The notes beneath the pieces were generated by a model, which worked only from the letters and a program-made list of their open reading frames with translations, ran no database searches and was not told the DNA's origin. Source: Magnetococcales bacterium (GTDB taxonomy: Bacteria > Pseudomonadota > Alphaproteobacteria > UBA2136). From it: a DNA stretch of 35,798 bases. Position 1 is the stretch's first letter. Every line of letters starts with the position of its first letter. The DNA lies in NCBI GenBank assembly GCA_002689455.1, contig NZGE01000014.1:1-35798 (forward strand), in the 5' to 3' direction. Positions 1 through 35,798 of this stretch are shown here, one piece after another. A program made the translations under genes and the position numbers.

Positions 1-21
1 AAAACGACAGAAAGTGTTTTT

Positions 22-714
22 ATGGGCAGCGGTGTAAATAATATTTTAAATGTACTGGCTTCAGGCTTTGCGACAACTTATAGCGTTTCAGCTATTTTGT
101 CTTTTCTAGTTATGTTTTTATTTTTTGTAAATCTTGCATTTAAGTCTAAGCAGGCTGATGCAAGAATAAGTGTTGGACGTGAGGTTTATTGGGGTATTTT
201 ATCAGCTGTATCATGCTTTATGTTGTGCGGGGTTTTTGTGTTTTTGGCGCATACACCACTTTTACAGTATATGGCTTATCAGGTTTATGTTTGGGGGCTT
301 ACGGTTACGCAATTTTTAACTTTAATAAGCTTGCTGGGCTGGATATTTTTAGGGGTTTACTTGTGCTTACCTGTGCGTCAGAAAGGTAAGAAAATTGGTT
401 ACGGTGAAGAAGATGATATTTCAATTGTGCCATACGTTGGAGTTTTGTTTGGTTTTTGTATGGCTATGCTAACTTTTGGTGCGGTAAAATGGCCTTCTGA
501 ATTGTTAGACCTTGTGAAGAATACGGAAGTTGTGGGTCAAGGTTCTTTTTATGGGTTTGTTTATATTTTACCTGTGGTGGTTATTTGGCCTGTGTTGGCT
601 TACGGGCTTTACATCGTAACAAAACGTTTATTTGAAAGCTTTGTGCCTAAATTTGCACCACTTGTTATGTTAACTGTTGTATTTATTTATCAGTTGGCAT
701 TTCAATATTTGTAG
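22..714 (+). CDS. Multi-pass inner-membrane protein of unknown function (possibly 5'-partial)
   Basis: I do not recognise this family. The 230-residue product has about six hydrophobic segments (roughly residues 20-42, 56-78, 90-118, 133-155, 177-200 and 210-229) separated by short charged loops such as KSKQADAR and RQKGKKIGYGEEDD, so it is an integral membrane protein. No Shine-Dalgarno sequence is visible before the ATG at 22, and the same frame stays open back to base 1, so the true start may lie upstream of the window and this ATG may be internal. The gene ends inside the convergent ubiG gene, with about 32 nt of tail-to-tail overlap and no terminator hairpin between them. Transmembrane character is clear; function is unknown. 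Confidence 0.65.
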   Translation: MGSGVNNILNVLASGFATTYSVSAILSFLVMFLFFVNLAFKSKQADARISVGREVYWGILSAVSCFMLCGVFVFLAHTPLLQYMAYQVYVWGLTVTQFLTLISLLGWIFLGVYLCLPVRQKGKKIGYGEEDDISIVPYVGVLFGFCMAMLTFGAVKWPSELLDLVKNTEVVGQGSFYGFVYILPVVVIWPVLAYGLYIVTKRLFESFVPKFAPLVMLTVVFIYQLAFQYL

Positions 715-1456
715 TTTGTGCTTCGGCAGGTTTTTTGTAAATAGCTGTTCCTAGATAGCGTGAGGCTGGTTTAATGCAGCGACGCCAGCGACCAGCAGTA
801 CGGTCAAGATAAACACCACAAAGGTCAATTACTTCAAACTCATTGTCTTTTAGTTTTCCAATAAGTTTATTGGGTGTTCTAAATCGCTTAAATTTATAAG
901 TTCCTTTGGGAACCCATTTAAAAATAAGTTGAGCGCACAATATATGAATAAACCATGACCTGAAATTGCGGTTGTTGGTTGAAAAGACAACAATGCCACC
1001 GTCATGTAGTAAGTTTTTAAGTTCCTTTAAAAAACCGCTTGTATGGTCTACATATTCAAAAATATCCATGCATAAAATAATGTGGAATTTTTCGCCTTTT
1101 TCGGCAAGTTCTTTAGGGGTGCATTGAATAAAGTTCACAATAGCGCCATCAGCCTCGGCTTGCCTTTTTTGTGTTTCAATACAGTCACCACGTGGGTCAA
1201 TAGCGGTTACATCTGCGCCTCTAAAGGTCATTTCTTCGGCTAATTTGCTGGTGCCGCAACCAATGTCAAGTAAGCTTAAGTTTAAAAGAGGTGCTGGCTC
1301 TAATTTGTTTTTGTTAAAGGCCTTAGAAGCGTGAGAAACAATGTATTTACGGCGTACCAAATGATAGTTTTCAAATGCATCTTGTGCGTTTTTAGGGTTT
1401 TTAAAAACAAAATTTATAAGTTTAAATAGTTTGATTTTTTTGTTTTTAATGCCCAT
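683..1456 (-). CDS. ubiG: UbiG-type SAM-dependent O-methyltransferase (ubiquinone biosynthesis)
   Basis: Probable 3-demethylubiquinol/2-polyprenyl-6-hydroxyphenol O-methyltransferase, which performs the two O-methylations of ubiquinone synthesis at the inner membrane. The class I SAM-binding motif LLDIGCGTS is at residues 62-70, followed by the acidic strand VTAIDPRG. The UbiG-specific stretch is also present: FSTNNRNFRSW followed by KWVPKGTYKFKRFRTPNKL, which matches the family's STLNR...VPKGTHD.KKFI.P.EL pattern. At 257 aa it is slightly longer than the usual ~240 aa, with an N-terminal basic extension (MGIKNKKIKLFK). It stands alone on the minus strand, divergent from rpsU and overlapping the preceding gene's 3' end. 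A related class I methyltransferase cannot be fully excluded. Confidence 0.8.
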   Translation of the reverse strand: MGIKNKKIKLFKLINFVFKNPKNAQDAFENYHLVRRKYIVSHASKAFNKNKLEPAPLLNLSLLDIGCGTSKLAEEMTFRGADVTAIDPRGDCIETQKRQAEADGAIVNFIQCTPKELAEKGEKFHIILCMDIFEYVDHTSGFLKELKNLLHDGGIVVFSTNNRNFRSWFIHILCAQLIFKWVPKGTYKFKRFRTPNKLIGKLKDNEFEVIDLCGVYLDRTAGRWRRCIKPASRYLGTAIYKKPAEAQTTNIEMPTDK

Positions 1457-1570
1457 GTCTAAGAAGGTATCTCACTTGTTGAATTAAATTTGTTTCTAAA
1501 AAGATTAAGCGAATATTTGTAAATTACAAGTGATAAAAAGCGGTTGTCGTTATTTTTTTGTAATGAAAGC

Positions 1571-1599
1571 TTGCATTTTAAGCCAAGTTTGTGCATAAA
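1571..1599 (+). promoter_or_regulatory. Predicted sigma-70 promoter of rpsU
   Basis: TTGCAT (1571-1576) and CATAAA (1594-1599) are separated by exactly 17 nt, about 65 nt before the rpsU start. The TTGC-type -35 recurs at the rpsJ and rpsH promoters in this window, which adds support. Confidence 0.5.
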
Positions 1600-1664
1600 C
1601 ACATTCACAGGCTATTTAAGGCCTAGATATAAATACAAGAATTTTGGAAAGGAGGTGACTGAAT

Positions 1665-1868
1665 ATGGTAACGGTTGAAGTTCGTAATAACGATGTAAAC
1701 CAAGCTCTACGTCGCTTGAAAAAAACATTGAACCGCGAAGGTGTTTTCCGTGAAATGAAAATGCGTCGTCACTGTGAAAAACCATACGAAAAGCGTCAGC
1801 GTAAAGCACGTGAAGCTGTTCGTCGTTCACGCAAAAACCGCTCTCGCCTTCTTTCTGGTAAGCTTTAA
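1665..1868 (+). CDS. rpsU: Small ribosomal subunit protein bS21
   Basis: bS21 is a small, very basic 30S protein near the mRNA exit region and the anti-Shine-Dalgarno helix. The 67-residue product starts [20 protein letters not shown], contains the family core [19 protein letters not shown], and ends in an Arg/Lys-rich helix. Length and composition are typical. The start is fixed by an unusually complete Shine-Dalgarno sequence (AAAGGAGGTGA, 1648-1657) 7 nt before the ATG. The gene is monocistronic, with its own predicted promoter at 1571 and a strong terminator at 1891. Confidence 0.97.
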
Positions 1869-1890
1869 GCTTCCATTGAAGCAGAGACTA

Positions 1891-1917
1891 AAGGTGGCTT
1901 AACGCCACCTTTTTTTG
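1891..1917 (+). terminator. Rho-independent terminator of rpsU
   Basis: AGGTGGC pairs with GCCACCT around a TTAAC loop and is followed by a run of seven T. It begins about 22 nt after the rpsU stop. Confidence 0.9.
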
Positions 1918-2052
1918 TGAAAATATATTGAAAAAAGTCGAATTAACTCTACCTCTTTTGAGCGTCATCGTGTATAGTACCTTGCATAAAAAATATACAT
2001 AACATGATAAACATAAAATCATTTGAAAAATAAAAGGTTGAGTCTTTAAATC

Positions 2053-3012
2053 ATGAATCAAATGTCTATAGAATTTGGTGTTGGTAAAGAGCTTCGTGCT
2101 GCACGCTTAAAAGCCGAACTTAAAATTACAGATATCGCTGAAGAATTGAACCTGACGGTTGAACACATTACGGCTATCGAAAAAGATAATTACCAAGAAT
2201 TACCAGGGAATACCTATGTTGTGGGTTTTGTGCGTAGTTACGCACGCTACTTGGGTTTAAACGATGTTCACATGGTGGACCGTTTAATGCAAAGTGGTTT
2301 AATTCCATCGCTTCAACCAACAAAGCCTGCGGTTGAAAGTGAAGAAAAAGTTACCACACCGTCCGATAAAAAAATGATTATCCGCCTGCTTGCGGGCAGT
2401 GCAGCCGTTATTGCTCTTGTTCTTATTTTCTTTACAGTTAAAAACTTGCCAGATGATACTGAAAACTTAAGCGTGATTGAAGAAGATGTTGTTGTGCCAG
2501 AAGAAGATGCGGCCGCAAGTGCAGAATTGGAAGCTGTTGCAGATGAAAGTGCAGAAGTTGAAGAAACAAAAGGCTTAACAGCAGACGAAGTGGCGGCTAT
2601 GCTTGAACCTAAAAATGAAGCGGTTACTGAAAAAGTTGAAAAAGAAATTAAACTAGTTGGCACAAAGCCATATGGAGCACGTGTTCTGCTAACTGCAAAA
2701 GAAGATGCTTGGTATCAGGTTTACAACCCGAAAACCGACCGTGTGTTCCAAAACGCAGTGCTTAAAAAAGGCCATTCAGTTTGGATTCATCCTGAAGACG
2801 GTGTGTTGATGGACCTTGGTCGCCCTCATATGATGGAAATTACAATTGACGGTAAAGAATATGGCGCTGCAGGCCCAACATGGGGTGGTGTTATTAAAAG
2901 GCTTTCCACCGATGCAAACTTCCTGATTTTTGACTTCTTTGGCGAAGGTTTGAATGAAAAGTCTTACAACCGTTGGAAGCGCAAACAAGAAGAACTGAAC
3001 GCAGCAGAATAA
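2053..3012 (+). CDS. RodZ-like protein: HTH domain, TM helix, C-terminal DUF4115
   Basis: Cytoskeleton-associated RodZ-type membrane protein. Family members bind MreB through the N-terminal helix-turn-helix domain and help maintain rod shape. An HTH_25/Xre-like domain occupies about residues 9-78 (KELRAARLKAELKITDIAEEL, then the RodZ-typical LPGNTYVVGFVRSYARYLGL). One transmembrane helix spans about 108-129, followed by a long acidic, Ala/Glu/Val-rich periplasmic linker (136-205) and a DUF4115-like beta domain (about 208-285). Length is 319 aa. The first ATG was kept; M4 is an alternative start, and the upstream AGGTTGAG is only a weak Shine-Dalgarno. It is first in the rodZ-hisS-hemA-prfA-prmC operon. 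In other alphaproteobacteria a similar gene often lies near ispG and hisS. Confidence 0.8.
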   Translation: MNQMSIEFGVGKELRAARLKAELKITDIAEELNLTVEHITAIEKDNYQELPGNTYVVGFVRSYARYLGLNDVHMVDRLMQSGLIPSLQPTKPAVESEEKVTTPSDKKMIIRLLAGSAAVIALVLIFFTVKNLPDDTENLSVIEEDVVVPEEDAAASAELEAVADESAEVEETKGLTADEVAAMLEPKNEAVTEKVEKEIKLVGTKPYGARVLLTAKEDAWYQVYNPKTDRVFQNAVLKKGHSVWIHPEDGVLMDLGRPHMMEITIDGKEYGAAGPTWGGVIKRLSTDANFLIFDFFGEGLNEKSYNRWKRKQEELNAAE

Positions 3013-3033
3013 AACTTAATTAAAAGAAATTAC

Positions 3034-4305
3034 ATGAGTAAAGATTTACAAAACCCAAGAGGAACATACGACGCTTTGCCTGAACTTGCGAAGCGTTTCG
3101 CTTATATTGAATCGCAAGCCCGTCACGTTTTTGGTTGTCGTGGTTATGGCGAAATTCGTACACCTGTTTTTGAATACGCTGATGTGTTTATGCGCACGGT
3201 GGGTGAAACAACCGACATTGTCAGTAAAGAAATGTACCTGTTTGAAGACCGTAATGGTGAAAAAATGGCACTTCGCCCAGAAGGAACGGCTGGTGTGGTG
3301 CGCGCTTTTTATTCAAACGGTTTGAAACAGCATTTACCTCTTAAACTTTTTTATGTAGGTACGCCTATGTTCCGTTATGAGCGCCCTCAAAAAGGACGTT
3401 ACCGACAGTTCCACCAAATTGGAGTTGAATGTTTTGGTGTGGCTTCACCTTTTGCGGACGTTGAAGTGATTGCTACAGGTGTTGCGCTTTTAAAGTCTAT
3501 TGGTTTGCAGGGTGATATTACTGTTAAATTGAACAGCTTGGGCACGGCAGAAGACCGTGTGGTTTACCGTGCGAAATTGCTTGAATATTTTGAGCCTGTT
3601 AAAGATCAGCTCAGTGCCGAGTCGCGTGAACGTTTGTCTAAAAACCCAATGCGTATTTTAGATTCGAAAGAAAAAGAAGATAAGCCTTTTGTTGAAAAAG
3701 CACCAAGACCTATTGATTTCTTATGTGCAACTTCCCGTAAGCATTTGCAAGATGTTAAAGACGGCTTAGACGCTTTGGATATTAAATACGAAATCGATTC
3801 ATCTTTGGTGCGTGGTTTGGATTATTACACACACACTGTCTTTGAAATTCATGGCGAAGGTTTGGGTTCTCAGAGTCAAGTTATTGGTGGCGGTCGCTTT
3901 GACGGGTTGGTTGAGCAAATGGGCGGTCAATCTGTACCAGCAGTTGGGTTTGGCTGTGGTATGGAACGTTTAGAAGCTATTATGGAAAAACAGATGTCTG
4001 ATGAAAGACCAGTGGCTTTTGCTATTATGGATGAAGATGCATACATTTCATGCCTTCAGCTAGCGGAAAACCTTAGGTTGGACGGTGTTCCATGTGCTTT
4101 ACCGCTTGAATTATCTTCATTTAAATCGCAAATGAAAAAAGCGAATAAGCTCAATGCACGCTATACTGTTATTGTCGGTGAAGATGAAAAGAAAAATAAA
4201 AAATTCCAAGTAAAAGATATGGATGAAGGTACTCAGTCTGAATTATCATTCTTAGATGCTGTGGACTTGTTCCGCACATCATACGGGGTATGTAAGGAAA
4301 AATAG
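3034..4305 (+). CDS. hisS: Histidine--tRNA ligase
   Basis: Class II aminoacyl-tRNA synthetase charging tRNA-His with histidine. The family signatures run in order: motif 1 region IRTPVFEYADVFMRTVGE, ATP/His pocket ALRPEGTAGVVRAF, motif 2 LFYVGTPMFRYERPQKGRYRQFHQ, histidine-binding RGLDYYTHTVFE, and motif 3 AVGFGCGMERLEA. A C-terminal anticodon-binding domain starts near residue 330. The length of 423 aa is normal. The start lies 21 nt after the rodZ-like gene and the hemA start follows its stop by only 3 nt, so these genes are co-transcribed and probably translationally linked. Confidence 0.97.
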   Translation: MSKDLQNPRGTYDALPELAKRFAYIESQARHVFGCRGYGEIRTPVFEYADVFMRTVGETTDIVSKEMYLFEDRNGEKMALRPEGTAGVVRAFYSNGLKQHLPLKLFYVGTPMFRYERPQKGRYRQFHQIGVECFGVASPFADVEVIATGVALLKSIGLQGDITVKLNSLGTAEDRVVYRAKLLEYFEPVKDQLSAESRERLSKNPMRILDSKEKEDKPFVEKAPRPIDFLCATSRKHLQDVKDGLDALDIKYEIDSSLVRGLDYYTHTVFEIHGEGLGSQSQVIGGGRFDGLVEQMGGQSVPAVGFGCGMERLEAIMEKQMSDERPVAFAIMDEDAYISCLQLAENLRLDGVPCALPLELSSFKSQMKKANKLNARYTVIVGEDEKKNKKFQVKDMDEGTQSELSFLDAVDLFRTSYGVCKEK

Positions 4306-4308
4306 TTT

Positions 4309-5616
4309 ATGTTAGAAAGCGCATTTGTAATTGGAGTTGACCATCACTTGTCCAGCTTGGACGAGCGTGCAGCTTTGAATGCGCTGGATATTGAGTCCTT
4401 AAAAGAAAAGCTTTCTTTAAAAGAGCTTTATGTGCTTTCAACGTGTAACCGCTTTGAAATATATGGTGTAGCGCCTTGCATACACAGTGCAAAAGCAGCC
4501 AAAACAAGCTTGGAAGATATCTTATCTGAGAAAACGGGTGCAAAATTAAGTGGCCATGTTTACCAAAAAACGGGGCAGGATATGTTGCGCCATGGTTTTA
4601 AAGTGGCTTCTTCCTTAGAGTCTATGGGGGGGGGTAAACCTCAAATTCTAGGAAAAAAGAAAAAAGCCTATAAAAAAGCAAAAGATGACGGTGCTATCGG
4701 TGCAGGTTTGGATAAGTTTTTAACAACTGCTTTCCATGTTGGAAAGCGTGTGCGTCATGAAACTTTACTTTCAAGAGAGCCTGTAAGTGTAGCTTCTGCT
4801 GCTATGCATGCGTTGAAAGACGGTTTGCCTGTTGAATCGAATCCTTTTATTGTGGTGGTAGGTGCAGGTGATATGTGCACGGCTGCTGTGAAACATTTAC
4901 ATGCTTTTGGTTACACAAATGTGATTGTGTTAAACAGAACAATTGCAAAGGCTTGGAATTTGGTTGAGTCTTTGGGCTATTCAGCCGCACCACTGTCAGA
5001 TTTACCGAACTGGGCTTCAAAGGCCGATGCTATTGTTACCTGTGTTTCTGTTTCAAAACCTCTTTTAAATGCGGCTTCACTAGCAACGCGTAAAAAAGCA
5101 CTACACTTGGTAGATATGGCTGTTCCACGCAATATTGAAGAGGACGTAACGACCTTGTCAGGCGTTTCCTTGATTGATATGGATGCGCTTTCTGTAGCTG
5201 TTAAAATGTCCAAAGAAAAAAGAGCATCATACGTCCAAGATGCAGAGCGCATTATTAATGAAGAGGTTGAAGCATTTACCCGTTGGAGTGAAGAACGAAA
5301 AAATGCACATATGGTTAAGCATTTGCGTGAATCATTTGAAAAAGTGCGTGACGATGTTTTAGGTGATCATTCATCATTTGAAGCGCAAAAAGCGACAAGG
5401 TTATTGCTGAATAAAATATTACACCACCCAACCATGATGATAAAAAGTGGTTATGTGCCAAGTGAAGGTGTTGAAATGGCGCTGTGTTTAATGTTTGGTT
5501 TGCGTTGCCCGCGTGTTCAGTTCTTGCAAATTAACTCAGATTCCGTTAATAAAGGGGAATGCCCATTTGTAGATGTGATGCGTCAAGAAGGTCTTGAGAC
5601 TAAAACACGTCACTAA
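4309..5616 (+). CDS. hemA: Glutamyl-tRNA reductase (C5 heme pathway)
   Basis: NADPH-dependent reduction of glutamyl-tRNA-Glu to glutamate-1-semialdehyde, the first step of C5 tetrapyrrole synthesis. The catalytic Cys motif LSTCNRFEIYG has the nucleophile at C46. The Rossmann NADPH-binding segment is VVVGAGDMCTAAVKHL, followed by the conserved VLNRT, and a C-terminal helical dimerisation domain is present. Length is 435 aa (E. coli about 418). Oddity: the nearly invariant SxVLGEPQILGQVK block reads SMGGGKPQILGKKKK, encoded by a run of nine G (4626-4634), so the conserved Glu is Lys. Most alphaproteobacteria use 5-aminolevulinate synthase instead, so this gene is taxonomically unexpected. It starts 3 nt after hisS. 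Confidence 0.93.
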   Translation: MLESAFVIGVDHHLSSLDERAALNALDIESLKEKLSLKELYVLSTCNRFEIYGVAPCIHSAKAAKTSLEDILSEKTGAKLSGHVYQKTGQDMLRHGFKVASSLESMGGGKPQILGKKKKAYKKAKDDGAIGAGLDKFLTTAFHVGKRVRHETLLSREPVSVASAAMHALKDGLPVESNPFIVVVGAGDMCTAAVKHLHAFGYTNVIVLNRTIAKAWNLVESLGYSAAPLSDLPNWASKADAIVTCVSVSKPLLNAASLATRKKALHLVDMAVPRNIEEDVTTLSGVSLIDMDALSVAVKMSKEKRASYVQDAERIINEEVEAFTRWSEERKNAHMVKHLRESFEKVRDDVLGDHSSFEAQKATRLLLNKILHHPTMMIKSGYVPSEGVEMALCLMFGLRCPRVQFLQINSDSVNKGECPFVDVMRQEGLETKTRH

Positions 5617-5655
5617 CATTGAGGGGTTATTTTTTAAAGGGGATTTGTATATCTA

Positions 5656-6735
5656 ATGGATATTTTACCAAAATTAGCAAAAGTTGTTGATCGTCACACC
5701 GAGCTTGAAAATATGCTTGGGCAACCTGATGCAACAAATGATATGGAACGTTTTACCAAGTTGAATAAAGAGTATGCTGAAGTAAAACCGTATGTGGAAG
5801 CTTACCACGAACTTTCAGGTCTTTATAAAGAAAAAGCTGATTTAGAGGAGCTTTTAAAAGGCGATGATGCCGACATGAAGGAAATGGCAGATGCTGAACT
5901 GAAAGAAATTATTCCTGCCATTCCAGCTTTGGAAGAAAAAATTCAAATTATGTTGCTGCCAAAAGATGAAGCAGATGACCGTAACGTTATTATTGAAATT
6001 CGCGCGGGTACAGGTGGTGATGAAGCTGCTTTGTTTGCGGGGAATGTGATGCGTATGTACACACGTTATGCTGAAACACGTGGCTGGAAAGCTGAAATTA
6101 TGGATATCAGTGAAAATGATATTGGCGGCGTGAAGGAGGTTGTTTTACAGCTTATGGGTGATGGCGTATTTGGGCGCATGAAATACGAATCTGGCACGCA
6201 CCGTGTTCAACGTGTTCCAGAAACGGAATCGCAAGGTCGTATTCATACATCGGCTATTACTGTCGCTGTTTTACCGGAAGCGGAAGAGGTTGACATTGAT
6301 ATTAACCCAGCAGACTTACGTATTGATGTTTACCGTGCGTCTGGTGCTGGCGGTCAGCACGTTAACAAAACGGAATCGGCTGTGCGTATTACGCACGTTC
6401 CAACAGGTATTGTGGCGCAATGTCAGGATCAGTCCTCTCAGCATAAAAACAAAGCAACAGCAATGAAGGTGCTTGCAACGCGTTTGTATGATGCACAGCG
6501 TGAAGCTTTGGATAAAGAGCGTTCTGATGCCCGTAAGTCCCAAGTGGGAACAGGGGACAGAAGTGCACGTATCCGTACTTATAACTATCCACAAAGCCGT
6601 GTGACCGATCACCGCATTAACTTAACTTTACATAGCTTGGATGCTATTATTGCTGGTGATTCTTTAGATGATGTGATTGAACCATTGATTGCTGAGGACC
6701 AAGTAAGGCGCTTGGCCGCTTTAGGGGACGAATAA
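5656..6735 (+). CDS. prfA: Peptide chain release factor 1
   Basis: RF1 recognises UAA and UAG stop codons and triggers peptidyl-tRNA hydrolysis. The stop-codon-reading tripeptide is P-E-T (residues 188-190) within [18 protein letters not shown]. The catalytic GGQ is at 232-234 in [20 protein letters not shown], whose Gln is the usual PrmC methylation target. The PxT motif, as opposed to SPF, identifies RF1 rather than RF2. The length of 359 aa is typical. The gene lies 39 nt after hemA and 21 nt before prmC, the classical prfA-prmC pairing. No frameshift or unusual feature is visible. Confidence 0.97.
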
Positions 6736-6756
6736 ATTTAAAAACAGGGTGTTTTT

Positions 6757-7599
6757 ATGCTGATTAAAGAAGCGTTGAAAGATGTAACAGGTAAGCTTGC
6801 AAAGGTAAGTGAAAGTGCATCTTTGGACGCTTCACTTATTTTGTCCAAGGTGACAGGTTATTCAAAGTTGGAACTTTTTATGAAAGATGAAGAAGTTTTG
6901 ATGGCGGATAAAATAACTGAGATTGAAGCTTTAACACAAAGGCGCGTAAGCCATGAACCTATGGCTTATATTTTAGGTGAAAAGGAGTTTTGGGGGCTTA
7001 ATTTTATTGTAAAGCCTGGTGTTTTAATACCAAGACCTGATACGGAAACTTTGGTTGCAACCCTGTTAGCGCTTGTTCCGAATACAGACTTTGAAGGGCG
7101 TATTGCAGACCTTGGAACAGGGACAGGGGCTATTTTATTAAGTGCTTTGTCTGAATTGCCGAATTTTAAGGGTGTTGGTGTTGATAAGAATGACACAGCC
7201 TTGGAAATAGCGCAGAAAAACGCCAAAAATTTAAAGTTGGATGATCGTTCTGAATTTGTAAATAGCTTCTGGTTGGATGCTGTGGATGAAACGTTTCACG
7301 TGATTGTTAGCAACCCTCCATATATTGAAACCTCAACAATTCAAACGCTTATGGATGATGTGAAGGGGTTTGAACCTATGAGCGCCTTAGATGGTGGTGA
7401 AGACGGGTTAGACGCATATCGCTCCCTTTTAGAAAGTGCTTATGATAAACTAGAAAAAGGCGGTTTACTGCTTTTAGAAATTGGTTATAACCAAAAGGAA
7501 ACTGTGGCACAGCTTTTGCAAAACAGATTTAAAGAAGTGAAGTGCTTTAAAGACCTTGCAGGTCATGACCGTGTTATTGCGGCCATAAAAGCAAAATAA
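6757..7599 (+). CDS. prmC: Release factor glutamine N5-methyltransferase
   Basis: PrmC methylates the GGQ glutamine of RF1 and RF2 using SAM. The N-terminal helical RF-binding domain contains RRVSHEPMAYILGEKEFWGLNF, a family hallmark. The SAM-binding motif ADLGTGTGAI is at about residues 117-126 and the catalytic NPPYIE tetrad is at 186-191. Length is 280 aa, as expected. It directly follows its substrate gene prfA, 21 nt away, and precedes two lipoprotein genes in the same direction, separated by 19 nt from the first. The start codon has GGTG(TTTTT) upstream, a weak Shine-Dalgarno. Confidence 0.95.
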   Translation: MLIKEALKDVTGKLAKVSESASLDASLILSKVTGYSKLELFMKDEEVLMADKITEIEALTQRRVSHEPMAYILGEKEFWGLNFIVKPGVLIPRPDTETLVATLLALVPNTDFEGRIADLGTGTGAILLSALSELPNFKGVGVDKNDTALEIAQKNAKNLKLDDRSEFVNSFWLDAVDETFHVIVSNPPYIETSTIQTLMDDVKGFEPMSALDGGEDGLDAYRSLLESAYDKLEKGGLLLLEIGYNQKETVAQLLQNRFKEVKCFKDLAGHDRVIAAIKAK

Positions 7600-7618
7600 A
7601 TTTAAAAAGAAAAAAGAT

Positions 7619-8230
7619 ATGTATAAGTTTTTAACGGTTGGTGCATTTTGTTTAACATCCTTATTGTCAGGGTGTAGTTCTTTTGATGTTTCGGATATTA
7701 CAGGTGAATACATTCACCCAATGCCAGAAAAGCCTGTTAAATTGCCATATAATTTTTATTTGGACACTGTTTTGGATGTAAGGCCTAATGATGGTGAGCC
7801 AAGGTTGATAGACCATTTATCGCAGCGTAAGCAGTATGAATTTCAGCAAGATCTATTTTCAAAACAGCTGATTAAAAATATTAATGGTCGTACACTGTAT
7901 GATTACGATGATGCGATGCTGCGTGTAGAACTATTGGACTATGCAGCTTTTAGAGAGAAATTTCATTATACACTTTCATTTTATGTTGACCTAACTGGGT
8001 TTGATGAAAAAGGGAAAGTGATTACAACAGGTAAATTTAGTTGTGTGAGTGAGCGCAACGAGGCGGAAGCTATTTTTGATAAGGTAAAAGACTTGTTTAA
8101 GCATGATCAAGATATTGCCTTAGAGGATAAAAAACAACAAGACGCAATGTGGGAGACGTTATACAACGATTGTTTAACCGACATTGCAAGAGAATTTAAC
8201 AGTAAAGTAAGATTGTGGGGAAGGGGTTAA
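7619..8230 (+). CDS. Predicted lipoprotein, unknown function
   Basis: I do not recognise a specific family. A lipoprotein signal peptide is clear: MYKFLTVGAFCLTSLLSGC, with lipobox LSGC and the modified Cys at residue 19, followed by SSFDVSD. The mature protein (about 185 aa) alternates short predicted strands (VKLPYNFYLDTVLDV, MLRVELLDYAAF, YTLSFYVDLTGFD) with charged helices near the C terminus. It is the sixth gene of the rodZ-prmC operon, 19 nt after prmC and 1 nt before another lipoprotein gene. The two share a similar layout (LDTVLDVRP versus LLRVTDLRA after a short N-terminal region) and could be distant paralogs or partners. An outer-membrane role is an inference only. Confidence 0.75.
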   Translation: MYKFLTVGAFCLTSLLSGCSSFDVSDITGEYIHPMPEKPVKLPYNFYLDTVLDVRPNDGEPRLIDHLSQRKQYEFQQDLFSKQLIKNINGRTLYDYDDAMLRVELLDYAAFREKFHYTLSFYVDLTGFDEKGKVITTGKFSCVSERNEAEAIFDKVKDLFKHDQDIALEDKKQQDAMWETLYNDCLTDIAREFNSKVRLWGRG

Positions 8231-8231
8231 A

Positions 8232-8927
8232 ATGAAATTTAAAGGTCATATACTGGCTTTGGGTTTAGGTGTTATGCTTGCTGCATGTGCGCAAAAGTCA
8301 CCATTTGAGAGGTCTGCAGAGTATAACTTTGCACTGGATTGGAATGACGTAACATACAGAAGCGATGCGGCTAAACTGGATGCAATGCGTGAAGAGCAGT
8401 TCCGCTTGAACTTGCTGCGTGTCACAGACTTGCGTGCACCACAAGATCGCATCATTTTAGATAAAGAAGAAACAATTCGTGACTTTGAACCGTCAGATCT
8501 TGTGGCTGGTTTGGAAAGTTACGTCGCTTCTTCACTTAATAAATACATGACTTACCCAAGTGATGCAGCTATTCAGCTTGGTTTGGAAGTGGATATTAAA
8601 AAGTTTCAAACGGCGATTGAGTATGGCTTCTTTCAGCGTCAAGGTAAGTATGTTGTCAATGTAGAGGCAGAATACATGGTTCGTGATGAGCAAAGCCGTG
8701 TTTTAATTCGCGATAGAGTTAAGGTGGGTAAAAATGTTGCGCGTGGTAACTTTAAAGGTTCATTGCCTACAGATGCACGTGACCGTGCGGAAATGAAAAA
8801 GGTGTTGAAAGATGTGATGCAGGATCTTTCATTGGATATTGGTTGGTCTGTTCATAAAGCGTTTGATGAGCAACGTAAATATTACCACCCATTAAAAGAT
8901 GAAGAAGAAGACTTCTTGGATCTGTAA
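8232..8927 (+). CDS. Predicted lipoprotein, unknown function
   Basis: The 231-residue product has a lipoprotein signal sequence, MKFKGHILALGLGVMLAAC, with lipobox LAAC and Cys at residue 19. The mature part has a pattern seen in YajG/LptE-like lipoproteins (LLRVTDLRAPQDR, then IQLGLEVDIKKFQTA and YVVNVEAEYMVRD strands), but no decisive motif lets me name it. The C terminus is acidic (KDEEEDFLDL). The Shine-Dalgarno GGGGAAGGGG overlaps the end of the preceding lipoprotein gene, leaving 1 nt between stop and start, so the two are translationally coupled. It is the last gene of the operon before a terminator. Confidence 0.75.
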   Translation: MKFKGHILALGLGVMLAACAQKSPFERSAEYNFALDWNDVTYRSDAAKLDAMREEQFRLNLLRVTDLRAPQDRIILDKEETIRDFEPSDLVAGLESYVASSLNKYMTYPSDAAIQLGLEVDIKKFQTAIEYGFFQRQGKYVVNVEAEYMVRDEQSRVLIRDRVKVGKNVARGNFKGSLPTDARDRAEMKKVLKDVMQDLSLDIGWSVHKAFDEQRKYYHPLKDEEEDFLDL

Positions 8928-8930
8928 AAT

Positions 8931-8958
8931 AAAAAAAGCGCCTTGTGGGCGCCTTTTT
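8931..8958 (+). terminator. Terminator of the rodZ-prmC-lipoprotein operon
   Basis: GCGCC (8938-8942) pairs with GGCGC (8948-8952) around TTGTG and is followed by a T run. It starts 4 nt after the last lipoprotein stop codon. Confidence 0.8.
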
Positions 8959-8963
8959 ATATT

Positions 8964-8998
8964 AAAAAAAGAGGCTTGGGGTTAAAAGCCTCTTTTTT
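8964..8998. terminator. Bidirectional terminator between convergent genes
   Basis: A-run, GAGGCTT (8971-8977), loop, AAGCCTC (8986-8992), T-run. The A and T tracts on both sides let it serve the lipoprotein operon on the plus strand and the HPt gene on the minus strand. Confidence 0.8.
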
Positions 8999-9022
8999 AT
9001 TGGAGTGAACAGCGGCAATTGT

Positions 9023-9376
9023 TTAGCCGTGGGAAAGGCTAAGCATGCGAGATATGAGCAATGTATGAAGATCTTCTAGTTGCGTGCACAGGGCATTTAC
9101 ACGCACATAGTTTCTTTGAAGTCCTGCCGTTTCAATATCTGCGCATATGTCACCTAGTGGGGTAAATCCTAGGTTCATGCATACACCTTTAAACTTGTGA
9201 GCTGCATTTTTAAGCTCTTGAGATTCCTTTTCGGAGGCACTTAATTTGATATGGGCAATCATATTAGGTGCTTGATCTCGGTAAAGGCCAATAATGGTGT
9301 TTAGAGTTGTGTTATCACCATGGCCTAAGTTTATAAGTGTGCTTAAGATATTTTTAGGCAGACTTGTTACATACAT
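9023..9376 (-). CDS. HPt (histidine phosphotransfer) domain protein
   Basis: A stand-alone Hpt domain, likely relaying phosphate in a multistep His-Asp phosphorelay. The signature NAAHKFKGVCMNLGFTPLGDICADIE contains the phospho-accepting His at residue 60 of the 117-aa product. The rest is predicted four-helix bundle. I chose the ATG at 9376. A GTG at 9445 would add 23 very basic residues, but a CTGCCA/TATACT promoter (9450-9479, minus strand) would then place the transcription start on that GTG. No histidine kinase or receiver is in the window, so the partners are unknown. A link to the neighbouring sigma-54-type envelope cluster is only a guess. Confidence 0.75.
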   Translation of the reverse strand: MYVTSLPKNILSTLINLGHGDNTTLNTIIGLYRDQAPNMIAHIKLSASEKESQELKNAAHKFKGVCMNLGFTPLGDICADIETAGLQRNYVRVNALCTQLEDLHTLLISRMLSLSHG

Positions 9377-9449
9377 TTTTGCTTTTCTCGTTCTTTTTGT
9401 TGCACTCTTAATTTTGATCGTATGCTTCAATTTTAAAGTTGTCACGACC

Positions 9450-9479
9450 AGTATAAGCTTTTGTTTTTGTTTTTGGCAG
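9450..9479 (-). promoter_or_regulatory. Predicted promoter of the HPt gene
   Basis: On the minus strand CTGCCA and TATACT are separated by 18 nt. The implied transcription start near 9443 favours the ATG at 9376 over the upstream GTG as the translation start. Confidence 0.4.
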
Positions 9480-9576
9480 AAATGGTGGGTAAATTTTTTT
9501 ACGGCTTAAAAAATGCCAAACTTATGTTGTCATACAAAAAGAAACTCTCAGAAGGTTGCTTCACATGCTTTAAGTC

Positions 9577-9590
9577 GGTATGATATTTGC
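9577..9590 (+). promoter_or_regulatory. Weak candidate sigma-54 (-24/-12) element upstream of the chaperone gene
   Basis: GG (9577-9578) and GC (9589-9590) lie exactly 10 nt apart in CGGTATGATATTTGCTT. The -12 half TTGCTT is good; the -24 half is poor compared with TGGCACG. It sits 45 nt before the start codon. On its own it would be unconvincing; it is listed because of the strong site at 10507. Confidence 0.3.
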
Positions 9591-9634
9591 TTAACATAAA
9601 CTGAATAATAAAATTTAAAGAAAGTTTTTGCTCT

Positions 9635-10366
9635 ATGAAATTTTTATCAATGTTTCTGTGTTCATTTTTATTTATGAATATGGCGCATGCGCAATTGGAT
9701 GTTGCTGTTGATACTGTACAACGTTATTTCTTGGAAGGTGGTAAACGCTTTCAAACTTTGAAAGTTTCAAATAACAGTGGGGACAGTAGTTTTGAAATTG
9801 GTGCAGAGCTATACCGTTATACAAATATTCATGATCGTAAAACGCACGAGGCAGAATTTGAACCTGTGCAAGGGCATTTCTTATTGGCACCTAAAAAGTT
9901 TAAGTTAGAGCCTGGTCAAACCCGATCTATAAGATTGGTTCATACAAAACAGCATGATGATAAAGAGCATGTATATCGTTTGAACTTTATACCTAAGTTA
10001 ATTACAGATAATGTGGGTAGTAATAATGAAGATGCTCAAGGTGTTAAGCCATCGGCTAAGGTTATTACAGCTGCGGGTATGTTGATTCTTGTTTCGCCTA
10101 AAGAGCCAGATCTAGATATTTCTTATAACCGTGATGATGCTGGTATTACATTTACCAATACGGGTAATGTGGCGGGAGACTTTCGCTTAACAAAAGAATA
10201 TTGTTATAATTCAAATATTGAGTCATCGTGTATGGAGCTGCCTGGTAAGCGCCTTTATCCAGGTGAACAGTGGAGGTTTGAGGTTGCTTCAGATATTCCA
10301 CTTAGATGGGCTGTTCTTGCCTATAAAGATATTCAGAAGTGGTTGGATATTCCAGGGGTAGACTAA
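9635..10366 (+). CDS. PapD-like periplasmic pilus chaperone
   Basis: Probable chaperone of a chaperone-usher-type system, a two-domain immunoglobulin-fold protein that holds pilin subunits in the periplasm. The signal peptide MKFLSMFLCSFLFMNMAHA is cleaved after residue 19. The N-terminal domain has the early basic residue region (VDTVQRYFLEGGKRFQ) and the family-like LLAPKKFKLEPGQTRSIRLV and EHVYRLNFIP strands. The C-terminal domain contains ITFTNTGNVAGDFRL, similar to the NP/NTG-type loop, and a Cys pair (C196, C204) typical of some members. Length is 243 aa. It lies just upstream of two pilin-like genes but is separated from them by a terminator, and no usher gene is present. Confidence 0.75.
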   Translation: MKFLSMFLCSFLFMNMAHAQLDVAVDTVQRYFLEGGKRFQTLKVSNNSGDSSFEIGAELYRYTNIHDRKTHEAEFEPVQGHFLLAPKKFKLEPGQTRSIRLVHTKQHDDKEHVYRLNFIPKLITDNVGSNNEDAQGVKPSAKVITAAGMLILVSPKEPDLDISYNRDDAGITFTNTGNVAGDFRLTKEYCYNSNIESSCMELPGKRLYPGEQWRFEVASDIPLRWAVLAYKDIQKWLDIPGVD

Positions 10367-10393
10367 TTTGCTATACAAATAACATTTAAAGAG

Positions 10394-10426
10394 GGTCTGT
10401 CAGAAAAAAGTGACAGGCCTTTTTTA
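10394..10426 (+). terminator. Terminator after the chaperone gene
   Basis: GGTCTGTCA pairs with TGACAGGCC (one T-G wobble) around an A-rich loop and is followed by six or more T. It separates the chaperone unit from the first pilin-like gene. Confidence 0.85.
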
Positions 10427-10506
10427 TTTTTCTGACATTTTAGATACCTAAGGTTTCTGCGGTTTTCTCGGCCTATTCTATTTGGAATACTTCTCGTATG
10501 TCAGAA

Positions 10507-10523
10507 TTGGCACGTAGGTTGCT
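10507..10523 (+). promoter_or_regulatory. Near-perfect sigma-54 (RpoN) -24/-12 promoter
   Basis: TTGGCACGTAGGTTGCT matches the consensus TTGGCACG-N4-TTGCW at every defined position. The invariant GG (10509-10510) and GC (10521-10522) are separated by 10 nt. Expected transcription start is near 10534, giving a leader of about 180 nt before the pilin-like gene at 10715. The leader also contains an inverted repeat ATAGGTT (10623-10629) / AACCTAT (10656-10662) and a TATAAT at 10592 that could belong to a second, sigma-70 promoter. Apart from these sites I see no gene in 10367-10714. Confidence 0.75.
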
Positions 10524-10714
10524 TATAAGTGGGTACATAAGAAACGTGAAAGCATTATGCATTTTTACTTCGCAAATGGGTGCAAGATGTGTATAATGAA
10601 AATATTGATAGTGACTTAATGTATAGGTTTACGAATGTATCGTCTCTTATGTGTTAACCTATCATGTGGGTATCCGGCAAGAAGCTAGATGCTAAATAAG
10701 AAAGGAAAATCGCG

Positions 10715-11278
10715 ATGAAAATGTCTAAAATTTTAATGGCTGGTACATTATTAGCTTTGGGCGCAACTACAGCGCACGCTGCTTCTGATGGTGGTCTAGC
10801 TGCTACTTCTACAGGTACATCTGATGTTCAACTTATCATTGCTGAACGTGTGCAGATTACAGGTCTTGCTGACTTGGTTCTGGACAACGGTTCAGGCGGT
10901 GCTGCGAACACATACGAACCAGGTTCTGGTGATGTATCTTTCACAAGTACGTTTTGTGTACACTACAACAACGCTACAGGTGTTGACTTGACAATCAACT
11001 CTACAAACGGTGCTGGTACAGGTTACCTTCTAGATGATGGTTCTGGTAACCAAATCACTTACCAAGTAGAGATTGATGAAGGTGACGATGGTGGTGCAAC
11101 AGCTCACGCTGAAGCAGCTACAATCCAGTACTCTTCAATGGCTAGCACAACTCTAAACTGTGGTGGTACACCTAACAACAACGTTCGTGCGTTTGTGTTA
11201 GACTCTGGTTCACCTCTAGGTGTGCCTAACGGTACTTACCAAGATACACTATCATTCATTATTGCTCCAAACCCATAA
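10715..11278 (+). CDS. Secreted pilin-like protein (SCPU/archaic chaperone-usher-like), copy 1
   Basis: Secreted 187-residue protein with signal peptide MKMSKILMAGTLLALGATTAHA. The mature chain begins ASDGGLAATSTGTSDVQLII and ends GVPNGTYQDTLSFIIAPNP. The C-terminal G-x-Y-x-D-T-hydrophobic beta strand and the two cysteines resemble spore-coat-U-domain and Csu-type pilins, but the family assignment is from pattern only. It is acidic and Gly/Asn/Thr-rich. Codon choice is like that of the ribosomal protein genes here (mostly AAC, TAC, CTA), suggesting very high expression. The Shine-Dalgarno AAAGGA (10701) supports the start. It is transcribed from the sigma-54-type promoter at 10507 and ends at its own terminator. 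Its close paralog lies 123 nt downstream. Confidence 0.65.
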   Translation: MKMSKILMAGTLLALGATTAHAASDGGLAATSTGTSDVQLIIAERVQITGLADLVLDNGSGGAANTYEPGSGDVSFTSTFCVHYNNATGVDLTINSTNGAGTGYLLDDGSGNQITYQVEIDEGDDGGATAHAEAATIQYSSMASTTLNCGGTPNNNVRAFVLDSGSPLGVPNGTYQDTLSFIIAPNP

Positions 11279-11301
11279 TGAGTGATGACTGTTAGTTGAA
11301 A

Positions 11302-11330
11302 GAAGTCCCTTTAAGGGGCTTCTTTTTTTT
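11302..11330 (+). terminator. Terminator after pilin-like copy 1
   Basis: GAAGTCCC pairs with GGGGCTTC (one wobble) and is followed by eight T. It lies between the two paralogs, so copy 2 is likely to be expressed separately or by read-through. Confidence 0.85.
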
Positions 11331-11346
11331 GAGGTTAATTTATTTT

Positions 11347-11360
11347 GGTCTTGTTCTTGC
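11347..11360 (+). promoter_or_regulatory. Candidate sigma-54 (-24/-12) element upstream of pilin-like copy 2
   Basis: TTGGTCTTGTTCTTGCAT has GG (11347-11348) and GC (11359-11360) exactly 10 nt apart, with good TTGG and TTGCA flanks but a poor CACG part. It is 42 nt before the start codon. Confidence 0.4.
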
Positions 11361-11401
11361 ATTGTCTTTTTTAACTTTAGGTAAAAGAAAGGTAATGCAG
11401 G

Positions 11402-11983
11402 ATGCGTATTAAAGCTTTATTTGTATTAGGTGTGTCATTGATGGGGTTGAGTTTAATCTCTCTTTATCAAAAATCGTCTAATGCTTATGCTTCTTCCGAC
11501 GGTGGTTTGGCATCAACTTCAACAGGTACAAGTGACGTTCAGCTTATTGTGCAAGAGCTTGTTCAAGTTGAAAACTTGGTGGATATTGACTTTGACAATG
11601 GTGATGGCAGTAATGTTTATGTTCCAAATGGTGGTGATGTTTCAGGTACAAACGTTTTTTGTGTGTATTATAACAACGCAACTGGTGTTGACTTAACATT
11701 AAGTTCAACACGTGGCGCAGGTTCTGGTTTTGTTTTAGAAGACGGCTCCGCGAACGCAATTCCATATATTGTTGAGATTGATGAAGGTAATGATGGTGGT
11801 TTTACACCGCATGCAGACAGCGCAACTGTGAATTATCCAAATATGGCTGATTTACAGCCAAACTGTGCAGGTGGTACAACCAACGCCTTACGTGTACGTG
11901 TGAATGATACAGGTTCTCCTTTAGGTGTTCCTAATGGTACATATACGGACACAATTACCTATTTAATTGCTCCAAACCCATAA
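11402..11983 (+). CDS. Secreted pilin-like protein, copy 2 (paralog of copy 1)
   Basis: The 193-residue product is a clear tandem paralog of the preceding gene. It shares SDGGLA(A/S)TSTGTSDVQLI near the mature N terminus, FCV(H/Y)YNNATGVDLT around the first Cys, VEIDEG(D/N)DGG, and the C-terminal TGSPLGVPNGTY(T)DT. The signal peptide is longer (MRIKALFVLGVSLMGLSLISLYQKSSNAYA). Codon use is ordinary for this genome (more AAT, TAT, GTT) and lacks the bias of copy 1, which suggests lower expression. A minor or tip subunit, or a divergent redundant copy, are both possible. No sortase, adhesin or usher is nearby. Confidence 0.65.
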   Translation: MRIKALFVLGVSLMGLSLISLYQKSSNAYASSDGGLASTSTGTSDVQLIVQELVQVENLVDIDFDNGDGSNVYVPNGGDVSGTNVFCVYYNNATGVDLTLSSTRGAGSGFVLEDGSANAIPYIVEIDEGNDGGFTPHADSATVNYPNMADLQPNCAGGTTNALRVRVNDTGSPLGVPNGTYTDTITYLIAPNP

Positions 11984-11990
11984 GAATAAT

Positions 11991-12018
11991 GGCGCCTTTG
12001 GCGCCTTTGTTCTTTTTA
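11991..12018 (+). terminator. Terminator after pilin-like copy 2
   Basis: GGCGCC (11991-11996), TTT loop, GGCGCC (12000-12005), then a T-rich tail. The hairpin begins 7 nt after the stop. Confidence 0.65.
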
Positions 12019-12170
12019 AAGTATTTTATTTACTTGCCTTGATGTGGCAGGTTGTTTATCCTCAAATGCATGATTTTTCAAATCTAACTTAAACGTTTAC
12101 GCAAAAGTGCTTTATTGCCTTTTGTTTTCTTTTAATTTTACATTACTTACTCCTTATCGGAGGTGGCTTT

Positions 12171-13787
12171 ATGAAAAGTCGTTCAATTGTATCATTTGTA
12201 TTGATGGTATTTTCCGTTTTTGCATGTAGCTTTGCATTTGCTGCATCTACAAATCACCCTCAAACGCTGAAAGAGGCTTTGGCTTCTACTTATACGGTTG
12301 TTTATCAAAATAACCATGGTGTTACAAATGGCTTTGGTAGTGGTTGGCTTATTGATGTGGAGGAATTTGAACTGACGGGTTGTTATGTTGTTACAAATAG
12401 CCACGTTATTTCAAGGCTTTCTAAGCAGAAAAAGCTTCAGGTTGCTCGTATTTATGTTCAGCAATTTTTGGAGCTAAATGGGAATCAATGGTCAGAAACC
12501 ATGGCTGCTGAAATTGTTTATACAGACCCTAAAGGTGATATTGGTATTTTGAAAATACCAAGTTGTGATGGTGTGAAACCTTTTAAGCTTAAAACAGTCG
12601 GCGTTGAGTCTGGTTTATTGGTTCATGCTTTGGGTTCTCCGTCGGGCTTGCATCAAACGGTAACATCTGGTGTCGTTTCCTTTAATAAAAGGTATTATGT
12701 AAAGGGGCAATCTTATATACAAACAGATGCGCCTATTAACCCTGGTAATTCAGGTGGCCCACTGGTTGACCGTAAAACTTTTGAAGTTATTGGTATGAAT
12801 ACCATGATTTTAGGACGTTCTACAAAGTTAGAGGTCACAACCGACGGTTTGGGTCTGTCTGTGAGAGCTGCGACAATCCGTCAAGCGTTTCATAATATGA
12901 TTCAGTTAGGGCATCCCAGTTACCCAAGTTTAGGGTTTTTATTTTCACCAACAACTTCAGACACTTTATTAATTCATAATTACCCACGCAGTCTGTCACA
13001 GGTTGAAGGGTGTCGAGGAATTATGGTTGGTGAAGTTGTTGAAGGTAATGGCGCCGAGCAGGCTGGTTTGCTTGTCGATGACATTGTTGTGAAAATTAAC
13101 GGGGAATGTGTAAATGGTTTGAATAGCTTGTTTTCTGTTTTAAACGCAAGTAGTACACATAAACCTTTTAAGCTTATGGTTTGGCGTTCATCTGAAAACC
13201 GTGTTGTAAACCTCTCCATTGAGGCGCAGGAAAAATATGAGCCGATTGGAAGTGAACGTATAGACGGTGCAGAGCCTGCACGTGTTTATAATGGTTTGCT
13301 TGGTTTTGAAATTTCCAATGATACGGATTTTCCAACCGATAAACCGGTTGTGGTTAAAGTGTATGAATATAGTGAAGCCTTTTGGCAGAATATGCTACTT
13401 GGTTATCGCACGCCTCCGATTGATCAGGATAGTTTGCCTGTCATTCCAACCGTTCCACGTCGTATACCTATGAAACCACCTGTTGTTATGAATGTTTTGG
13501 AAAATCCAAGCTCTTTTATTCATTTAGAAGATGGAAAAAGACGCAAAAGTTTTCAATACATTGAATCAGTCAGGGATACTTTGGGTCGTACACTTTCAAA
13601 TGTTACGCAAGAAAGTTTGGAGCAGTTTGCTTTGGAGGCTAAAAATGCAGGTGCTAAATTGGTTTTTAAAATGCGTTTTGTTGTTTTAAAGTCTAATTAT
13701 ACGGGAACTGCATGGCAAGAAGATGAAGAGATGTCTAATACACGTCTTGTTTTCTTTAATCCGACGGCATACCAATCACCTGAATAA
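12171..13787 (+). CDS. Secreted DegP/HtrA-like serine protease with PDZ and unknown C-terminal domain
   Basis: Trypsin-like periplasmic or exported protease. A signal peptide (MKSRSIVSFVLMVFSVFACSFAFA) precedes a chymotrypsin-fold domain with an intact triad: His78 in VVTNSHVI, Asp123 in PKGDIGILKI, and Ser194 in NPGNSGGPLVD. A single PDZ domain follows at about 270-350 (GIMVGEVVEGNGAEQAGLLVDDIVVKING in two halves). Residues 351-538 form an extra domain that I cannot assign, with FEISNDTDFPTDKPVVVKVYE and LVFKMRFVVLKSNY as likely strands. At 538 aa it exceeds standard single-PDZ HtrA proteins by about 150 aa. The Shine-Dalgarno TCGGAGG (12158-12164) fixes the start. Location beside the chaperone and pilin-like genes suggests envelope quality control or processing, which is an inference. 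Confidence 0.85.
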   Translation: MKSRSIVSFVLMVFSVFACSFAFAASTNHPQTLKEALASTYTVVYQNNHGVTNGFGSGWLIDVEEFELTGCYVVTNSHVISRLSKQKKLQVARIYVQQFLELNGNQWSETMAAEIVYTDPKGDIGILKIPSCDGVKPFKLKTVGVESGLLVHALGSPSGLHQTVTSGVVSFNKRYYVKGQSYIQTDAPINPGNSGGPLVDRKTFEVIGMNTMILGRSTKLEVTTDGLGLSVRAATIRQAFHNMIQLGHPSYPSLGFLFSPTTSDTLLIHNYPRSLSQVEGCRGIMVGEVVEGNGAEQAGLLVDDIVVKINGECVNGLNSLFSVLNASSTHKPFKLMVWRSSENRVVNLSIEAQEKYEPIGSERIDGAEPARVYNGLLGFEISNDTDFPTDKPVVVKVYEYSEAFWQNMLLGYRTPPIDQDSLPVIPTVPRRIPMKPPVVMNVLENPSSFIHLEDGKRRKSFQYIESVRDTLGRTLSNVTQESLEQFALEAKNAGAKLVFKMRFVVLKSNYTGTAWQEDEEMSNTRLVFFNPTAYQSPE

Positions 13788-13795
13788 TCGAAGTT

Positions 13796-13829
13796 AAAAG
13801 CTCACCTATTGGTGGGCTTTTATTTTTTT
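13796..13829 (+). terminator. Terminator after the serine protease gene
   Basis: AAAAGCTCACC pairs with GGTGGGCTTTT around TATT and is followed by a T-rich tract. Confidence 0.85.
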
Positions 13830-13917
13830 ATGCGCTAGGGGTAGACAATTGTATTCACATGGGCTACATACTATTTTATTAAAGATTAATATTTCATATA
13901 CTGATGAGGGAATTGAA

Positions 13918-14826
13918 ATGACAACATATAGACCGCTAAATACGGATAATAAACCGTCTCCACTTGTTCAAAACGTAACCGACCCAATTGTTTGTGCAAC
14001 TTTTTACCATTTTGTGGAAGTTGAAAATCCAGAAGAATTGCAGCCTGTTTGGAAGCAATTTATGATGGATCACGATGTGACAGGTACAATTTTGGTAACG
14101 CCAGAAGGGATTAACTCAACGATTTCAGGTGAAAGAGAGGGTGTAGACGCCGTCCTTGCGATGATTCGTTCTGATGAACGTTTTGCAACCATGGCGCACA
14201 AGGAAAGTTTTACCAAAGAGCGTCCGTTTAAAAAGGCGAAGGTAAAGCTTAAACGTGAAACAATTCCAATGAACTATAAGGCTGACCCTAACAAGATTGT
14301 AGGGACATATGTAAGTCCTGAAGATTGGAATGACTTAATTAGCGACCCTGATGTGATTACGATTGATACTCGTAACGATTATGAGCTTCACTTGGGAACT
14401 TTTAAAGGGGCTGTCAACCCAAAAACGAAAACGTTTAAAGAACTTCCGCAGTGGGTTGCGGAAAACATGGATACGAAAAAGCACAAAAAGGTTGCGATGT
14501 TTTGTACAGGTGGTATCCGCTGTGAGAAATCAACTTCATTTATGCTAGATCAAGGCTTTGAAGAGGTTTACCACTTAGATGGCGGTATTTTAAAGTATCT
14601 AGAAGATGTTCCTGAAGAAGAGTCTATGTGGGAAGGTGAATGTTACGTGTTTGATGACCGTGTTGCGGTTGGTCACGGCTTGAAGCCTTCTTTAGATGCG
14701 GTGATTTGTAAAAAGTGCGGTCACTCTTTGATTGCGGCTGATATTCGCCGTGCTTCTTTTAAAGACCCTGACTGCGTTTGCCCGAACTGTGGTGCTAGTG
14801 CGGCGGAAGCTTTACGCGAAGCGTAA
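13918..14826 (+). CDS. trhO: tRNA uridine(34) hydroxylase, rhodanese-like
   Basis: TrhO (YceA family) performs oxygen-dependent hydroxylation of U34 in certain tRNAs, giving ho5U. An N-terminal acylphosphatase-like domain ([16 protein letters not shown], then [16 protein letters not shown]) precedes a rhodanese domain ([22 protein letters not shown]). The catalytic loop [12 protein letters not shown] has its Cys at residue 196. A C-terminal four-Cys cluster (CKKCGHS and CVCPNCG) may bind zinc. I chose the ATG at 13918 because of the GATGAGGG Shine-Dalgarno 6 nt upstream; the frame is open upstream to a TTG at 13849, but that has no ribosome site. The length of 302 aa fits the family. It is a single gene between two terminators. 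Confidence 0.93.
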
Positions 14827-14882
14827 TGGCTTTTTTCTAATGTAATCACTCTAGTTGGTTGTGATTTTAACCTGAAAAATAA

Positions 14883-14911
14883 AAAAAACCCTGCACTTGC
14901 AGGGTTTTTTG
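14883..14911. terminator. Bidirectional terminator, trhO and convergent small genes
   Basis: ACCCTGC pairs with GCAGGGT, flanked by eight A on the left and six T on the right, and lies between convergent stops. Confidence 0.85.
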
Positions 14912-14914
14912 TGA

Positions 14915-15184
14915 CTAAATCGCTTCGATTTTGAGTTTGTGATAGCTTTCGCCAATGGCAGGCTCAAAGGTAGTTTTAATTTGGATTCCTTTGTTGGCTA
15001 GTTGTCTTTTCATACTGTTTAGCATGAAGCTGCACTGTGCTGTATGCAGGAACCGGTCTGTAAGTATGCCAGATTCAATGTCTGTGCATTCACCTTGTTT
15101 TAAGCGGGGGTTAAAATAGCTTACGTGATTTACAGCAGCTATTATTAGGCTTTTTACGGTTGTGATTGTTTCGGCTGTGTTCAT
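14915..15184 (-). CDS. Small protein of unknown function (89 aa)
   Basis: I do not recognise this protein. It is 89 aa, soluble, with no signal peptide. Residues 1-20 are predicted helical (MNTAETITTVKSLIIAAVNH) and the C-terminal third (GIQIKTTFEPAIGESYHKLKIEAI) looks like beta strands. It overlaps the upstream gene by 4 nt (ATGA arrangement), so the two are translationally coupled and probably work together. It ends at the shared terminator at 14883. Confidence 0.6.
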   Translation of the reverse strand: MNTAETITTVKSLIIAAVNHVSYFNPRLKQGECTDIESGILTDRFLHTAQCSFMLNSMKRQLANKGIQIKTTFEPAIGESYHKLKIEAI

Positions 15185-15588
15185 TTTTTCTCCTGCGTTT
15201 GTGTCTTGTTGGTGAAGGTTATTTCAAGTTTTGCAGTATCCATTATGTATCCACTGTTATCAAAGCCTTGTTGGATATGTACTGTAACTTGAAAATTTTT
15301 ATCCTTGAGTTCTTCATGGTTGAACTTTTCTTGCGCGTAAATCACTAGCCTTTCAATATACCATTCCTCGGTATGGCTTAAATGGAAGTTCACTGCAATG
15401 TGTGTCTCAATGCTTTGTTCTTTTGCTTTTTTGTGAAGTTCTTTTTTAAAGCCTTTAACTATGGCATTGTAATCATGTTCTAGGCGTTTTTGAGTTTCTG
15501 GTTCATGCATTTCCGTGTATTCGTCATATGCATTCTCAATATCTGGGTTAAAGGTTTCTTTGAACCAGTTAATGATTTTTTCTTTCAT
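15181..15588 (-). CDS. Small charged protein of unknown function (135 aa)
   Basis: Unrecognised family. The product is rich in Glu, Lys and His with helical segments (MKEKIINWFKETFNPDIENAYDEY, in two parts) and alternating strands later (ETHIAVNFHLSHTEEWYIERL; NFQVTVHIQQGF). I chose ATG 15588 because TATGAGGT sits 7 nt upstream. The frame extends to 15654 but has no ribosome site there. It is the first gene of a two-gene unit with the 89-aa gene and is divergent from the S10 ribosomal operon, sharing the intergenic region 15589-16040. Confidence 0.65.
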   Translation of the reverse strand: MKEKIINWFKETFNPDIENAYDEYTEMHEPETQKRLEHDYNAIVKGFKKELHKKAKEQSIETHIAVNFHLSHTEEWYIERLVIYAQEKFNHEELKDKNFQVTVHIQQGFDNSGYIMDTAKLEITFTNKTQTQEKK

Positions 15589-15786
15589 GGGGGTTACCTC
15601 ATACAAAAAGGGGGAAAAGGGAATGGGTGTGAATTTATGGTTAGTATAATGCATTTTAAATTGTATTCAAGGGTAAATCGTTTTTCGCTGTTTATGGCTG
15701 TAAAAATGAATTTATTTTTAAAAATATGACTCTGTATACAGTGAATTCCATCTTATTTAAAAATAATGTAAAAATGCCGAAAAAAT

Positions 15787-15828
15787 ATGCATTTAACCCT
15801 TGCCAAGGGGGTGGGGGTCTGTTATAAA
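15787..15828 (+). promoter_or_regulatory. Predicted promoter of the S10 ribosomal protein operon
   Basis: TTGCCA (15800-15805), 17-nt spacer, TATAAA (15823-15828). It is preceded by the box ATGCATTTAACCCTTGC (15787-15803), which recurs with one difference upstream of rpsH (24576-24592), and by an A-rich stretch like an UP element. Confidence 0.7.
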
Positions 15829-15834
15829 CGGGCA

Positions 15835-16040
15835 GAATTTCAGCGGAAGGCTGTCTTTTTTGTACAGCTAGGTATTGAAATTCGATGGAGAATTGCTACA
15901 TCTTTGCAGGTAATTGCAGGCAATGATGTTGCAATATAAAGATGAACCGGGAGCCTCTAGGCTTAGGTGAATGCCGTGAAATAATTCTTTTGTGCATTCC
16001 CTATTTAATAGTCTACGCTCGTAAAGAGGTATAAATTGTT
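15835..16040 (+). promoter_or_regulatory. Structured 5' leader of the S10 operon
   Basis: About 205 nt between the predicted promoter and rpsJ hold no ORF but four successive inverted repeats. GAATTTC/GAAATTC (15835-15883) encloses GCTGT/ACAGC. CATCTTT/AAAGATG (15899-15944) encloses ATTGCA/TGCAAT. GAGCC/GGCTT is at 15951-15964 and GAATGC/GCATTC at 15969-15999. A structured leader is where E. coli L4 represses its S10 operon; a similar autogenous role here is an inference. Confidence 0.55.
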
Positions 16041-16355
16041 ATGGATCAAGTGACCCAAAACATTAAGATTCGCCTAAAAGCGTACGATCACAATACATTA
16101 GACAAGTCTACAGCGGAAATCGTTGAGACAGCTAAGCGTACTGGTGCTTCTGTACGTGGGCCAATCCCACTTCCAACTAAGTTTGAGAAGTTCACAGTAT
16201 TACGTAGCCCTCACGTGAACAAAAAATCACGTGAACAATTTGAAATGCGCACACACAAGCGTCTACTTGAGTTGGTTGACCCAACTGCACAAACTGTAGA
16301 AGCGTTGATGAAGCTAGACCTAGCTTCTGGTGTTGACGTGCAAATTAAGTTGTAA
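16041..16355 (+). CDS. rpsJ: Small ribosomal subunit protein uS10
   Basis: 30S head protein, also the partner of NusB in transcription antitermination. The 104-aa sequence includes the family blocks [40 protein letters not shown] and [15 protein letters not shown]. It is the first gene of the S10 operon and follows the long structured leader. The upstream AAAGAGGT is the probable ribosome site. No rpsL-rpsG-fusA-tuf genes precede it here. Confidence 0.97.
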
Positions 16356-16366
16356 GGAGTATGATA

Positions 16367-17107
16367 ATGCGTACTGGACTTATAGCAAAAAAAGTTGGCA
16401 TGACTCGCGTTTTCAACGATGAAGGTCGTCACGTTCCTGTGACTGTACTTTCAGTAGAGAACTGCCAAGTCACTCAAAAGAAAACAGTTGAAACTGATGG
16501 TTACAACGCTGTGCAAATTGGTATGGGTGAGAAAAAAGCTTCTCGCACAAACAAGCCTTTAACAGGTCACTTTGCAAAAGCTGGTGTTGAGCCAAAGCAG
16601 TATGTTGCTGAATTCCGTGTAGACGAAGATCAATTACTGGATAACGGTGTTGAACTTCTTGCAAACCACTTCCTACCAGGTCAACTTGTTGACGTGACAG
16701 GTGTAACAATCGGTAAAGGTTTTGCCGGTGCTATGAAGCGTCACAACTTCGGTGGTCTACGTGCATCTCACGGTGTATCAATCTCTCACCGTTCACACGG
16801 TTCTACAGGTCAATGTCAAGAACCTGGCCGTGTATTCAAAGGTAAGAAAATGGCTGGTCACATGGGTGACAAACAGCGTACACAACAAAATCTTGAAATT
16901 GTTCGTGTAGACGCTGAAGCTGGTCTTATCTTGGTTAAAGGTTCTGTTCCAGGTTCTAAGGGTAAAGTTGTTACTCTTAAAGACTCTGTGAAAGTATCAG
17001 GCCCAGACCTAGGTGCGATTGAATCCGCTAAAGCTGAATTTTTAGCAGCTAAAAACGGTGGTAACAAAACAGAAGCAGCAGCTGAAACAGCTGAAGCACA
17101 GTCTTAA
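16367..17107 (+). CDS. rplC: Large ribosomal subunit protein uL3
   Basis: 50S assembly-initiating protein close to the peptidyl transferase centre. The 246-aa product starts [16 protein letters not shown] and contains the central loop [20 protein letters not shown] followed by [20 protein letters not shown]. The C terminus carries a low-complexity extension ([14 protein letters not shown]), making it longer than the E. coli protein (~209 aa). I chose the ATG at 16367, 7 nt after AAGGAG (16354-16359); the in-frame ATG at 16361 is only 1 nt from that Shine-Dalgarno. Confidence 0.96.
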
Positions 17108-17128
17108 GAAAATTGAGGGAATTATAAA

Positions 17129-17767
17129 ATGAAACTTGATGTAATTACATTAGATGGCAAAAAAGATGGTTCTGTAGAACTATCTAAAGACATCTTTGGC
17201 CTCGAAGTTCGTAAGGACCTGCTTCAACGTGCTGTTCTTTGGCAGCAAGCACGCTGGCGTGCAGGTACAGCTTCGACTCTAGGCCGTAGCGATGTGAGCT
17301 TCTCTAAGAAGAAAGTCGTTCGTCAGAAAGGTTCTGGCGGTGCGCGTCACGGTGCTAAAAGCTCTAACATCTTCCGTAAAGGTGGTGTAGTGTTTGGTCC
17401 AACTCCACGTTCTTTCGCATTTGATATGCCGAAAAAAGTTCGTGCGTTGGCTCTTAAAACAGCACTAAGTGCTAAAGTAGCATCTGGCGATGTTGTTGTT
17501 CTTAAAGACGCAACAGCAAAAACTCACAAAACTAAAGATATGGCAGCAGCATTGACTAAGTTAGATCTTACATCTGCTTTGTTCGTAGTTGATTCAGTTG
17601 ATGAAAACTTCGATAAAGCAACACGTAACATCCCACATGTAAATGTTGTTCCAACTGAAGGCGTGAACGTTTTCAACATTCTAAAAGCGAAAAAGTTAGT
17701 AATGACTCAAAACGCTATTTCAATGGTTGAAGCTTCATTAAACCGCCGCAGTGGTAAGGAGGCGTAA
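17129..17767 (+). CDS. rplD: Large ribosomal subunit protein uL4
   Basis: 50S protein lining the exit tunnel. In E. coli it also represses the S10 operon through the leader. The 212-aa sequence has the tunnel-loop signature VVRQKGSGGARHGAKSSNIF followed by GGVVFGPTPRSF, and the C-terminal NVFNILKAKKLVMT helix. It is 21 nt after rplC with GAGGGA as ribosome site. It is a candidate autoregulator given the structured leader before rpsJ, but that is unproven. Confidence 0.96.
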   Translation: MKLDVITLDGKKDGSVELSKDIFGLEVRKDLLQRAVLWQQARWRAGTASTLGRSDVSFSKKKVVRQKGSGGARHGAKSSNIFRKGGVVFGPTPRSFAFDMPKKVRALALKTALSAKVASGDVVVLKDATAKTHKTKDMAAALTKLDLTSALFVVDSVDENFDKATRNIPHVNVVPTEGVNVFNILKAKKLVMTQNAISMVEASLNRRSGKEA

Positions 17768-17769
17768 TC

Positions 17770-18072
17770 ATGGCAAATAAAGCAACAGAACGTATGTACC
17801 AAATACTTGTTAAACCTGTTATTACAGAAAAAACAAGTCAAGTTGCTGAAAACAACGTGTTAACTTTCCAAGTTGCAGCTGACTCTAACAAAACAGAGAT
17901 CAAACAAGCTGTTGAAACACTTTACGGTGTTAAAGTGGAACGTGTAAACACACTTGTTCAGCAAGGTAAAACAAAACGTTTCAGAGGTCACCTTGGCCGC
18001 CGTAGCGACGTAAAAAAAGCTATGGTTAAGTTAGCAGATGGGCACAACATTGATGTGTCAGCTGGCGTTTAA
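17770..18072 (+). CDS. rplW: Large ribosomal subunit protein uL23
   Basis: 50S protein at the tunnel exit that docks trigger factor and SRP. The 100-aa product contains the N-terminal LVKPVITEKTSQVAENN and the hallmark KTEIKQAVETLYGVKVERVNT. It starts 2 nt after the rplD stop with AAGGAGG (17756-17762) inside rplD, so translation is coupled. Confidence 0.96.
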   Translation: MANKATERMYQILVKPVITEKTSQVAENNVLTFQVAADSNKTEIKQAVETLYGVKVERVNTLVQQGKTKRFRGHLGRRSDVKKAMVKLADGHNIDVSAGV

Positions 18073-18094
18073 TTTTGAGTGAAAGTAGAGAAAT

Positions 18095-18928
18095 ATGGCA
18101 TTAGTAACATATAAACCGACCTCACCAAGCCGTCGCCAACTGGTTACAGTTGACCGCAGCGAGCTTCACAAGGGAGGTCCTGAAAAAACACTTGTGGCAC
18201 CACTGAAAAAATCTGGTGGTCGTAACAACACTGGTCGCATTACGGTGCGTCACATTGGTGGTGGTCACAAACGTAAATACCGTGTAATCGACTTTAAGCG
18301 TAACAAACAAGACGTTTGGGCAGAAGTTATTCATTTAGAATACGATCCAAACCGTACAGCATTTATCGCACTTGTTCAGTATGAAGATGGCGAAAAAGCT
18401 TACGTACTTGCTCCACAACGCTTAAAAGCAGGCGATAAAATTATCGCTGGTTCAAAAGCGGACATTTTACCTGGTAACGCTCTTCCTTTGAAGAACATTC
18501 CAGTAGGTACAATTGTTCACAACATTGAACTTAAGCCTGGTAAAGGTGGTCAGATTGCACGTAGCGCAGGTGCTTACGCACAGCTTATCGGTAAAGATGC
18601 AGGCTACGTAATGGTACGTCTTGCTTCTGGTGAGCAACGTAAAATCTTAGAAACTTGCATGGCAACAATTGGCGCGGTATCAAACCAAGACCACTCTAAC
18701 GAGAACCTTGGTAAAGCTGGTCGCGTACGCTGGAAAGGTGTTAAACCTACAGTACGTGGTGTAGCTATGAACCCTGTTGATCACCCACACGGTGGTGGTG
18801 AAGGACGCACATCTGGTGGTCGTCACCCTGTATCACCATGGGGTATGCCAACAAAAGGTAAGCGTACACGTCAACCTAAGAAGGCTTCGAACAAGCTAAT
18901 CGTTCGCCGCCGTTATGCTAACAAGTAA
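18095..18928 (+). CDS. rplB: Large ribosomal subunit protein uL2
   Basis: The most conserved 50S protein, needed for subunit joining and peptidyl transfer. At 277 aa it has standard length. Signatures are [19 protein letters not shown] near the start, [17 protein letters not shown], and the catalytic-centre loop [19 protein letters not shown] with its conserved His. The basic C-terminal tail ([17 protein letters not shown]) is intact. It is the fifth gene of the S10 operon. Confidence 0.97.
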
Positions 18929-18941
18929 GGAGATCTGAGAT

Positions 18942-19217
18942 ATGCCTCGTTCAATTAAAAAGGGTCCATTCGTAGATCACCACCTTGAAGCTAAGGTGAT
19001 GGCCCAATTTGATAGCCCTCGTAAGAAGGTTATTAAAACGTGGTCTCGTCGCAGCATGATCATGCCTGAATTTGTAGGCTACACATTTGCTGTACACAAT
19101 GGGAACAAGTTCATTCCAGTCCTTGTGACGGAGAACATGGTAGGACATAAACTTGGCGAATTTGCTCCAACTCGTACGCATACAGCGTTCGGTGCGGACA
19201 AAAAAGCTAAGAAATAG
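18942..19217 (+). CDS. rpsS: Small ribosomal subunit protein uS19
   Basis: 30S head protein contacting uS13 at the subunit interface. The 91-aa sequence opens [18 protein letters not shown] and includes [26 protein letters not shown] in two adjoining parts and [21 protein letters not shown] precedes the ATG, 13 nt after rplB. Confidence 0.97.
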
Positions 19218-19233
19218 TTAAGGAGATAAAACT

Positions 19234-19629
19234 ATGGCAAAAGCTAAACAGCCACGTCGTCTTGCAGACAACGAAGCTCAAGCGTTTCTAAAGTCCTGCA
19301 AATCTAGCGCGCAGAAAGCACGCTTGGTTTTAGACATGATCCGTGGCAAGAAAGTGGAATCAGCTCTTGCAGATCTAACTTTCTCTAAAAAAGCCATTTC
19401 AGTAGAAGTGAAAAAGCTTTTAGAGAGTGCGATTGCAAACGCTGAAAACAACCATGACCTAAATGTAGACAACTTATACGTAAAAGACGCTCGCGCTGAT
19501 AAGAGCTTCGTAATGAAGCGCTGGAGAGCACGTGCTCGTGGTCGCGTAGGTAAACTTCTAAAACCTCGTTGCCACATTACTCTTGTTGTTGCTGAAAAGA
19601 TTAACGAACAAAGTAAGGATGCTGCATAA
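19234..19629 (+). CDS. rplV: Large ribosomal subunit protein uL22
   Basis: 50S tunnel-constriction protein. The core [20 protein letters not shown] and [20 protein letters not shown] are present, and the loop end [20 protein letters not shown] matches the family. At 131 aa it is longer than E. coli (110 aa), with a C-terminal [14 protein letters not shown] tail. AAGGAGA sets the start; its stop codon TAA shares an A with the rpsC ATG. Confidence 0.96.
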
Positions 19630-20282
19630 TGGGTCAGAAAGTAAATCCAATTGGTTTGCGCTTAGGTATTAACCGTACATGGGATTCTTCATGGTACGCA
19701 GAAGATGACTACGCAAGCCTGTTAAAAGAAGATTTCGACATTCGTAAGTACTTGAAAAAAGAACTTAAAAATGCTGGTATCTCTAAAATTGTTATCGAGC
19801 GTCCTGCTAAGATCTGTCGTGTGTTCATCCACACAGCACGTCCTGGTGTGATCATCGGTAAAAAAGGCGCAGACATTGAAACACTACGTCAGAAATTGAT
19901 GAAAATCTCTTCTTCTGAAGTATTTGTGAACATTGTTGAAGTACGCAAGCCAGATACTAACGCTCAGCTTATTGCAGAAAACATCTGCTCTCAGCTAGAA
20001 CGTCGTGTGGCTTACCGTCGTGCTATGAAGCGTGCAGTTCAAAACGCTATGATGAACGGTGCTAAAGGTATCCGTATCAACTGTGGCGGTCGTTTGAACG
20101 GTGCAGAGATTGCTCGTACAGAGTGGTACTTGGAAGGTTCTTTACCTCTTCACACTCTACGTGCAGATATTGACTACGGCTTTGCAGAAGCATTGACTAC
20201 TTACGGTATCCTAGGCGTTAAAGTTTGGGTTAACCACGGTGAGAAGCATGGTGTTGAAGCAAACGTGCAGAATAAAAAATAA
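19629..20282 (+). CDS. rpsC: Small ribosomal subunit protein uS3
   Basis: 30S protein at the mRNA entry channel. The 217-aa product begins [20 protein letters not shown] and has the KH-domain GxxG loop in [18 protein letters not shown], then the C-terminal domain with [18 protein letters not shown]. Start overlaps the rplV stop by one base. A 53-nt gap, long for this operon, follows before rplP. Confidence 0.97.
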
Positions 20283-20335
20283 GTTTTCTTTGAATTTATT
20301 TTCGAAGATAACTTGAAAATTGGAGAATAGTAACT

Positions 20336-20749
20336 ATGTTGCAACCTAAGAGAATGAAGTTCCGTAAGGCGCACAAAGGTCGCATTCACGGTAAAGCTAA
20401 AGGTGGTTTTACTTTGAACTTTGGTGATTTTGGTCTTAAGGCACTTGAACCAGCACGTATTACGTCTCGTCAAATCGAGGCTGCACGTCGCGCAATGACA
20501 CGTAAGATCGCTCGTGGCGGTCGCGTTTGGATTCGTATTTTCCCAGACGTTCCTGTGTCAGGCAAGCCGGCTGAAGTACGTATGGGTAAAGGTAAAGGTT
20601 CCACAGAATATTATGTGGCTAAAGTAAAACCAGGTCGTATCATGTACGAAATGACAGGTGTTGATGAAGAACTTGCTCGCGAAGCTATGCGCTTAGCAGC
20701 AATGAAACTTCCTGTTAAAACTCGTTTCGTGACACGTACACACTTCTAA
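20336..20749 (+). CDS. rplP: Large ribosomal subunit protein uL16
   Basis: 50S protein at the central protuberance near the A-site tRNA. The 137-aa sequence starts [16 protein letters not shown] and has [21 protein letters not shown] and [20 protein letters not shown], all canonical. Ribosome site TTGGAGAAT precedes the ATG. The rpmC gene follows after 15 nt. Confidence 0.97.
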
Positions 20750-20764
20750 GGAGAGGATGAACTG

Positions 20765-20965
20765 ATGGATAACAAAGAGATCAAGGCTCTTAAAGATACA
20801 CAGCTTAAAGAACAGCTGATGGAGCTTCGCAAAGAGCAAATGAATCTTCGCTTCCAGAAAGCGACAGGCCAGATGGAAAATCCAAACCGCTGGCGTGAAG
20901 TACGCAAGAATATTGCACAACTAAAGACTGAAGAAACTGCTCGCGCAGCTTCTTCAGCTAACTAA
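20765..20965 (+). CDS. rpmC: Large ribosomal subunit protein uL29
   Basis: Two-helix 50S protein near the tunnel exit, adjacent to uL23. The 66-aa product has [20 protein letters not shown] and the hallmark [27 protein letters not shown] lies upstream of the ATG. Position between rplP and rpsQ is standard. Confidence 0.95.
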
Positions 20966-20982
20966 GGAAAGGTACCCAAATA

Positions 20983-21234
20983 ATGCCAAAACGCGTATTA
21001 CAAGGTACAGTAGTCAGCAATAAAGCTGACAAGACTGTGGTTGTGAAAGTTGAAAGAACTTTCAAACATCCGCTGTACGGAAAAACGATCCGTATGAGTA
21101 AGAAGTATCACGCTCATGATGAAGCGAACACTTGCCAAGAAGGTGATGTGATCTCTATTCGTGAATGTGCACCTTATTCTAAATTAAAACACTTTGAAGT
21201 GCTAAGCGCTGATAGTGCTAAAGGGAGTAAGTAA
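20983..21234 (+). CDS. rpsQ: Small ribosomal subunit protein uS17
   Basis: 30S OB-fold protein binding 16S helix 11. The 83-aa sequence [20 protein letters not shown], then [22 protein letters not shown] and [16 protein letters not shown], is canonical. AAGGAAAGG precedes the start, and rplN begins 2 nt after its stop. Confidence 0.97.
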
Positions 21235-21236
21235 AG

Positions 21237-21605
21237 ATGATTCAAGTTGAAAGTAGACTAGAAGTTGCTGACAACTCTGGCGCTAAAAGCGTTATGTGTA
21301 TTAAAGTGCTTGGTGGTTCTAAGCGCCGTTACGCATCTGTTGGTGACATCATCACTGTTTCTGTGAAGGATGCTATCCCTCGCGGTAAGGTGAAAAAAGG
21401 TGAAGTTGGTCGTGCTGTAATTGTACGTACAGCTAAAGACATTAAGCGTAAAGACGGTACGGTTATCCGTTTCGACAAAAACGCTGCTGTTATGATCGAC
21501 AAGAAAAACGAACCAGTTGGAACACGTATCTTTGGTCCTGTTGCACGTGAATTACGTGCGAAACAGTTCATGAAGATTGTTTCCCTAGCTCCGGAGGTAC
21601 TATAA
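21237..21605 (+). CDS. rplN: Large ribosomal subunit protein uL14
   Basis: 50S protein at the subunit interface. The 122-aa product begins [20 protein letters not shown] and contains [19 protein letters not shown] and ENA-region equivalent [20 protein letters not shown]. It starts 2 nt after rpsQ with GGGAGT as ribosome site. First gene of the spc-type segment, with no promoter visible between the S10 and spc parts. Confidence 0.97.
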
Positions 21606-21607
21606 TT

Positions 21608-21934
21608 ATGACTCGTTCAATTAACACACCTCTTAAAAAAGGTGATAAAGTTGTTGTTATCACTGGTAAGGACAAAGGTAAAACAGGTGAAGTAACTCAA
21701 GTAATCACTAAAACTGACCGTTTGGTTGTTTCTGGTGTTAACTTGGTGACACGTCATAACAAAGCGTCTATGACTTCAGAGCCTGGTAAAGTTCAAAAGG
21801 AAATGCCAATTCACATGTCAAACGTGATGCTAGCGGATCCAAAAGACGGTAAACCAACACGCGTTGGCTACAAAATGGAAGGCGACAAGAAAGTTCGCTT
21901 TGCAAAACGTAGCGGCGAAGTATTGGCAAGCTAA
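21608..21934 (+). CDS. rplX: Large ribosomal subunit protein uL24
   Basis: 50S assembly-initiator protein with a KOW motif, [20 protein letters not shown]. The 108-aa product also has the conserved [10 protein letters not shown] region and MHxSNVML equivalent ([20 protein letters not shown]). CCGGAGGT upstream, inside the rplN end, gives translational coupling with a 2-nt gap. Confidence 0.96.
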
Positions 21935-21948
21935 GGAAGGAAAAAATC

Positions 21949-22524
21949 ATGACTACTCGTATGAAAAAACTGTACGACGACCAAATTAAGAAGGAACTTC
22001 AAGAAAAGTTTGGTTACAAGAACGTGATGCAACTTCCTAAGTTGGAAAAAATCGTTCTTAACATGGGTGTAGGTAAAGCTACACAGGATAAGAAATTGGT
22101 TGATGGTGCTGTTAAAGACATGACTGCTATTGCTGGTCAAGCTCCAGTTGTGACGAAAGCACGTAAATCAATCGCGGCATTTAAACTACGTGAAGGTATG
22201 CCAATTGGCTGTAAAGTAACTTTACGTGGCGAACGTATGTACGAATTCTTGGATCGTTTGATTACAATCGCGCTACCTCGTGTACGTGACTTTGAAGGTG
22301 TAAGCACTAAATCATTCGATAAGCAAGGTAACTACGCTTTAGGTATTAAAGAGCAGATTATCTTCCCTGAAATCGACTATGATCAAATTGACCAAATCCG
22401 TGGTATGGATATTATTATCTGTACAACAGCAAACACACCTGATGAAGGCCGTGAATTGCTACGTGGATTCGGCATGCCGTTCAAAAAGACTAACGCAGAA
22501 TTGGAGGCGATTGCAAATGGCTAA
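21949..22524 (+). CDS. rplE: Large ribosomal subunit protein uL5
   Basis: 5S rRNA-binding 50S protein. The 191-aa product includes [19 protein letters not shown], the P-site loop [20 protein letters not shown], and [21 protein letters not shown] in two adjoining parts. AAGGAAGGA precedes the start. Its last 8 nt overlap the rpsN start. Confidence 0.97.
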
Positions 22525-22822
22525 GGTAGGATTTGTAAACCGTCAGACAAAGCGTGAACGTATGAGCAATAACGACGCTGCAAAGCGTGCGGAACTTAAA
22601 GCGAAGATCATCAACGAAGAACTTGGCTTTGAAGAACGTATGGAAGCTCGTAACCAGTTGAACAAAATGCGTACAAACGGTTCTAAAATCCGTTTACGTA
22701 ACCGTTGTCAAATTACTGGTCGTCCACGTGGTGTATACCGTAAGTTTGGCCTGTGCCGTATCACTTTCCGTGAAATGGCTTCAGATGGTAAACTTCCAGG
22801 TGTAACCAAGTCTTCTTGGTAA
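22517..22822 (+). CDS. rpsN: Small ribosomal subunit protein uS14 (zinc-independent type)
   Basis: 30S head protein. The 101-aa product [20 protein letters not shown] with [20 protein letters not shown] is the long, zinc-independent form, since the paired CxxC motifs are absent. The frame is open further upstream, but TTGGAGG (22501-22507) places the start at ATG 22517, 8 nt inside rplE. Unusually, it is the last gene of this unit: a strong terminator follows and rpsH is 1.86 kb away. Confidence 0.96.
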
Positions 22823-22838
22823 TCTGAAACGATTTTTT

Positions 22839-22875
22839 AAAAACCCTTTAGCTTTAAGCTGAAGGGTTTTTTTGG
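22839..22875 (+). terminator. Terminator after rpsN, splitting the spc operon
   Basis: AACCCTT pairs with AAGGGTT, with inner AGC/GCT pairing, followed by seven T. It ends the S10-spc transcript at a point where the operon normally continues into rpsH. Confidence 0.9.
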
Positions 22876-22990
22876 TTTTTAAATATCTTCCTTTTTAAAG
22901 GGGTTGAAAATAGTATTCACGGTTATTAAAATTTATTTATTAAGACTTTTTTGTCCGTTTACTTTTTCTTAACCTTTGGAGGTTCAGTTT

Positions 22991-23323
22991 ATGAACTTAC
23001 AAACACTTATACTTCATTATGAATCAATCAAAAACCGCGTTTGTACACCAAACCCTAAAATTATGGCAAAACTGCAAGTTGTTGTGCGTGCAAAAAATGC
23101 TCATCCATGGCAGAAAGCTGTTTCATTTCCACTATTAATGTCTATTGATCCGCTTAATGATCTGGTTTGTGAAAATGGCTGTAATGAAAAATATTGTTTT
23201 TGTGAAAAATTAGAGGAGCTTGTTCATGAAGCTTTAAAAGCTGCAGGTGCTTGTGATGAGCAACATTATGAACCCGAATGCTTTTTTGATGTTGATTATG
23301 ATGGTAAATTTCTAACTGTATAA
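22991..23323 (+). CDS. Small Cys-rich protein of unknown function, paralog family A member 1
   Basis: I do not recognise this family. The 110-aa product starts at ATG 22991, 8 nt after GGAGG (22978-22982); a TTG at 22976 in the same frame overlaps that ribosome site and is rejected. It has ten or so Cys/His residues, with a cluster CENGCNEKYCFCEKL at about 60-74 that could bind a metal. It aligns with the gene at 23767: L..L...Y..IK...C near the N terminus, I(D/N)PL.D(L/M)V in the middle, and GAC.EQH.....F near the C terminus. It lies in the break in the ribosomal operon and shares a transcript with the next gene. Confidence 0.65.
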   Translation: MNLQTLILHYESIKNRVCTPNPKIMAKLQVVVRAKNAHPWQKAVSFPLLMSIDPLNDLVCENGCNEKYCFCEKLEELVHEALKAAGACDEQHYEPECFFDVDYDGKFLTV

Positions 23324-23335
23324 TTGGAGAATATT

Positions 23336-23668
23336 ATGTTTGTTCAAAACATGATTGAAACACGTGAAAGTTTGGCATCCCTGCTTTCAACCCTTCAACC
23401 AAATCAGCGTTTGGTGGCTGAGCTTACTGTATGCACAGAATGCAAACGTGGGCTGTGGGTTTTAAACCCTATGAATGAAGTTGAAGGAGTTCTGTCGCTT
23501 ACTGCAACAGATGACTTTGATTGTGCCTTAGGGCAAACAATTGCTGAACTGTCTGGCCATGGTATGAAAAACTTGGGTGCAAAAGCGTATCAGATGTACT
23601 CGGATGTTAATGACCGCTTTTTCAAGTTTGATTTAACATCTACTTTTCATATTGTAACACTACATTAA
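23336..23668 (+). CDS. Small protein of unknown function, possible paralog family A member 2
   Basis: Unrecognised 110-aa protein. Start ATG 23336 follows TTGGAGA by 6 nt and is 12 nt after the previous stop; a TTG at 23324 overlaps the ribosome site. Features are CTECKRGLWVLNPMNEVEG and a C-terminal half with LGAKAYQMYSDVNDRFFKFDL. The LGA..Y(Q).....FF.F.L pattern and the NP(M/L)..(V) segment resemble the gene at 23767, so it may be a more distant member of the same family; this is weaker than the match between members 1 and 3. It is co-transcribed with member 1 and followed by a terminator. Confidence 0.6.
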   Translation: MFVQNMIETRESLASLLSTLQPNQRLVAELTVCTECKRGLWVLNPMNEVEGVLSLTATDDFDCALGQTIAELSGHGMKNLGAKAYQMYSDVNDRFFKFDLTSTFHIVTLH

Positions 23669-23683
23669 CTTTAAACGGAAAAG

Positions 23684-23710
23684 AAGCCTACCTTGTGGTA
23701 GGCTTTTTTA
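23684..23710 (+). terminator. Terminator after family A members 1 and 2
   Basis: AAGCCTACC pairs with GGTAGGCTT around TTGT, followed by T. Confidence 0.9.
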
Positions 23711-23766
23711 TTTGTTAACATATTCAGGTTCTTACTTTACATTTTATTTTTATAGGAGGCTTTCTT

Positions 23767-24111
23767 ATGACTTTGGAAGCCCTTGACCACGAATATCGAC
23801 AAATTAAGAAATTGGCGTGCCAATCGACAGAATTAAAGTTTATTCAAGTGAATATAAAGGTTGTTGTTTGGAATAAAGGTTACCAAATACCTGGTTTGAA
23901 GCCTGTTGAAATTGAAGAAAAGCTTTATATAAACCCTTTAAAAGATATGGTTCCATCGCCACGATTTAAAGAAGATATTTTTCAGTGGAAACTTGTATTC
24001 TTCACTTTGTTGCATGATTGTGCAGAGCAATTAGGCGCCTGTTATGAACAGCATCAAAATTTCTTCGATTATTTTCACCTGAAAAAGAAGGTGACTTTTA
24101 AGCTTGTATAA
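23767..24111 (+). CDS. Small protein of unknown function, paralog family A member 3
   Basis: 114-aa protein with AGGAGG 7 nt before the ATG. It is paralogous to the gene at 22991: shared L..L...Y..IK...C start, the central strand (VNIKVVVWNKG versus LQVVVRAKN), INPLKDMV versus IDPLNDLV, and LGACYEQHQ versus AGACDEQHY near the end. The Cys cluster of member 1 is replaced by PSPRFKEDIFQWK here, so metal binding is not a family-wide feature. It has its own terminator at 24113. Function unknown; the predicted fold is mixed beta/alpha. Confidence 0.6.
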   Translation: MTLEALDHEYRQIKKLACQSTELKFIQVNIKVVVWNKGYQIPGLKPVEIEEKLYINPLKDMVPSPRFKEDIFQWKLVFFTLLHDCAEQLGACYEQHQNFFDYFHLKKKVTFKLV

Positions 24112-24112
24112 C

Positions 24113-24146
24113 GAAAAAAAACACCCTTTTAAAAAGGGTGTTTTTT
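24113..24146. terminator. Bidirectional terminator between convergent small genes
   Basis: A long hairpin, AACACCCTTTT pairing with AAAAGGGTGTT, flanked by A and T runs on both sides. Confidence 0.9.
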
Positions 24147-24183
24147 AGCGATGTAGGAATGTATAGACTGAAGCTTTTGAATC

Positions 24184-24489
24184 TTAAATCATTAAAATAA
24201 ACTTTAAAAAGCAAAGGGTATTAGCAATGGCGATGATACAGGGTGTATAATGCCATACAAGGCTTTTGTGTTCTGCGAATATTTTTTCATAGAAAAAGTT
24301 AAGAATTCCAGTAAAGTTTATAATGGTTACTATCCATAAAATGTAGTGATAACTGGGGGTTTGTTGTTGCATGTTTGAAAGGGTTTCTGGTGAGGAAGGG
24401 AGTAATAAACTCCACATATAGAATACTAAAAACACATTTAAACAAAGACAAATGCCTGATAGGAAGTTTCTTTTAATAGATTGAACCAT
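24184..24489 (-). CDS. Small membrane protein of unknown function (101 aa)
   Basis: Predicted to have three transmembrane helices (about residues 8-30, 47-67 and 80-100) and no recognisable motif. The ATG at 24489 is preceded on the minus strand by TTGAGG at a spacing of 8 nt, which supports a real gene. It lies on the strand opposite to the ribosomal protein genes, between the family A genes and rpsH, so it is part of the material separating rpsN from rpsH. Function is unknown; low complexity and size leave some doubt that it is expressed. Confidence 0.5.
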   Translation of the reverse strand: MVQSIKRNFLSGICLCLNVFLVFYMWSLLLPSSPETLSNMQQQTPSYHYILWIVTIINFTGILNFFYEKIFAEHKSLVWHYTPCIIAIANTLCFLKFILMI

Positions 24490-24575
24490 GTAAGAGGCCT
24501 CAAATGTTAAGGTGTTACAAACATTGCTTATTGTATACTTTATTTTGATCGATTATTCAATGTTTATATATAAAA

Positions 24576-24617
24576 ATACATTTAACCCTTGCAATCTATA
24601 GCTTTTTCATGCATAAC
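24576..24617 (+). promoter_or_regulatory. Predicted promoter of the rpsH-rplF unit
   Basis: Box ATACATTTAACCCTTGC (24576-24592) differs by one base from the box at the rpsJ promoter. It includes TTGCAA (24589-24594), a 17-nt spacer, and CATAAC (24612-24617). The predicted leader to rpsH is about 60 nt. Confidence 0.6.
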
Positions 24618-24682
24618 ATGCCTACATTTTGCGCAATAAGGTGTAACGTGTATTAAATATTAAGATAAGGATATCGATTGAT

Positions 24683-25078
24683 ATGACTATGACTGATCCT
24701 ATCGCTGATATGTTGAGCCGTATCCGTAACGGCCTACAAGCGAAGAAAAAGTTTGTAGAAGTTCCAACTTCTAAAGTTAAAAAAAGCATCCTAAACGTAC
24801 TAACAGATGAAGGTTACATTCGTGGCTTTTCTGATGTTGAAGGTGCTAAACACCCAACTCTATCAGTAGAACTTAAGTACTCTGGTGGCCGTTCTGTAAT
24901 TAGCGAGATTTCTCGTTACTCACGTCCAGGTCTACGTCAGTACTCTAAGTCTAAAGAAATCCCAATGGTTTCTAACGGTCTAGGTATTGTTGTTGTTTCA
25001 ACTTCTCAAGGTGTAATGACAGATACTCAAGCAAAAGAACAAAACTTGGGCGGCGAATTGCTGTGCAAAGTATTCTAA
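24683..25078 (+). CDS. rpsH: Small ribosomal subunit protein uS8
   Basis: 30S platform protein. In E. coli it is the autogenous repressor of the spc operon. The 131-aa sequence MTMTDPIADMLSRIRNG, RYSRPGLRQYSKSKEIPMV and NGLGIVVVSTSQGVMTDTQA is canonical. It is separated from rpsN by 1.86 kb, a terminator and four unrelated genes, and starts a new transcript from the promoter at 24589. The ribosome site AAGGAT is rather far, about 11 nt from the ATG. With rpsN and rplE on another transcript, E. coli-style S8 control of the whole spc operon would not work here. Confidence 0.97.
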   Translation: MTMTDPIADMLSRIRNGLQAKKKFVEVPTSKVKKSILNVLTDEGYIRGFSDVEGAKHPTLSVELKYSGGRSVISEISRYSRPGLRQYSKSKEIPMVSNGLGIVVVSTSQGVMTDTQAKEQNLGGELLCKVF

Positions 25079-25094
25079 GGAAAGGGTAAATATT

Positions 25095-25628
25095 ATGTCA
25101 AGAATTGGTAAAAACCCTGTAACTCTTCCAGATGGTGTAGAAGCAACTTTTGCAGGCCGTGATGTAACAATCAAAGGCCCTAAAGGTTCTTTAAACTGGA
25201 CAGTTCCATTTGAAATTGCTTTTGAACAAGCTGATAAAGAAATTACTTTCACACCTAAGAAAGAAGACAAGCAGTCTCGTGCTCTTTGGGGTCTTTCTCG
25301 TGCTATGGTTCAAAACATGGTTACTGGTGTTAAAGAAGGTTATGAAAAATCTCTTGAACTACGTGGTGTAGGTTACCGTGCTCAAGCGCAAGGTCAAAAA
25401 TTGACAATGCAGCTTGGTTACTCTCACCCTGTAGAAATGGATGTTCCAGCTGGACTTACAGCGACAGTAGAAAACAACACAATCGTTAAAATTGCTGGCT
25501 TTGACAAGCAACTTGTTGGTCAATTCGCAGCAGACGTACGTGCGAAGCGTAAACCAGAACCTTACAAAGGTAAAGGTGTTCGCTACGTAGGTGAATACGT
25601 TGTGATGAAAGAAGGTAAGAAGAAGTAA
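25095..25628 (+). CDS. rplF: Large ribosomal subunit protein uL6
   Basis: 50S protein near the factor-binding site. The 177-aa product begins MSRIGKNPVTLPDGVEATF and has VTIKGPKGSLNWT and the C-terminal signature RKPEPYKGKGVRYVGEYV. AAGGAAAGG precedes the ATG, 16 nt after rpsH. A terminator follows; the usual rplR, rpsE, rpmD, rplO and secY are not here. Confidence 0.97.
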   Translation: MSRIGKNPVTLPDGVEATFAGRDVTIKGPKGSLNWTVPFEIAFEQADKEITFTPKKEDKQSRALWGLSRAMVQNMVTGVKEGYEKSLELRGVGYRAQAQGQKLTMQLGYSHPVEMDVPAGLTATVENNTIVKIAGFDKQLVGQFAADVRAKRKPEPYKGKGVRYVGEYVVMKEGKKK

Positions 25629-25653
25629 TTCTTTTGCATTTCTTTATATTTTC

Positions 25654-25680
25654 AAAGCCTCCTTTGGGAGGCTTTTTTTT
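25654..25680 (+). terminator. Terminator after rplF
   Basis: AAAGCCTCC pairs with GGAGGCTTT around TTTG, followed by eight T. It closes the rpsH-rplF unit. Confidence 0.92.
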
Positions 25681-25751
25681 ATATAAAAAATGTTATATAG
25701 TGCCGTTCTAGCTTAACTTAATCTTTTTAAATTGAACTTTTAAGGAAGTTT

Positions 25752-26252
25752 ATGCATTCATATAATTTATACGCCTTAGGTGCCTATAAAAGATTTGATG
25801 GTGAAACTGTTGATCTTTTAACTTTGGCAATACATTCAGAAACAAATGAGGTTTATTGTGTTTTATGCCGTGACAGTGGTAAGCATGAAAATGACACTGA
25901 TACCGACATTTATTATGTTGAACCACTTGCAATGTTCGGTCAAACTGACGAATCGGGTCAAGGACCACGCCACGCTTTTGAATATGCATGGCAGATTGAT
26001 GAAAAGTTTCACTGCGGTTTAGGTTATCTTGAAACTGGTATTTATGAGCATTTCAAAAGTAAACCTGATGATAAAAAGCAATATGAAGTGTTTGGGGTTG
26101 TACAAAATGAGCGTGAAGTTCTTGTTATTTATCGCCCGCTTTATGGCACACGCCCTATGATGATTCGTCCCTTATCTATGTTTTTAGAAGAAGTGAATAA
26201 ACCTGACATTGGCTATAAGGGACCAAGGTTTTATCTTGTATCGGAAAATTAG
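25752..26252 (+). CDS. Tandem DUF1653-like protein
   Basis: 166-aa cytoplasmic protein. Residues 95-161 match the DUF1653 pattern well (KKQYEVFGVVQNEREVLVIY, then RPLYGTRPMMIRPLSMFLEE). Residues 7-63 look like a second, diverged copy: YKRF......LTLAIHSETNEVYCVL and YYVEPLAMFGQ. Known DUF1653 proteins are usually one ~65-aa domain of unknown function, so a two-domain form is notable. AAGGAAG precedes the ATG. The gene stands alone, with a terminator on each side. Confidence 0.75.
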   Translation: MHSYNLYALGAYKRFDGETVDLLTLAIHSETNEVYCVLCRDSGKHENDTDTDIYYVEPLAMFGQTDESGQGPRHAFEYAWQIDEKFHCGLGYLETGIYEHFKSKPDDKKQYEVFGVVQNEREVLVIYRPLYGTRPMMIRPLSMFLEEVNKPDIGYKGPRFYLVSEN

Positions 26253-26264
26253 ACTATCGAATGA

Positions 26265-26291
26265 AACAGCCCCTTTAGGGGTTGTTTTTTT
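26265..26291 (+). terminator. Terminator after the tandem DUF1653 gene
   Basis: AACAGCCCC pairs with GGGGTTGTT (one wobble) around TTTA, followed by T. Confidence 0.85.
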
Positions 26292-26345
26292 ATATCTTGA
26301 TGTTTACTTAATAAGGTAAATTTACTTATTCTTTTTAATATTAGT

Positions 26346-26362
26346 CAAGGGTTATGCCCTTG
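26346..26362 (+). promoter_or_regulatory. Short perfect inverted repeat just upstream of a ribosome site
   Basis: CAAGGG, TTATG, CCCTTG. It ends 2 nt before the AAGGA Shine-Dalgarno of the gene at 26374. It could be an operator or an RNA hairpin affecting translation, or chance. Confidence 0.3.
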
Positions 26363-26373
26363 TAAGGAACTTT

Positions 26374-27069
26374 ATGATTATACGACCGCCTGTAAATACT
26401 GCGGTTTCACGTATTGTTGAAACTGAAGAAGGTTTACATGAAATTCGGAAAAATGATCAATTGAAAGTTGTTTTTTGCGAAACGCAAATGCAAAGCAAGC
26501 GAATGCTTGACCTTATTGAAAGGCTGATGAAAATTGAAGATTTTGGTCTTTGTGTTCAGGCTGAATGGAAGTTGCATCGTTCCTTTAAAACTTTATTTGA
26601 AGGTAAAGCCCTTTCACGTATGCAGTGGCACCATGAAATTCGGGCGTTGGTGAAAAGCAATTTAGCCTATGTGGAAAATGATTTAGTGCATGATTTTTCA
26701 TTGTGGATTGAAGCTGAACTACGCCGAAAAATGCGGTTTGTCTGGAATAAATACAATGAAGCTTGGGCTATGTTTGGCATTAACCGTGTTTCAGGTTTTG
26801 ATTGGCACTGGGATGGGTTTGACCATGTAGTGGTACAAACCTACACAGGACCTTGTACGCTCTATTCAATGTTGGAAGAGGATATGACCTTTTCATTTTT
26901 AGATAAGCATTTTGTTGATCGAATGGAATCTTCTCCTGTGTATCAGCAAAAAAATCCTGGTATATCTATCCATAAAGGAGGTAGAGACAACCCAGCCATT
27001 CACACAGAACCTAAATTTAAGCTGTCAGAAGGGCGTTGCGTTTGCATTGCAGTTACGGAAAACCTTTAA
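26374..27069 (+). CDS. DUF1826-like protein of unknown function
   Basis: 231-aa soluble protein. The C-terminal half resembles DUF1826: a WHWDGFDHVVVQTYTGPCTLYS block with His145 and Asp147 (H-x-D), comparable to the family's fHxDxxxxRLxxTYxGPGTEW pattern, and IHTEPKFKLSEGRCVCIAV near the end. The N-terminal half is helical with several Trp and His residues. The family's biochemical role is not known to me; the H-x-D and a later His suggest a metal site, which is inference. AAGGA sits 7 nt before the ATG, and a convergent terminator is shared with the transporter gene. Family assignment is moderate to weak. Confidence 0.6.
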   Translation: MIIRPPVNTAVSRIVETEEGLHEIRKNDQLKVVFCETQMQSKRMLDLIERLMKIEDFGLCVQAEWKLHRSFKTLFEGKALSRMQWHHEIRALVKSNLAYVENDLVHDFSLWIEAELRRKMRFVWNKYNEAWAMFGINRVSGFDWHWDGFDHVVVQTYTGPCTLYSMLEEDMTFSFLDKHFVDRMESSPVYQQKNPGISIHKGGRDNPAIHTEPKFKLSEGRCVCIAVTENL

Positions 27070-27082
27070 CATCGAAATAAAG

Positions 27083-27109
27083 AAAGCCTCCGAATTGGAG
27101 GCTTTTTTA
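27083..27109. terminator. Bidirectional terminator between convergent genes
   Basis: AAAGCCTCC pairs with GGAGGCTTT around GAATT; T run on the plus side, A-rich on the other. Confidence 0.88.
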
Positions 27110-27133
27110 TGTGCTTAAGGCTGCCATAGGTTG

Positions 27134-28471
27134 TTAAAGGTAGCGCCACGCCATATAAATGTGCGCTATGGCTATGCTCATTAACATAAGAGGGAAAGCC
27201 AGTTTCATAAATTTTAAGAAACTGATCGTATGCCCTGCGCGTGAAGCAAAGCCTGCAACCACAAGGTTTGCACTTGCGCCAATAAGTGAGCCATTACCAC
27301 CCAAGCAGGCGCCTAAAGCAAGAGCCCACCATAGAATGCCAATTTGTTCGGCATTAAATGTGTTACTCATGTTTTCAATCATAGGAATCATGGTTGCGAC
27401 GAATGGGATGTTATCTACAAGGGCAGAGATAATAGCAGCACCCCAAAGTGTTACAAAAACAGTCGATTCAAAGTCACCGCCTGTCATCTTTACCATAAGG
27501 TTAGCCATTTGGTTAATAACACCAACGTGCTCTAAACCATAAACAACAACGAATAAACCACCGAAGAAGAACAGTGTAACCCATTCCGCTTCTGCGATAG
27601 ATGCGTGAACTTTGTGTTCTTGTTTTTCGTGGTGTAGGTGGAAGTTTTCAAGTAAGAGTAAGAAAGCTGCGCCCACCATCGCAACTGTTGCTGGTTGTAA
27701 GTGATAACTGTGACCAACAGTAAAGCCAAGGATAACTAATAAAAGTGTGAACAATGCTTTTTTAAGAAGTGTTGGGTCTTTAATCGCTTCTTTTTCGTTT
27801 AGCTTCATGATACGTGCTTTGTTGTGCTCAGAAGCAACAAGATCTTTGCGCCAAATCAGCATCAAAGGCACCATTGTTATAATCATAATGACAATTGAAA
27901 TCGGTGTCATGTTCATAACAAAGTCGTTAAAACTTAAGCCCGCGGCCGAACCAATCATAATGTTAGGTGGGTCACCAATAAGTGTTGCACTACCACCAAT
28001 ATTTGAAGACAGAATAGAACTGAATAGGTAAGGGTAAGGTTTTACCCCTAATTCTCGTGTAATTAGTAAAATTACAGGTGTGATTAAAAGAACGGTTGTT
28101 ACGTTATCAAGCAAAGCTGAAAAAACAGCTGTTACAACTGAGAAAATAGCTAAAACACCTAGTGGGTTTGCTTTTACAATTTTAGCTGATTTAATAGCAA
28201 CATACTGGAACACGCCAGACTCTTTGGTGATAACGACGATAATCATCATACCCAAAAGTAAACCAATGGTGTTAAAGTCAATACCCTTTACGGCCATCTC
28301 TTGGTTTAGAACCCCTAAAAGAACCATAAGGCCAGCACCTAACACGGCAACAATCGCGCGGTTAATACGCTCGGTTAATACAACTCCGTAAGTTGCTAAG
28401 AACAGGACAATTGCAGCCCAATATTGAAAATTTGTAACATTTGCGTGACTCGCAACAGATTCTACACTCAT
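27134..28471 (-). CDS. NhaD/ArsB-type ion transporter (IT superfamily permease)
   Basis: Inner-membrane secondary transporter with about 11-12 hydrophobic helices. The two inverted re-entrant motifs of the ion-transporter superfamily are clear: LLDNVTTVLLITPVILL with NIGGSATLIGDPPNIMIG in the first half, and LVDNIPFVATMIPMI with GACLGGNGSLIGASANLV in the second. A His-rich cytoplasmic loop (HLHHEKQEHKVH) lies between. Likely substrates in this group are Na+/H+ (NhaD), arsenite or dicarboxylates; the SLIGASAN and IGDPPN motifs fit NhaD or P-protein-like permeases, but the substrate is not certain. I prefer the ATG at 28471; a GTG at 28483 is possible, and neither has a good ribosome site. It is a single gene. 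Confidence 0.85.
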   Translation of the reverse strand: MSVESVASHANVTNFQYWAAIVLFLATYGVVLTERINRAIVAVLGAGLMVLLGVLNQEMAVKGIDFNTIGLLLGMMIIVVITKESGVFQYVAIKSAKIVKANPLGVLAIFSVVTAVFSALLDNVTTVLLITPVILLITRELGVKPYPYLFSSILSSNIGGSATLIGDPPNIMIGSAAGLSFNDFVMNMTPISIVIMIITMVPLMLIWRKDLVASEHNKARIMKLNEKEAIKDPTLLKKALFTLLLVILGFTVGHSYHLQPATVAMVGAAFLLLLENFHLHHEKQEHKVHASIAEAEWVTLFFFGGLFVVVYGLEHVGVINQMANLMVKMTGGDFESTVFVTLWGAAIISALVDNIPFVATMIPMIENMSNTFNAEQIGILWWALALGACLGGNGSLIGASANLVVAGFASRAGHTISFLKFMKLAFPLMLMSIAIAHIYMAWRYL

Positions 28472-28679
28472 AACAATAATCACTTAATTTTGTTAAACTT
28501 CATGAACTTAAAAGGAGGTATGAATACATACACCCTGCTTGGCTTTTACGCTGATTGGCCTGCAACGTCAAGGCATTTTTACTTTTCTACCTATAAACTA
28601 AAGAATGTCATTTTTTTCTTTCATTTGTTTTTGATATACGTCATAACACCTTAAATTATAAAAATTAAATAGGTGGATT

Positions 28680-29279
28680 ATGACTGTAGCACTTCTATGT
28701 ATTGATATGATTAATGACTATGTAAGTGAAGAAGGTAAGCTTTCTGAGGATTTGGTGAATTTTGAAAAAGAGCATGATGTTCTTCAACGTGTTGCACGTG
28801 TTCAAGCGCATGTACGTGAACAAGGTGGAATTGTTATTCATACAAGAACTGTGTTTACAGGTGATGACTATCACGAGCTTAATGAAATTTCAGATTATTT
28901 TAAGTCTGTTAAAAATGCGGGTGCTTTAAAGCTTGGTGAATGGGGTACAGAGTTTAGCCCTGTTGTTGCTCCAAAAGGTGACGAGCCAGTTATTAACAAA
29001 CACCGCTTCGGTCCTTTCCACCGTACACGCTTGGAAATTATTTTGCGATCAAAAAACATTAAGCATTTGTACATTGTAGGTATATCGACTGACCGTGGTG
29101 TAGCACAAGCGGCTATGGAAGCGCACGACCATGACTTTGACGTTGTTGTCTTAAAAGACTGTTGTATGGCAAAGGATGAATCGGCACATAATAATGGTTT
29201 AAATTTTGTGAAAGACCTGTGTGAAGTGAAAGACTTTAACGAAGTTGCAATTCGTATTGCAGACCATAGTGATGAGTAA
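28680..29279 (+). CDS. Isochorismatase-fold hydrolase lacking the usual catalytic Cys
   Basis: 199-aa protein of the isochorismatase-like superfamily. The general acid Asp9 is in LLCIDMINDY and Lys107 in INKHRFGPF. The third position, normally Cys in GVxTxxCV, is Gly140 in VGISTDRGVAQAA. Cysteine-dependent amidases (nicotinamidase, RutB type) need that Cys, whereas true isochorismatases such as PhzD have Gly there. The enzyme may therefore perform a PhzD/EntB-like reaction or may have lost activity. A ribosome site AGGTGG lies upstream. No siderophore or phenazine gene is nearby, so the substrate is unknown. Confidence 0.8.
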   Translation: MTVALLCIDMINDYVSEEGKLSEDLVNFEKEHDVLQRVARVQAHVREQGGIVIHTRTVFTGDDYHELNEISDYFKSVKNAGALKLGEWGTEFSPVVAPKGDEPVINKHRFGPFHRTRLEIILRSKNIKHLYIVGISTDRGVAQAAMEAHDHDFDVVVLKDCCMAKDESAHNNGLNFVKDLCEVKDFNEVAIRIADHSDE

Positions 29280-29301
29280 ACACAACCTTTTTGACGTATT
29301 T

Positions 29302-29329
29302 TTGAAAATAAGTATACCATTGGTATAAT
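29302..29329 (+). promoter_or_regulatory. Predicted promoter overlapped by a perfect palindrome
   Basis: TTGAAA (29302-29307), 16-nt spacer, TATAAT (29324-29329). The perfect 15-nt palindrome TATACCATTGGTATA (29313-29327) covers part of the -10 element, the position of a classical repressor operator. Confidence 0.5.
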
Positions 29330-29332
29330 AGT

Positions 29333-29357
29333 AAAGGGGCGGGTCGCCCCTTTCTTT
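29333..29357 (+). terminator. Terminator after the isochorismatase-fold gene
   Basis: AAAGGGGC pairs with GCCCCTTT, followed by a T-rich tail. It lies just downstream of the predicted -10 element, so transcripts starting there would lack its left arm and escape termination. Confidence 0.75.
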
Positions 29358-29388
29358 TTAGGCATTAAAAATCTTTCTATTTATCACC

Positions 29389-29415
29389 ATATTAGTAATA
29401 TAGTTTTTATAACTA
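29389..29415 (+). promoter_or_regulatory. Two adjacent perfect inverted repeats upstream of the GST-like gene
   Basis: ATATTAGTAATAT (29389-29401) and TAGTTTTTATAACTA (29401-29415) sit end to end, immediately before the TAGGAGA ribosome site at 29418. They may be regulator-binding sites or form small RNA hairpins. Confidence 0.35.
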
Positions 29416-29430
29416 TGTAGGAGACTCATC

Positions 29431-30030
29431 ATGGAAAGTAAGCTGCCAGTGCTTTACACTAAAAAAAGTTGCCCTTTTGGTATGCGTGCACGTTTGGCTT
29501 TTTTGGGTTCGAAAGTGAAATGTGAGTTTTATGATGTAGAAGATAAAAAAATGCTTTCTGCTAAATTTGAAGGTATTTTACCAAAGAAAAAAGATGCGTG
29601 GATTGAACTTTCCAATGGTCAGGTGATTGATGACACAGGTGATATTATGAAATTTGCCTTAGGCGTTTCCGACCCCGATAAATGGTTAAAATGCGAAAAT
29701 TTAGACAATTGGCTAAGCTATATCGATAAGCTGTTTATGAATGGTTATAAAATTTACTTGCACCCAGAAGCATATGTTCATGGGGTTTGGCAAAAAGAAA
29801 TGGAGTTTTTCCTTGTTTATATAGAGTCGGAACTATATAAAAATCACGGGTTTTTAGATGAATCGAGAAGGTGGACTGTGAAAGATGCCTTGGTGTTACC
29901 TATGCTTTACAAGCTTTCAAGTATGGATGAAGACTGGTGGGCTAGTTTGCCTTACCCGAAAATGAAAACATGGCTTAATAAATTTAAAAGCTCTAAACTC
30001 TTCCAAAAGATGATGGATGCTAAGGTTTAG
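29431..30030 (+). CDS. Glutathione S-transferase-like / thioredoxin-fold protein
   Basis: 199-aa protein with an N-terminal thioredoxin-fold domain: LPVLYTKKSCPFGMRARLAF, with Cys14 in a CPFG motif placed as in glutaredoxin-like GSTs, and ELSNGQVIDDTGDIMKFA, equivalent to the cis-loop and glutathione-binding (E/D)-S segment. The C-terminal half is all-helical with W-rich segments (DEDWWASLPYPKMKTWLNKF) as in GST C-terminal domains. It probably handles glutathione or thiols in the cytoplasm; the substrate is unknown. GGAGA precedes the start by 9 nt. Expression is likely controlled by the promoter/palindrome region at 29302-29415. Confidence 0.75.
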   Translation: MESKLPVLYTKKSCPFGMRARLAFLGSKVKCEFYDVEDKKMLSAKFEGILPKKKDAWIELSNGQVIDDTGDIMKFALGVSDPDKWLKCENLDNWLSYIDKLFMNGYKIYLHPEAYVHGVWQKEMEFFLVYIESELYKNHGFLDESRRWTVKDALVLPMLYKLSSMDEDWWASLPYPKMKTWLNKFKSSKLFQKMMDAKV

Positions 30031-30132
30031 CCTTTCTGTAATATTATTTTTATTTGACGTGTGATTGATTTTTCCTGTAGTTATGTATTTGTTCTGAAAA
30101 ACATCTTTTATAACTTTTAGGAGGGCATATTC

Positions 30133-31074
30133 ATGTCTTTATCTAAATCTGATGCTCTTGCTCAACTTTCGCAGTTTATTAATGAACATAAATTATCACA
30201 AGATGATGTTATGTCTCTTTTTTGTAAAGAAGGTAATAAGTATGCGGTTGCCCACATTCTTTACCTTTTGGGTGGTTTACTTTTATTTACAGGCGTTACT
30301 TTTTTAGTGGGAAATTTCTTTGATGAATTTAATTCATTTTTTCAAATTCTATTAACCCTTGGCCTTTCCGTTATTTTGTTTATAGGTGCTTGCTGGGTTC
30401 AAACGAAAAATGTCCCTTTGGCTACAGCCTTATTTATCATTCCGGTACTTTTAGAACCTTTTGGTTTTGGTGTTTTAATTCATCACACGCTTTCAGAAGC
30501 CTTTGTGCAAGATAACCTTCAAAAAATAAGTATGGCTGTATTTGGCTTTATGTCTTTACAGTATATTGCTGCGGGTATTTACCTTTCGAAGGTAAAGGTG
30601 CTTATGCCAATCGGTGTTTTGTATTTTTCAACACTTTTCATAACGGCTTTGTTTCCGTTAGAAGAAGGATATCAATTTATAGAAGCGTTTTCACTGACAG
30701 GTATTTTTACAGTGATGGTGGCACAAGCATATTATTTTGAGAAAAAATACACAGGGCGTTCAGGGTGGATGAACGTACCATATGTTATTGGTACTATAGG
30801 CGTTATCATTTCAAGCGGTTATTTGCTTACCTTTGGTATTGAACATATGATGGCAGAACTTTGTGCCTTGCTTGTTGCATTTTTTATGTTTTACTTGGGT
30901 AAACGTATGAACCGCTCAAGTGTTGTGTGGGTTTCTATTCTTGCTGCTGTTTTGGCTTATTGTACTACCATTGTAAACTTGTTTGATGTTACTGTGCTGA
31001 CAGGTGTTATATTGATTATCAGTGGTCTTGCAGCACTGTTTAGCTTTAAAAAGTTTCATAAAAAAGCGCTGTAA
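30133..31074 (+). CDS. Polytopic membrane protein of unknown function
   Basis: 313-aa protein. A short soluble N terminus (about 1-38, SKSDALAQLSQFINEHKLSQ) precedes nine or so transmembrane helices from residue 39 to the end, with few charged loops. The layout (N-terminal soluble helix pair then a multi-TM block) is like DUF2157-type proteins, but I see no decisive motif. AGGAGGG lies 7 nt before the ATG. It is a single gene with its own terminator at 31091. Confidence 0.7.
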   Translation: MSLSKSDALAQLSQFINEHKLSQDDVMSLFCKEGNKYAVAHILYLLGGLLLFTGVTFLVGNFFDEFNSFFQILLTLGLSVILFIGACWVQTKNVPLATALFIIPVLLEPFGFGVLIHHTLSEAFVQDNLQKISMAVFGFMSLQYIAAGIYLSKVKVLMPIGVLYFSTLFITALFPLEEGYQFIEAFSLTGIFTVMVAQAYYFEKKYTGRSGWMNVPYVIGTIGVIISSGYLLTFGIEHMMAELCALLVAFFMFYLGKRMNRSSVVWVSILAAVLAYCTTIVNLFDVTVLTGVILIISGLAALFSFKKFHKKAL

Positions 31075-31090
31075 TTTATTTTCGATGTTA

Positions 31091-31117
31091 AAGCACCCTG
31101 TTTGGGGTGCTTTTTTT
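31091..31117 (+). terminator. Terminator after the polytopic membrane protein gene
   Basis: AAGCACCC pairs with GGGTGCTT, followed by seven T. Confidence 0.9.
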
Positions 31118-31247
31118 GTCAGTTCATGTTTGTTCGCTGGGCTATAAATAAGTATATAAAAATCTTTCTTGCCGTTTATTAAGTCTCCAATAGGGGACAT
31201 AACCTATGAGCGGCGCTTTTTTTAATAATAAAAACAAGGAGGTCATT

Positions 31248-31505
31248 ATGACCACTCGTGCGCAAAAAAATATAGCAATGAACCGTGCTACCACTGTAGC
31301 TGTGATTGGGTTTCTAATCGCTGGCTTCTTTGGTGGGTTTGCCTATCATTTTCTGTTAGGTAGCGGATTCTTTGCTGGATTGGAGCTGAACACCTCTTTT
31401 TGGGGGGTTCTATGTTTGGTTGTTGCAGTGCCTTCGGGTATTGCATCGCTGGCCTGTTTTGTTCGGTCGGTCAACATCAAGCATCAGCTTGATCAAAATC
31501 TATAA
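31248..31505 (+). CDS. Small two-TM membrane protein of unknown function (85 aa)
   Basis: Two hydrophobic helices (about residues 14-38 and 44-68) separated by a short loop, with a basic N terminus (MTTRAQKNIAMNRA) and a polar C-terminal tail. I chose ATG 31248 because AAGGAGGT (31236-31243) is 4 nt upstream; the in-frame ATG at 31206 has no ribosome site and would add an unlikely leader. It has its own terminator. I do not recognise a family. Confidence 0.65.
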   Translation: MTTRAQKNIAMNRATTVAVIGFLIAGFFGGFAYHFLLGSGFFAGLELNTSFWGVLCLVVAVPSGIASLACFVRSVNIKHQLDQNL

Positions 31506-31510
31506 GCGAT

Positions 31511-31536
31511 AAGGTCACCTTCGGGTGGCCTTTTTA
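31511..31536 (+). terminator. Terminator after the 85-aa membrane protein gene
   Basis: AAGGTCACC pairs with GGTGGCCTT (one wobble) around a TTCG tetraloop, then T. Confidence 0.88.
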
Positions 31537-31612
31537 TTTGCTGAAAATTATTTTACTCTGCGTTATGATGCGCTTTATATGTAATTATAAATGAAATGAT
31601 GAGAATAACTCT

Positions 31613-32671
31613 ATGCAAAATGCATCGCTTTTTTTTGAAACTATGAAAATTTGGGTTTTAAGTGACGGTAAGCAAGGGCACTTAAACCAAAGCATGGGTG
31701 TTGCAGAAGCTTTAGCTTTAGATTCTGCACAAATTAAAGTGATAACGCTTGAAAAAAGACGCTTCGGTTCCTTCCTTTCATTTTTTTGGCCACCTTTAAA
31801 AGTTAAAAGCCTACCTAAAGGGCCTTTTCCACATGTGGTTATTGGTACAGGCAACTTAACAGTACCCGTTTCTAAATGGGTTAAAATGCAAAGCCCTGGC
31901 ACCACAACAGTACAAATGATGGCACCTTTAAACCGTTTTGGTCTTAAATTTAAGCCAGGTAGCTTTTTAGACCATGTGTTTAACCACGAAAATTTAAACT
32001 TTTTTGATGTTGTTGCTTCACCTGTGCATGAAAATATGAAAGAAAGTGACCAAGTGGTTGTTACACTGGGTGCGCCAAACCGTATTACAAAGCTTCGTTT
32101 AAAGGAAGCTCAAATGAAATGGTTTAAAACATTCGCAGCATATAAAGGTAAAAAAGTTGCTGTTTTAGTGGGTGGCAACAGTAAACGCTTTACCTTTGAT
32201 GAAGCAGCTGTGGAAAAATTTACAGCCGACCTGCAAATGTTAGCAAAAGAACATAAAGTAAGCTTATTAATGACAACTTCACGCCGCACGGGTAAAAAAG
32301 CGGAGAACTTATTAAAGGGTTATTTTTCGAAAGAGCACTTTATATGGAACGGAGAAGGGGATAACCCTTACATGGGCATGTTAGCCTGTGCTGATGCCAT
32401 TGTGACAACACCTGACAGTGTTTCCATGGTGAGCGAGGCTGCATCTTCAGGTAAGCCTGTTTATATATGGGGGTTGGATGACGATATGACATTGCCGAAC
32501 ATGGGCAAGTTTAATACCTTTTATAAGGCTCTTTATAAAAACAATTTTATTCAGCCATATAAAAATATTATGCAAGGTCGCTTTCCGGTGGTTCAGCACC
32601 CGTTGGATGACACATCAAAAATTTCTGGGTTTGTACGCGCGCATGTGCTTAAAAGGTTGAACAATTCTTGA
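31613..32671 (+). CDS. ELM1/DUF1022-family protein (GT-B-like fold)
   Basis: Member of the family annotated as mitochondrial fission ELM1 proteins, common in alphaproteobacteria and plants. The signature KIWVLSDGKQGHLNQSMG is at residues 12-29. HVVIGTGNLTVPV and later VAVLVGGNSKRFTF follow. The C-terminal half (ADAIVTTPDSVSMVSEAASS, GKPVYIW) looks like the nucleotide-sugar-binding lobe of GT-B glycosyltransferases. Its bacterial role is not established. Length is 352 aa. The ATG at 31613 has GATGAG upstream; ATG 31643 (M11) is closer to the family start but has a poor ribosome site. A strong promoter for the next gene overlaps its stop codon. Confidence 0.85.
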   Translation: MQNASLFFETMKIWVLSDGKQGHLNQSMGVAEALALDSAQIKVITLEKRRFGSFLSFFWPPLKVKSLPKGPFPHVVIGTGNLTVPVSKWVKMQSPGTTTVQMMAPLNRFGLKFKPGSFLDHVFNHENLNFFDVVASPVHENMKESDQVVVTLGAPNRITKLRLKEAQMKWFKTFAAYKGKKVAVLVGGNSKRFTFDEAAVEKFTADLQMLAKEHKVSLLMTTSRRTGKKAENLLKGYFSKEHFIWNGEGDNPYMGMLACADAIVTTPDSVSMVSEAASSGKPVYIWGLDDDMTLPNMGKFNTFYKALYKNNFIQPYKNIMQGRFPVVQHPLDDTSKISGFVRAHVLKRLNNS

Positions 32672-32696
32672 CAGGATTTTTTGCTTTGTATACATT
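32668..32696 (+). promoter_or_regulatory. Predicted promoter overlapping the ELM1-family stop codon
   Basis: TTGACA (32668-32673), 17-nt spacer, TACATT (32691-32696). It would drive the gene at 32825 with a leader of about 120 nt. There is no terminator between the ELM1-family gene and this promoter. Confidence 0.55.
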
Positions 32697-32824
32697 TAGA
32701 TTGAAACTTTGATCTGAGCATGGCTCTACTGACCTTTTAAAATTAATCTATTTATTTATCTATATAAAGGGTGAGTAAAAGTTTTATTTCCTATTTATGC
32801 TATTTATCTCATTTAGGAGGCCTT

Positions 32825-33358
32825 ATGGCTCGAAATAAAATTGATCGTTCCAACTTGGGTGAAAAACCTTTTAAAATTTTTAATGAATTAGAAATTGAAA
32901 ACGAAATTGAAAAAGGTAATGCAAAGCCTTCTTACTTTTATTACCCACTCGCCAATTTTTCCAGTGTTCCAATATATAGGAACGGTATTGAGAAGATGAA
33001 TATCTTTTGGCCTAAACATTGGTGGCAAAGCACACGGGTGGTGGAGGTTTATAATTCTAAGGAAAATATAAGTTGCCAAAAAACATTGAAGTGCTGGCAG
33101 GTTATAAGCCTGAGGAATAAATTTTATCCGAATGATTGGAATATTTTGCAATCGGTTATTATAAGCTTTAAATATTACTTAAAAGAAGATGGCGTTAAAA
33201 TAGATACTCTAGAAGCAGCCGATGCGTTCCGTGAATTCAAAAAACGCATTACGGATCCATTCTTAAGGTTTCAGTTAGAATTTCGCCTAGGTTACATTGA
33301 ATGGTCTAACGATACTGACCCTAAAGTTTTAAAGAATCCTAATACAGAATATCTATGA
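32825..33358 (+). CDS. Unknown protein with FYYPLAN motif, paralog family B member 1
   Basis: I do not recognise this family. The 177-aa product starts at ATG 32825, 4 nt after TAGGAGG (32814-32820); an upstream TTG-type start at 32771 is rejected for lack of a ribosome site. It contains FYYPLANFSSV (38-48), NIFWPKHWW and KFYPNDWNIL, which correspond to FYYPLANVTSF, IRWPYIN and RYYPTDHKL in the gene at 33563. The C-terminal half is helical and charged (EAADAFREFKKRITDPFL). No signal peptide or TM segment. A terminator follows. Confidence 0.6.
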   Translation: MARNKIDRSNLGEKPFKIFNELEIENEIEKGNAKPSYFYYPLANFSSVPIYRNGIEKMNIFWPKHWWQSTRVVEVYNSKENISCQKTLKCWQVISLRNKFYPNDWNILQSVIISFKYYLKEDGVKIDTLEAADAFREFKKRITDPFLRFQLEFRLGYIEWSNDTDPKVLKNPNTEYL

Positions 33359-33373
33359 GGTTATTCACGAACT

Positions 33374-33397
33374 AAACCACCTTCGGGTGGTTTTTTT
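33374..33397 (+). terminator. Terminator after family B member 1
   Basis: AAACCACC pairs with GGTGGTTT around TTCG, then a T run. Confidence 0.9.
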
Positions 33398-33562
33398 ATT
33401 GTCATGTTCTTTTTAAGAATGCATTGTATACATTGAAATAGCACCGCAACAACAGTTGCTTTACCGTTTTTATATTCTTATGCCCTAAACGTGTAGAATG
33501 TTATTTCTTTCATTATCCCCTAACCCCTAGGTGCAAATAGCACCCTTATCGGAGAATCTATT

Positions 33563-34099
33563 ATGTTAGATCCATCATTACCCTTGACACCAGCAAAACC
33601 GCTTGGCATTAACCGCTGCTTGCTTGGCACGCGTTCTTTTCAGATGTATGAGTCAAGCGAGCTTATCGGTTTTTACTACCCACTTGCAAATGTAACGAGC
33701 TTTATTGGTGAAGACGGTCTCAAACGTGCGATCCGTTGGCCATATATAAATGGTGAAGTGAATGAGAAATCTGGGGGCGCAATTTGCAAGCTGATTGTTA
33801 ATGCCAATGAAGGTATCACATTTCCAGAACAACTTTCAGCAGAGCAAACAGTGGCATTGGCTGCACGTTACTACCCCACTGACCATAAACTGCAGTTTAT
33901 GATTGGTTGTGCTTACAAGCATGAGGTATTAAAAAAGAATGATTCAGTGTCGGCGCAAGGCTCTTACATGACATATACGAAGTGGATGCATGATATTAAG
34001 GACTCTGTTATCAGGCAAAATATGGATAAGCAGTATGGTGACGCTTTAAAACGTGCCGCTGATATGGAACATCAAAATGAATTGGCAGAGCGTATATAG
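33563..34099 (+). CDS. Unknown protein with FYYPLAN motif, paralog family B member 2
   Basis: 178-aa protein, paralogous to the gene at 32825: FYYPLAN at 37-43, then (R/E)DGLKRAIRWP versus YRNGIEKMNIFWP, RYYPTDHKLQF versus KFYPNDWNILQ, and a helical C terminus with a W-x-x-D(I)KD-x-(V)I pattern. The overall identity is modest, so the relationship rests on these ordered blocks. TCGGAG precedes the ATG by 9 nt, and the hairpin GGTGC/GCACC (33530-33544) lies just upstream of it. The gene sits about 800 nt before 16S rRNA and is followed by what appears to be a degraded third copy. Function unknown. Confidence 0.65.
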   Translation: MLDPSLPLTPAKPLGINRCLLGTRSFQMYESSELIGFYYPLANVTSFIGEDGLKRAIRWPYINGEVNEKSGGAICKLIVNANEGITFPEQLSAEQTVALAARYYPTDHKLQFMIGCAYKHEVLKKNDSVSAQGSYMTYTKWMHDIKDSVIRQNMDKQYGDALKRAADMEHQNELAERI

Positions 34100-34135
34100 A
34101 TATGTTTGCTATAAAAAGCATTAAAAGATGCCAGT

Positions 34136-34430
34136 TGGCAGATTAGTTTTTTTTGGATTGGTCCAATACATAAATCAGTCTCTTCTATTTAAGGTTCTGT
34201 AGAATCTGAATTACCTGAAGGCGCTGACTATATAAAGTTGGAATATAACCCCAATGATATTTTTTTTAGTAAAAATGATCGCAAATACGCTTGTACATAA
34301 AAATCCTCAATTCGCATCTGCATGGTTTGATGAATGGGTTTTTGAAAATGTAAAAGATAAAATCGCCTTAAAATGTATATATAAGATGTTTGAGCATGGT
34401 CTTTTTATGATGAAATTGGTCAATCAATAG
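34136..34430 (+). pseudogene. Probable decayed third member of family B
   Basis: No intact ORF, but two frames carry protein-like sequence. From 34136 the frame reads SFFWIGPIHKS, a stop at 34190, then VESELPEGADYIKLEYNPND, ending in a stop at 34298. A +1-shifted frame continues KNPQFASAWFDEWVFENVKD, KIALKCIYKMFEHGL and stops at 34428. YNPND corresponds to YPND/YPTD, and W..(..)(V/I)KD.I to the C-terminal helix of the intact paralogs. The order of blocks is the same as in members 1 and 2. A terminator starts 11 nt later, as expected for a former gene. Identity is low, so this is tentative. Confidence 0.45.
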
Positions 34431-34440
34431 CGAAAAAATG

Positions 34441-34471
34441 AAAAAAGTTACCCGCGTGGTAACTTTTTTTT
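34441..34471 (+). terminator. Terminator after the decayed family B copy
   Basis: AAAAAAGTTACC pairs with GGTAACTTTTTT around CGCGT. It isolates the rRNA promoter from upstream transcription. Confidence 0.88.
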
Positions 34472-34570
34472 ATGGCAAAATAGGGGGTATATAAACTTTG
34501 TATGGTTTTTATCAAAAAAAAGACACCTTGGAACATGTTGTTTTTTAATGGTTTCGTGAAAAAAATCAAA

Positions 34571-34628
34571 AAAAGTGAAAAAAAGTGAAAAAAGGGTGTT
34601 GACAGGTACCCTTAATTCGGACTATATT
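34571..34628 (+). promoter_or_regulatory. rRNA operon promoter with A-rich UP element
   Basis: TTGACA (34599-34604), 18-nt spacer, TATATT (34623-34628). Immediately upstream two AAAAAAGTG-type repeats (34570-34598) form an A-tract UP element. The perfect -35 and the location about 270 nt before 16S rRNA support a strong rRNA promoter. Confidence 0.8.
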
Positions 34629-34710
34629 CCGCCTCGTTGAAACGCACAACACACCGACAGAAAGACAAACGGCAAGGCCAACAGTCACAAATCGGAAAAG
34701 CAAATCAACA

Positions 34711-34723
34711 AGCTCTTTGAAAA
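34711..34723 (+). promoter_or_regulatory. boxA antitermination element of the rRNA leader
   Basis: AGCTCTTTGAAAA resembles boxA (TGCTCTTTAACA), the NusB-uS10 binding site, and sits in the leader between the promoter and 16S rRNA. The rest of the leader (34629-34898) contains the inverted repeat AGATTC/GAATCT and a CTACA/TGTAG hairpin just before the 16S start, and no gene. Confidence 0.65.
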
Positions 34724-34898
34724 CAGAATAGGAAATCAAAATTATTTGTGAGATTCGGATGGTGTTCTAAAATATATATTATGACATTTCTGAATCTGGC
34801 AAATACCAAAAAATTACTCGTTAATTTTTTGAGTAGACCAAGTATACAACATATGTAAATTGATTCAGGAATGAACTCTACACTCGATGTAGACACAT

Positions 34899-35798
<900 letters not shown>

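Follow-up and report, generated by a model that had tools for sequence, protein, structure and literature searches.

The question raised by this locus is whether a sigma-54 promoter element controls the adjoining gene for a secreted fimbrial subunit, and to which regulon this gene would then belong. Promoters of the sigma-54 class are familiar, and type IV pilins under RpoN control have been described before; in the open-access papers searched, we found no chaperone-usher subunit tied to a flagellar sigma-54 regulon. The window, i.e. the whole stretch of 35,798 nucleotides that was analysed, is part of a draft genome of 1.61 Mb that is 85.7% complete (G000). Together with one genus-mate that is 97% complete (G001), it represents the genus, and this sample of two genomes limits the promoter reading given below. 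A 16S rRNA gene starts in the window (34899-35798) and runs off the contig end.

The features of the locus are as follows:

9635-10366, plus strand: gene for a PapD-type periplasmic fimbrial chaperone (PapD_N 26.2 bits, cut-off 23; weak TcfA chaperone match)
10387-10426, plus strand: intrinsic terminator at the end of the chaperone gene (stem of 16 pairs with a T run)
10507-10523, plus strand: P1, sigma-54 -24/-12 promoter element TTGGCACGTAGGTTGCT (perfect consensus; predicted start near 10534)
10569-10597, plus strand: P2, sigma-70-like promoter TTCGCA-17 nt-TATAAT (10/12 consensus letters)
10598-10714, plus strand: highly conserved leader common to P1 and P2 transcripts (111/117 identical to G001)
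10715-11278, plus strand: gene for secreted chaperone-usher fimbrial subunit 1, 187 aa (predicted fold CupE, CFA/I, Csu; codon adaptation 0.837)
11297-11330, plus strand: intrinsic terminator past subunit 1 (13-pair stem then T run, -18.0 kcal/mol)
11345-11361, plus strand: weak element of sigma-54 type ahead of subunit 2, TTGGTCTTGTTCTTGCA (GG-10-GC spacing retained, poor match in the -24 box)
11402-11983, plus strand: gene for fimbrial subunit 2, 193 aa (paralog of subunit 1 with 58% identity; own terminator-separated unit)

The -24/-12 element and its conservation

The sigma-54 element at 10507-10523 is real. It matches the RpoN -24/-12 consensus perfectly on the plus strand, as the preliminary description had stated, with GG (10509-10510) and GC (10521-10522) separated by exactly 10 nt and placed at -24 and -12 in the context TTGGCAC-N5-TTGCW. 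Within the window it is the sole zero-mismatch match to TGGCACGNNNNTTGCW. P1 is located 208 nt ahead of the ATG at 10715, between a terminator and the subunit 1 gene, and because this terminator follows the chaperone gene, the subunit 1 gene needs a promoter inside the gap. A start near 10534 would leave about 181 nt to the ATG, in agreement with the leader of ~180 nt proposed earlier.

Chance alone would give between 0.3 (by composition) and 1.2 (by a first-order Markov model) perfect TTGGCACN5TTGCW sites across the 1.61 Mb, and about 1e-5 on one strand of a 140-nt gap; four were observed in the draft. Scored with a matrix trained on 12 other regulon sites, spacer columns included, P1 reaches 17.0 and ranks second in the window; among 30 random windows the highest score was 20.6. 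The score of P1 is thus not above random maxima, and the argument for this element is drawn from where it lies and from its conservation rather than from score alone.

The subunit 1 ortholog in G001 (74% amino-acid identity) carries TTGGCACGGCCATTGCT upstream, at the same distance to its ATG. All non-central letters of the element are kept (13/13) and none of the central ones (0/4); identity between the two genomes is 45% in the 137 nt preceding P1 and 76% in the stretch between P1 and P2. As judged from this alignment, conserved outer letters around a changed centre, adjoined by dissimilar upstream DNA, are what would be expected for a -24/-12 element under selection.

Some observations count against a promoter role of P1. 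Its upstream DNA is unconserved between the two genomes, and f4, a related family, does not keep the sigma-54 element at orthologous places. Three one-mismatch sigma-54-like elements were found upstream of f4 pilin genes when CAY was allowed in the -24 box (0.15 expected); with differing distances, non-orthologous places and regions picked post hoc, they are only suggestive. In addition, 18 promoters were searched for enhancer motifs by EM (palindromic and free), and pairwise footprinting was applied. No consistent motif emerged, either for an ftr site (bound by FlbD) close to the pilin promoter or for an enhancer common to P1 and the flagellar promoters, and the latter result also weighs against P1.

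The fimbrial subunit and its neighbours

The product of the gene downstream of P1 begins with a cleavable signal peptide, recognized by eye and followed by polar residues, and the gene has the ribosome-binding sequence AAGAAAGGA. No Pfam or NCBIfam match was obtained for subunit 1, while two of its relatives touch SCPU (best E 0.001). A structure predicted from 16 relatives (pLDDT 69.8, moderate model confidence) matches the folds of CupE (E 1.7e-4), CFA/I (4.8e-4) and Csu (2.9e-3). On this model, subunit 1 is predicted to be a chaperone-usher pilin with an incomplete immunoglobulin-like fold. Type IV pilin families of Pfam and NCBIfam gave no match, and a type IV pilin was ruled out, with neither a prepilin motif nor a hydrophobic N-terminal helix seen by eye. 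The secreted pilin-like protein announced by the preliminary description is therefore retained as a secreted fimbrial subunit, with "pilin" understood in the chaperone-usher and not in the type IV sense. Relatives of subunit 1 were found only inside this order, in the range searched.

Codon adaptation was calculated relative to the 13 ribosomal proteins of the window. With 0.837, subunit 1 has the highest value among the genes tested, compared to 0.59-0.79 in ribosomal genes, 0.46-0.64 in other genes, 0.53 in the neighbouring chaperone gene and 0.63 in that of subunit 2. The ribosomal-protein-like codon use noticed before is hence borne out, and it marks the gene as a probable case of very high expression.

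Resemblance to archaic and alpha (CS1/CFA/I-like) chaperone-usher pilins such as CupE, Csu and CfaB includes the predicted fold, the adjoining PapD-like chaperone gene and a TcfC/CooC_C usher elsewhere in G000. Unlike these systems, subunit 1 is without a Pfam or NCBIfam match and its locus is without an usher gene. The usher in question, with TcfC and CooC_C domains, belongs to a divergent chaperone-usher-pilin operon on another contig (G000:C10, L128 3068-6796); the Pfam Usher model had no match in G000, this usher included. Sigma-54-like matches inside the usher gene of C10 and of G001 (TGGCAAGCCAATTGCA) were rejected, since the sequence encodes a conserved protein stretch. As in type IV pilin genes that depend on RpoN, such as pilE in commensal Neisseria (PMC6528607), a putative sigma-54 promoter stands ahead of a gene for a major surface-fibre subunit, but the subunit is not a type IV pilin, and the fibre and its assembly pathway differ.

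In the place of the weak element before subunit 2, G001 has TTGGCTTTGTTCTTGCA; the function of this element is uncertain. A weak sigma-54-like match before the chaperone gene (9575) was rejected, as its conserved letters in the alignment better fit TTGCTT-17-TATGAT. Directly downstream of both subunit genes lies a gene for a secreted trypsin-like protease with a PDZ domain (window 12171-13787), in the same order in G001. On the other side, a gene for an Hpt phosphotransfer protein (window 9023-9445, minus strand) is divergent from the chaperone gene.

RpoN, its activators and the sigma-54 regulon of the genus

The preliminary description had named absence of rpoN from the genome as decisive against a sigma-54 promoter. 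Searches with the family and with the G001 protein did not find rpoN in the G000 draft, so that the absence holds to the letter, while the gene is found in G001 and in 47/61 relatives. Gene order in G001 is lptC-lptA-lptB-rpoN-hpf. In G000, lptB (92% identical to that of G001) stops at C11:41095, 109 nt short of the contig end at 41204; hpf was likewise not found in this draft. Because the contig breaks right after lptB, where rpoN follows in G001, the missing gene is best read as a probable assembly gap, and RpoN would be encoded in that gap. With rpoN and hpf apparently located there, absence calls in the G000 draft need care.

Three activator-type proteins are encoded in G000. The one on C29, close to fliG, is nearest to the FlbD model (best NCBIfam match 531 bits, curated cut-off 750), and has a degenerate receiver and a GAFSGA loop. 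That on C75 is an NtrC-like response regulator with an intact receiver, a GSFTGA loop and an Hpt gene alongside (L031 4744-5103). The third, on C25, is NtrX-like and lacks a GAFTGA-type loop, which makes it unlikely to be a sigma-54 activator. By their sequences, the FlbD-like protein and C75 are predicted to be competent sigma-54 activators, so enhancer-binding proteins of the expected kind are present in the genome.

Genome-wide sites were surveyed by pattern searches with reversed-pattern controls. Allowing at most one mismatch, G001 gave 47 matches against 20 for its reversed control, and G000 gave 35 against 27, so that the excess is clear in the former and small in the latter. The three perfect sites of G001 precede flgK, glmM and the subunit 1 ortholog. 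Of the four in G000, three precede these same genes; the remaining one falls within a different gene, on the opposite strand. Intergenic sites that are near-perfect and orthologous in location stand ahead of flgI, flgB, flgF and a fliK-like gene heading flgD-flgE. NCBIfam identified flgK, flgI, flgB, flgF, flgG, flgH, flgD, flgE, fliG and glmM, while fliK was assigned by position only. As the conserved sites mostly precede flagellar genes, the sigma-54 regulon is mainly flagellar, as with FlbD in Caulobacter (PMC3096577, PMC3930126).

Additional sites were also noted. The cell-wall precursor gene glmM, with its conserved perfect element upstream (L078 160-176 in G000:C48; L047 1501 in G001), is an unexpected member for a flagellar-type regulon. 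A gene of the GGDEF (cyclic-di-GMP synthase) type in G000 has a near-perfect element just upstream of its start (L080 1718, G000:C37). In the flagellar cluster, a small pilin-like gene next after flgH has the element TTGGCACACACTTTGCG 30-50 nt upstream (L076 6230-6246, G000:C54); its G001 counterpart (L087 5407) keeps GGCAC-N6-TTGC without the outer letters.

In Caulobacter, class III/IV flagellar promoters depend on sigma-54 with FlbD/FliX and ftr enhancers (PMC3096577, PMC3930126). P1 resembles them in having the same -24/-12 form as the sites before flgK, flgI, flgB, flgF and fliK-flgD-flgE described here, and G000 encodes an FlbD-like activator with a degenerate receiver. Unlike them, P1 would drive a chaperone-usher pilin, no ftr-like enhancer was identified, and P1 is accompanied by a second, sigma-70-like promoter and a long leader, both conserved.

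Two promoters, the leader and the proposed control

P2 is plausibly a housekeeping promoter inside what had been taken as the P1 leader. Both of its hexamers are identical in G001 (12/12), with 13/17 spacer letters kept. The leader that follows (same stretch in L093) is 95% identical between the two genomes, compared to 76% in the coding sequence. Strongest conservation therefore begins at P2 and not at P1, which counts against the P1 reading, and the strongest constraint appears to fall on the RNA common to transcripts from both promoters.

The whole leader folds somewhat better than shuffled sequences do (z -1.84 in one species, -2.40 in the other). In the consensus fold zero pairs change on both sides, and two sequences cannot show covariation. 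Rfam gave no known RNA family for the leader, and no other full-length copies exist in the genomes; G004 shares just 28 nt with it, where the pilin gene of that genome has its ribosome-binding site and ATG. An upstream ORF in the leader (ATG 10596) was rejected, as its start codon is lost in G001. The leader could be a structured or protein-bound part of the mRNA and probably acts after transcription. In Caulobacter, FlbT controls flagellin mRNA through its 5' leader (PMC3930126). Here too a conserved leader precedes an abundant surface-fibre subunit of a putative sigma-54 regulon, which we offer only as a lead; unlike in the flagellin case, no FlbT or leader-binding factor is in evidence.

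We consider it reasonably probable (about 0.65) that P1 is a functional sigma-54 promoter that puts fimbrial subunit 1 under the flagellar sigma-54 regulon, most likely working together with P2. Its observed basis is P1, its conservation, the form shared with flagellar promoters, the fold class and the codon bias. Dual control is likelier than pure sigma-54 control, given that P2 is as well conserved as P1 and is followed by a leader of 95% identity. The sigma-54 drive proposed in the preliminary description is thus kept with respect to the conserved element and given up as exclusive drive. If P2, with its TATAAT at 10592, were the main or only promoter and P1 minor or silent, the rise in identity just downstream of P2 and its conserved hexamers around a varying spacer would be well accounted for. 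The codon bias, suggesting constantly high expression, suits a housekeeping promoter, and f4 pilin genes have CATAAT at a similar distance without a conserved sigma-54 element. We nevertheless regard this explanation as unlikely. It leaves unexplained both the -24/-12 letters kept around a fully changed centre and the perfect sites at just three genes in both species, subunit 1 among them; furthermore, TATAAT may also be conserved as the 3' arm of a hairpin predicted for the P1 transcript.

The activator also has to be considered. P1 could be a true sigma-54 promoter activated by the non-flagellar C75 regulator upon an environmental signal. Its intact receiver, GSFTGA loop and adjoining Hpt gene speak for this, and sites at glmM and at the GGDEF gene indicate a regulon that is not purely flagellar. 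Conserved sites are mostly flagellar, however, and would be expected to have FlbD as their activator, so we hold this variant to be improbable. Activators of the required kind are encoded in G000, and the specific signal assumed in the preliminary description would probably be the flagellar assembly programme because most other conserved sites precede flagellar genes. Least credible of all is a functionless chance match of the 17-mer: the 0.3-1.2 perfect sites expected per genome and a matrix score, spacer columns included, that does not exceed random maxima would allow it, but the conservation pattern and position in G001 strongly disfavour it, as does the expectation of just about 1e-5 in the intergenic gap.

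According to the preferred reading of combined control by P1 and P2, RpoN holoenzyme at P1 would be opened by FlbD, the best candidate, or alternatively by C75, giving transcription timed with the flagellar genes. Flagellar genes for the rod, ring and hook would belong to the same regulon in this genus. P2 would set a basal transcript level, over which P1 may add flagellar- or cell-cycle-timed expression, and the leader would probably tune stability or translation. A more extended proposal, which we put forward tentatively and consider rather doubtful, is that the FlbD/sigma-54 checkpoint of the flagellum extends to chaperone-usher fimbriae and turns them on, through this locus and the pilin-like gene in the flagellar cluster, with the leader adding an FlbT-like post-transcriptional step and fibre subunits being made in step with flagellar assembly.

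The dual promoter and conserved leader represent a concrete, testable arrangement for regulation of a gene with the codon use of very high expression. If the link to the flagellar regulon is true, this uncultured lineage would coordinate its attachment fibres with the building of the flagellum through one checkpoint.
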